Below are positions 1 through 38,484 of a stretch of 38,484 nucleotides of DNA, piece after piece. The translations under genes and the position numbers were made by a program. The stretch lies in the IMG/VR virus record IMGVR_UViG_3300022853_001252, positions 1-38,484 of that record. One strand, 5' to 3'. The notes under the pieces are model-generated. The model had not been told where the DNA came from. It searched no databases and saw only the letters and a program-made list of their open reading frames with translations. The stretch is from a virus. Every line of letters starts with the position of its first letter. The first letter of the stretch is position 1.

Positions 1-388
1 GAGAACAAGACGGTGGTGGACAACCGCCACCAGCCCCACTGTTTACATGATCCTGCGTAGCCACAACCTCAACCCTGTTTTCGGAGTCGGCTCCCGCTGG
101 TAGCGGTGCCACACCTTGGACGTTCTCTGGGGAAAATAAAAGACCTGACATCAAGACCGGAACGTGACCGTTGCCCGAAAATAGCGTCGAGTCCCCGGGT
201 GCGTAATCATCAAACCAAACGCACAGACCGCGCTCGGGGTGATCATATATCTCTATTGGTTGCTCGCCGTCGTAATCCCTGCCGTCAGCGTTCGAAACTG
301 TCCAGAAACCAGAGAACAAGGCATCGCTGCCAATGACTACCGCGTCGGAGTTATTGGCGATTTCGGAGTTATTTTGCGCGGTATTCAT
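1..388 (-). CDS. Unknown phage protein, C-terminus cut by the window edge
   Basis: An open minus-strand frame starts at the ATG at 388-386 and runs without a stop to base 1, giving at least 129 residues; the 3' end is outside the window. The visible part starts with an Asn-rich stretch (MNTAQNNSEIANNSD), continues as an acidic, aromatic region (for example GFWTVSNADGRDYDGEQP and LCVWFDDYAPGD) and reaches a Gly/Pro/Cys-rich segment at the edge. I do not recognise a family. Codon use and the lack of stops over 129 codons suggest it is real. The leader has no clear ribosome binding site, as in most genes here. It lies in the same direction as the helicase upstream, after a gap of about 250 bases. 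Confidence 0.7.
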   Translation of the reverse strand, partial: MNTAQNNSEIANNSDAVVIGSDALFSGFWTVSNADGRDYDGEQPIEIYDHPERGLCVWFDDYAPGDSTLFSGNGHVPVLMSGLLFSPENVQGVAPLPAGADSENRVEVVATQDHVNSGAGGGCPPPSCS

Positions 389-410
389 GGTAGGATTTAA
401 GCGTTCGCGC

Positions 411-641
411 TTAGAACCAGCGCCAGTTTTGAGGCATCGTTTGCCATTCAAATCTCATTTGCTTTGCCGCACAACCGCTTGGCCGGTATGCTGGGTCTTT
501 TGCGTAAACTGGGTGGGGTTTAATCGCCAGCCTCCTCACTAAAAGCCAACGGACGGAGCGAACAAGGCGATGATGATACGCCCTTAATCGTTGGAACTTT
601 TGGGGCGTGGCGGTAGTTGGTGGTGATTCTTGCGTGTTCAT
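411..641 (-). CDS. Possible small basic protein (76 aa), uncertain
   Basis: The ATG at 641-639 overlaps the TGA stop of the RecQ-like helicase (ATGA arrangement), the same translational coupling as several certain gene pairs in this window. The product is short and rich in Arg, Trp and Pro, with no recognisable domain. The arrangement is the only positive evidence; composition looks less protein-like than that of its neighbours, so this may be chance. If it is not a gene, 389-637 is non-coding; I see no tRNA in it, only a short palindrome around 400-413. Confidence 0.3.
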   Translation of the reverse strand: MNTQESPPTTATPQKFQRLRAYHHRLVRSVRWLLVRRLAIKPHPVYAKDPAYRPSGCAAKQMRFEWQTMPQNWRWF

Positions 642-2356
642 CGATTCAAGTGTTGTTCCAGAAACGTGTGCTTCATGTCGTCTGACTGGTTCGCGTAAGT
701 CAAAACCAGCTGCAGATCGGCCTCGGCGGACCTAGCCTTGTCGTCGAGCCGTCGGAATGCCTCCGCCGGGATGTCATCGGGTGACAGGCCCAGCCTGAGG
801 GGCTTTGAAGTCGACGGCCTAACCCACTCGATCTTACCGTCGCTGCTCATCTTACGCAGATGGCCGGCTACCGTCTGGGGCGCCCGACTGAGTTGCTCGG
901 CCAGCTCGTCCAAGTTTATCTGAACCCACCCGTCATCCCCTTCCAATCCGATATCATAAATGGCGTCTCGCGCTTTCTTGTCCGTAGGAGTGAGGGACGG
1001 AATGTTCTCAGCGAAACGGACGCGTGACTTGCGTGCGGCACTCTCGTCATTAATGAACATGCGTTCGCCGTGGCAGAAAGCCATTATCGACTGCACCGCG
1101 AATGTATCGACGCCAGCTTGTCGGGCTATGTCGTCACGCTTCGCCGTAATAATACCGCTGGATCCCTCGCGCATACTCTTGGCTGCGGCCCAGAATTTCC
1201 GTATGTCTTCCTGGGACGGACTACCGCATCGGATGAAGTGTCGCTGCGTGCGAACGCCCTCCTTGGTCGGAATAATCGTGCAGAAAGAATCCGCACCGTC
1301 CCGACCTGCGCGCCCGAACTCTTGCGTGTAAGCCACTAGCGTCCCTGGTATGTCGAAGTGGACTACGGACCTAATGTCGCCCTTGTCTACGCCCATACCG
1401 AAGGCGCACGTGGCTACGATGATAGCGTCCGGAGACGCCATGAACTTGTCCTGCTGGTAAGTTCGATCTTTCGTGGACATCTTTCCGTGGTAGAACAGGA
1501 TGTCCCGATCTGTGTAAGACTGCAGGGTGGACGCGTAGAGCTCCACGCGCTTTGTAGTGGACGCGTAAACAATCGTCGCCCCCGGGCAGTTCTCAAGCAA
1601 CCATTGATACTGGTCGGATTGATTTTCGGTGAATAGGGACGACAGGTGCAGGTTAGTCCGTCTCGGGTAGTGGTAGATTAACTCCGCCCCCTCGATACCA
1701 AGACCGGCTCGGCATTCAGCCTCAGCGTCGGACGAGAGCGTAGCTGAGAAAGCTGCGACAACTTTGGGAGCGACGTCCTGAATCATGAGGCCCGCGGACT
1801 TATAGCCGGGACGGAAGGTGTCGGCCCAGTCCGCGAATGTGTGGCACTCGTCGAGGGCTACGAAATCAGGAGGATACTGTCGCACCACGTTAGCCCACTC
1901 CGGGTTGGCGAATCGCTCCGGGGAGACGAGCATAAACTGCAGGTCGCCCGCCGCCCAATCCCGGAGGACCGAAGCGTTGTGCCCGTCAGTCTCGGCGCTG
2001 GATATCGTCGCAGCGGCCAGTCCTTTGCGCTGCATCGAGGTTGACTGATCCCTCATCAGGGCGATAAGCGGGTATATGATGATAGTCTTCCACCCCATGC
2101 ACAACGTGGGGACCACGAAGCATGCGGACTTACCTAAGGAAGTCGGCAGTATCACCACGGAATCTCGGCCCGTCATGATGGATTTGACCGCGCGGTCCTG
2201 ACCTGGTCGGAGGCTTTCGAACCCGAGTTGATTCAGGACGTAGGGCATCTTCTTCATACCCTCTGCATATGCTTTCACTTGACCCATGGTAGCGACTTCT
2301 TTTCTAGATTCGATCTTGATGTCTTTCGACGATGTTTTTTTTACAGCTGGTGGCAT
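638..2356 (-). CDS. RecQ-like superfamily 2 DNA helicase
   Basis: A 572-residue ATP-dependent 3'-5' helicase of the RecQ type, expected to unwind forked or recombining phage DNA. Visible motifs, numbered from the first ATG: the motif 0-like LRPGQDRAV near 49-57, Walker A PTSLGKS at 71-77, the DECH box at 169-172 followed by FADW, motif III FSATL near 205, and motif VI EFGRAGRDG near 340. The Walker A differs from the usual TGGGKS. After the helicase core, a winged-helix-like region resembles RQC; no HRDC domain is evident. The start overlaps the upstream gene by 16 bases; an internal ATG at 2287 (MGQVKAYAEG) is an equally good start, since the 23 residues before it are low-complexity and basic. 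Confidence 0.9.
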   Translation of the reverse strand: MPPAVKKTSSKDIKIESRKEVATMGQVKAYAEGMKKMPYVLNQLGFESLRPGQDRAVKSIMTGRDSVVILPTSLGKSACFVVPTLCMGWKTIIIYPLIALMRDQSTSMQRKGLAAATISSAETDGHNASVLRDWAAGDLQFMLVSPERFANPEWANVVRQYPPDFVALDECHTFADWADTFRPGYKSAGLMIQDVAPKVVAAFSATLSSDAEAECRAGLGIEGAELIYHYPRRTNLHLSSLFTENQSDQYQWLLENCPGATIVYASTTKRVELYASTLQSYTDRDILFYHGKMSTKDRTYQQDKFMASPDAIIVATCAFGMGVDKGDIRSVVHFDIPGTLVAYTQEFGRAGRDGADSFCTIIPTKEGVRTQRHFIRCGSPSQEDIRKFWAAAKSMREGSSGIITAKRDDIARQAGVDTFAVQSIMAFCHGERMFINDESAARKSRVRFAENIPSLTPTDKKARDAIYDIGLEGDDGWVQINLDELAEQLSRAPQTVAGHLRKMSSDGKIEWVRPSTSKPLRLGLSPDDIPAEAFRRLDDKARSAEADLQLVLTYANQSDDMKHTFLEQHLNR

Positions 2357-2820
2357 GATGATAATTGGACTGCGGTTACGACGCTAGTTCTTCCGTCTTC
2401 GGTGACTACGGTGTGGAATATCCCGCGTATGGGGAGATTCCACACCGACCTGATGAACGGTGTGTCTCGTTGGCTCGAAGCGGCAACGAGCCATATGGCG
2501 TCTTTGCCGCTTCGCTGCGTGTCTTTTACGACCCACACTTCCCCGGACGAGCACAGCATCTCGTCAACGAACTCGGAAACCATTCCCGGCTTAGAGTTCA
2601 TGATGCTGTTGGCGACATCCACTTCCCAGGCATACAGGCCGACAACTTCGGACACGAGCATACTTTGATACGGGGGAATTCCGTCCATTTCTGAGTAGCG
2701 CTCGCATACTTCTTCAACGGTCTCTAGAGGGGACACGCCGAGTATGGAGGCTAGAGTGCGGGCTACTCCGGTTCCGGAGGCCTTCACTACCTTGGGTGTT
2801 ATTTTCTTACGTGGTGGCAT
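2341..2820 (-). CDS. Unknown protein (159 aa) between RecA-like and RecQ-like genes
   Basis: The product starts with a basic tail (MPPRKKITPKVVKA), much like the start of the next gene (MPPAVKKTS), and continues as a soluble mixed alpha/beta sequence ending in SSCHQL. I recognise no domain. Its ATG overlaps the stop of the recombinase gene by one base (TAATG) and its end overlaps the RecQ-like gene by 16 bases, so the three are probably co-transcribed and translationally coupled. A role in recombination or repair is suggested only by position. Confidence 0.75.
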   Translation of the reverse strand: MPPRKKITPKVVKASGTGVARTLASILGVSPLETVEEVCERYSEMDGIPPYQSMLVSEVVGLYAWEVDVANSIMNSKPGMVSEFVDEMLCSSGEVWVVKDTQRSGKDAIWLVAASSQRDTPFIRSVWNLPIRGIFHTVVTEDGRTSVVTAVQLSSCHQL

Positions 2821-4457
2821 TACTGTATTGTTGGTGGCTTCTCCTCTGCCTCTCCCTGCTCGTCTGCGGTCGCCTCAACTAGCCCCTCGACCATACCGGC
2901 AATCTCGTCGAGATCGTCGTCATCTTCATCCGGTGGCTTTTCCTCGTCTACCGGCTCCTCGTAGCCTTCAATGCCGAGCGCTGCACCGACGAATTCCAAC
3001 TCGTTCGGGTTTGCGTATAGAGCGGCGTACAACGCCTCGTCGGTGACGGCTACGCATCCAAGCACGTCGCACGTGTAGCGGGGACCTGCGGACATGTTGG
3101 CGGTGTTGACGGTCGTCCCGAGAAGTCCGCGCTTGACCATAAACGAGGCAAACCCGGGGGCGTAGGACAACGGGCGCCCGTAGGTTTCCTTGGTGTCTTC
3201 GTATTTGTCATAGTAAAGCGCGAAGTCGCACTGTCGGAGCTTTGCCCCGTAGCTATTCTTGATCATCGTCAGGCGGACGTTCTGCCCGTATGTGAGTTTA
3301 TCTCCTGACTTTTCCTTAATGTCCCCGACGCCCATCAGCGTGAACCTGTAGGCGCAGAACTGACGGAACGCCCGCCCGCCGATGCGCGTGTCGTTTTTAG
3401 TCTCGGAAGGTGTCATGAATGAAGGTAGGGATTTCTTCATATCGACGCGCTCGTTCTGGTGGTTTACGTAGATCATGACGCAGTTATACTCATCCATGAA
3501 CTCTCCCATCTCTCGCTTAGTGACCTGAGCGTGTTTTGAGTGCCCCATATTGGACCCAGAGAGGGCGTCTTTCGGCGCCTCTTTCTTAGCGTTCGCCGGT
3601 AAGCCCCAGCTTGATCGACCCACGGCCTCCGCGGAAGACTTAAGGCTGGACCAAGGGTCGACCACCACGAATATGGGGTTGCCCTTCGTCTCCGGGTTCT
3701 CGTCGCATCTCTTGCGAAGCTCGGGAACGGTTTGCTTGATCGTGTTGTCACACTCGACAAGCTGTCGGGCGCTGGAGAACTCGATAGTATTCAGGAGAAG
3801 CGCGGCCGTCTTCTTGTTTTTGTGCAGGATCCTGGAGATGTGCTCCGGCTTCATCTGTTTGTTCTCGCACTCGATATAGAGGGAGTAGCAGCCCATCATG
3901 GACGCCCTCCCCAAGAAGTCGAATATCCATGTGGTCTTCCCTACGGAGTCTGGGGCTACCATCTCGATGGCGGTAGGCGTGCGCAGACCGATGCATCCGA
4001 TGACGTTCTGCATGCCGATCTCCTCGAACGGAAAAAGTGTCTTACGTAGCATTGAGGGCGTGTATAAGCGGACGGGCCGCTTGGCGGACCTCTCGTTCAA
4101 GATGTCCATCGTTTTGTTCACGTTCTCCGCCATGCTGTGCAGAACTTTTCCTTGGTTATCGGACGTTATGCGACGCTTGATGGTTTGATTCTTGGAACTC
4201 AAAAGGTCGGGTTTGTAGGACGGTCTTTTCTTGGCTGCCTTTTTGGCTGCCTTTTTAGCGACCTTCTTGGCTGCGACCTTTTTAGCGGCTTTCTTAGCGG
4301 CTTTCTTGGCGGGCACCCTCTTGGCTACCTTATCGTTGGCTGTCTTATCGTTGGCTGCCTTAATGGTTTCGTATATCTTCAATGAGATTTCCGCTGATGT
4401 GGCGGTGGTTTTATTTTCCTCCGGCTCCTTTTCTGAAGTCTTTTCGTTTTCGTTCAT
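2820..4457 (-). CDS. RecA/UvsX-like recombinase with histone-like Lys/Ala-rich N-terminal tail
   Basis: A 545-residue P-loop ATPase of the RecA fold, expected to form filaments on single-stranded DNA and drive strand exchange in phage recombination and repair. The Walker A is APDSVGKT (about 168-175). The Walker B strand is IFVVVD (Asp at about 267), followed by PWSSL, and the NHQNE segment near 345 resembles the RecA L2 approach. The tail at 45-77 is unusual: repeated AAKKAAKK units like the tail of histone H1, absent from ordinary RecA and UvsX, presumably binding DNA non-specifically. The C-terminus is strongly acidic (DEEKPPDEDDDDLDE), as in many RecA-like proteins. It heads a tight run with the 159-aa and RecQ-like genes. 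A DnaB-type ATPase is the main alternative, but RecA fits better. Confidence 0.85.
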   Translation of the reverse strand: MNENEKTSEKEPEENKTTATSAEISLKIYETIKAANDKTANDKVAKRVPAKKAAKKAAKKVAAKKVAKKAAKKAAKKRPSYKPDLLSSKNQTIKRRITSDNQGKVLHSMAENVNKTMDILNERSAKRPVRLYTPSMLRKTLFPFEEIGMQNVIGCIGLRTPTAIEMVAPDSVGKTTWIFDFLGRASMMGCYSLYIECENKQMKPEHISRILHKNKKTAALLLNTIEFSSARQLVECDNTIKQTVPELRKRCDENPETKGNPIFVVVDPWSSLKSSAEAVGRSSWGLPANAKKEAPKDALSGSNMGHSKHAQVTKREMGEFMDEYNCVMIYVNHQNERVDMKKSLPSFMTPSETKNDTRIGGRAFRQFCAYRFTLMGVGDIKEKSGDKLTYGQNVRLTMIKNSYGAKLRQCDFALYYDKYEDTKETYGRPLSYAPGFASFMVKRGLLGTTVNTANMSAGPRYTCDVLGCVAVTDEALYAALYANPNELEFVGAALGIEGYEEPVDEEKPPDEDDDDLDEIAGMVEGLVEATADEQGEAEEKPPTIQ

Positions 4458-4484
4458 AGTAATTTGAGATGGGTAAAAGTTAGA

Positions 4485-4515
4485 AAAGGCCGAGCAGCGG
4501 GGCTGCTCGGCCTTT
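4485..4515 (-). terminator. Rho-independent terminator after the 537-aa gene
   Basis: A perfect 14-bp stem (4485-4498 with 4502-4515) and a 3-base loop. On the minus strand it is followed by TTTTCTAACTTTT, a T-rich tract. It lies 30 bases past the stop of the minus-strand gene ending at 4546 and before the recombinase start at 4457. Confidence 0.85.
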
Positions 4516-4545
4516 GGTAGTAGAGTGCGTGTGCGCTCTCTTGTG

Positions 4546-6159
4546 TTAGTCCAGGAGTAGGATCACCTCATCAAGGAGAGGCTGCGGGACTTGGACGGAT
4601 GCGTCTCCTCCGGTTACTTCGTAGACACGGCGTGCCCAGCTATCAACGGACGCCTTCACGTCCTCGGAGAGTGCGGCGTAAGCGTCGTCGTCAAACGGGT
4701 TGCGGCGGATCTTAAGGATAGCATCCTCCGGGCTTTCCTGGTCGGACCCGCCCATAGGCGGCGGTGTGTCCTCCATAGCAGGTGGCGTGTCCTCCATGGG
4801 CGGCGGTGCATCCTCCGTAGGGCGTGCGATCTCAAACAGACCACACACAGCGATACCTACCCAAGTGGACCCGTCGACGCAAACTTTGTAGTTGTCGGCT
4901 TTCCCGGATTCGTAGACTTGCTGTAGCTCAGCGCAGGTGCGCTTCTTGGGGGCCTCACCTTTAACGCCGGACCAATACTTTTCGCCGCTTTCCTTAGCCG
5001 GGCCAGGATCTGGGGATCTCTCTACAGGAGCTGACGCAGGCGCTTTGTCCACGGGGGCCCCTTGCGCGGGGACGAAGGATTCGGACGCCCCGCCTGTAAC
5101 AGCGGAAAGCGGATCCACGAAGCTCGCCGCGGGCTTAGACGCCGCGGGAGAGTTAGAGATCAACGAGCGCTTGCGGCGCTCAGGAATTTCACAGCGATGC
5201 CCGCACGCCTCTCGGATCATCTCCGTAGTGACCTCCTCCGCGTAGCTGTTCACCATGTATTCCACTTGTTCCTCGTAGGTGGGGAAGTTCCAGTTGTTCG
5301 GGTCGCACAGCGGGAAACGCTTCGCGAGGACATCATCCGTGATGGTCGTCTCCTTTGGACGATCGTCGAGGTATCCCCGAGACTCGGTCAGGCACAGCAC
5401 GTTTGTCTCCGTGTTATCCTTGGCGTCAACCTTGAATTTGGAGACGTGAAACGGAAGCGCCTTCTTAGGGTTGGTGGGGTCTCCGATGAGATAGCGCGGG
5501 TAGTTCGGATCACGAGGCTGCGCGTTACCCTCGTGAAGCCATCTGAGCTGCTCCACGACGTAGGAGTGCGCCGTGCCGGTGTAGAGAAGGACCTGCATAC
5601 GCTTTTCCTTGTTCTTGTTGTCGCTCCCGTAACCGAGAGAAACGTATCGCGACGATCGGTTGGGAACGAGAGCGTCGGTGCGAGCGTCAGGCTTGGACAA
5701 GAAGAAATCTTTCTGGTCTTTGGTGAACTCTTTGTGAAACCTGACCCAGGTTTTGAGATCGTCGAATGCGTCCGCCAACTGATCGCGACCGCATTCGCCT
5801 CCGCCGATCATGTTTCCTCGGTTCTGAGGGGACAGCCAGTGCTCCTTTTTCTCACCCAAGAACGGGTAGACGATGAGGGGGACCGCCCAAGAAGACGGAG
5901 CGAAGTGCCTGCCGTCGTGCGCATCGGTGACATCAGTCCAGCACGGAGCGACGGATGTAGGGAAGGCCTGGTCCTCGGTGTCTAGGTTGTAGTAGTCGTG
6001 CGAAGGGAGGATGATAGTGTCAAGCTGTTCCTTTACGGAGCCGGCGCCGATCATCTCGATGCTGTAGCCGAGTCCACGAAGTTTCTTTGAGAGCAGCGGG
6101 CGATAGTCGCCCTCTCCCCAGATCTTAGTTTCGTCGGTGATTGGAATAAATTTAGCCAT
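4546..6159 (-). CDS. Large unknown protein with Pro/Met/Asp tandem repeats (537 aa)
   Basis: I do not recognise this family. The N-terminal two thirds (1-330) look globular with many aromatic and charged residues. Around 340-400 is a low-complexity Pro/Ala/Ser linker. Near residues 455-475 a short repeat of about seven residues recurs (DAPPPME, DTPPAME, DTPPPMG), and the end is acidic. An acidic tail and a place directly before a RecA-like gene would suit a single-stranded-DNA-binding or recombination mediator protein, but no OB-fold signature is visible, so this is only a guess. The gene has its own terminator (4485-4515) and a hairpin before it (6179-6210), so it is probably a separate, perhaps highly expressed, unit. 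The leader is TAAAAAAAATACTACT with no SD sequence. Confidence 0.85.
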   Translation of the reverse strand: MAKFIPITDETKIWGEGDYRPLLSKKLRGLGYSIEMIGAGSVKEQLDTIILPSHDYYNLDTEDQAFPTSVAPCWTDVTDAHDGRHFAPSSWAVPLIVYPFLGEKKEHWLSPQNRGNMIGGGECGRDQLADAFDDLKTWVRFHKEFTKDQKDFFLSKPDARTDALVPNRSSRYVSLGYGSDNKNKEKRMQVLLYTGTAHSYVVEQLRWLHEGNAQPRDPNYPRYLIGDPTNPKKALPFHVSKFKVDAKDNTETNVLCLTESRGYLDDRPKETTITDDVLAKRFPLCDPNNWNFPTYEEQVEYMVNSYAEEVTTEMIREACGHRCEIPERRKRSLISNSPAASKPAASFVDPLSAVTGGASESFVPAQGAPVDKAPASAPVERSPDPGPAKESGEKYWSGVKGEAPKKRTCAELQQVYESGKADNYKVCVDGSTWVGIAVCGLFEIARPTEDAPPPMEDTPPAMEDTPPPMGGSDQESPEDAILKIRRNPFDDDAYAALSEDVKASVDSWARRVYEVTGGDASVQVPQPLLDEVILLLD

Positions 6160-6178
6160 AGTAGTATTTTTTTTAGAT

Positions 6179-6210
6179 GGAAAGGGCAGACGTGAATGTC
6201 CGCCCTTTCC
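6179..6210 (-). terminator. Intergenic hairpin, weak terminator candidate
   Basis: GGAAAGGGC at 6179-6187 pairs with GCCCTTTCC at 6202-6210. It follows the stop at 6221 of a minus-strand gene. On the minus strand it is followed by ATCTAAAAAAAA and not by a T tract, so termination is uncertain; it may be an RNA stability element for the next message. Confidence 0.5.
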
Positions 6211-6220
6211 GGTTGTTTTG

Positions 6221-6847
6221 TTAGTCTGATTCTGAAGCGATTGCCTGGGCGTCGACTGCCTGCGAAGAGACCGAAGCAGCCTTAGCTCCGGGCTTTATGC
6301 GAACCTCCATTGTGTTCACGCCTACGCTTACGACAGTTCCGGATGATCCGATCTTTGTTCCGGCCGCGAATTCGGTCTCGGCGTTGATCAAAGCGTCCAG
6401 GTCTAACACGAGCTTTTGCAGTAAAGACGCGGTCGTGTTAGGTGGGGTTTTAGTGATGCGACAGACCGCACCGTCTAAGAGCCACTCGACGACTACGGTC
6501 TTGTTTTCGACCTGCGACAAGGCCACCATTTTGTGCGCTAGGACATTCTTGGGTATGATATCGATACCGATGGCCCTGGCTTTATCGTTGTCGTTGTTGT
6601 TGAGGTGCACGTTAAACTGGTGCTTCAGCAAAATGTCCAGACCGTCGGGGGCCTCCCCTTCTTCAGCACTACCCGCCGCATACAAGAAGAGCTCTTTTGT
6701 AGTCGGGTAGTGACACTGGTCGCTTCGAACGTTCGCAAAAGACAGGAGCAGGGTCACAGCTCCGGTTTTGCGATTCTCTCTGAATTCAGGAGCGGTGATG
6801 CGCTGAGCTAGCATGCGCTGCGCTGTCTTTCTTGGTTTAATGATCAT
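6221..6847 (-). CDS. Unknown phage protein (209 aa)
   Basis: The start chosen is the ATG at 6847 (MIIKPRK), because AAGGA lies about 11 bases upstream and the start overlaps the previous gene's end by only 11 bases; the frame also has an upstream start at 6904 (MLLRKL) inside the previous gene. The product is a soluble mixed alpha/beta protein with the segment LLKHQFNVHLNNNDNDKA in the middle and an Ala/Ser-rich acidic end (QAIASESD). I recognise no family. Its place between the zinc-ribbon gene and the recombinase-associated gene suggests a DNA metabolism role, but nothing in the protein shows it. Confidence 0.75.
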   Translation of the reverse strand: MIIKPRKTAQRMLAQRITAPEFRENRKTGAVTLLLSFANVRSDQCHYPTTKELFLYAAGSAEEGEAPDGLDILLKHQFNVHLNNNDNDKARAIGIDIIPKNVLAHKMVALSQVENKTVVVEWLLDGAVCRITKTPPNTTASLLQKLVLDLDALINAETEFAAGTKIGSSGTVVSVGVNTMEVRIKPGAKAASVSSQAVDAQAIASESD

Positions 6848-7331
6848 TACGATGAGAGTCCTTTTCGAACTCGGATCGTAGATTGTCAGCTTCCTTAGAA
6901 GCATTCAAGTGTTTTTGTTGAATTTCCTCAACTAAATCTAAGTTACGACGAGTGGGTATGCGACCATCCCGACAAAACCTCTCATGCTCAAGGATAGGAG
7001 TAGACACTGCGGCCGAGTTGCACTTCGGGCAGTCTGCTATGTGGTAGTGACGCATTCTCTCAAACACGAAGCCAGTTTTCTGCCTGCCGGGGGTCATGAA
7101 ACCCATGAGAGACTTGCACCCAACGCACACTATGCGAGGCATGTTCTCAAACTCGACTCGGCATTCCAAGCACATGAGCTCCGGGTAGTTCACGATCCCG
7201 CTGTACCAAGGCCTAGTGCTCTCGGTCACGTTCAGCTGCTTACCGCACAAGCACGAAGAGTAGCTAGACAGGTTATTCTGGGGGGTGCTCAGCTGCTTAA
7301 GCATCTCGGGCGTTACTGCGGGGAGGTCCAT
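6837..7331 (-). CDS. Small protein with four paired-cysteine zinc-binding motifs
   Basis: A 164-residue protein with cysteine pairs at about C27/C29, C54/C57, C69/C72 and C101/C104 (CLC, CLEC, CVGC, CPKC), enough for two zinc ribbons or one treble-clef pair. A basic helical end (residues 125-164, ending KDSHRNDH) follows. Such proteins in phages often bind DNA or RNA polymerase, or are chaperone-like accessory factors; nothing here decides between these. The start at 7331 has an AAGG element about nine bases upstream, one of few SD-like sites in the window. Confidence 0.8.
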   Translation of the reverse strand: MDLPAVTPEMLKQLSTPQNNLSSYSSCLCGKQLNVTESTRPWYSGIVNYPELMCLECRVEFENMPRIVCVGCKSLMGFMTPGRQKTGFVFERMRHYHIADCPKCNSAAVSTPILEHERFCRDGRIPTRRNLDLVEEIQQKHLNASKEADNLRSEFEKDSHRNDH

Positions 7332-7370
7332 GCGTGCACCTTAATTCGCGCTAGGTAAAGAAGTCAACAG

Positions 7371-7393
7371 CGGGAGAGTTGTAAGCTCTCCCG
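7371..7393 (-). terminator. Hairpin after the small membrane protein gene
   Basis: CGGGAGAG at 7371-7378 pairs with CTCTCCCG at 7386-7393. On the minus strand it is followed by CTGTTGACTTCTTT, a modest T content. It is placed to end transcription coming from the polymerase and small membrane protein genes. Confidence 0.5.
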
Positions 7394-7428
7394 ATGTTGG
7401 ATATATTTGGTTGGTTGGTTGGTTGCGC

Positions 7429-7626
7429 CTAACTGTAACCAGTCAGGCTCGCTACGAAGGCAACGCCTCCGAGACACGCAATGGTTGGTAGCCAGGATAC
7501 GGCCACGGAAGCGATACCGCCAAGAGAGGCGGCGACGGCGGTGGCCGCGAAGGAGACTGCGCATACAAGGAAGGCCGCAAAAGCAACCGCCGAGAGCGCA
7601 CAGACGAGCATCATAAGAATGTCCAT
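7429..7626 (-). CDS. Tiny hydrophobic membrane protein (65 aa)
   Basis: Almost the whole product is hydrophobic: an Ala/Val/Phe-rich helix from about residue 3 to 35 and a second from about 42 to 62, joined by a short turn, with almost no charged residues. This is typical of two-helix small phage membrane proteins such as holins or superinfection-exclusion factors, but it is not near lysis genes and no function can be assigned. It lies 40 bases after the polymerase stop, in the same direction, and is followed by a hairpin. A start without SD is chosen as the first ATG. Confidence 0.6.
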   Translation of the reverse strand: MDILMMLVCALSAVAFAAFLVCAVSFAATAVAASLGGIASVAVSWLPTIACLGGVAFVASLTGYS

Positions 7627-7666
7627 ATCAAATTATTATGACGCAGTCGTAGTCGTAATTGCACGT

Positions 7667-9349
7667 CTACCTTCCGGCGAACATCGTGATGTCCGCGCAG
7701 TTCTCCAGCATGTTGTGCTTAGCCGACGCCGGGCGGTAATCCCGGGACTCGAGTTCTTTCTTCTCTGCGCCCTTTGGTGGGGTGGACCATTTGTAGACGA
7801 TGTCCGTGTCGATGGAGAACTTCAATAGCCGCCCATCGTAGTCCCACGTGTTGTGATCGCACATGTAAACCTGGTGCAGCCTGGCTACTAGAAAGCGCTC
7901 TTCCGGCGGGCACATCGTAACCACAGAGTCATACAGGCACGTCATGCCGCGCGCTTGTAGACCAAGACGCCGGTAAGCCTCCCCCAGCATGCGGCAGGCC
8001 CTAGCGGCGGTAGCTCCAACTGACTCCTGCAAAGGGTAGTTACGGAGCTCGCGACCCATCGACGACTCTAGTGAGTTTCTCACCCTCCAGTTAACACCAG
8101 ACCCAGCGCTATGCGTGAGGCAGTGGCGTATGCGTCCCGACTTCGCACGATACATTCCGTGCGTCTTAGGTATGGCTGCCATCTCTTGCATGAACTCCGT
8201 AGCCCTAGGCTGCCGGGCCTCAATCATGTCGAGCCCCTTATCGCCAGTTCCTGGTTCAGGTTTGATGCCCGTGTCGGACTCGATCTTTCTTTCGATAGAC
8301 CCGGCCGACGCGCCGTAAGCGGCGCTGTTCGAAACAAGAACTCCGGAACACGTAAACCTGTGTCGCGGTCCAGCATCTAGGATATCATACGTTTGCGCTT
8401 TCCCGCAGATGAACGCGCGACACGCCGCGTCAAGGTCTCCGCGCCCGACAACCTGCGCCTTTTTGGAATTTCTGGAAACATCGGGCAAGATGCTGAGCGG
8501 GCCAGCGGACCTGACAAGCGTAAGCGATCTGGCGCAAGCCTCTTCTAGCCTGCACTTACCGATTTCTTCCGTCCAGACTTCGTGCAGCCTTGTTGCTCGA
8601 AGTCCTTGATACTTGATGATTTCTTTGACTCCTGTATTGACGACGCCCCCATGACTTACCCACTCGACGCCGTCCCATAACAGATCGTCAAGAGAGACCG
8701 ACTGCAAAGCTACGACGCCACGGTCGCGGGTCAGGACTTCAGAGTCCTCCGCGACGCAAAACCCAATAGCCTTGGCCCCGGTCCTCTGCACCTTCTCGTT
8801 CATCATCTCGCGACCTTTATCGAAAGTCGCTTCGGCAAGAGACCAGTGGGTGTCATACTTGGCTTTCTTCAGATTGCCAAGTGAGTCGCGAGCCAGCATG
8901 TCTTCAGTGACAGGTCCCAGCTTCTCCCCGTCTTTCCAGACGTTCATGATGAAGTCTGGGTCCCGCGCCTCGACGGGAACGGGAGACTTTTCAGAAAACC
9001 CCACGCGTACCGACGACGCGCCGTAAGGGTTGTCGCTGTTCAGGTAAGCCCAGTCCGGGTCAGGCTCATACAGGATGCGCATCAAATCCGCGTCACCAGA
9101 TATGATAGCGAGCGCGAAGCTCTCCGCAGCGCTGTAGTCGCTCTCCACAAAGACCATACCATCCGGTGCCGTAACAACGGACCGTATAGAAGGTAAATCC
9201 TCAGGATCTTTATCCACCCATTGTAGTAGGTCTTCTGGGAGGTCACCCTCCTCGTGTGCTTCTTTTATAACTGCTCCTATAGACTTTGATATTCTCTTGT
9301 TTACATATGCGGGCCAGTTCAGCGTGTTAGGCATCCATGACCGGGTTCT
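7667..9349 (-). CDS. Family A DNA polymerase, 3' exon, containing an in-frame mini-intein
   Basis: This is the C-terminal half of the polymerase whose N-terminal exon is 10039-12462. The reading frame is open upstream of the ATG at 9334: the codons before it read RTRSW, which with the following MPNTLNWP continues the family A element TG-R-x-R-S-x-x-PN. Motif A is SDYSAAE, with the metal-binding Asp. Motif B (O helix) reads RTGAKAIGF then SAAYGAS, interrupted by the 144-residue intein at 8327-8758. Motif C is CLYDSVV, with Tyr where most family members have His before the catalytic Asp. After intron and intein removal the polymerase would be about 1,224 residues. Translated on its own from 9334 this segment would make a useless fragment, so RNA splicing is required. 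Confidence 0.88.
   Translation of the reverse strand, partial: RTRSWMPNTLNWPAYVNKRISKSIGAVIKEAHEEGDLPEDLLQWVDKDPEDLPSIRSVVTAPDGMVFVESDYSAAESFALAIISGDADLMRILYEPDPDWAYLNSDNPYGASSVRVGFSEKSPVPVEARDPDFIMNVWKDGEKLGPVTEDMLARDSLGNLKKAKYDTHWSLAEATFDKGREMMNEKVQRTGAKAIGFCVAEDSEVLTRDRGVVALQSVSLDDLLWDGVEWVSHGGVVNTGVKEIIKYQGLRATRLHEVWTEEIGKCRLEEACARSLTLVRSAGPLSILPDVSRNSKKAQVVGRGDLDAACRAFICGKAQTYDILDAGPRHRFTCSGVLVSNSAAYGASAGSIERKIESDTGIKPEPGTGDKGLDMIEARQPRATEFMQEMAAIPKTHGMYRAKSGRIRHCLTHSAGSGVNWRVRNSLESSMGRELRNYPLQESVGATAARACRMLGEAYRRLGLQARGMTCLYDSVVTMCPPEERFLVARLHQVYMCDHNTWDYDGRLLKFSIDTDIVYKWSTPPKGAEKKELESRDYRPASAKHNMLENCADITMFAGR
8327..8758 (-). other. Mini-intein in DNA polymerase motif B (144 aa)
   Basis: The extein sequence RTGAKAIGF / SAAYGAS is the family A O-helix motif, with exactly this segment inserted. 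Residue 1 is Cys in block A (CVAEDSEVLT); block B contains TRLH, giving the TxxH motif; block F reads YDILDAGPRHRF; block G is GVLVSN, followed by Ser as the +1 nucleophile. There is no LAGLIDADG or HNH endonuclease, so it is a minimal, no longer self-mobile form. The penultimate residue is Ser, not the usual His, which is known in some active inteins but may slow Asn cyclisation. Removal is needed for polymerase activity, since the O helix binds the incoming nucleotide. Confidence 0.92.
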
Positions 9350-10038
9350 CGTTGTGTTCAGCCTAGCTCGTTAAGCTAAGCCCGCCACGTTTGGTGACAG
9401 CTGCAGTTTATTTATTATGTCTGCAGACCAGACTATATCATGACCCGACGCGTGCCGGGTCCCTACTATTTCGAACCACTTGGTTCTACTCCCTTTCGGG
9501 ATAGTCGTTGCACGTTCCGCCATGCGGCGGCTTCGCTCAGGATTGCCTTCGAAAAGGGTTCCCCTGAATTAAATAGGTTTGCTTTAATCATTACTGATTA
9601 AAGGGGCGAGTTTTAGACAAACTAATTCGCGGACCTCGGCAAAGGTGGCGCGATAACGGATTCGGATAAGTTTTAAGCCGTTCTCCTTGGCGTATTCATT
9701 CTTTCTTCGGTCGTGCTCTTTCAAGTTCTTAGTGTCGAAGTATGTGTCAGGTCCTTCTTGGTAATGCTGCTCCCCGTCTGCCTCTACCAAGGTTTGACAA
9801 CCTGCGATGTAGAAGTCGTAGCGTAGAGGTAGGCGCTCGGACGCGCCTAGCAGTCCTCTAAGTTTAGGTTATTCACCTTACCCCGCTCTGCGGGCGTGCA
9901 CACCCCGCAATAGCGCTTCTGCCGCATGACAGCGGCACTTACTTCTGTGAATGTGTTGCCGCACATCTCACAATCTTTCTCTAATACTTCCATTACAGCA
10001 CCCTAAGCGGATGCTTTTGTTTGTCTACGAAAATTTTC
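9350..10038 (-). mobile_element. Group I self-splicing intron in the DNA polymerase gene
   Basis: The polymerase frame breaks after STTETG and resumes as RTRSW. Between lie all four conserved group I core strings on the minus strand: P (AATTCAGGGGAA, near 9572-9560), Q (AATCCTGAGC, near 9543-9534), R (GTGCAACGACTATCC, near 9513-9499) and S (ATGATATAGTC, near 9441-9431). P7 forms from GACTA and TAGTC, and a P8-like stem CCCGAAAGGG lies between. Predicted borders are exon ...ACGGGT then intron, and intron ...CAACG then AGAACC, giving U before and G at the end of the intron as the class requires. The joined exons read TETG-RTRSW, matching the polymerase family spacing. I could not find a convincing P1, so the 5' border may be off by a few bases. 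SPO1-type phages also carry an intron in a related polymerase gene. Confidence 0.9.
9584..9993 (-). pseudogene. Decayed PD-(D/E)XK homing endonuclease inside the group I intron
   Basis: An ATG at 9993 opens a 48-residue frame with a zinc-binding N-terminus (CEMCGNTF ... RYCGVC) that stops at 9847. A second frame, open from 9868 to 9584, has no ATG and reads LPLRYDFYI ... VEADGEQHY ... HDRRKNEYAKENGLKLIRIRY, the catalytic core of a Vsr-like/DUF559-like nuclease (Asp of YDF, Glu of VEADG, then QH). Members of this family normally have both parts in one frame, with roughly 40 more residues between them. Here a frameshift and probably an internal deletion separate them, so it is most likely inactive. 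It ends just before the intron P element, the usual place for an intron-borne gene. Confidence 0.75.
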
Positions 10039-12462
10039 ACCCGTTTCCGTTGTTGATAGCTGACCGTGTATCCTGCCGTCACTGGCAAGCCACGAGTGCA
10101 GTCCGTGCTCCTCTGTTGTCGTATCTCCCGTCTCCGGGTCCTCGTGGCTCGACGCCTCCTTCAGGAAGGCCTTAGCGATGTTACCGACGGCGTTGAGGTC
10201 CAGCAGTTGATCCAGCGCCGACAACTGCTCCGATAGGATCGACAGCGTCTGCTTGTCTACCGCGGGGGTGTAGACCTTCTGACGTTCTGGGGGAAGCTCC
10301 AGCACCTTGTCCCACGCCATACTTGGCAGGCCCGCCGCTTTCTGGTTCGTCGACTTGATGGGTTCGAGACCTTCGACGGTAAACAACCACCTGCGCATCT
10401 GGTCCGGACTTCGGATGTTGAACTTCTGAGAGTCCACGAAATGCCGCAGCAAAGACAACCAACTGGACATACCTTTGGAGTCTCCCCCTGCGAACAGGAG
10501 CTCCTTTACTTTCTGAGCGATGGCATTCTCATCTTTTCTGGTGATGTCTCCCTTCATGTTCTGCAGCGCCTTGAAGCCCAACTCTCGAACAATGCGGTTC
10601 TGTAGCTTGTTGGCGGCCTCCTCGTGGATTCGCCTCTGTAGTTTGACCTCAAGCTTATCTCTTGCGAAGGCAAACAGAACCCTCAGGTCGTCCAGCATGG
10701 GGACGTCCACTGGTAGACCCAGCATCGTGAAGTCTGTGAAGACGTCAGTCACGAACGGGTTAAACAGGTTCACGTAGTAGTCCCATAGCGTTTGCGCCTC
10801 TAGTTGGCGCCTGATAAGCGGGTAGGCCCGAAGGGGGGCGATGACGTCCCGAGCCCCGTAAGGGTGCAGGATCGCGCTAGGGACGAAGCCGTAGCCGCCT
10901 TTTACGAGGTCTTTGTTCTTACGCTTCCACATCACGAGCGCTTGATCATACCGACCGAGGGTCGTGTATTTCATCCCGATGCCGCGCTCTAACCCTAACT
11001 CGCTCGATTCGTCACACGTCTGCTGGGCGAACTCGGTGTCCATCTCGCAGCGCTGATACACCGTGATGCCTAGCTTGTGATGCATCCACGGGGAGTCGGC
11101 AGCGTAGTGGTGCCCGATGTACTTGGCGTTGATACGAGAGAGCATGTCCGCGAGAGGAGCCCCTACAGCCTTGTAAGCTTTGGCCTCTACCTCGTGGCGA
11201 CTCTCGTTTCTCCCTCGAACCGCGCGCACTAGAGCGTCCGTGCGCGACATGGCACGCCGGACGTGCTCGGCGGGAGAACAGTCATCGGCGTTTTCCGAGT
11301 GCTTGTCTATCATACGACTGAAAAAGTCACCCGTCTCCAGAAGCTGAGGTGCCGGCGTTTCTCTAGTCCAACTATGCTCGTCTCGTCTCACCCACCCCTC
11401 CTCGCCCTCCGGAGGGTCGCCGTCGGCCCAATTCTCGATTATCGCTTTCGAGATTGAAGGTTCGACATTTTTAGGAAAGGGAGGTGACAGGTCCGGCGGT
11501 AGATCCGGCGGCGCGTCCGGGTGGTCGAAGCTCCACTCGTTCTTCTCGTTACGGAACTCAATTACGACCGCGTCCCTTTCAGACCAGGCGAACTGTATTG
11601 TTCGCAGCTGCCCGTCGATGTGCGTGCGGCCGTGCCACTCGCAGTCAACGGCGAGCAGAGGGCAGCCATCGTCCGACCTTATACCGGGCCACTCGTCGGC
11701 ACCCTGGGACTCGGGGCAACCGTTGGCAAGGTCCTCGATGCGCGCGATCCAGTCCTCGAGGTCTTGCTCGTTACGCAGGACCTCGTAGTTGACCTGGTCG
11801 TTTGGTATGACTCCGGTCCTCAGGATGTCTACGCGCCGAGCAATCTCCTTAAAGTCCACCCGGAACGTCTCGTAGAAGTCTGGCTTAGTGACCAGCGTGA
11901 ACGGCGCGTGCATCAAATAGACGTGCGCTTGATGGTCTTCGGACCAGAACCAGCAACCGTGACCGTCTTTGAATCCGATCTTTTGATCCGACACCATGTC
12001 GTAAGCCGGCTTGCCCATGCAGACGATAATCTTCGGCTTAACGCGTCGGATTTCGTCCTCTAGGACGGGGAGGCCCCACTTCAGTATCTTGGTGGCTGGC
12101 TTTGCTCTCCTGGCCTTAGGGAGGAGCCACTTGCACACGGCAGTGAAGTAGCACGTGTCCATGTCAATCCCGGCGCGTAAGGCTACGTCCCGGATAAGCC
12201 CGGTGGACCCTTTCAAGTATTCCGCCGGCTGGTTAATGCGAAACCCGAATTTGGTCTCGGCTTGATTAGTCGCTTCGTCGTCCTCCACGGAGGCCGTCAC
12301 GAACATGACGTCGTATTGCTCCTGCCCCAATACGGGGGACCGACCGGCGACGTAAAACACGTCATCGATGTGGCGGCTTACCTTCAGTGTCTTCGGGGGC
12401 GCACCGTCGTCATACGGGGGTTCGACTTCGTCCTGCGCGAACCCCCTTCGTCTGTCGCTCAT
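10039..12462 (-). CDS. Family A DNA polymerase, 5' exon: UDG-like domain + 3'-5' exonuclease + start of polymerase
   Basis: 808 codons before the predicted 5' splice site; without splicing the frame runs 11 codons into the intron to a stop at 10003. Domain order: a uracil-DNA-glycosylase-like fold at about 35-205 (family 4/5 features such as VKPKIIVCMGKPAYD); a DnaQ/RNase D-type proofreading exonuclease from about 265 to 550, with Exo I LLAVDCEWHG (Asp and Glu), Exo II-like IGHHYAADSPWM and Exo III-like YGARDVIAPLRAY; then the thumb and the palm entry ending in GRIHGQLSTTETG. The same fusion is known for the SPO1 DNA polymerase. Whether the UDG-like part cuts uracil is unclear. The start overlaps the upstream gene's stop (ATGA). 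Together with 7667-9349 it is the main replicative polymerase. Confidence 0.9.
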
Positions 12463-13103
12463 GATTCAGTCTTACTCGAATTATCCCGCATGACGTTTTC
12501 CGACTTGGGGAGTTCCTCGTTTCTAGCCCGCACATACGCGCTCATAAAATTACGAGGGGGCGGGCACCCCGCGCGCAAGTATTCAAGCTCCTCCTCCTCA
12601 AATGATGAGAAGTCGAACTTCGCCACGTCGTTCTCCGCCTCTGAGTTGTTAAGCCGTTGCAGCTCGTCCTCCACCACTGAGTTGTTAAGCCGTCGCAGCT
12701 CGTCCGCGGCAGCCAACAAGCAGTGAGCGCCCTTTCGAAGGTCGCCCTCTAGGTCAGACTTGACGCGGAAGGCATATTTCATACCGTCGCATCGCCTGGC
12801 ATCAACGAAGGCGTTGCCGCTCGACTCCATTTTCTTCTGAGCGTCCCAAGGAACTCCTAAGCCGCTCCCGTAATGCTGGGGCGTTTCCGAGGAGGGCGCG
12901 CACTCCCCGTATTCTTCCGGGGCGACCTTTTGGACATTCTCATCAGCTAATTTCGACGAGGGCGGATGCGAGCAAGAATCGAAAATGGCTTTAATTTCGC
13001 GGCTCTTGGCCTGCTCTAACCGCTTTTGTACAGCGCGGCGGTGGTCGATGAATGCCTGGAAGATGACGTCTTCTGACGCTGACTTAATTTGTTCTTTGTT
13101 CAT
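12459..13103 (-). CDS. Unknown protein with internal 12-residue repeat (214 aa)
   Basis: A charged, largely helical product that I do not recognise. Near residues 135-160 a 12-residue unit occurs twice in tandem (DELRRLNNSVVE, DELQRLNNSEAE), encoded by a 36-bp DNA repeat. The gene starts 4 bases after the helicase stop upstream and its TGA overlaps the polymerase ATG, so it is translationally coupled to the polymerase. The leader is AAAAAAAATAATATA with no SD. It may be an accessory replication protein, by position only. Confidence 0.75.
   Translation of the reverse strand: MNKEQIKSASEDVIFQAFIDHRRAVQKRLEQAKSREIKAIFDSCSHPPSSKLADENVQKVAPEEYGECAPSSETPQHYGSGLGVPWDAQKKMESSGNAFVDARRCDGMKYAFRVKSDLEGDLRKGAHCLLAAADELRRLNNSVVEDELQRLNNSEAENDVAKFDFSSFEEEELEYLRAGCPPPRNFMSAYVRARNEELPKSENVMRDNSSKTES
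12642..12705. repeat. 36-bp tandem repeat inside the 214-aa gene
   Basis: TGAGTTGTTAAGCCGT at 12642 recurs at 12678, and the match (one change) continues through GCAGCTCGTCC. The unit is a multiple of three and adds 12 residues per copy, so copy number may vary between related phages. Confidence 0.85.
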
Positions 13104-13107
13104 TATA

Positions 13108-14748
13108 TTATTTTTTTTGTTGGCGCACTTTCCGATAGAAATCGACAGCGTGCGGATCTGTTTTCACTTCAAAGTTAGAGCTCGTAAGGACAAGTCCCCG
13201 AGCCGTTCGCAGCCTAGACATGCCGACGTAAGCCTGACCAGCTGCAAAAACAGAATCTAGGTGCACGATCGCCCTGTCCAGCGACATACCTTGAGACTTG
13301 TGGAGGGTGATAGAACTCGCTGGTATTAATGGGAACTGCTTCAGCACCGGGTAGCGGTGCGTCAGGGATTGCTTGCCGTCGATAACCACAGACATCATTT
13401 CGTCCCGGTCTTCCTTGTCGTTTCGAGTGTATACGAACCTTGGGAGGTAGATCAGGCGCGTCCCGCTTGGTTTATCTTTGTCCGGCACCTCAACATAGAC
13501 GCAGTATTTGTCGTCGTCCTCTCGCATCGCCGCTGGCGGACCTTCCTGCGGCGAGCTGTCTGGTGGCGGCCCGTAGCCCTTGATGACGCCTCGGGTTCCG
13601 TTGAAATACAATCCCTTGCTATGGTTGACAGTGAAGAGCACTGGGGTCCCGATTCGAAGGTCTAAACTGTCCCATAGGTGGGAACGACTACCGACCAGCT
13701 TGCTTCTAGCCTTTGAGACCGTATCGTCCGCCCACCTCATCTGCTGCTCTAAGACAACGAAATTCGGAGGGAAGGACTTGGTCGGTGCCGGGAACCTCCC
13801 CAGGGCCTGCGCGTTAAGATCCTTGCACTGCGCGTTGTGGGAAACCAGGAAAGAGTAGTCCGGGACCTCCTCCATCGTTAGTGTCCGCACAAAGCTCTGA
13901 ACGTAGGCAGGATCGACCGGATCGCCCATGCGCACCTTGTTGAGAAACTCCGCAAACTCCCTGTCGGCTTGTCGGAATATCTTCGTGAGCTCTATGGTTT
14001 GCACGTTGGCGTCAGACCACACCGGAGCGAGGAAGGCCCAGTCTGGGGCGTGGCGCGGTTCGCCCTTTTCCACGGGAGGCGCCTGACAAAAGTCGCCCAC
14101 ATGGATTAGCTGCACGCCGCCGTAAGGAAGGTCCTTTTCTCGAACTCGACGAAGCATGAAGTCGATGTAGCCGAGTAGGCCAACGCCGGCAGCCTGAGAT
14201 ACTTCGTCTAGGATCAGAACCTCCAGACTACGGAGACGCTTAAAGAGCGGCGTTCTGATTCTCGGCTTAGTCGCCAGATTGTCCGCCCAGCTATCGTAGG
14301 AAGTCTCGTAGACTTTGAGTATTCTCTCCGGTGTCAGATCTTGCGGGTGCGGCTCCATCGGAGAAAACCGAATCGTCGAGGGGAAGATTCCGAGGTATGA
14401 GTGCACTGTCCGACCTCCCATGTGACTACCGGCGATGCCGGTGGTGGCGCAGACCCCAAACATCAGACCTCGGTGGTCAAGCTCAGGTATGATGACGTTG
14501 TTGATAAGTGCCGTCTTACCGGTCCCGGCTCCTCCGGTAATAAACACGTTTTCGTGATTCTGGAATATTCGAATCATCGCGTCTCGGTGCTCATCGGTTA
14601 TCTCAAAGTCCTCGGTCTGGGATCCGTAGGCCTTGAGCCTGTTCTCTAACTCCGGTGTCGATACGTTGACGCGGGTCTTTTCTCTTGCTGCGCCTGATGA
14701 ACCAGCATCACGCTGGCTATCAAGGAATTTTTTTACTTCTGGGCTCAT
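13108..14748 (-). CDS. PIF1/Dda-like superfamily 1 DNA helicase
   Basis: A 546-residue SF1B 5'-3' helicase. Walker A is TGGAGTGKT at about 71-79; motif Ia is ATTGIAGSHMGGRTVHS; Walker B is LILDEVSQA; motif III includes IHVGDFCQAPPV; motif IV has IFRQ; motif V/VI are HKSQGMSLDRAIVHL and AYVGMSRLR. The last two are characteristic of PIF1 and RecD-like enzymes, including T4 Dda. It probably removes bound proteins and starts or restarts replication forks. It lies one base from the Gp88-family gene upstream and four from the gene downstream, so it belongs to the replication run. Confidence 0.92.
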   Translation of the reverse strand: MSPEVKKFLDSQRDAGSSGAAREKTRVNVSTPELENRLKAYGSQTEDFEITDEHRDAMIRIFQNHENVFITGGAGTGKTALINNVIIPELDHRGLMFGVCATTGIAGSHMGGRTVHSYLGIFPSTIRFSPMEPHPQDLTPERILKVYETSYDSWADNLATKPRIRTPLFKRLRSLEVLILDEVSQAAGVGLLGYIDFMLRRVREKDLPYGGVQLIHVGDFCQAPPVEKGEPRHAPDWAFLAPVWSDANVQTIELTKIFRQADREFAEFLNKVRMGDPVDPAYVQSFVRTLTMEEVPDYSFLVSHNAQCKDLNAQALGRFPAPTKSFPPNFVVLEQQMRWADDTVSKARSKLVGSRSHLWDSLDLRIGTPVLFTVNHSKGLYFNGTRGVIKGYGPPPDSSPQEGPPAAMREDDDKYCVYVEVPDKDKPSGTRLIYLPRFVYTRNDKEDRDEMMSVVIDGKQSLTHRYPVLKQFPLIPASSITLHKSQGMSLDRAIVHLDSVFAAGQAYVGMSRLRTARGLVLTSSNFEVKTDPHAVDFYRKVRQQKK

Positions 14749-14749
14749 G

Positions 14750-15547
14750 TTATTTTGTAATGACTGTGTGTTTCGATCCTACTTTTCCATAGGTGTGCTT
14801 GACTCCTTCTTCTCGCATCCTCTTCATGGCGGAGCTCCCCTCGGACCCCTTAGGCTGCATTCCGTGAATCAAAAGAGCGAAAGATCGACCGTTACCGCGA
14901 GCGAGAGAGTCGTCGTGATCAATCTCCAGTCCGAGAGCGTCGGCCTCATCCGGGTGGTAGACGACTTTAGCGCTTCTGAGGTTGTTCCCCTCGATCATGG
15001 CGTCCCACTTTCCTCCGAGGGATGCCGTTAGAATGAGGTTCTCAGGAACAACGTCCCGGTTCTTGACCCACACGGGAAGGTTCTTGGTATAGGCGTAGAA
15101 CAGACGCGTCGGATTCATCTCGGCTGCTCTTACCCAGGCTAGGAAATAAGCTTGGCTGTAGAAGTCCCCGTCCGCGTGAATGCGGATGTTCTTGAACTTT
15201 TCCTTCGGTAGGGATTTGCTAATAAGCGCGGCCATGCCCACGGTGGTTTTGGCCTTCTTTAGTCGGGCCAGGTTAAGGTCGACCGATCTTCGAACGCCGG
15301 GGAACGCGGCCTCTAGGGAAGCTGCGAAGCATCTGAACTTGGCCTTAGGACCGTCGACGAGTTTATTTGCGTCGCGGTCGAAGTGCGCCAGGCAGTCGCA
15401 AGCCCCGGGGCACGTGTAGCCGGCGGGGAGGGAGAAGGCCGCCGTGTTGCTCTTGATGAGCTTAGCGTTCTTCAGGTTAAAATAGAGGTTCTCAGGATCA
15501 GTAGGTTTGATTTCTGGGAGGTTTAGTTTGTTGAATGGATTTGACAT
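14750..15547 (-). CDS. Gp88-family phage protein with N-terminal Cys cluster
   Basis: A 265-residue protein with the hallmarks of the phage Gp88 family named after mycobacteriophage L5: FSLPAGYTCPGACDC (cysteines at about 46, 50 and 52), FRCFAAS further on, and IRIHADGDFYSQAYFLAWV in the centre. The biochemical function of this family is not known to me; the cysteines suggest a metal or iron-sulphur site. It is placed between primase and the PIF1-like helicase in one minus-strand run, consistent with its frequent place among phage replication genes. The start at 15547 has an A-rich leader without SD. Confidence 0.8.
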   Translation of the reverse strand: MSNPFNKLNLPEIKPTDPENLYFNLKNAKLIKSNTAAFSLPAGYTCPGACDCLAHFDRDANKLVDGPKAKFRCFAASLEAAFPGVRRSVDLNLARLKKAKTTVGMAALISKSLPKEKFKNIRIHADGDFYSQAYFLAWVRAAEMNPTRLFYAYTKNLPVWVKNRDVVPENLILTASLGGKWDAMIEGNNLRSAKVVYHPDEADALGLEIDHDDSLARGNGRSFALLIHGMQPKGSEGSSAMKRMREEGVKHTYGKVGSKHTVITK

Positions 15548-15560
15548 GGTATTTTTGTTT

Positions 15561-17015
15561 TTATGATCCGCGCAAGAATGCTTTCTTTGCGCGGGAAAGG
15601 GTTATTTGAAATTGCGCCGGAGTCATTGACCCCAGGTCTTTACCCGCGGGTATTTGAAGCTGCAGCACTCCCAGGAGAACTGGGGCGCGATGCTTTGCTT
15701 CCATAAGAGTCTTATTAATCTTGGCGGTAGCCTCCCGTCCCGCCCTATCCGAGTCGAACGCGGAAAAGACAATGTGGAAGTTTGACGCGATCTTTGCGGC
15801 GTTGTCTTGGCTAAGGGATGAGCCTAGGATTGCTAACCCCCCGGGTCCTACGCGTGCGGCGTCGAGCGGTCCCTCGCAAAGGACAACCCAAGGGTGATCT
15901 TCCCCCGAACTTACAGTTTTCTGCATCGCGGCGTCCCACCCCATGATGCTACGGGCTGAGTGTTTAGCCGTCCGGTATTTGGAGGGTTTAAATTTAGCAC
16001 CTCCCGTGGATGTAAGCTCGTCGAACGGGGCGATAGGCATCCACGGAGAAGATGGATTAGCACGCGTGTGCGTCCGGCTCCACAGGTATCCCCACGATCC
16101 TTCCCCGTCCGGTATGCACTGGAATTCTCCCGATAAACCCCCGCGCCTGGTGTCCCTCTCGACTCGCGCGGCGTCCTTGGTGGGGAAGTAACCTCCCGCG
16201 TAAGGGTGCAGCATGTATTTGATGTAATCGTTCTCTTTTTCTATGACTCGGGCCTGCCAGGTCATAGGTACCCCATCTATGATGCTGTAGAAGATGACCC
16301 GGTTCTGCGGCGTGTCTCTCCACCCACCCGGCATCCTGCGATAAAAGATATTCTTCTCGCCGTGCGGAAATTCCTTAGTGCAAAATATGCAACGAAACTG
16401 TTTCTCCAGGTCCTTGATGTCGTAGTTTCGACGCCTCAAATAATCGATAGCGGGGTGGTCGTCGGGAAGGTCCGACAACTTGATGCCTTCTCCGGGAGGT
16501 GGCGGGCACATCACTCCGGTCTTTTCGTCCTCTATCCAAAAAGATTCTCGATCAGCCCCGCCTACCTTACCTGAGACTCCGGCGTTGGTTCGAATATCTG
16601 GGTGCCTAGATTCGACCGTGCTCATGTTCAGAAGATCTTGTATCGGGAACCGGTGCGGCGACCGGCTGGACCTGGTTCGCATACAGATCGACGACCCATA
16701 CTCGTTCTTCTTGCCTTGATTCAGGGCGTCCATGATCGTCGTCGGTAAGAATATGTTCTTTTTGACCTTCTGGAACTGCTCACCGACACCGGCGAGCATA
16801 CTGAGATTGATAGAATACTTAGGTTCGTCTACCTCTCTCTGCTTGTGGGTGTGCAGGCATTCCGGGCACGGGATGGCCAGGTGGTAACCGTTCGCCTCCC
16901 GCGACAGAACTCCAGCGCACCCCTGCGCTTCTGTTATTCTCTTGGCCCATGACTTAATTTCGGGCGGGGCGTGCAACGCGCTTTCGTTTGTTTTTACTCC
17001 TACTTCGTCGCTCAT
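15561..17015 (-). CDS. DNA primase with TOPRIM domain
   Basis: Synthesises RNA primers for phage DNA replication. The start chosen is the ATG at 17015 (MSDEVGVK), overlapping the upstream gene's TGA as ATGA; the same frame is open to 17120 but that part lies inside the upstream gene. The product has about 484 residues. The N-terminal part holds CPEC and, later, CIFC cysteine pairs, consistent with a zinc-binding primase region. The TOPRIM domain is clear at about 375-430: VVLCEGPLDAAR with the catalytic Glu, and FSAFDSDRAGREA with the DxD. A separate DnaB-like helicase gene (20780-22225) means this is a stand-alone primase, unlike the T7 fusion. Confidence 0.88.
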   Translation of the reverse strand: MSDEVGVKTNESALHAPPEIKSWAKRITEAQGCAGVLSREANGYHLAIPCPECLHTHKQREVDEPKYSINLSMLAGVGEQFQKVKKNIFLPTTIMDALNQGKKNEYGSSICMRTRSSRSPHRFPIQDLLNMSTVESRHPDIRTNAGVSGKVGGADRESFWIEDEKTGVMCPPPPGEGIKLSDLPDDHPAIDYLRRRNYDIKDLEKQFRCIFCTKEFPHGEKNIFYRRMPGGWRDTPQNRVIFYSIIDGVPMTWQARVIEKENDYIKYMLHPYAGGYFPTKDAARVERDTRRGGLSGEFQCIPDGEGSWGYLWSRTHTRANPSSPWMPIAPFDELTSTGGAKFKPSKYRTAKHSARSIMGWDAAMQKTVSSGEDHPWVVLCEGPLDAARVGPGGLAILGSSLSQDNAAKIASNFHIVFSAFDSDRAGREATAKINKTLMEAKHRAPVLLGVLQLQIPAGKDLGSMTPAQFQITLSRAKKAFLRGS

Positions 17016-17326
17016 GGTGCCTCGGGGGTTTTGTCGCTCATTTTTTCCCTGACATATCCCCAGATGCTGCGCCTGTAGTAATCCGCGCGCTCCGCCCCCT
17101 GCGTGCGTGCTAGGATCCACCTGCCGCGCCTCGCGCTTATGGTTTTTATTCTTCGGAATCCGTTACCGCGAAAGTTTTTACCCTCCGTGTCTACCACGTC
17201 GTATCTCGGCGGGTCGTAGTGCGGGGCTGTTACGCCTGCGTAGAATCCCACGGCCCAGTGGTCCTGCGGGTTTCCGTCTCTGTATTTTGTGGCGATAACG
17301 TAGTCGCCTATTTTTATTTCTTTCAT
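17012..17326 (-). CDS. Small unknown basic protein (104 aa)
   Basis: The sequence begins MKEIKIGDYVIATKYRDGN, a beta-rich start like a small SH3-type barrel; WAVGFYAGV and FRGNGFRRIKTIS follow, and the rest is basic and aromatic. I recognise no named family, though short proteins with this GDYV...VGFY pattern occur in phages. Its stop overlaps the primase start (ATGA), so translation of the two is coupled. It starts five bases after the previous gene ends. Confidence 0.75.
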   Translation of the reverse strand: MKEIKIGDYVIATKYRDGNPQDHWAVGFYAGVTAPHYDPPRYDVVDTEGKNFRGNGFRRIKTISARRGRWILARTQGAERADYYRRSIWGYVREKMSDKTPEAP

Positions 17327-17330
17327 GTTT

Positions 17331-19115
17331 TCAGTGTTTGCAGGTTTCGCCCCACGTGTTTGCGAAGCCGAGCGCGTCGGCGTTTACCCAGTTCCTAGCT
17401 TCTGATCCGTCTCTGCGCCTGCGCACCCAAAGGTTTATACCTCCATGATTCGCCGGACAGTCCGGGTCGCTGGTGATGCTCTCAATCTCATCCGCAAAGG
17501 GCCCCCCGCGAAGCTCAAGTTCTTCGCCGTGCGTCTCCATGAGTCTAGGGACGTGTTTAATCTCCTCGGGCGTGAGCATGTGCAGCGGTATTAGCGGCAG
17601 ATAGGATCCATCGGAGTCGAACTGCTCAGCCTTTTCCTTGATCACGCAGTAGACCTTGTAGGCGTCCGTCGGAGAGATAAGACTCGGCGCTTCCGCGTGA
17701 GACTCTGCTGCCTCCTCATACTCGCTCACGGCCTCCTCGGCGCTGAGCGGCTCCGGCTCCGTAGCCACACTGTAAGCGCGCGTGGCGTTACCGATCTGGC
17801 ACTGAGCCACTCCTACCATCTCCACCAATTGTCCTCGCTCTACCAACCTGTCGACCAACCCATTAGTCAGACCGGGCGTCGCTCGGATAGCGCCCCTTGA
17901 AAACTTACCTCCGCGGTCCCCAGCAAGTTTAAGCGCCGCAGCCAATGCGCCCTCCATTTTGGCTTCGCTCCAGAAGGCCTCCGTGGCTTTCACGGCGTTG
18001 GCCGCCCTATTCTCTAGGAGGTGCAACCCGCTGGAGAGTTCGAAGATCACACGGGCGAACTTCTTGGCCGCCTCGAGGTGATACTTGTTCAGCTCAATAG
18101 ACGGGGGGCACGTGTCACCCGTCATTAGCTCAAGGAACGCCAGCGTCATAGCGGCGCGACTGCCAAACAGTACGCAGACCTCAGCTGACGCCGGTGCGTC
18201 CTCGCATGAAAATACTTGGTTATCGGTTAGGCCGCCCTCGCGGTCCGCCAGATCCTCGACTCCCCACGACATCATGCTGTCCCACTCCTCCCGGCAGTCC
18301 GGGTGTATCGTCACCTTGATGCGGTCCTCAACGGGATCCTTACCCCGCACGAAGACGCGGTCCATCAGTGACAGGATCTTGCGGGGCTCGGTCACGTAAG
18401 CTTTACGAACCTTCCGCGTCGGGATAATCACGGCGCTGCCTGCTATCACGCTCCCCGACGTCGTCGTATTTACGCGATCTATTAGCTTTTCCGCAGTGCT
18501 GTGATGGCAGCTGCAGAAGTGGTTGAAAGCGGACGACTCCCCGTTGAGGGTGTAAATTAACGCACCACCGGTATTATTTGATCGTATGAGTGCCTCGTCG
18601 GTCGTCCCCTCGGTGAGTGTGACCCAAGAAAAATCGTCCGCTAGCCGAGCGCTCGCGCACATGGACGCAGAAAGTCGACTGCCGACTTGATCCACGTAAG
18701 TAAAGGCACCGTAAGTCGATCTCTTCAGCAGCTCAACTAGCGTGGATTTACTAGTGTTCTCGGCTTTCCACGTCACGCTTTGAAAACTACCCGCAGACTC
18801 CTTCAACTCATTGATCGACTTAACAAGAGTTGGGTCCGGGGAGTCGAAAGGGTTGCTCTTAAGAAACCCCTTGAGCTTGGCCTCCATCGACGCAAGTTGC
18901 TCTTTTATCTGAGCGTTTTGCTCGTTGTGAGCAAGTCGAAACTTAGACTCGGCCTCTTTGAATGTGCCCATCGAGCTGGACGGTAAAGCGGACGTGAAAA
19001 CCATACCCCGCGCAGCCGGGAACGGTGATACATACCCACGCCCTAACGCCGAATGGACGAGAAGAAGCTCGGAAAGTAGCGACGCCTCTGCGTCGAGATT
19101 GTGGTTGTTTTTCAT
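17331..19115 (-). CDS. Large unknown protein before primase (594 aa)
   Basis: The first gene of the primase run, reading out of the non-coding block at 19116-20316. The product has a helical, charged segment at about 55-110 (KEAESKFRLAHNEQNAQIK, coiled-coil-like), a central alpha/beta region with FSWVTLTEGTTDEALIRSNN and a winged-helix-like segment near 400-450 (GKFSRGAIRATPGLTNGLVDRLVERG), followed by an acidic linker. The overall order recalls DUF3987-type primase-associated proteins, but I see no clear P-loop and do not assign it. The winged-helix part suggests DNA binding. The leader is CACCAAAA before ATG, without SD. Confidence 0.75.
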   Translation of the reverse strand: MKNNHNLDAEASLLSELLLVHSALGRGYVSPFPAARGMVFTSALPSSSMGTFKEAESKFRLAHNEQNAQIKEQLASMEAKLKGFLKSNPFDSPDPTLVKSINELKESAGSFQSVTWKAENTSKSTLVELLKRSTYGAFTYVDQVGSRLSASMCASARLADDFSWVTLTEGTTDEALIRSNNTGGALIYTLNGESSAFNHFCSCHHSTAEKLIDRVNTTTSGSVIAGSAVIIPTRKVRKAYVTEPRKILSLMDRVFVRGKDPVEDRIKVTIHPDCREEWDSMMSWGVEDLADREGGLTDNQVFSCEDAPASAEVCVLFGSRAAMTLAFLELMTGDTCPPSIELNKYHLEAAKKFARVIFELSSGLHLLENRAANAVKATEAFWSEAKMEGALAAALKLAGDRGGKFSRGAIRATPGLTNGLVDRLVERGQLVEMVGVAQCQIGNATRAYSVATEPEPLSAEEAVSEYEEAAESHAEAPSLISPTDAYKVYCVIKEKAEQFDSDGSYLPLIPLHMLTPEEIKHVPRLMETHGEELELRGGPFADEIESITSDPDCPANHGGINLWVRRRRDGSEARNWVNADALGFANTWGETCKH

Positions 19116-19265
19116 TTTTGGTGTTTGAGCGTTAGCTCCCGTGGTTTGTTAATCTAAAGCATGATACGAACGCACCCCACGCGGGTTTTTATCATGTTGC
19201 TGAGTAATCCTTAATCCACACCACTGGGGAGCGTCAAACTAAAACTCACAAAGTGTCATTACTTG

Positions 19266-19295
19266 TTGACCGGTCGTCGATCGCGGGACTATAGT
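19266..19295 (+). promoter_or_regulatory. Sigma70-like promoter facing right
   Basis: TTGACC at 19266-19271 and TATAGT at 19290-19295, 18 bases apart. It points to the plus strand, against all neighbouring genes, and leads straight into the structured RNA candidate at 19302-19416. No protein-coding frame follows it. Confidence 0.6.
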
Positions 19296-19301
19296 CCGCC
19301 C

Positions 19302-19416
19302 AGAAGGTGCAGCGCTTTACTGGTTAGTGGTTTGTTACAACTTTTTGGTTTCACGCGCCACCTTCACCCCACCTTGAAACGCCGACTTGGATAATACCGA
19401 GTCGGCGTTTCTGTTT
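19302..19416 (+). ncRNA. Candidate structured small RNA with its own promoter and terminator
   Basis: Starting about seven bases after the -10 element, the plus strand forms a closing stem of GAAGGTG (19303-19309) and GCGC (19312-19315) with GCGC (19355-19358) and CACCTTC (19359-19365), 11 pairs with one 2-base bulge. A terminator hairpin follows at 19377-19410. The length is about 115 nt. No known RNA family is recognised. The arrangement of promoter, folded body and terminator inside a long non-coding gap is the evidence; there is no conservation test here. Confidence 0.5.
19377..19416 (+). terminator. Rho-independent terminator of the small RNA candidate
   Basis: AAACGCCGACT (19377-19387) pairs perfectly with AGTCGGCGTTT (19400-19410), a 12-base loop between, followed by CTGTTT. 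The second arm is also the first part of the duplicated unit at 19398; the second copy of the unit has only this one arm, so the terminator exists once. Confidence 0.7.
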
Positions 19417-19985
19417 AAAAGAAGAACGAACCGGGGCGATCGTTGCACAACGCAAAACCGCGTTATTGGTGAAGCAACGGCTGTTGCATTTACGTAAGTC
19501 CATAGTAATCAAGGTCTTAAACGTTGTAAAACCACAAAACCCGATCCCTACGTGCGTGTATGCGTATTATTGTTTTTCTACGCGGAGGATCGGGTTTTGT
19601 GGTTTTACAACGTTTAAAGAACTACACGACAGTGCGTTATGAAGATGTAATATCCGTTGCTAACGCGTTTACGTGAAAACGCACCTACAAACATTACCCC
19701 GGAATCGACTACTTTGTAATGTCTGTGTGATTACTTTGTAAATATTCTTTGCGCATCCGGTAGACTAGGGACCGAGACACCCCGGGCAGTTCCGTCTTGC
19801 TACGCCCCTATCTAGGTCGAAGTCCGTGAAGCTGAATGCCCGGCAACCCTTGCGATGCGGTTTAATGCTCCCAGCAGCCTCTGCACGGAGCCGCGCGGCT
19901 ACATTGCTACAAACTCCGGTCTCAGCCATGATCTCTGCGTGTGGGCGCCCTCACTACTCCCGGGAAGTATGTCAGTTCGAGACTC
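19398..19985. repeat. Tandem duplication, copy A (period 607 bp)
   Basis: The first 388 bases (19398-19785) match 20005-20392 at a constant offset of 607 with only a few changes. Beyond that, similarity continues in the remnant of the HTH gene but with a 13-base shorter segment and many changes up to about 19985. Copy A is the degraded one. The copy contains a 31-bp inverted repeat. Confidence 0.9.
19517..19617. repeat. 31-bp perfect inverted repeat, copy A
   Basis: 19517-19547 is the exact reverse complement of 19587-19617, separated by 39 bases. Transcribed from either strand it gives a long hairpin. No T tract follows, so it does not look like a plain terminator. It lies between a minus-strand gene remnant and the structured RNA. 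Confidence 0.9.
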
Positions 19986-19990
19986 GTCGA
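19709..19990 (-). pseudogene. Broken copy of the HTH protein gene at 20316-20783
   Basis: The minus strand reads the same C-terminal helix (GVSRSLVYRMRKEYLQ) and stop as the intact gene, and upstream the equivalent of MAETGVCSN and FSFTDFDLD. Between the two parts, 13 bases are missing compared with the intact copy, which shifts the frame and removes the first helix of the HTH. No complete start region remains. It was made by the tandem duplication and has since decayed. Confidence 0.8.
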
Positions 19991-20004
19991 TCTCGTGAGA
20001 TTTG

Positions 20005-20605
20005 CGAGTCGGCGTTTCTGTTTAAAAGAAGAACGAACCGGGGCGATCGTTGCACAACGCAAAACCGCGTTATTGATGAAGCAACGGCTGTTGCATTTAC
20101 GTAAGTCCATAGTAATCAAGGTCTTAAACGTTGTAAAACCACAAAACCCGATCCCTACGTGCGTGCATGCGTATTATTGTTTTTCTACGCGGAGGATCGG
20201 GTTTTGTGGTTTTACAACGTTTAAAGAACTACACGACAGTGCGTTATGAAGATGTAATATCCGTTGCTAACGCGTTTACGTGAAAACGCACCTACAAACA
20301 TTACCCCGGAATCGACTACTTTGTAATGTCTGTGTGATTACTTTGTAAATATTCTTTGCGCATCCGGTAGACTAGGGGCCGAGACACCCCGGTCAATTCC
20401 ATGATCTTTTTAGTGCTCAGGGACTTCCAGTCTAGGTCGAAGTCCGTGAAGCTGAATGCCCGGCGACCCTTGCGGTGCGGTTTAATGCTCGCAGCAGCCT
20501 CTGCACGGAGCCGCACGGCTACATTGCTACAAACCCCGGTCTCAGCCATGATCGACCCGTATGAGGCCGTCCAGTCCGCTCCCGGAAAGTCTGTCAACCG
20601 AAGCC
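20005..20605. repeat. Tandem duplication, copy B (period 607 bp)
   Basis: The second copy begins with the same GAGTCGGCGTTTCTG word that is the second arm of the terminator in copy A, and extends through the non-coding hairpin block into the 3' part of the intact HTH gene. The near identity of the non-coding 388 bases, set against the divergence of the coding part, is unexpected. Confidence 0.9.
20124..20224. repeat. 31-bp perfect inverted repeat, copy B
   Basis: The same inverted repeat as at 19517-19617, arms at 20124-20154 and 20194-20224; the 39-base spacer differs by one base. It lies about 90 bases past the stop of the HTH gene. Confidence 0.9.
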
Positions 20606-20783
20606 GCGACGCTCGCTCCAGTTTGGTAGGGCGCACGCCGTTAAAGCTGTGCCGTATGCCTATGCGCCTCCTCTGAGATTTTATAGAATCAGTGTCGCGC
20701 CCACGCAACGCAGAGAAGGCAAGAACGATAGCCGGCACCGGGCACGTAAGGAACTTGATTTCCGATGCTGCCCAATTATTCAT
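20316..20783 (-). CDS. Helix-turn-helix DNA-binding protein (155 aa)
   Basis: The C-terminal 35 residues (STKKIMELTGVSRPLVYRMRKEYL) form a helix-turn-helix like the DNA-binding end of resolvases and invertases or of transposase-type regulators. The N-terminal 115 residues are basic, with KSQRRRIGIRHSFNGVRPTKLERASR and a Cys, and show no catalytic serine recombinase motif. It may regulate the adjacent non-coding repeats or act at a replication origin there; this is inference from position. The ATG overlaps nothing upstream but its reading frame begins inside the DnaB-like gene's 3' end (start 20783, helicase stop 20780). A truncated paralogue lies at 19709-19990. Confidence 0.8.
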   Translation of the reverse strand: MNNWAASEIKFLTCPVPAIVLAFSALRGRDTDSIKSQRRRIGIRHSFNGVRPTKLERASRLRLTDFPGADWTASYGSIMAETGVCSNVAVRLRAEAAASIKPHRKGRRAFSFTDFDLDWKSLSTKKIMELTGVSRPLVYRMRKEYLQSNHTDITK

Positions 20784-22225
20784 ACCGCCGAGCGTTTTGC
20801 GACCACTTCAAATCTTTGATACCTGAAGTTCCGGGTTAGCTCTACGTAATCTCCTTCGCCCTTGCGAGCTTTGCACACGCAGAAGAACTGCTTGTCAGGA
20901 GTCATCTTCTTCGGCATGTCAGCGGTCCCGGCTAGCGCTGCTTTTACGCCTTCTTTGTCGAGCGTGTTGGTCAGTCCTATAACGGCGACCATGTTCTTTC
21001 CGATGCCCTTTGATATTCCGATGTCGCTAATACCCAGCGTAGACTTTAGCTGTGCGTCGTTAACGGCCTGCGCCAATACCAGAACGGGTATCCCGGTGTT
21101 GTAGGCGAACTGCACGCACCCGTTGGCGCTAATTTCCCAAGCCATAGCCCTTTCTGACGTTCCTCCCTGTCCGCCGAGGTCGGCGACAGATCCTAGCCAG
21201 TCGAGGCACAGCCACGTCGGAAGTTTTCCGATTTGATTTTCATATCGGAGAGCTTCACGCTCCATTACGGATCGGGCCGACATACCGTCGTCTGCGTTTA
21301 TTTTCTTGATGCGTATGCGATCCTTTACTATCTGAAGTATCCTGTCGACTTCCTTGAGTCGGAACATGGATTTAGGAGATGAGGCTACCGCGGCGCGTAT
21401 CTGCGCGAAGTTCTCGCAGTCTTGTATGACGTCAATCGACACCGACGCACCAGCTGAAACGATCCTCACGACGTATTCGCGCGGACTGAGCTCCGTTGAC
21501 AGTATGAGAGGGTAACCTCCTGAGATCGCCTCGTGGAGGGCGCACTGACCCGCCGCAATAGACTTGCCGCCGCCTGTGCCGCTGAATAGTAGGTAGCACT
21601 CTTGGGGGCCCCACCCGCCGTTAAGGCAGGAGTCTAATCCAATGATCCCGGTTGGTCGCCTTTGCACGACCGTCATGTCTTCGCTCTCTATGACCATCAG
21701 CATCTCGTCCTCTTCGTCTGTGGACGCGGCCTGCGCGGCGTTTGCTAGGTCGGACTGCATCTGACCAAGCTCTAGCGCTACGTCCGGAACGTCTGCCGCT
21801 TGTATTCGCCTAGCGGATCTCTTGGCTCGGACGCCGCCATACCAGGCCTCGAAGTAGGGGCTTATGGTGTAATGCTCTTCCTTAAAGGACGGGTTTTGTA
21901 GCGACGCGACGACGGACATGGCGGCCCTTATTGATTCCTCCTCTGCTCCTTCTTGGTTTGCTGCCGTCTCTACGTAAGTGCGCAGCCACTCCGCCGTCGG
22001 AGGGGCCGGGACTACCCCGCCGATGACTTGCATCACTTTTACAGCTTTGATCATACCTCCCATCACGAGACCAAACTCCTCCTTTCGGAAGTCCTCCGGT
22101 ATCAGGGGCGCGGACATTAGAGACGCCCGCCGCAGCGGGTCGTGCAGTATGGCGTGGAGTAGGTAGAACTCGTAGGAATCCCGGTTGTCTGACAACCATT
22201 GTGACATTTCTGGATTAAAAGGCAT
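20780..22225 (-). CDS. dnaB: DnaB-like replicative DNA helicase
   Basis: A 481-residue hexameric RecA-fold helicase that unwinds the fork ahead of the polymerase and recruits primase. The N-terminal 150 residues are a helical DnaB-N-like region (FYLLHAILHDPLRR). Walker A is SGTGGGKS at about 215-222; the arginine-rich segment and STELSPREYVVRI follow; Walker B is CLDWLGSV; the C-terminal VLAQAVNDAQL segment matches motif H3/H4 regions of the family. It begins 11 bases inside the end of the upstream gene and ends overlapping the HTH gene start. The primase is encoded 4 kb away in the same direction. Confidence 0.88.
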   Translation of the reverse strand: MPFNPEMSQWLSDNRDSYEFYLLHAILHDPLRRASLMSAPLIPEDFRKEEFGLVMGGMIKAVKVMQVIGGVVPAPPTAEWLRTYVETAANQEGAEEESIRAAMSVVASLQNPSFKEEHYTISPYFEAWYGGVRAKRSARRIQAADVPDVALELGQMQSDLANAAQAASTDEEDEMLMVIESEDMTVVQRRPTGIIGLDSCLNGGWGPQECYLLFSGTGGGKSIAAGQCALHEAISGGYPLILSTELSPREYVVRIVSAGASVSIDVIQDCENFAQIRAAVASSPKSMFRLKEVDRILQIVKDRIRIKKINADDGMSARSVMEREALRYENQIGKLPTWLCLDWLGSVADLGGQGGTSERAMAWEISANGCVQFAYNTGIPVLVLAQAVNDAQLKSTLGISDIGISKGIGKNMVAVIGLTNTLDKEGVKAALAGTADMPKKMTPDKQFFCVCKARKGEGDYVELTRNFRYQRFEVVAKRSAV

Positions 22226-22826
22226 GTTTTCTGTCGTTGAATATTTTAGCGGCGCGCTGGTAGGTAATGTTCCGCATCTCCATCCACAAGGTCAGGAGCC
22301 GGCTCTTCTCCATGTTTTCTAAAAGTTGAGGTGACAGCTGCACGACAACTCGAAAATCAAGCCGATTAAGGCCTAGGAGGTATCTGTGCTCCACGGGAAA
22401 ACTGGAAGCAAAGACAAGGTCTAAACCTGAGTCAACGTTTTGAATGAGGAAATCTTTGTAGGACGCGTCCATGTCATCGAACATGAAGCTTTTGTCCCGG
22501 CGATCCAAGATAGACTCGTAGGGAACTCCGAGGCGGTAGCCCAGGGCTTTCGTGAGATACGGCACGGAGTAGAGCATGTTCACGAGAGGACCGTCGGCGT
22601 GTCCGTTTTTGCGGGCGTAAGCAAACACGGACTCCATTATCAAAGATCCGTCTATGTCCCAGTCCTCTATGATCTTCGCCATTTTCACCATCCGGGGAGT
22701 CAGTGAACTCATTAGTCGGTCTTGGTCCAGATTGCGACGCACCTTGTGCCGCTCCATAATAAGAACCTTCTGATGCACGAAATGTCGCGCCAAGTTGACG
22801 GCCTCAGCTTCTGTTCTTTTTTCCAT
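22215..22826 (-). CDS. Unknown helical protein next to the replicative helicase (203 aa)
   Basis: The start chosen is the ATG at 22826 (MEKRTEAEAVNLA); the frame could also start with TTG at 22883, but that lies far inside the previous gene. The product is mostly helical and charged, with no recognised domain. Tight overlap with the DnaB-like gene (11 bases) suggests a partner such as a helicase loader or replication accessory protein, but it has no P-loop, so a DnaC-type loader is ruled out. Function unknown. Confidence 0.75.
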   Translation of the reverse strand: MEKRTEAEAVNLARHFVHQKVLIMERHKVRRNLDQDRLMSSLTPRMVKMAKIIEDWDIDGSLIMESVFAYARKNGHADGPLVNMLYSVPYLTKALGYRLGVPYESILDRRDKSFMFDDMDASYKDFLIQNVDSGLDLVFASSFPVEHRYLLGLNRLDFRVVVQLSPQLLENMEKSRLLTLWMEMRNITYQRAAKIFNDRKHAF

Positions 22827-23187
22827 TTCGGTGTGCGTGTGTAGAGATAGCTCTCCGGAAGTCGCTATCTGAAAATCCCGCAAGGCGGTAAGCCCGGCGG
22901 TACTCGCGCCATAGACTGGTCGAGTGTTTTACAGATTTAATCCGGGCGTCTCTCCAAGACTCCATGGACATTTCGTTAATTTTATCTAGCCCCAGGGACT
23001 TATCAAACTCGTCGGTGGCTACGTGGTATGCGAGCGCCAGAGCCTTGACTACCGCTAGGTTGTCAGAAAACGCCCCCGTAAACTCACACCGCCACTCAAC
23101 GAAGCATTCTTGTTCGGAGTCGGAAAACGAGAATTGATTTTCGCCCCACATGTCTCCGCCGTCTGATTCTTTGTTCTTATTGCTCAT
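22804..23187 (-). CDS. Unknown protein (127 aa)
   Basis: The product is acidic at its start (MSNKNKESDGGDMWGENQF) and basic at its end (STHAHRNGKKNRS), with a helical middle. I recognise no domain. It starts two bases after the UvsW-like helicase stop and overlaps the next gene by 23 bases, so it is part of the same run. The leader is TAAATAATT, no SD. Confidence 0.7.
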   Translation of the reverse strand: MSNKNKESDGGDMWGENQFSFSDSEQECFVEWRCEFTGAFSDNLAVVKALALAYHVATDEFDKSLGLDKINEMSMESWRDARIKSVKHSTSLWREYRRAYRLAGFSDSDFRRAISTHAHRNGKKNRS

Positions 23188-23189
23188 AA

Positions 23190-24665
23190 TTATTTACCCT
23201 CCGCGTAAGCCCCCATTACAATGTCGCGCGCCTCTGCGGCGTTCTCGACCATGATGACGTCGTAACCTATGTTCTCATACGCCTTTATTCGGGCCTCGCA
23301 CTCTCCGCACACCCCTTTGTAGGGCGGCCAAGACCTGTTGTCTGTGTGCTCATCCCGGCAAACCAGCATGAAGTCAAACATCACGCCGTAGTTCTTGTGG
23401 GGTCGCGTCTGTAGTAACCGACCAGGCTTTTGGATAGCCGTGGTGTTCGCTCCCCCTCCCGCTAGATTTAGGACAACCCTCAGATCCGGAAAGGTTACGC
23501 CTTGGACGTAAATGTTCGACGCCAGGACGCGCTTTGTTTCACCGGAGGCGATGCCCGCGGTTATAGCCTTGCGGTCCGCCACCTTTGGCATCCGCTTCGC
23601 CATAGCGATCGTGCCGTTCACCGGCATAGCGTGCTCCATGTAATATTCGGCCTGCTTCTCGTCTTGGATGAACGCCATTGTTTGCCAGTCCAGGGGGATA
23701 ACCTCGTGGATTATCTTTCGGACTAGCGCCGCGGCTCTAGAAGACCGGGTCAGTAACCGCTGGTATACGATGTTACGCTCGAGCTTAGGACCCGGGACGG
23801 TATCTTTAGAGAACGGTATCTTGATGATGATAACTTTGAGGGGAGCTATCGCGCGCTTGTCCACCGCTTCTCTGTAGGTGATGTTGGCTATGACCGGACC
23901 GATGACGCCCTCAATGAGCCTGTCCTTCTTGTCGAATCTCCCGGTGAGTGTGGCCCCGAACCCGTATTTACGAGTTCGGTTAAACTTGGCTAGCCGCGGT
24001 AGGCGAGTTTCGGAAACTGAGGCGTGCGGCTCGTCAATTATCAGGATGTCAGTGTCGTCGTGGTCCATTTTGTCGAGAGAGTCCATGGAGCATATCGTGA
24101 TTTCGGGGGACTGCGTGTGATTACGAGACCCTGAGTAGACCCCCTTTACGTCCCTGTGAGGTAGGGTATCTTTGAAGTGGTCGTAAAGCTGTGAGCATAG
24201 ATCCACTCCCGGCGCCGTCACCACAATCCTAGCGTCGGGCCAAGCGCGGCATATGGCGGTCATGCCGTAAGATTTACCTACGCGTGTCGGTCCGCCTATT
24301 AACCCTGAGTCTCCTCGCATTAGGGCCTGCATTATCCAGGGCTTCTGAATAGGCCTAAGGCCGACCATGGCGGCCCGTAGGTTCGGCATCGGTAATATCG
24401 CGATCCTGGCGTCTCGAAGATCGAACCGGTGACCCTTGGATATCATCTCCTCCCTTAGTTTATACCAGAACCCTTGGTAGGTTATAAGTCCGGTCTTCCC
24501 CTCTACTGTCGTCGCGCCGAACATCGGCGTCTTTCTATTTTCGAACGTTGTTTTACCCTTCTCTTTTACCATCTCTCGATGGTGAAGCGTGAGAAACTCA
24601 CGCAAGTCGGGATGGTCGGGTATGATGGTCATCGTTCCCTCGTCCCTAGCGGCTTTAAAATTCAT
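23190..24665 (-). CDS. UvsW-like superfamily 2 helicase
   Basis: A 491-residue SF2 helicase resembling T4 UvsW, which unwinds R-loops and branched recombination intermediates. Walker A is GGPTRVGKS at about 124-132; DEPH at 211-214; motif III FGATLTGRF; motif VI IQKPGRLLQTR, where most members have Q..GR..R. The C-terminal region has a CGEC pair after an earlier Cys, possibly zinc-binding. The ATG at 24665 is chosen over a GTG at 24698, which lies in the hairpin region between genes. A hairpin at 24697-24731 separates it from the gene upstream. Confidence 0.87.
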   Translation of the reverse strand: MNFKAARDEGTMTIIPDHPDLREFLTLHHREMVKEKGKTTFENRKTPMFGATTVEGKTGLITYQGFWYKLREEMISKGHRFDLRDARIAILPMPNLRAAMVGLRPIQKPWIMQALMRGDSGLIGGPTRVGKSYGMTAICRAWPDARIVVTAPGVDLCSQLYDHFKDTLPHRDVKGVYSGSRNHTQSPEITICSMDSLDKMDHDDTDILIIDEPHASVSETRLPRLAKFNRTRKYGFGATLTGRFDKKDRLIEGVIGPVIANITYREAVDKRAIAPLKVIIIKIPFSKDTVPGPKLERNIVYQRLLTRSSRAAALVRKIIHEVIPLDWQTMAFIQDEKQAEYYMEHAMPVNGTIAMAKRMPKVADRKAITAGIASGETKRVLASNIYVQGVTFPDLRVVLNLAGGGANTTAIQKPGRLLQTRPHKNYGVMFDFMLVCRDEHTDNRSWPPYKGVCGECEARIKAYENIGYDVIMVENAAEARDIVMGAYAEGK

Positions 24666-24696
24666 AATTAGTTTTTCATGTGATTGGTTTGTGCGC

Positions 24697-24731
24697 ACCC
24701 GGAAGCTGGGGGTCGGACCCAGCTTCCGGGT
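24697..24731 (-). terminator. Strong intergenic hairpin
   Basis: A perfect 14-bp stem (24697-24710 with 24718-24731) with a 7-base loop. It follows the stop of the gene at 24736 on the minus strand. No T tract follows, so it may be a processing or stability element. Confidence 0.6.
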
Positions 24732-24735
24732 GGCT

Positions 24736-25287
24736 CTATATCTTAGGCGCGGCCTTGTTTTCGTCGAGATCGTAAGATTCGTTTTTTATTTCGAACCTCC
24801 CGTATAAAAACTTACCTCCCCACTCAGACATGCCGAGGCATTCCCCGATGTGACTAAGCATCTCGTCAAACTCTTCTTCGTCCGGCGCTCTCGTAAACCT
24901 TCCCATCCCGTCACCCCCTGGGGGAATGTGTTGGGACAGCGTGAACATCATCGAGAACACCTGCCCCGACGGTAGGGACTCGAATTTGTCGATCATCTGA
25001 TGTCCTCGATCTTTGTATCGACGGTTGTAGGAAGAAGTCTTAGAGACCGAGAAGTAGTGAAGAGGCTGTATGGCGGACGTGGCTACGTCGGCGTATCCGC
25101 ATGCGTCTCTAGCTTCCAGGAAAGCCCACTCCCACCTATGGAGAGGGGAGCGTATGTGGATTTTTCCGTCGTCAGCCCCCCGGGGTCCCTTCTCGCGTAA
25201 GAAGACCCTCTTCGGGTTGCTCCTGTCATTATTCCTGCGCTCGGCAAGCAGTGGGGACAGCAACTTTAGCCTTCTCTCGATTAACAT
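24736..25287 (-). CDS. Unknown protein between SbcC- and UvsW-like genes (183 aa)
   Basis: A basic start (MLIERRLKLLSPLLAERRNN) is followed by a mixed alpha/beta region and an acidic section (RAPDEEEFDEMLSHIGECLG). I recognise no family. It has hairpins on both sides (24697-24731 and 25351-25380), so it may be its own transcript. AAGGA lies seven bases before the ATG at 25287, one of the few convincing SD sites in the window, which supports this start. Confidence 0.78.
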   Translation of the reverse strand: MLIERRLKLLSPLLAERRNNDRSNPKRVFLREKGPRGADDGKIHIRSPLHRWEWAFLEARDACGYADVATSAIQPLHYFSVSKTSSYNRRYKDRGHQMIDKFESLPSGQVFSMMFTLSQHIPPGGDGMGRFTRAPDEEEFDEMLSHIGECLGMSEWGGKFLYGRFEIKNESYDLDENKAAPKI

Positions 25288-25350
25288 GACGCATCCTTGT
25301 GCGGGTCGGTATTTTTAACAAGAGGCAATACGTGCTAGTTAAAACACTCA

Positions 25351-25380
25351 ACCAGCGGGCCCTGGCTAGGGCCCGCTGGT
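25351..25380 (-). terminator. Rho-independent terminator after the SbcC-like gene
   Basis: A perfect 13-bp GC-rich stem (25351-25363 with 25368-25380) with a 4-base loop, ten bases past the SbcC-like stop, followed on the minus strand by TGAGTGTTTTAAC. Confidence 0.75.
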
Positions 25381-25389
25381 GCGAGATGC

Positions 25390-27882
25390 CTATTCTTGAA
25401 TTTTTATTTCGTCCCCGAAGGCGTCTACGAGTTCGGGTGCGTGGTCGCACACAATAATCTGAAGCGTTCCTTCCTCGCCTATCGTTCTGAGCATGTCCGC
25501 CATGGACTTTTTAGATTCCTCGTCCAAGTGCGTAGTAGGCTCGTCCAACGCCAGCAGGCCTACGTTCGGCATAACCATAGCGTGGATGGCCCTGAGTGTG
25601 GCGACGGCGAGTCTAACCTTCTGGCCCCCGGACATGCGGTTTTGCGGCAACCATACCTCGTCCGGACGGTCTGTCCGAATAAAGTCGTAAGCCATCGCTA
25701 TGTCGGTCGACGGGGACACCATGAAGTCAGCTCGTGACGCAGCCAGATATCCTGACGCTAGTTGCGCGATCTGTCCAAACTTGTAGTCGATATAGTCAAG
25801 TGACGCGCCCTGCGGCTTGAATGTGTCTCGCAAGCGTCCCAGGTCGTCAGCTAGAATGCTCCGTCCCTTCTGCTCCTCAATGCGCAGGTCCATCTCGGAT
25901 ACCTTGGCGTCCGCGTCCTTTACGGCCTTATATGCCGCATCTTTTCGACCCACGGAGGCGTCGTATTCTCTTTGCTGATTTTCTTGATCAGCGACGGCTA
26001 TGTCGGTGTCGGCCATCGTAATCACGTCGACATCTTGGCCAAACCAAGATCTATCTGTCATTCCAATCTGATTGTCTTGCGCGCTCTCGATGGTGCTAAG
26101 TCGATCGTTGGCGCTCTTGAGGTCGGCTGCGGCGTGCCCAAGCCTGTCGATGTCTCTCTCGTAGCTTACCGCGAGGACGGAGGCCTCCGTCATCTTGGAC
26201 TCGTCGCTGGAGCACCAGACTGAGGCGTTAAGGAGATCCTGCGCGTCTGCGAGCTCCCCCTTAAGATCGGATATCTCGCCGTCGGCTGGTCTCGAAAAGC
26301 CTCTAACTTTGTCGGTGCAGCCCAGCAGGACCTGACGCAACCGGGAGTCCTCGTATTGACGGGCGCTCCACTTTTGTTTTGCGGCCAAGAGGGACTCCAG
26401 CTTAGACACGCCGGTGGCCTTGTCGAACATCAAGAGAAGCTTCCGCAGCTGTTTGAGGTCTTCGTCAATACGTAACAAATCTCGGGTAGATTCTTTCCAC
26501 CGCGCCGACGATTCTACCAAGGCTGCGCTGGCCGAACGGAATTTATCACCAGCGAGTCCGCCCTCGTTATTGAGGGCGGCCGCAGACTCCTTTAGATTTT
26601 CAATCTCGGTCGTCAAGTAATCCACGCTTGCGTTGTCCGACCCGCACGCCGGGCAGCAAGAGAAAGTCTTTCCGCTCAGTTCTCCCTTTATCTTGGACAT
26701 CATAGCGAGCTTAGAGTCGACTCGTGAGTAGTCGGATCTAAAGCCCTGATACGACACCTCCAACTCCGCAACTTCCGGGGTGAGCTTGTCTACATTTTCT
26801 TTAGCTTCGTCCAGGGACTTCACGGCCTCCGCCCTGCTTAGCATAAGCGACGACTTACGTTCAAGCCCAGCCAGCTTAGCGCTAATGGAATCAATCTCCG
26901 GTCCCGGGTCTTCCGTCTCCTCCTGAATTTCCCGCACGGCCTGCTCGGCCTTGTCCAGCTCGTCGTAAACGGCGGACGCTTTCTCGTGTCTGAGTATGGA
27001 GTTCTGAGCGTCGCTGTGCTTCTGTCTGGCTTCACGAGCGCGGTCTCGAAGTTCGGAAAGTCTAGACACGTCGATCCTAGTAACCTCCAGCTTGGACTGA
27101 AGGTCCGATACCCGCTCCCCTGGTCGCAAATTTGCAATGACTTGCTCAGCTTTCTCGGCATCTCTTTCGGCGGACGCCTGATCGACAAACAAAGAAGATA
27201 GTTTGCGCAAGATAATCAGTTCGGCCTCTCTTCGGCTCTTACCTAGAAGTTCACGCTCGCACTCTTCGAAGTAGGAGACGGCCTCCTCGTAGGTTAATCT
27301 TGCCGCGTCCTTAGCCGGGCCCAGTTCCTGAATAGTCCCTGAAATCTGTTTGCGGTGGTTCTCTACGACGTCACCGATCTTTTCCAGATGTCCCAGCATA
27401 AGAAGCCTAGTATAGAAATCCCGACGATCGGTGTCCTTACCAAACATTGACGCCATCTCGCCCTGTCGTATAAACACCGTGGAATTGATGGCCCGCTTGT
27501 CAACGCCCAGAATATTAAACAAGGCCTCCTGGACGCCCTTGTCGGAAGTAATCTCTTTGTCTAAGCCCAGCCCGGACAGGGTGCGCGCGCTGGACGTTGC
27601 GGTGATCTTGCGGTAGATCTTACCGGGCTTACCGTCAGCGACAAAGTCTAGTGTGACTTCGGCGCGCTTAGGGGGCTCCTCCTCCCCAGACCTCCGGACG
27701 AATGCCTTGAGAGGGTCAGGGTGGTCGATGGTGCCGGTGAGTGCGAATTGTATCGCCTGCAGGACTGTCGACTTGCCAGACCCGTTAGGTCCGGTGAGTC
27801 CGATGACGTTGCTGTCGAATTCGCTTTGGATGCTTCGGTGGCGTCCGAAGTCTTTGATTTTGATGCCTGTAATTTTAATCAT
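25390..27882 (-). CDS. sbcC: Rad50/SbcC-like (T4 gp46-like) recombination ATPase
   Basis: An 830-residue SMC-type ATPase that pairs with the Mre11-like nuclease to process DNA ends. Walker A GPNGSGKST is at about 31-39, as normal for the family. Long coiled-coil stretches surround a single zinc-hook motif CPAC near residue 409, where two Rad50 proteins join. The ABC signature MSGGQKVRLAVA is near 748, Walker B LLALDEPTTHLDEES near 777 and the switch His in VCDHAPEL. Length is between T4 gp46 (about 560) and bacterial SbcC (about 1,050). It follows the nuclease gene by 32 bases, the usual paired order, and has its own terminator. Confidence 0.93.
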   Translation of the reverse strand: MIKITGIKIKDFGRHRSIQSEFDSNVIGLTGPNGSGKSTVLQAIQFALTGTIDHPDPLKAFVRRSGEEEPPKRAEVTLDFVADGKPGKIYRKITATSSARTLSGLGLDKEITSDKGVQEALFNILGVDKRAINSTVFIRQGEMASMFGKDTDRRDFYTRLLMLGHLEKIGDVVENHRKQISGTIQELGPAKDAARLTYEEAVSYFEECERELLGKSRREAELIILRKLSSLFVDQASAERDAEKAEQVIANLRPGERVSDLQSKLEVTRIDVSRLSELRDRAREARQKHSDAQNSILRHEKASAVYDELDKAEQAVREIQEETEDPGPEIDSISAKLAGLERKSSLMLSRAEAVKSLDEAKENVDKLTPEVAELEVSYQGFRSDYSRVDSKLAMMSKIKGELSGKTFSCCPACGSDNASVDYLTTEIENLKESAAALNNEGGLAGDKFRSASAALVESSARWKESTRDLLRIDEDLKQLRKLLLMFDKATGVSKLESLLAAKQKWSARQYEDSRLRQVLLGCTDKVRGFSRPADGEISDLKGELADAQDLLNASVWCSSDESKMTEASVLAVSYERDIDRLGHAAADLKSANDRLSTIESAQDNQIGMTDRSWFGQDVDVITMADTDIAVADQENQQREYDASVGRKDAAYKAVKDADAKVSEMDLRIEEQKGRSILADDLGRLRDTFKPQGASLDYIDYKFGQIAQLASGYLAASRADFMVSPSTDIAMAYDFIRTDRPDEVWLPQNRMSGGQKVRLAVATLRAIHAMVMPNVGLLALDEPTTHLDEESKKSMADMLRTIGEEGTLQIIVCDHAPELVDAFGDEIKIQE

Positions 27883-27914
27883 GGTTTTTAGAAAGCGCAG
27901 AGCGCTGTATTTGT

Positions 27915-29090
27915 TTAGGTGAGAGTGCGGACTTCGGCGATGAGTGCGAGCCTGCGCTCTACAAACTCGGACACGACATTGTTGCCATCGCGGTCTCCGC
28001 GGTTGAATAGGTCGAGCGCCGTGTCCTGTAGATCAGCGTCGATGTCGGCCTCGAAGCGCTTGCATACAAAATGCTCAACACCAAGATCCTCCCCGTCGAT
28101 TTTATCAGCTCGGAGCGTGTGGACTTTGACATCCGCAAGTGGGAAGCATTTGATGACGCACCGATGCGCATCGAGGATGGAGTAAACACGGTTTGTGGTC
28201 CCAGGAACTTCGCGGCTGAACTCTATGTAAGCCAGGGGATACTCATCCTTGCGAGACTCGAGCTTCTCCGTCAGGGCATCGAGGTCGTCCTCCGTCTTTA
28301 CGATCGCCTTGATAAACGACCTAGTCGTCAGCGGTATATTGTTATCCAGAGTCATATGCTCGGAGCTGAGACAATACACCGGTAGGGATTTATCTTGAGG
28401 CTCGTTGGAGCTGCACATCTCCAGAGATCCCGGGTAGGCGACTGTCGTCAACCCGCCCCCGGGGCGATCTATCTGAACTGCTCCCTGAACGTGAATATCC
28501 CCGAGCAACCAGGCCTTGTTCTTTTTTGAGATCGGGAACTCGTCGACTCGTAGTGGGTCAGACTTACCAGCGTAAAACGGCACAACACCATCAACGAAAC
28601 CGTGATAGAGAACGACGTCCGCCCCTCGGGCGCTTGCTTCGATCTCCGCTATGTTGTGCCGGAACTTGCCAGCGTTGTAGGCGGGAATACCGACGAAAGT
28701 GAAACCTTCGTATACTTCGGAACGATCGTCCATCGGTATAATTCCGTCGCTATTTTCCGTGCTGCGGTCTGGGAATAGGGTAGCCAGCCACGTAGGAGTG
28801 GAGTAATCGTGGTTACCGGTTATCGCTAGCATCTTCTTTCCTAGCTTTCGTAGTAGGGAGTCTGCGCGTATCAACTGCTTGATCATCTTGGCCGACGGCC
28901 TGGAGTTGTCGAAGTTGTCCCCGCATAATACGAAGATGTCGACTACCGGAGCTCCGGCTTTGATCGCACGCAAAAACGCAGTGAAGAAGTCTTCGCTGCG
29001 TTTTGGTGTTGCGTATTGGGTGTCGCGCAAGTGCACGTCACCGATGTGTCCGATTAGAATTGAGCTTTTTGTGGTCTTTTGTTGTTCCAT
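27915..29090 (-). CDS. sbcD: Mre11/SbcD-like (T4 gp47-like) nuclease
   Basis: A 391-residue calcineurin-like metallophosphoesterase, the nuclease partner of the Rad50-like protein. The five metal motifs are present: GDVHLRD, CGDNFDNS, TGNHDYS, YHGFVDG and GDIHVQG. A C-terminal 130-residue part probably binds the Rad50-like ATPase. The ATG at 29090 (MEQQKTTKSS) is chosen because the frame upstream, open to 29267, is antisense-like basic sequence within the RNase H-like gene and the GHIGDVH motif normally lies within 20 residues of the start. It overlaps the upstream gene by 37 bases. Confidence 0.92.
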   Translation of the reverse strand: MEQQKTTKSSILIGHIGDVHLRDTQYATPKRSEDFFTAFLRAIKAGAPVVDIFVLCGDNFDNSRPSAKMIKQLIRADSLLRKLGKKMLAITGNHDYSTPTWLATLFPDRSTENSDGIIPMDDRSEVYEGFTFVGIPAYNAGKFRHNIAEIEASARGADVVLYHGFVDGVVPFYAGKSDPLRVDEFPISKKNKAWLLGDIHVQGAVQIDRPGGGLTTVAYPGSLEMCSSNEPQDKSLPVYCLSSEHMTLDNNIPLTTRSFIKAIVKTEDDLDALTEKLESRKDEYPLAYIEFSREVPGTTNRVYSILDAHRCVIKCFPLADVKVHTLRADKIDGEDLGVEHFVCKRFEADIDADLQDTALDLFNRGDRDGNNVVSEFVERRLALIAEVRTLT

Positions 29091-29809
29091 GATTGTTGGT
29101 CTTTGAATTTGTGAGATACGGCGGCCATCTCGTCTTGGGCCGCCATGATTGTTTTGCGTGCGACTCCGCACACGGCGTCGCACACGGCTTGTCCCTCGAC
29201 TGAGTTGCGAGGGATCGACACTGGGGTGATGCATAAATGGCGAGCTATAGTGGAATAGCGCATCCATAGATCCACCTCAGAGTTTCTATTCATGAGGGGG
29301 TCTCCGTCTTCGTTGAACAGGATCGATTTGGCGATGTTAGCGCGGTCCGTGAACCATAATACGGAGACGCGCTCGTCATTTACGAGAGATCGAAGGACGC
29401 CACCAGCCTGGCTGGCCTCATACTTCTCGAGTTCGTCCATCTCTTCCTTTTTGATTTCGCATCGAATGCGAAGTATTTCGTGAAGGCCGTCGAGGAACGC
29501 GCGCATTTCTGAACGAGCCACCGTAGACCCGTATGTCGCTCCGAATACGACGTCGTGGCTCAAGACTCCCCGGACGTCACTTTCCGATAGGGAGTCTGGA
29601 GGGAGACCCACACGTTCTATGACGGCGGCGTAGGCGCCCCACCCTTTAGTGCACCCACTGCCGTCGGTGTACATGATGAAGTCGTGCTCTTGCGGGGCGG
29701 GAGCGTTAAACATCAGGAACTCTTCAGCAGTCGTATCTCTTGGTATCGTCAGGTTGTCCCACCAAGATTTCTCCCGGGGCCACCTGTAACCTTTAGGATC
29801 GGTGATCAT
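29054..29809 (-). CDS. RNase H-like protein
   Basis: A 251-residue protein with the RNase HI pattern: MYTDGSG with Asp at about 49, then ARSEMRAFLDGL with Glu at about 101, then LWFTDRANI with Asp at about 155, and a final acidic residue in VCDAVCGVAR. In phages such enzymes remove RNA primers from lagging-strand fragments. Between the second and third motifs there is an extra charged helix (residues 115-132). The N-terminal 40 residues (WPREKSWWDNL) are not part of the fold. It is coupled to the gene upstream (ATGA) and overlaps the Mre11-like gene by 37 bases. RNase H-fold nucleases other than RNase HI are possible. Confidence 0.75.
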   Translation of the reverse strand: MITDPKGYRWPREKSWWDNLTIPRDTTAEEFLMFNAPAPQEHDFIMYTDGSGCTKGWGAYAAVIERVGLPPDSLSESDVRGVLSHDVVFGATYGSTVARSEMRAFLDGLHEILRIRCEIKKEEMDELEKYEASQAGGVLRSLVNDERVSVLWFTDRANIAKSILFNEDGDPLMNRNSEVDLWMRYSTIARHLCITPVSIPRNSVEGQAVCDAVCGVARKTIMAAQDEMAAVSHKFKDQQSWNNKRPQKAQF

Positions 29810-30342
29810 TGGTTGTCTGACTCCTCCTCGTCTTCTTCGTATTGCTCAGACGAGTCTTCTCCGCTCTCCATAGCCTGAGCGTCAAGGTCTTCCTCGACAT
29901 CGTCTTTTGTCTTAGCCTTGTCCGGTATCGTGTCGAACTGCATATCACCAAGTTCCTGACCTGACTGCGCCTCAGCTTCGCGCTGGAACTTGTAGGCTAG
30001 AGGGCCAGCGATTTTCTGAGCGATCTCGTCTTGGATGATGGTGGATGCGTTGCGCAGCTGGCCGTCCGTAAGCAGGCCGGGTAGCGATGCGCTTCCCGTT
30101 GTGCCGGCCATCTTGGTGCTCGCACCTTTCACGAGCCTTATGTCCCAAAATATTCTGACGTCTTTGCTGTCGGCGTCCACTACCGGCTCGTGGAACTCAG
30201 CCATGGGCGCCATCATGGCCATCACCTTCTTGATGATGTCTTCATGCTCCTCGGTCTTAGCTGTTGAATCTTTCTTCGACGCTTTCTCTGTTTTCTGTTT
30301 CTGCGACAATGGCGTCGCGTTCTTCTGTGCTTTGTTTTTCAT
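29806..30342 (-). CDS. Unknown protein with basic N-terminus and acidic C-terminus (178 aa)
   Basis: The start chosen is the ATG at 30342 (MKNKAQKNATPL); the frame also has an ATG at 30390. The first 45 residues are Lys/Thr-rich and disordered, the middle (IIKKVMAMMAPMAEF ... FWDIRLVKGASTKM) is globular, and the last 35 residues are strongly acidic (EDSSEQYEEDEEESDNQ). It is the first gene of the minus-strand run that leads to RNase H and Mre11, and it is divergent from the terminase N-half gene. No family recognised; a terminase small subunit is conceivable by position, but no HTH is visible. Confidence 0.72.
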   Translation of the reverse strand: MKNKAQKNATPLSQKQKTEKASKKDSTAKTEEHEDIIKKVMAMMAPMAEFHEPVVDADSKDVRIFWDIRLVKGASTKMAGTTGSASLPGLLTDGQLRNASTIIQDEIAQKIAGPLAYKFQREAEAQSGQELGDMQFDTIPDKAKTKDDVEEDLDAQAMESGEDSSEQYEEDEEESDNQ

Positions 30343-30463
30343 TGGTAATTTGTTTGATTTTTTCTCCTTGTTCTCGGGTCCACACGACATAGCCTGACGA
30401 CCGCGCCTTGGAGAAACGATCCGCTTTCTCTTTTTCGACCTGCTTTGTAGATTTTGATGACAT
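30257..30463 (-). CDS. Possible small charged protein (68 aa), uncertain
   Basis: A Lys/Glu-rich frame starting at 30463 (MSSKSTKQVEKEKADRF) and ending at 30257. Its 3' part overlaps the start of the 178-aa gene by 86 bases and its ATG overlaps the terminase ATG on the opposite strand almost exactly. The composition is protein-like, but the long overlap and the lack of an SD site leave it doubtful. Confidence 0.3.
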   Translation of the reverse strand: MSSKSTKQVEKEKADRFSKARSSGYVVWTREQGEKIKQITNEKQSTEERDAIVAETENRESVEERFNS

Positions 30464-30911
30464 GGATGACTATTCTAATTCTTTCGTTTACGACCTTATC
30501 AGCGAGCTTCGTAGAGACCCAAGGCGAAGAGCCGCCGTAAGTAAAGCTCTGCGCAACCTTGACAGCGTAAACAAAGCGCTGCGGGAAGGCAAGGCTTCGC
30601 GGTCTGATCTGAGCAAGGCCCAGGCCGAGATAATCCCAGCGTCGGGGTTTAATTTTGGATTCCTGATGGGGTCTTATTTCAAAACTTACCCGGAAGACAA
30701 GCCCCTGAGTTTCGTGGACCGCCCGTTTATGTTCGCCATGACCTCTCTAGCGCCCAACAGCGTGGTAACACTGATGGCCGGACGTCAGGTCGGTAAGTGC
30801 GCACGCGGAGACACTGAGGTTGATACGAACCGGGGGCGTATGTCTTTGCTGCATATATTCGAGTCAGGGGTCAGTCTTGACTATCCAGGGCCGACCTTAA
30901 CACGTCAATGA
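30462..30911 (+). CDS. terL: Large terminase, N-terminal part, fused to the N-part of a split intein
   Basis: A 149-residue product. Residues 1-112 are the start of the large terminase ATPase: a helical N-terminus (YDLISELRRDPRRRAAVSKAL) and the strand entering the P-loop, VVTLMAGRQVGK. Instead of the expected Ser/Thr, the next residue is Cys113, which opens an intein (block A CARGDTEVDT). The intein part has 37 residues to the stop at 30909-30911. The C-terminal terminase part, beginning with STG, is made from 31987-33930. The two proteins must be joined by trans-splicing to restore GRQVGK-STG. The start is the ATG at 30462 (MDDYSNSF); an in-frame ATG at 30408 adds 18 unconvincing residues. 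Confidence 0.9.
   Translation: MDDYSNSFVYDLISELRRDPRRRAAVSKALRNLDSVNKALREGKASRSDLSKAQAEIIPASGFNFGFLMGSYFKTYPEDKPLSFVDRPFMFAMTSLAPNSVVTLMAGRQVGKCARGDTEVDTNRGRMSLLHIFESGVSLDYPGPTLTRQ
30798..30911 (+). other. Split intein, short N-part (IntN, 37 aa)
   Basis: Begins at Cys113 of the N-half gene, immediately after GRQVGK of the terminase Walker A loop, and ends at the natural stop codon. It holds only block A (CARGDTEVDTNRGRMSLLHIF). Common split inteins have N-parts of about 90-120 residues; this one is cut after block A, like the atypically split AceL-TerL intein known from a terminase, whose N-part has 25 residues. The last 10 residues (YPGPTLTRQ) may be dispensable, as they overlap the end of the opposite-strand gene. 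Confidence 0.9.
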
Positions 30912-31788
30912 TTTCCAAGGACCTGACCAGAACGGCTGATTCCTCAAATTCCTCAGGCTCTCCTTTTTTGAATACGATTGCATCCTTCAGGATAGCCACG
31001 AGAGACTTACAGAACGCATGCCTCACCACATCATTGGCCAAGTGCCAGCGAACACGGAGAGACTCGGAGTCTCCTTTGCGGTCACAGCAGGCGTTAACTA
31101 GGCTCGTCGTGTAGCTCGTCCTGGATATTGCTAGCCTGGTGGCCAGCGTATTCAAGAAATGATCGGTCTCTAGGGGGAAGCCATTGTCCAGAGTCCTGCG
31201 CATGTCGAGGTAGGCGTCCTGCAGCGCGGGGCTTACACGGGATACGTTCACGAACATAGCAAAAGTCCGGCATTCGAAAGACCGACTATCTAGGAAATAC
31301 ATGTGCTCCAGGTCTTTGTCGTCTGAATCCATGACGAAGACCGATAGAACCTTCGCTAGGTTTGCGTGGTTCCCGGCGCTGCAACCGGGACGACTTTCGC
31401 TGCTGACTACGAGAACTATATTCTCGTCCATCACTGCGTCCTTGGCTTCCTTGATCAGCTCCTCCCTGTCTACACTTACGTCGTCCTCTAGCTCGCGCGG
31501 CATCGGCCCCGATAGAATATCGTTGCAGTAGTATTCGACGAGTCCGTCGGGTCCGTAGACGTCCCACGCATCGACTCCGTGCCGCAGCATGAACTTTTTG
31601 TATTTTCCGGAGTGCGCCGCTTGGTCTTTCCACTTTACAGCGGCTTTTGCGGTCTCCCTGTAAACGGTGACGTCGGGACCTTTTGGGTCCGCACTGACCG
31701 CTTGAAGAGCGTAAAGCCCCGGAAGGTAAGGCGCGGGACGATCTGTGATATGTTTCTTAACTCTGTTTTTATTTTTTCTTGAAGTCAT
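30871..31788 (-). CDS. Unknown protein encoded in the gap of the split terminase gene (305 aa)
   Basis: Read against both terminase halves; its 3' end overlaps the IntN gene by 41 bases. The N-terminus is very basic (MTSRKNKNRVKKH), then comes YLPGLYALQAVS, an acidic middle (ELEDDVSVDREELIKEAKDAVMDE) and a helical C-terminal half with several Cys and His (VNACCDRKGD, RWHLANDVVRHAFC). In other fractured genes this gap is where a free-standing homing endonuclease lies. I see no LAGLIDADG, GIY-YIG, HNH or PD-(D/E)XK pattern here, so either it is an unrecognised nuclease or an unrelated cargo gene. The leader is ACTAATTA before ATG, without SD. Confidence 0.8.
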   Translation of the reverse strand: MTSRKNKNRVKKHITDRPAPYLPGLYALQAVSADPKGPDVTVYRETAKAAVKWKDQAAHSGKYKKFMLRHGVDAWDVYGPDGLVEYYCNDILSGPMPRELEDDVSVDREELIKEAKDAVMDENIVLVVSSESRPGCSAGNHANLAKVLSVFVMDSDDKDLEHMYFLDSRSFECRTFAMFVNVSRVSPALQDAYLDMRRTLDNGFPLETDHFLNTLATRLAISRTSYTTSLVNACCDRKGDSESLRVRWHLANDVVRHAFCKSLVAILKDAIVFKKGEPEEFEESAVLVRSLEIIDVLRSALDSQD

Positions 31789-31986
31789 TAATTAGTTTTG
31801 AGGCAGCCCTACAAAAATCAACACACAAAGAAAAATACTTCGTGTGGGATGCGTGATTTTTGCCCAAATCTGCCGAAATGGGGTGTGTCGCAAACAGGGG
31901 CCCCTCGCGGAGCGGCCCTGCGTATCCTTGCATATTCATCCGTTAGGATGTGGGGGCCCTCGCCGCCGTAGCTTGCGAGGGTTTTC

Positions 31987-32376
31987 TTGACGAGTGACAA
32001 TAACGAAGCTACGAGTTATCTCGTGCTTAAAGAAAGTGAAATCGCGGAAGAGAGGTCGGTGGAGCATATGGACTTAAAGGTGTCCGCCCCGGGTGGCGCA
32101 GTCCGCGTCACGCACGTTTGTAAGACTGTCGCAATGACCGTGTGGGAAATTAAGACAGCCCATCACGTCTTACGATGCGCTGGTAAGCATCTGGTGATCG
32201 GAGTCAACGGTCCCACGCCTGTTGACCAAATCAGGGTGGGAAGTTTCATAAAAACTGATGCCGGCTACGCGCCGGTCTTGAGCGCCAGGAACACTGGCAC
32301 CTCCGAAGAGCTGTATGATCTCCGCGTTGATAGCGACGACCACATCTACTACACGGGAGGCATCGCCAGCCACAAC
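31987..32376 (+). other. Split intein, long C-part (IntC, 103-130 aa)
   Basis: Contains the block B TxxH motif (IKTAHHVLRC), block F (ELYDLRVDSDDHIYY) and block G (GGIASHN) with penultimate His and terminal Asn, followed directly by Ser, the +1 residue, of the terminase P-loop. No endonuclease domain. With the ATG at 32068 its length is close to the 104-residue C-part of AceL-TerL. Confidence 0.92.
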
Positions 32377-33930
32377 TCCACCGGCCTGGGGGCCGCCGAG
32401 CTATTTAAGGCGAACGTATTACCGGGGTATAAGTCGCTCTACATAACCCCCCTACGGGAGCAGTTAAAGACGATCGCTGATAAGCTGATGGACATGCAGC
32501 GGGGATCTATATTCCCCCCGGACTACGTCACTTCGCGCGGGTATAAGAACAACCTCTATTACAAAGAGACGCCTGCCGGTGGATCAATTAAGCTCCTCAA
32601 CATCCTGACAGACGTTTCGAAAGTTAGGGGAAACAGCTGTCCCGTAGTGTGCTACGACGAATGCCAAGATCTCGACCCGGACCACATCCACGAGGTGGCG
32701 CAGGTCCAGAAAGCATACCCAGATTCTCGCGCTACGATCTTTGCGGGGACTTCTAAGGACCTCGACACATGTCTAGAGGCTCAGTATCAGATCGGGTCTC
32801 AGGGAGTGTGGCACATCCCGTGCGGATGTAAGGATAAGTTCCACGCGCTAAACGACGTGAAGGCGATACCCAAGATGATCAGCGTGCACGGTCTACGCTG
32901 CCCGAACAATGGGACGTTGCTCAACCCACTTTTGGGGGAGTTCGTGCACGCGGACAGGTCGAAGCTGGCATTAAACCGAGTGAGTTTTCACCTACCTCAG
33001 GTTATCGTTCCTGCCTACTCGGGGCCCGCTTTTCTCGATATTTACAACGACTTCAAGAGTTACCCCGAGAAGAAGTTTATGATGGAGGTCATGGGCATCG
33101 CCGTCGACGCTGGAATGGCCGAGCTCACGGAGACGGACCTCAAGAGGTGCTGCGACCCCGATAAGACGTTCGAGCAGCTGCAGAAGGATTACTTCAGCGG
33201 CGAGACGCGTTACGTCAAGCTATTCTCTGGCGTCGACTGGGGCGGGTCCGACTGGAACCCTGCAACGCGAACCAAGCAATCCTACACTGTGCACACTATT
33301 TACGGCATGCGGGGCGACGGTAAGATGGTCCTCCTCTACGCGAATCGTTACGCCGGTATGAACTATCAAGATATCGCCGGGACGATTGTTGAGGCTCATA
33401 ACGAGTATCATACATTCGCGATGGGGACAGATAACGGAGGCGGCGCTTACTACAACGCCTACATGCGGGACTGCGGACGACTCCCTACGGATAAGCTGAT
33501 TCACTTCAACTACTCCGACACGAAAATGTTCATCGACAGAATACCGCACCCGGAAGCGAATATTATGTCGCTTCACCGATCAGATTCTATATCTGCCCTA
33601 ATATCGGACATCAAAGCCCAGAACATTATATTCCCGAGGTGGAGCAGCTGCTACGGTTTCGTGAGCGACTGCCTCAACATGCGCCGCAACATCACGGAGG
33701 CGCCGTCCGGCCGGTCTGTCATGCGGTATGTGCGGCACGGATCCAAAGCTGACGACTTTATGCAGGCGACCAATTACGCTCTCATGATGAAGAGGATCAC
33801 AACCAAGGAGCCGACGATACCTAACAAGCAGATTCTTGACGAGCTGGCGAGTATGTTCGGGACCTCCACGGTGACTACTACGACACAGCAGTTTTCGGAC
33901 TACATGGACGACGGAATCGTGAGCGGGTAG
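31987..33930 (+). CDS. terL: C-part of a split intein fused to the C-terminal part of large terminase
   Basis: Residues 1-130 are the intein C-part and 131-647 the terminase. Terminase motifs after the splice point: STGLGAAELF (rest of Walker A), Walker B CPVVCYDECQDLD, motif III FAGTSKD, then the RNase H-fold nuclease with GVDWGGSDW, MGTDNGGGA and SKADDFMQA supplying the metal-binding Asp residues. Terminase drives DNA into the prohead and cuts it. Two starts are possible: TTG at 31987 with GAGGG five bases upstream, or ATG at 32068 (MDLKVSAPGG) with GGAG upstream, which gives a C-part of 103 residues. Spliced terminase would have about 629 residues, normal for the family. It overlaps the convergent protease gene by 31 bases. 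Confidence 0.9.
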   Translation: MTSDNNEATSYLVLKESEIAEERSVEHMDLKVSAPGGAVRVTHVCKTVAMTVWEIKTAHHVLRCAGKHLVIGVNGPTPVDQIRVGSFIKTDAGYAPVLSARNTGTSEELYDLRVDSDDHIYYTGGIASHNSTGLGAAELFKANVLPGYKSLYITPLREQLKTIADKLMDMQRGSIFPPDYVTSRGYKNNLYYKETPAGGSIKLLNILTDVSKVRGNSCPVVCYDECQDLDPDHIHEVAQVQKAYPDSRATIFAGTSKDLDTCLEAQYQIGSQGVWHIPCGCKDKFHALNDVKAIPKMISVHGLRCPNNGTLLNPLLGEFVHADRSKLALNRVSFHLPQVIVPAYSGPAFLDIYNDFKSYPEKKFMMEVMGIAVDAGMAELTETDLKRCCDPDKTFEQLQKDYFSGETRYVKLFSGVDWGGSDWNPATRTKQSYTVHTIYGMRGDGKMVLLYANRYAGMNYQDIAGTIVEAHNEYHTFAMGTDNGGGAYYNAYMRDCGRLPTDKLIHFNYSDTKMFIDRIPHPEANIMSLHRSDSISALISDIKAQNIIFPRWSSCYGFVSDCLNMRRNITEAPSGRSVMRYVRHGSKADDFMQATNYALMMKRITTKEPTIPNKQILDELASMFGTSTVTTTTQQFSDYMDDGIVSG

Positions 33931-34508
33931 TCGGATCGCCACTCCCTAAGAAGGAGGGCGAGGTGGGGTCCCTTTCCGCTTTCTTTCGTCGACAGCGAGA
34001 CTACGTGAGGTTCCCCGTTGACTAGCTGCACGTGCGCTTTACCGCTGTCTCCGCTTTCTAACCTGCCGTCTGCGCGAGAGTAAGACCACCCCTCGTGCGC
34101 GCCCTTTGAGTAAGTCCCGAAGGGCTCGCGGCGTAGTCGGAAGATTGTGATGGGCGAGTCCTTCTGCGGATCGGCTATTGGTAGGACGGTGTGGTTGCCC
34201 AGGTCAACAGGTCGATCAAGAGTTAGAACGCTCAAGTCGTTCCTGATGGTCTTGATAGCCTTGATGCGTCGGTAGGTCGCCTTACCGTCTTTACCGTCCA
34301 GTCTTACCTTCTGTCCCACTTTCGTAGGCCAGTGCGTAACGTGCGCTACGTGAATGTTGTCCAGGAGAGTTCCGCCGAGCTGATCTACGAAACCGGACGT
34401 GTCTACGTCTATGACGTCGGACACTGTCGGCCTGGCGGACTTTCGCTTTATGAAAAAGGCGGCGGCGACGCACACCAACACGAGGATTGATACAAGCACG
34501 TGGTTCAT
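33900..34508 (-). CDS. Membrane-anchored trypsin-like serine protease
   Basis: The start chosen is the ATG at 34508 (MNHVLVSILV), giving 202 residues; a TTG at 34544 is the alternative. Residues 4-20 are one hydrophobic helix followed by KRKS, a signal anchor that would leave the enzyme either facing the cytoplasm or outside. The rest fits the chymotrypsin fold: GTLLDNIHVAHVTHW with a candidate catalytic His (about 59), RNDLSVLTLD with Asp91, and ESGDSGKAHV, the GDSG signature with Ser155. Such proteases are rare in phages, whose head proteases usually have other folds. It is convergent with terminase (31-base overlap). It may process structural proteins or host envelope proteins; no substrate is indicated. 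Confidence 0.75.
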   Translation of the reverse strand: MNHVLVSILVLVCVAAAFFIKRKSARPTVSDVIDVDTSGFVDQLGGTLLDNIHVAHVTHWPTKVGQKVRLDGKDGKATYRRIKAIKTIRNDLSVLTLDRPVDLGNHTVLPIADPQKDSPITIFRLRREPFGTYSKGAHEGWSYSRADGRLESGDSGKAHVQLVNGEPHVVSLSTKESGKGPHLALLLREWRSDYPLTIPSSM

Positions 34509-34553
34509 GAGACGTAGGATCTCATAAAAACCAGCGAGTTGCAAGCCGACAGG

Positions 34554-35129
34554 TTAGAACTTTTTACCGCCCTTCTTGGCTCGGTTCTCCAGCTTGTGGT
34601 CGGCACGCTGCTCGTTAAACTTAATCTTCGCGTCGATTGTAGTCCACAGGAAGAACCCGCGAGCCTTAGCGTGAGCTAGGCAGTGTGCGACGACTCGCAG
34701 TAGTCCTAGCTGCTCCTCTCGCTCGTTTCCGCGACGTAAACCTTCTACGGCCCGCGAGATGGCCTGGCATATCGTCAGGAGGTTGCTGCGTCGCTGGTCG
34801 ACGCCGGGTTGGTCGAACTCGAACTCTGGGGCGCCGATCGTCTTGTATCCATCAGCGTTGAACCCGCGACGTCCTAGGTAATCCAAAGCTCTGATGGAGA
34901 TGTCGGCTAGTTCCGCCTCCTCCATGAGGACGCTCGTAAGCTTGTCGTCGTAGATGTCTCCGCCGTCGATACCGTCCGCGGCCTCGGTCACCTCGGTGTA
35001 CATAAGCAGGAGCTTGCACGGTAAATCTCTATCTTCTTGGCCCTCCCACCATCCTAAATCGTGGTGGACTCTGTGGCATTTGTAAATATACGACTCGACG
35101 GTTTCCGATGTGTTGAATTGTTCTGACAT
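34554..35129 (-). CDS. MazG-like nucleotide pyrophosphohydrolase
   Basis: A 191-residue all-helical protein with the MazG/all-alpha NTP pyrophosphatase motif: Glu46 and Glu49 in YTEVTEAADG, and Glu73 and Asp76 in EEAELADISIR, the four residues that hold the magnesium ions. The family hydrolyses nucleoside triphosphates such as dUTP or (p)ppGpp-related nucleotides; phage members are thought to adjust the nucleotide pool or the host starvation response. The C-terminus is basic (ENRAKKGGKKF). The leader is ATTAAAAACT before ATG, without SD. Confidence 0.8.
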   Translation of the reverse strand: MSEQFNTSETVESYIYKCHRVHHDLGWWEGQEDRDLPCKLLLMYTEVTEAADGIDGGDIYDDKLTSVLMEEAELADISIRALDYLGRRGFNADGYKTIGAPEFEFDQPGVDQRRSNLLTICQAISRAVEGLRRGNEREEQLGLLRVVAHCLAHAKARGFFLWTTIDAKIKFNEQRADHKLENRAKKGGKKF

Positions 35130-35160
35130 AGTTTTTAATAGGTTTGTTGTGGTAGGTAAC

Positions 35161-35205
35161 GAACGTGCCCTGGCGCCTCCGCGTGAGAGGCGCTAGGGCA
35201 CGTTC
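35161..35205. terminator. Long stable hairpin before the MazG-like gene
   Basis: GAACGTGCCC (35161-35170) and GCGCCTC pair with GAGGCGC and GGGCACGTTC, ending at 35205, about 19 pairs with one mismatch. On the plus strand GTTTAAAT follows; on the minus strand no clear T tract. It may insulate the MazG-like gene from the tRNA region. Confidence 0.6.
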
Positions 35206-35220
35206 GTTTAAATAAAAGGG

Positions 35221-35248
35221 CGGCAGGACCCTATCCTTGGTCCTGCCG
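35221..35248 (-). terminator. Terminator downstream of the permuted tRNA candidate
   Basis: CGGCAGGACC (35221-35230) pairs with GGTCCTGCCG (35239-35248), 8-base loop. On the minus strand it is followed by CCCTTTTATTT, a good T tract. It would end the transcript that carries the permuted tRNA. Confidence 0.8.
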
Positions 35249-35299
35249 CTAATGATTGCGATGCTGCATGTGTCGCTCGCGCGTCTTCCCCCAGATTGA

Positions 35300-35393
35300 G
35301 GTTAAGGGTGTAACGTCTTACCATTGGACGACGAGCCCATATTTAAAGTTGGAGGGCTCGAGGGGAATTGAACCCCTATTTCTACATAGTGTT
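35300..35393 (-). tRNA. Candidate circularly permuted tRNA gene (3' half before 5' half)
   Basis: In transcript order, first a 3' half: UGUAG, AAAU, the T arm AGGGG-UUCAAUU-CCCCU, CGAGCCC, U and an encoded CCA (35386-35350). An 11-base linker follows (35349-35339), then a 5' half: GGGCUCG, UC, a D arm GUCC-AAUGGUA-AGAC, G and UUACA, CCCUUAA (35338-35302). The 7-bp acceptor stem GGGCUCG/CGAGCCC and the 5-bp anticodon stem UUACA/UGUAG form only if the halves are taken in swapped order. Both halves break at the anticodon loop. The anticodon is uncertain; read straight it would be CUU, with C instead of U at position 33. Discriminator U and the D arm resemble glycine tRNAs. Flanking UCUGGG and CCCAGA could pair to extend the anticodon stem. 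Alternatively it is a leftover of two tandem tRNAs. Confidence 0.65.
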
Positions 35394-35554
35394 TGTCTGG
35401 GTCTTATGCGCTTACCACATGTTCGCGGTTTAACTTGGTTCCCGATACTTTGACATTTGACGCTGCGATTGAGAGCCGCAGCGATGTAAGTTAAGTTTGA
35501 GTTTCAAGTTTATCTTGGGGATCTGGTTTCCCGCTCGCGGCGGGTAAAAGTTTT

Positions 35555-36325
35555 CTAATTTGGCGCGATACTACCTTGTAGCACGTAGTCGATGATCGGG
35601 CTCGATACCTCGACTTGCCGCACCGGCGCGCAGTTGGCTCTCTGGCGAGCCTGCTTCACCGCAGCCAGGATATCCTGAGTCCGGGTGATCAGGTCAGACT
35701 TGGCGGCAGGGCTAATCATACCGGACCACTGAGTCTCTGTGATGCTACCTACGACGGCGTCCTCTGACCATTTCTCCACCTGCGCAGGGTGAAACTGAGT
35801 GGCCTCTACTAGGATCTTGTGAGCGACGATTTTCTTGGTCCTCGTTTTGACGTGCGGGTGCGAGTCCCGGAAGATTCCCTGACCGCGGTCGGCGTCAGGA
35901 ACCCACGAGCGTCCCGGGGCTAGTGTGGGGACACTACGGAAGAGCTCAACCCACCGTCCCAGCTGAGACTCCAGCGTAAGAAGCGTTACTGCTGGTACGC
36001 CCTCGAGGATGACCACGCCGTCAATGACGACGTCAGCGACCGCCGTTTGATTTGTGGCGTCTTTCGTTGCCGACACGTCTAGGGAGCGTCCGATCACGCC
36101 CAAGCAGTAGGCAAGCTTGTCCGGCACTGTAGTAACGATCTCGGTGATCTCGTCCGGAGGTGGTAATTCGGCTTCGCTAAGGGGCGCGTAGGCCGAGTGA
36201 CGACCGTGGAACAGGTTCGGCTTCTTGTCGAAGACGGTTTTGGTTTCGGCGAATACGCCGTCGGATTCTTTGCGTCGGCTTTTTTCGACGGCGAGAACTT
36301 CGTGTAGTTGGGCTGTTACTTTCAT
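35555..36325 (-). CDS. Conserved phage protein of unknown function (256 aa)
   Basis: The start chosen is the ATG at 36325 (MKVTAQLHEVLAVEKS), because the longer frame, open to 36391, runs through a hairpin (36341-36371). The product matches a pattern I remember from a conserved phage and actinobacterial family (DUF7873-like): a beginning MKVTAQLHEVLAVEK, a middle LLTLESQLGRWVELFRSVPTLAPG, the strongly conserved TRTKKIVAHKILVEATQFHPAQVEKW, and ARQRANCAPV near the end. No function is established that I know of. The recall of the family number is not certain. Between it and the permuted tRNA lie about 160 bases (35394-35554) with two small hairpins and no gene. Confidence 0.8.
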   Translation of the reverse strand: MKVTAQLHEVLAVEKSRRKESDGVFAETKTVFDKKPNLFHGRHSAYAPLSEAELPPPDEITEIVTTVPDKLAYCLGVIGRSLDVSATKDATNQTAVADVVIDGVVILEGVPAVTLLTLESQLGRWVELFRSVPTLAPGRSWVPDADRGQGIFRDSHPHVKTRTKKIVAHKILVEATQFHPAQVEKWSEDAVVGSITETQWSGMISPAAKSDLITRTQDILAAVKQARQRANCAPVRQVEVSSPIIDYVLQGSIAPN

Positions 36326-36340
36326 GGTTTTAAAGTTGTG

Positions 36341-36371
36341 GCCAGCCCCCTCGAGTAACAAGAGGGCTGGC
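36341..36371 (-). terminator. Hairpin between tRNA-Met and the conserved protein gene
   Basis: GCCAGCCC (36341-36348) with CTC pairs with GAG and GGGCTGGC (ending 36371). On the minus strand it is followed by CACAACTTTAAAACC and the ATG at 36325. It could end the tRNA transcript. Confidence 0.55.
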
Positions 36372-36475
36372 GGTTTATCAGAAGCCTCCATTTAGGCACC
36401 TCTAAGGGGTGTCATAGCATGACGCCGGTTCGGGTTACAATAAACCGAGGTCCGGCAGAAGCAAAGCGACATGGT

Positions 36476-36526
36476 GGGCTCGTCGTTACTCTCTACTCCT
36501 AAGGCTGTGAAGGGGACGTTACACCC
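36476..36526 (+). other. Plus-strand segment sharing two words with the permuted tRNA 5' half
   Basis: GGGCTCGTCGT (36476-36486) and GACGTTACACCC (36515-36526) occur in the same order as in the 5' half of the permuted tRNA, which is on the minus strand, but 28 bases apart instead of 10, and the D arm between is lost. On the minus strand the same segment ends CGAGCCC-A-CCA, like a tRNA 3' end, but no T arm precedes it. It is probably a rearranged tRNA relic. The rest of 36372-36537 holds no gene that I can support. Confidence 0.35.
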
Positions 36527-36537
36527 CCTTAGAAAAT

Positions 36538-36614
36538 TGGATGCGCGAGTCGGATTTGAACCGACGACCTTCAGTTTATGAGACTGACGAGCTACCTGGC
36601 TGCTCCATCACGCT
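36538..36614 (-). tRNA. tRNA-Met (CAU), initiator-like
   Basis: A complete cloverleaf on the minus strand: acceptor AGCGUGA/UCGCGCA (six pairs, one being U-G, and an A1-A72 mismatch), D arm GAGC-AGCCAGGUA-GCUC, anticodon arm UCAGU-CUCAUAA-ACUGA, variable AGGUC, T arm GUCGG-UUCAAAU-CCGAC, discriminator U and an encoded CCA at 36540-36538. The unpaired 1-72 position, the A11-U24 pair and the D and variable arms are nearly those of bacterial initiator tRNA-fMet, but the three G-C pairs of the initiator anticodon stem are absent (A-U, G-C, U-A instead). Confidence 0.93.
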
Positions 36615-36679
36615 GAGGTGAAACTACCCAGAGCGTGTCGGTTGTCTACATAAACTTTTGCGTTTTTATCGGATTACAC

Positions 36680-37189
36680 TTACGCCTGTGTAATCTCGCG
36701 GAGGTATTCCTTGCGGATGGAGACGTTACCACCCTCAGCGCACCGCCTACCGTTAGCATCTTGCTCGGGCTGCGCTAGGACGTAATCCCCGGAGACTAAC
36801 TTACTCTCCAACAAACCGTCGCCGTATTGTTGGAGTATCTGACCCGTGAAATCTAGGCCAAATCCAACACTCGCACCATCCAGCACTAAGAATCTCCGGC
36901 GTTGATTATCTGTTCGGTATGATTTTTGAAAGAGAGAAAGGAACTTCGTCAGCTCTCCGACTCGCCTTTTGATTTCCCTCCTGAGGAAATCTTCAAGATC
37001 CTCGTGCTCTTGAGTGCGGGCATCGAAGGCGCGCGCGTCATTTGCGGAGTGCCACAGCGTTAATCCGCTCATGTCGACCCACGTATCGTAGCCGTCGCAC
37101 CCAGCGGTGAGTATAGAGCCTGTCCCGCCATTCGCGCGGTAGGCCTGGTTTACCTCTCCCGCGAGAGTTTCGATTTGATCGATTGTCAT
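36680..37189 (-). CDS. Unknown protein (169 aa)
   Basis: The product begins MTIDQIETLAGEVNQAYRANGG and has a globular alpha/beta sequence with HSANDARAFDARTQEHEDLEDFLRREIKRRVGELTKF, a helical charged middle, and a beta-rich end. I recognise no family. It starts 19 bases after the Rha-type gene ends and is followed at 65 bases by the tRNA-Met, so the three probably share a transcript. The leader is ATAAAAATT before ATG, without SD. Confidence 0.75.
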   Translation of the reverse strand: MTIDQIETLAGEVNQAYRANGGTGSILTAGCDGYDTWVDMSGLTLWHSANDARAFDARTQEHEDLEDFLRREIKRRVGELTKFLSLFQKSYRTDNQRRRFLVLDGASVGFGLDFTGQILQQYGDGLLESKLVSGDYVLAQPEQDANGRRCAEGGNVSIRKEYLREITQA

Positions 37190-37208
37190 AATTTTTATTG
37201 TCTCGTCG

Positions 37209-38484
37209 TTAGAGGAACCACCCGACGACGGCGAAGAGTTCTTCGTCTACGAAGTCATGAGAGAAATCACCAAGCGCTTGCTTGATGTCGTCACGGTCGT
37301 AATAGGACTCGCCGTTGTCGAAAGTGAACCATTTTTTACTCTTCTCCATGGTGTCCGCGTAATCGTTTGATACCTGGCGAAGGGATGGCTTGTCGGTGTC
37401 GTCGAACGCTACACCAAGTGACGTAAGTATGCCTAGGTAGTACACGAGAGGATCAATGGGGCGTGTAAGTAGGTCGATGAACTGCTCCGTGGGAGTTTTT
37501 ATCGGAGGTGTGACCCTGGGGTATGTGTGGGGACCGAACTCGCCGAATAGGAATGTGACGCCCCTTTGAGTCACCCACGTCACGGCTTGGTAACGAGTCA
37601 TGCCACTCTTGCTGCAATAAAAAGACGACTGCTTTACCTCAAATAATCCTCGATTTTTGTATTTCTGCGTCGGGTAGTTTTTGCGCGCCCCTGATTTAAT
37701 GAGTATACCCGCGTCGCGCATCGCCGCGAAAAGTTTGTTAGGGCCTAAACCTTTTACGTCGATCATTTTCGCGACAGCTCCTATCTGGAATAGCTCGCCG
37801 CTTTCTATGATCGTATCGTAGAACGACACCTTCACAGCGCTTTTCGCCGCCTCGATCTTTAGGGCCTCGTTTAATTCAAGCGTGGCGAGGTAGGACTTGA
37901 CGACCTCGATCTGTGTGAGCGGCTGAGGCTGAACCTGTGCGACTTCTAGTTCTTGCCACCGTGTGATGACGGCGTTGCGCAGCTTCACCGAGTAACCGGT
38001 GACGAGGGTGAGAGCCAGATCCTTGGGGAGGAGATACTCCTTACGGGTCTGATTATTAGCGGCTTGATAGCCGCTCTGAAATCTCAGCCCGTCTATTCCG
38101 AGATCCTCGAACATCTTGTAGATGTCCGCCAATACGTTTTTGTGCAGCTTACCGGTGCGGGCGGCGATCTCCCGGGATGACATGACGATTCCACCTTCGG
38201 TAGTTGTGATATTCGTGGGCTTTGATGAGGTTTGGTTCTCGTAGAGTGCGGTTACGGGCTGGGACTGAACGTGCGACTCGTCGCGAGTTTCGCGGTGAGC
38301 AGCCGTAGGCTTTTCGCACGTGACTTCTGGGTTGTCGCGTCGCGCGTCCTCCAATTCTTGCCACCGGTCAATGATCACCATCCGCAGCTTCATCGAGTAA
38401 CCGGAGATGGCGGCGAGGGTCGACCTCTTAGGGAGAATGTACTCCTTAAATGTCTTGTTTTGAGAGTTTCGGTAGGACCCCTCA
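37209..38484 (-). CDS. Rha/KilAC antirepressor-type protein with at least two Rha repeats, N-terminus outside the window
   Basis: The minus-strand frame is open to the right edge, so the start is outside; the ATG at 38393 is internal. The part at the edge reads ...KEYILPKRSTLAAISGYSMKLRMVIIDRWQELE, the end of a Rha domain. A second, complete Rha domain follows (MSSREIAARTGKLHKNVLADI ... EYLLPKDLALTLVTGYSVKLRNAVITRWQELE). Then comes a KilAC/ANT-type DNA-binding domain (ESGELFQIGAVAKMIDV ... GLGPNKLFAAMRDAGIL) and an unusual C-terminal extension of about 120 residues. Such proteins control gene expression or host range in temperate and lytic phages. The repeated Rha domain is rare. Confidence 0.85.
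   Translation of the reverse strand, partial: EGSYRNSQNKTFKEYILPKRSTLAAISGYSMKLRMVIIDRWQELEDARRDNPEVTCEKPTAAHRETRDESHVQSQPVTALYENQTSSKPTNITTTEGGIVMSSREIAARTGKLHKNVLADIYKMFEDLGIDGLRFQSGYQAANNQTRKEYLLPKDLALTLVTGYSVKLRNAVITRWQELEVAQVQPQPLTQIEVVKSYLATLELNEALKIEAAKSAVKVSFYDTIIESGELFQIGAVAKMIDVKGLGPNKLFAAMRDAGILIKSGARKNYPTQKYKNRGLFEVKQSSFYCSKSGMTRYQAVTWVTQRGVTFLFGEFGPHTYPRVTPPIKTPTEQFIDLLTRPIDPLVYYLGILTSLGVAFDDTDKPSLRQVSNDYADTMEKSKKWFTFDNGESYYDRDDIKQALGDFSHDFVDEELFAVVGWFL

What the first reader, a model, noticed from the sequence alone, without database searches (positions are those of the whole stretch)
30462..33930. Large terminase is encoded in two genes joined by an atypically split intein at the Walker A loop
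Seen: the first gene ends ...LMAGRQVGK then CARGDTEVDT (intein block A) and stops after 37 intein residues; the second begins with blocks B (TAHH), F (LYDLRVDS) and G (SHN) and continues STGLG, the rest of the P-loop. Known: split inteins are rare and most break after about 100 residues; AceL-TerL, also in a terminase, has a very short N-part. Inferred: this is a new member of the atypically split class, and DNA packaging depends on trans-splicing. Both starting and finishing residues (Cys1, His-Asn, Ser+1) are intact.
Basis: partly seen in the sequence, partly recalled or inferred. Interest (0 to 1): 0.95.

Follow-up and report, generated by a model that had tools for sequence, protein, structure and literature searches.

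The report
Phage terminase split by trans-splicing intein
In this uncultured phage the DNA-packaging motor protein is made as two separate pieces that very probably must be stitched together by a self-splicing protein element, a rare arrangement already known from a few other phage terminases, here with an unknown conserved gene lying backwards between the two pieces.

Summary
terL is encoded in two + strand genes. The first (30462-30911) ends ...GRQVGK followed by a 37-residue IntN (CARGDTEVDT...). The second (ending 33930) carries an IntC of about 118 residues ending ...SHN, then STGLG and the rest of the terminase. Splicing would give a 629-residue TerL with an intact Walker A loop that aligns without a gap to uninterrupted terminases. 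IntC matches phage TerL inteins (E 2e-22), VidaL by sequence (E 3e-6) and by predicted fold (E 2.5e-5). Three diverged phage lineages (six IMG/VR records) keep the same split, the same catalytic residues and purifying selection on both halves. No second terL was found in records up to 200 kb, and no RNA intron lies in the gap. It is a new member of the atypically split TerL inteins (AceL-TerL, GOS-TerL, Cat), split after the first helix. Corrections: block B is CAGKH (His codon 32188), not TAHH; the IntC start is probably GTG 32023. Trans-splicing itself is inferred, not shown.

The parts
30462..30911 (+). terL-N gene: 112-residue N-extein ending GRQVGK, fused to IntN
   Evidence: 53% identical orthologue in L003/L006 and a further one in L028
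30798..30908 (+). IntN, 37 residues, Cys1 and block A (CARGDTEVDT); stop 30909-30911
   Evidence: C1, A2, G4, D5, T6, V8, T10, G13, L17, I20, F21, G24 invariant in three lineages
30871..31788 (-). nested gene of 305 residues, unknown function, overlapping the last 41 nt of the terL-N gene tail to tail
   Evidence: same place and strand in all three lineages; pN/pS 0.55-0.71; no Pfam, NCBIfam or PDB match, weak PHROG hit only
31957..31981 (+). hairpin CCCTCGC-N11-GCGAGGG upstream of IntC, function unknown
   Evidence: one stem position is U-A, C-G and A-U in the three lineages; no matching motif elsewhere in the window
31987..32015 (+). promoter-like TTGACG-N17-TACGAG, TTGACG conserved in three lineages
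   Evidence: below the cut-off of the generic sigma-70 scan, so weak
32023..32376 (+). IntC, about 118 residues from GTG 32023, with blocks F and G ending SHN
32188..32190 (+). block-B histidine (CAGKHLV), H68 of the translated ORF
   Evidence: invariant and aligned with the block-B His of contiguous TerL inteins
32371..32379 (+). penultimate His, terminal Asn and Ser+1
32377..33930 (+). C-extein of TerL, 517 residues: rest of ATPase and nuclease
   Evidence: phrog_675 terminase large subunit E 3.2e-15; spliced product aligns to intact terminases

Best explanation
The two genes make TerL-N-IntN and IntC-TerL-C. The 37-residue IntN docks on IntC to complete a Hint fold. Cys1 attacks the Lys112-Cys bond, the ester moves to Ser+1, the terminal Asn cyclises, and the two exteins are joined as GRQVGK-STGLG. 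This restores the Walker A loop and yields one 629-residue terminase ATPase-nuclease. Shown here: the gene layout, intein homology, intact catalytic residues, conservation and selection. Inferred: that splicing happens in infected cells and that packaging needs it.
For: Cys1-xxGDT at the end of gene 1 and HN-Ser at the start of gene 2. IntC against a contiguous TerL intein profile E 2e-22, shuffles not above 6 bits. VidaL by sequence E 3e-6 and by AlphaFold2/Foldseek E 2.5e-5, with the atypically split Cat also matched. The same split in three lineages at 62-77% TerL identity, with synonymous sites near saturation and pN/pS 0.33-0.59 for IntN and 0.34-0.49 for IntC. Spliced product collinear with the inteinless L029 and Arash terminases, GRQVGK|STGLG against ARQCGK|SQNLS and GRQIGK|SVSLG. 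No other TerL in any of the records. Gap without an RNA intron at a permissive threshold, although the same search finds a group I intron in polA of this phage.
Against: No splicing data. IntN alone is too short for a significant profile match. The conserved nested gene and the separate promoter-like site are not explained. IntC model confidence is moderate (mean pLDDT 65).
Confidence: 0.9

Rival explanations
1. The two genes are relics of a decayed intein-bearing terL, and another terminase packages the DNA.
For: Records are fragments of unknown completeness, so a second terL cannot be excluded absolutely.
Against: Purifying selection on TerL-N, IntN, IntC and TerL-C across three lineages; all catalytic residues kept; one TerL locus only in records of 78-200 kb.
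Confidence: 0.03
2. The pieces are joined at the RNA level: the gap is an intron carrying an antisense gene inside a cis-intein.
For: The phage does use a group I intron, in its DNA polymerase gene.
Against: No intron family matches the gap down to E 5. IntN ends in its own stop, with a tail that differs in length (37, 33, 32) between lineages. IntC has its own conserved upstream element.
Confidence: 0.03
3. The halves work as a non-covalent terminase complex without splicing.
For: Not excluded by sequence alone.
Against: The break lies between Lys and Ser of the P-loop, and the splicing residues are conserved in all three lineages.
Confidence: 0.03

Closest known systems
AceL-TerL and GOS-TerL split inteins and their consensus Cat (PDB 6dsl)
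   Same: Inserted in a large terminase; short IntN (25 and 37 residues as published, PMC11766414) and long IntC; split after the first helix (S2 site, PMC13014065); cysteine-dependent
   Different: Terminase of the phrog_675, Arash-like kind; 1.1 kb gap with a conserved opposite-strand gene. Whether the AceL-TerL or GOS-TerL loci carry such a gene was not tested.
VidaL intein (PDB 6vgv)
   Same: Atypically split, short IntN; best sequence and fold match
   Different: IntN only 16 residues, split earlier at the S1 site (PMC13014065)
Delftia phage PhiW-14 TerL (GQ357915)
   Same: Split at the same P-loop point with short IntN CVQGDTEIK...
   Different: Only about 48 bp between the halves and no nested gene; T4-like terminase
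Fractured genes with split inteins (for example AceL NrdHF, PMC7891396)
   Same: Host gene broken inside the intein with an unrelated gene in the gap
   Different: The AceL NrdHF gap holds a GIY-YIG homing endonuclease, here no endonuclease signature was found; AceL NrdHF is split at the canonical site

Membership tests
Class 1 intein | Cys/Ser/Thr at position 1, terminal Asn after His, nucleophile at +1 | tested here: met
   Cys1, His129-Asn130, Ser131 invariant in three lineages
Class 1 intein | Block B TxxH | tested here: inconclusive
   His conserved in CAGKH, but Ala stands where Thr is usual; contiguous TerL inteins of phages mostly have Ala too (CADDH)
Class 1 intein | Hint fold | tested here: met
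   IntC model matches intein structures, VidaL best at E 2.5e-5; IntN and IntC could not be folded together
Atypically split TerL inteins (S2 type) | IntN of about 15-37 residues on one protein, the rest on another | tested here: met
   IntN 37, 33 and 32 residues in the three lineages; IntC about 118
Atypically split TerL inteins (S2 type) | Split after the first helix | tested here: met
   By alignment only: the break falls in the variable stretch between block A with the first helix and the conserved KF/EI segment of contiguous TerL inteins
Atypically split TerL inteins (S2 type) | Trans-splicing activity | not testable with these tools
   Needs co-expression or proteomics
Fractured gene with homing endonuclease in the gap | Endonuclease gene between the halves | tested here: inconclusive
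   Nested protein has no Pfam, NCBIfam or PDB match, and only a chance-level PHROG hit (E 0.15); model too poor to judge its fold

The most novel reading that the evidence does not exclude
The fracture is a control device rather than a frozen accident: the halves are transcribed separately, the first in convergence with the nested opposite-strand gene and the second from its own hairpin-preceded promoter, so that active terminase forms only when both are made late in infection.
Probability: 0.12. Interest if true: 0.75.

Novelty: new member of a known kind. Interest (0 to 1): 0.45.

Why it matters
Naturally atypically split inteins are few and are used as tools for protein labelling; this adds three sequence-diverged natural pairs with a Cys1 N-part short enough for chemical synthesis. 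An arrangement kept over long divergence, with the same nested gene, makes the question of why phages keep their packaging motor in two pieces testable.

Tried and rejected
RNA intron in the gap: no Rfam match. Second terL: none. Function of the nested gene: Pfam, PHROGs, NCBIfam and PDB profiles all without a significant hit; AlphaFold2 model of mean pLDDT 47 and Foldseek without a match below E 0.03, so meaningless. A resemblance of its N-terminal part to the RNase H1 hybrid-binding domain was only an impression (PHROG E 0.15). Further relatives: repeated scans of IMG/VR return the same three lineages, and the 85,000-species prokaryote genome collection none. An IntN-only profile against PDB is too short to be informative. 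An intein tree does not resolve whether the TerL splits arose once. Campylobacter phage CP220 first looked like the same site, but its intein lies three residues upstream.

Full report
What is there. The window is a 38,484-base virus record; the same terL region, 100% identical over the two terL halves and the gene between them, lies in IMG/VR record 3300022843_000013 of 77,760 bases. On the + strand, 30462-30911 encodes 149 residues ending LMAGRQVGK-CARGDTEVDTNRGRMSLLHIFESGVSLDYPGPTLTRQ-stop. The second gene runs to 33930 and contains an IntC ending LYDLRVDSDDHIYYTGGIASHN, directly followed by STGLGAAELFK. The second protein matches the large-terminase family phrog_675 over residues 140-600 (E 3.2e-15). 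Joining the exteins gives 629 residues.

Is it an intein. IntC with IntN in front matches VidaL in the PDB (E 3e-6); a profile of three IntC sequences also matches DnaX, GyrA, gp41-1 and Cat inteins. A profile built from five contiguous TerL inteins of cultured phages finds the window IntC at E 2e-22 and those of the relatives at E 9e-18 and 5e-17, while 3,000 shuffled sequences stay at or below 6.2 bits. The AlphaFold2 model of IntC (mean pLDDT 65, core 74-89) has VidaL as best Foldseek match, followed by other inteins, Cat included. TIGR01443, the intein C-terminal region, scores 15.2 bits against a cut-off of 15.6. IntN alone is too short for statistics; it is identified by Cys1-xxGDT directly after the P-loop lysine, by its position in the same place as IntN of PhiW-14 and the first residues of the contiguous inteins of Vibrio phages VPALA and BX-1, and by its conservation.

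Is it in use. Scans of IMG/VR found two further lineages: L003-L006 (64% identical spliced TerL) and L028 (62%); these two are 77% identical to each other. All have the same three-gene layout, the same insertion point and the same catalytic residues. Synonymous sites are near saturation while non-synonymous change is limited: pN/pS 0.23-0.36 for TerL-C, 0.30-0.47 for TerL-N, 0.34-0.49 for IntC and 0.33-0.59 for IntN. The fracture therefore predates the divergence of the three lineages, and the intein has stayed under selection. Only one TerL is found in any record, with the caveat that none is known to be complete. An uninterrupted relative (L029) and Salmonella phage Arash align straight across the junction: ARQCGK|SQNLS and GRQIGK|SVSLG against GRQVGK|STGLG.

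Corrections. The conserved block-B histidine is in CAGKHLV (codon 32188); TAHH is TRDF or TREF in relatives. As in the contiguous TerL inteins (mostly CADDH), alanine stands where TxxH inteins have threonine. The start at TTG 31987 is doubtful: TTGACG is conserved at this place in all three lineages but lies out of frame in L003, so it looks like a -35 element, followed at 17 or 16 bases by TACGAG or TACGAT in two lineages and by TTACGG in the third. The generic promoter scan does not reach its threshold there, so this remains a suggestion. GTG 32023 is conserved in all three, and the stretch after it (EIAEERS) is kept as protein: between the window and L003 the codons of those seven residues differ only at silent positions. 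In the alignment this stretch matches the KF segment of contiguous TerL inteins, so it probably belongs to the intein.

Not in the finding. Between the halves lies an opposite-strand gene (30871-31788, 305 residues). It is kept in the same place in all three lineages (31-51% identity) and always overlaps the end of the terL-N gene tail to tail, by 41, 22 and 20 nt. It has pN/pS of 0.55-0.71, no significant family or structure match, and no relative outside these phages in the collections searched. Upstream of IntC is a hairpin with one stem position that is U-A, C-G and A-U in the three lineages. These two features are the unexplained part.

Compared with what is known. Published natural atypical split sites lie either after beta-strand 2 (S1: VidaL, PolB16) or after the first helix (S2: AceL-TerL, GOS-TerL), with IntN of 15-37 residues (PMC13014065). 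GOS-TerL has a 37-residue IntN and AceL-TerL 25 (PMC11766414). The present one is of the S2 type by alignment. Fractured genes with a homing endonuclease between the halves are known, for example AceL NrdHF (PMC7891396); here no endonuclease signature was found. In annotated phages, Delftia PhiW-14 and Agrobacterium Atu_ph07 also have TerL split at this point without a nested gene. Hence: new member of a known kind, with an unusual and conserved gap.

Contrast inside the same phage. Its DNA polymerase gene carries a group I intron (9411-9629, E 3e-12) and a contiguous mini-intein in motif B. In the five related records no group I intron is found and the polymerase is one open frame in which the parts flanking the intein abut. 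Those elements look recent and mobile, whereas the TerL split is old and fixed.

Shown and inferred. Shown: layout, homology, conservation, selection, predicted fold of IntC. Inferred: that the halves splice in trans, and that the terminase needs it. Not determined: role of the nested gene, transcription, host, completeness of the genome.

Noticed in passing
window 7667-12462 (- strand): DNA polymerase A is in two open frames (12462-10003 and 9334-7667) separated by a group I intron (9411-9629, Rfam E 3e-12) with a small ORF (9584-9790) that looks like an EDxHD homing endonuclease but has no Pfam match; relatives have one open frame of 1168-1265 codons without the intron.
   Followed up: partly
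window 7667-9334 (- strand), residues about 193-337 of P0005: Contiguous mini-intein in polymerase motif B: GAKAIGF|CVAEDSEVLT...GVLVSN|SAAYGAS. The five related records lack it: residues 2-192 and 331-554 abut there.
   Followed up: partly
window 10003-12462 (- strand): The polymerase N-part begins with a uracil-DNA glycosylase-like domain (Pfam UDG, E 3e-9) fused to the 3'-5' exonuclease.
   Followed up: no
L043:2465-4656 (Agrobacterium phage Atu_ph07): TerL is split at the same P-loop point with Ser1 (GRQLGK|SVHKSTDITYNDK...) and Thr+1 (SHN|TTVAA): a candidate natural cysteine-less atypically split intein; the genome paper does not mention an intein or a split.
   Followed up: partly
L010:2422-2895 and 2944-4701 (Delftia phage PhiW-14): The TerL N-part with IntN is an unannotated ORF; only the IntC-TerL-C gene is annotated as gp17.
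   Followed up: partly
L045:1102-3216 (Vibrio phage vB_VmeM-32) and L009:2986-3879 (Salicola phage SCTP-2): TerL genes that begin with an IntC at the P-loop and carry a second intein at or near Walker B (contiguous in VmeM-32, apparently broken off in SCTP-2); the TerL-N parts were not located.
   Followed up: no
window 29054-29809 (- strand): RNase H-like protein (YTDGSG...GWGAYAA motif; Pfam RNase_H only E 0.14), syntenic in all three lineages.
   Followed up: no
window 36541-36614 (- strand): tRNA gene (Rfam RF00005, 57 bits).
   Followed up: no
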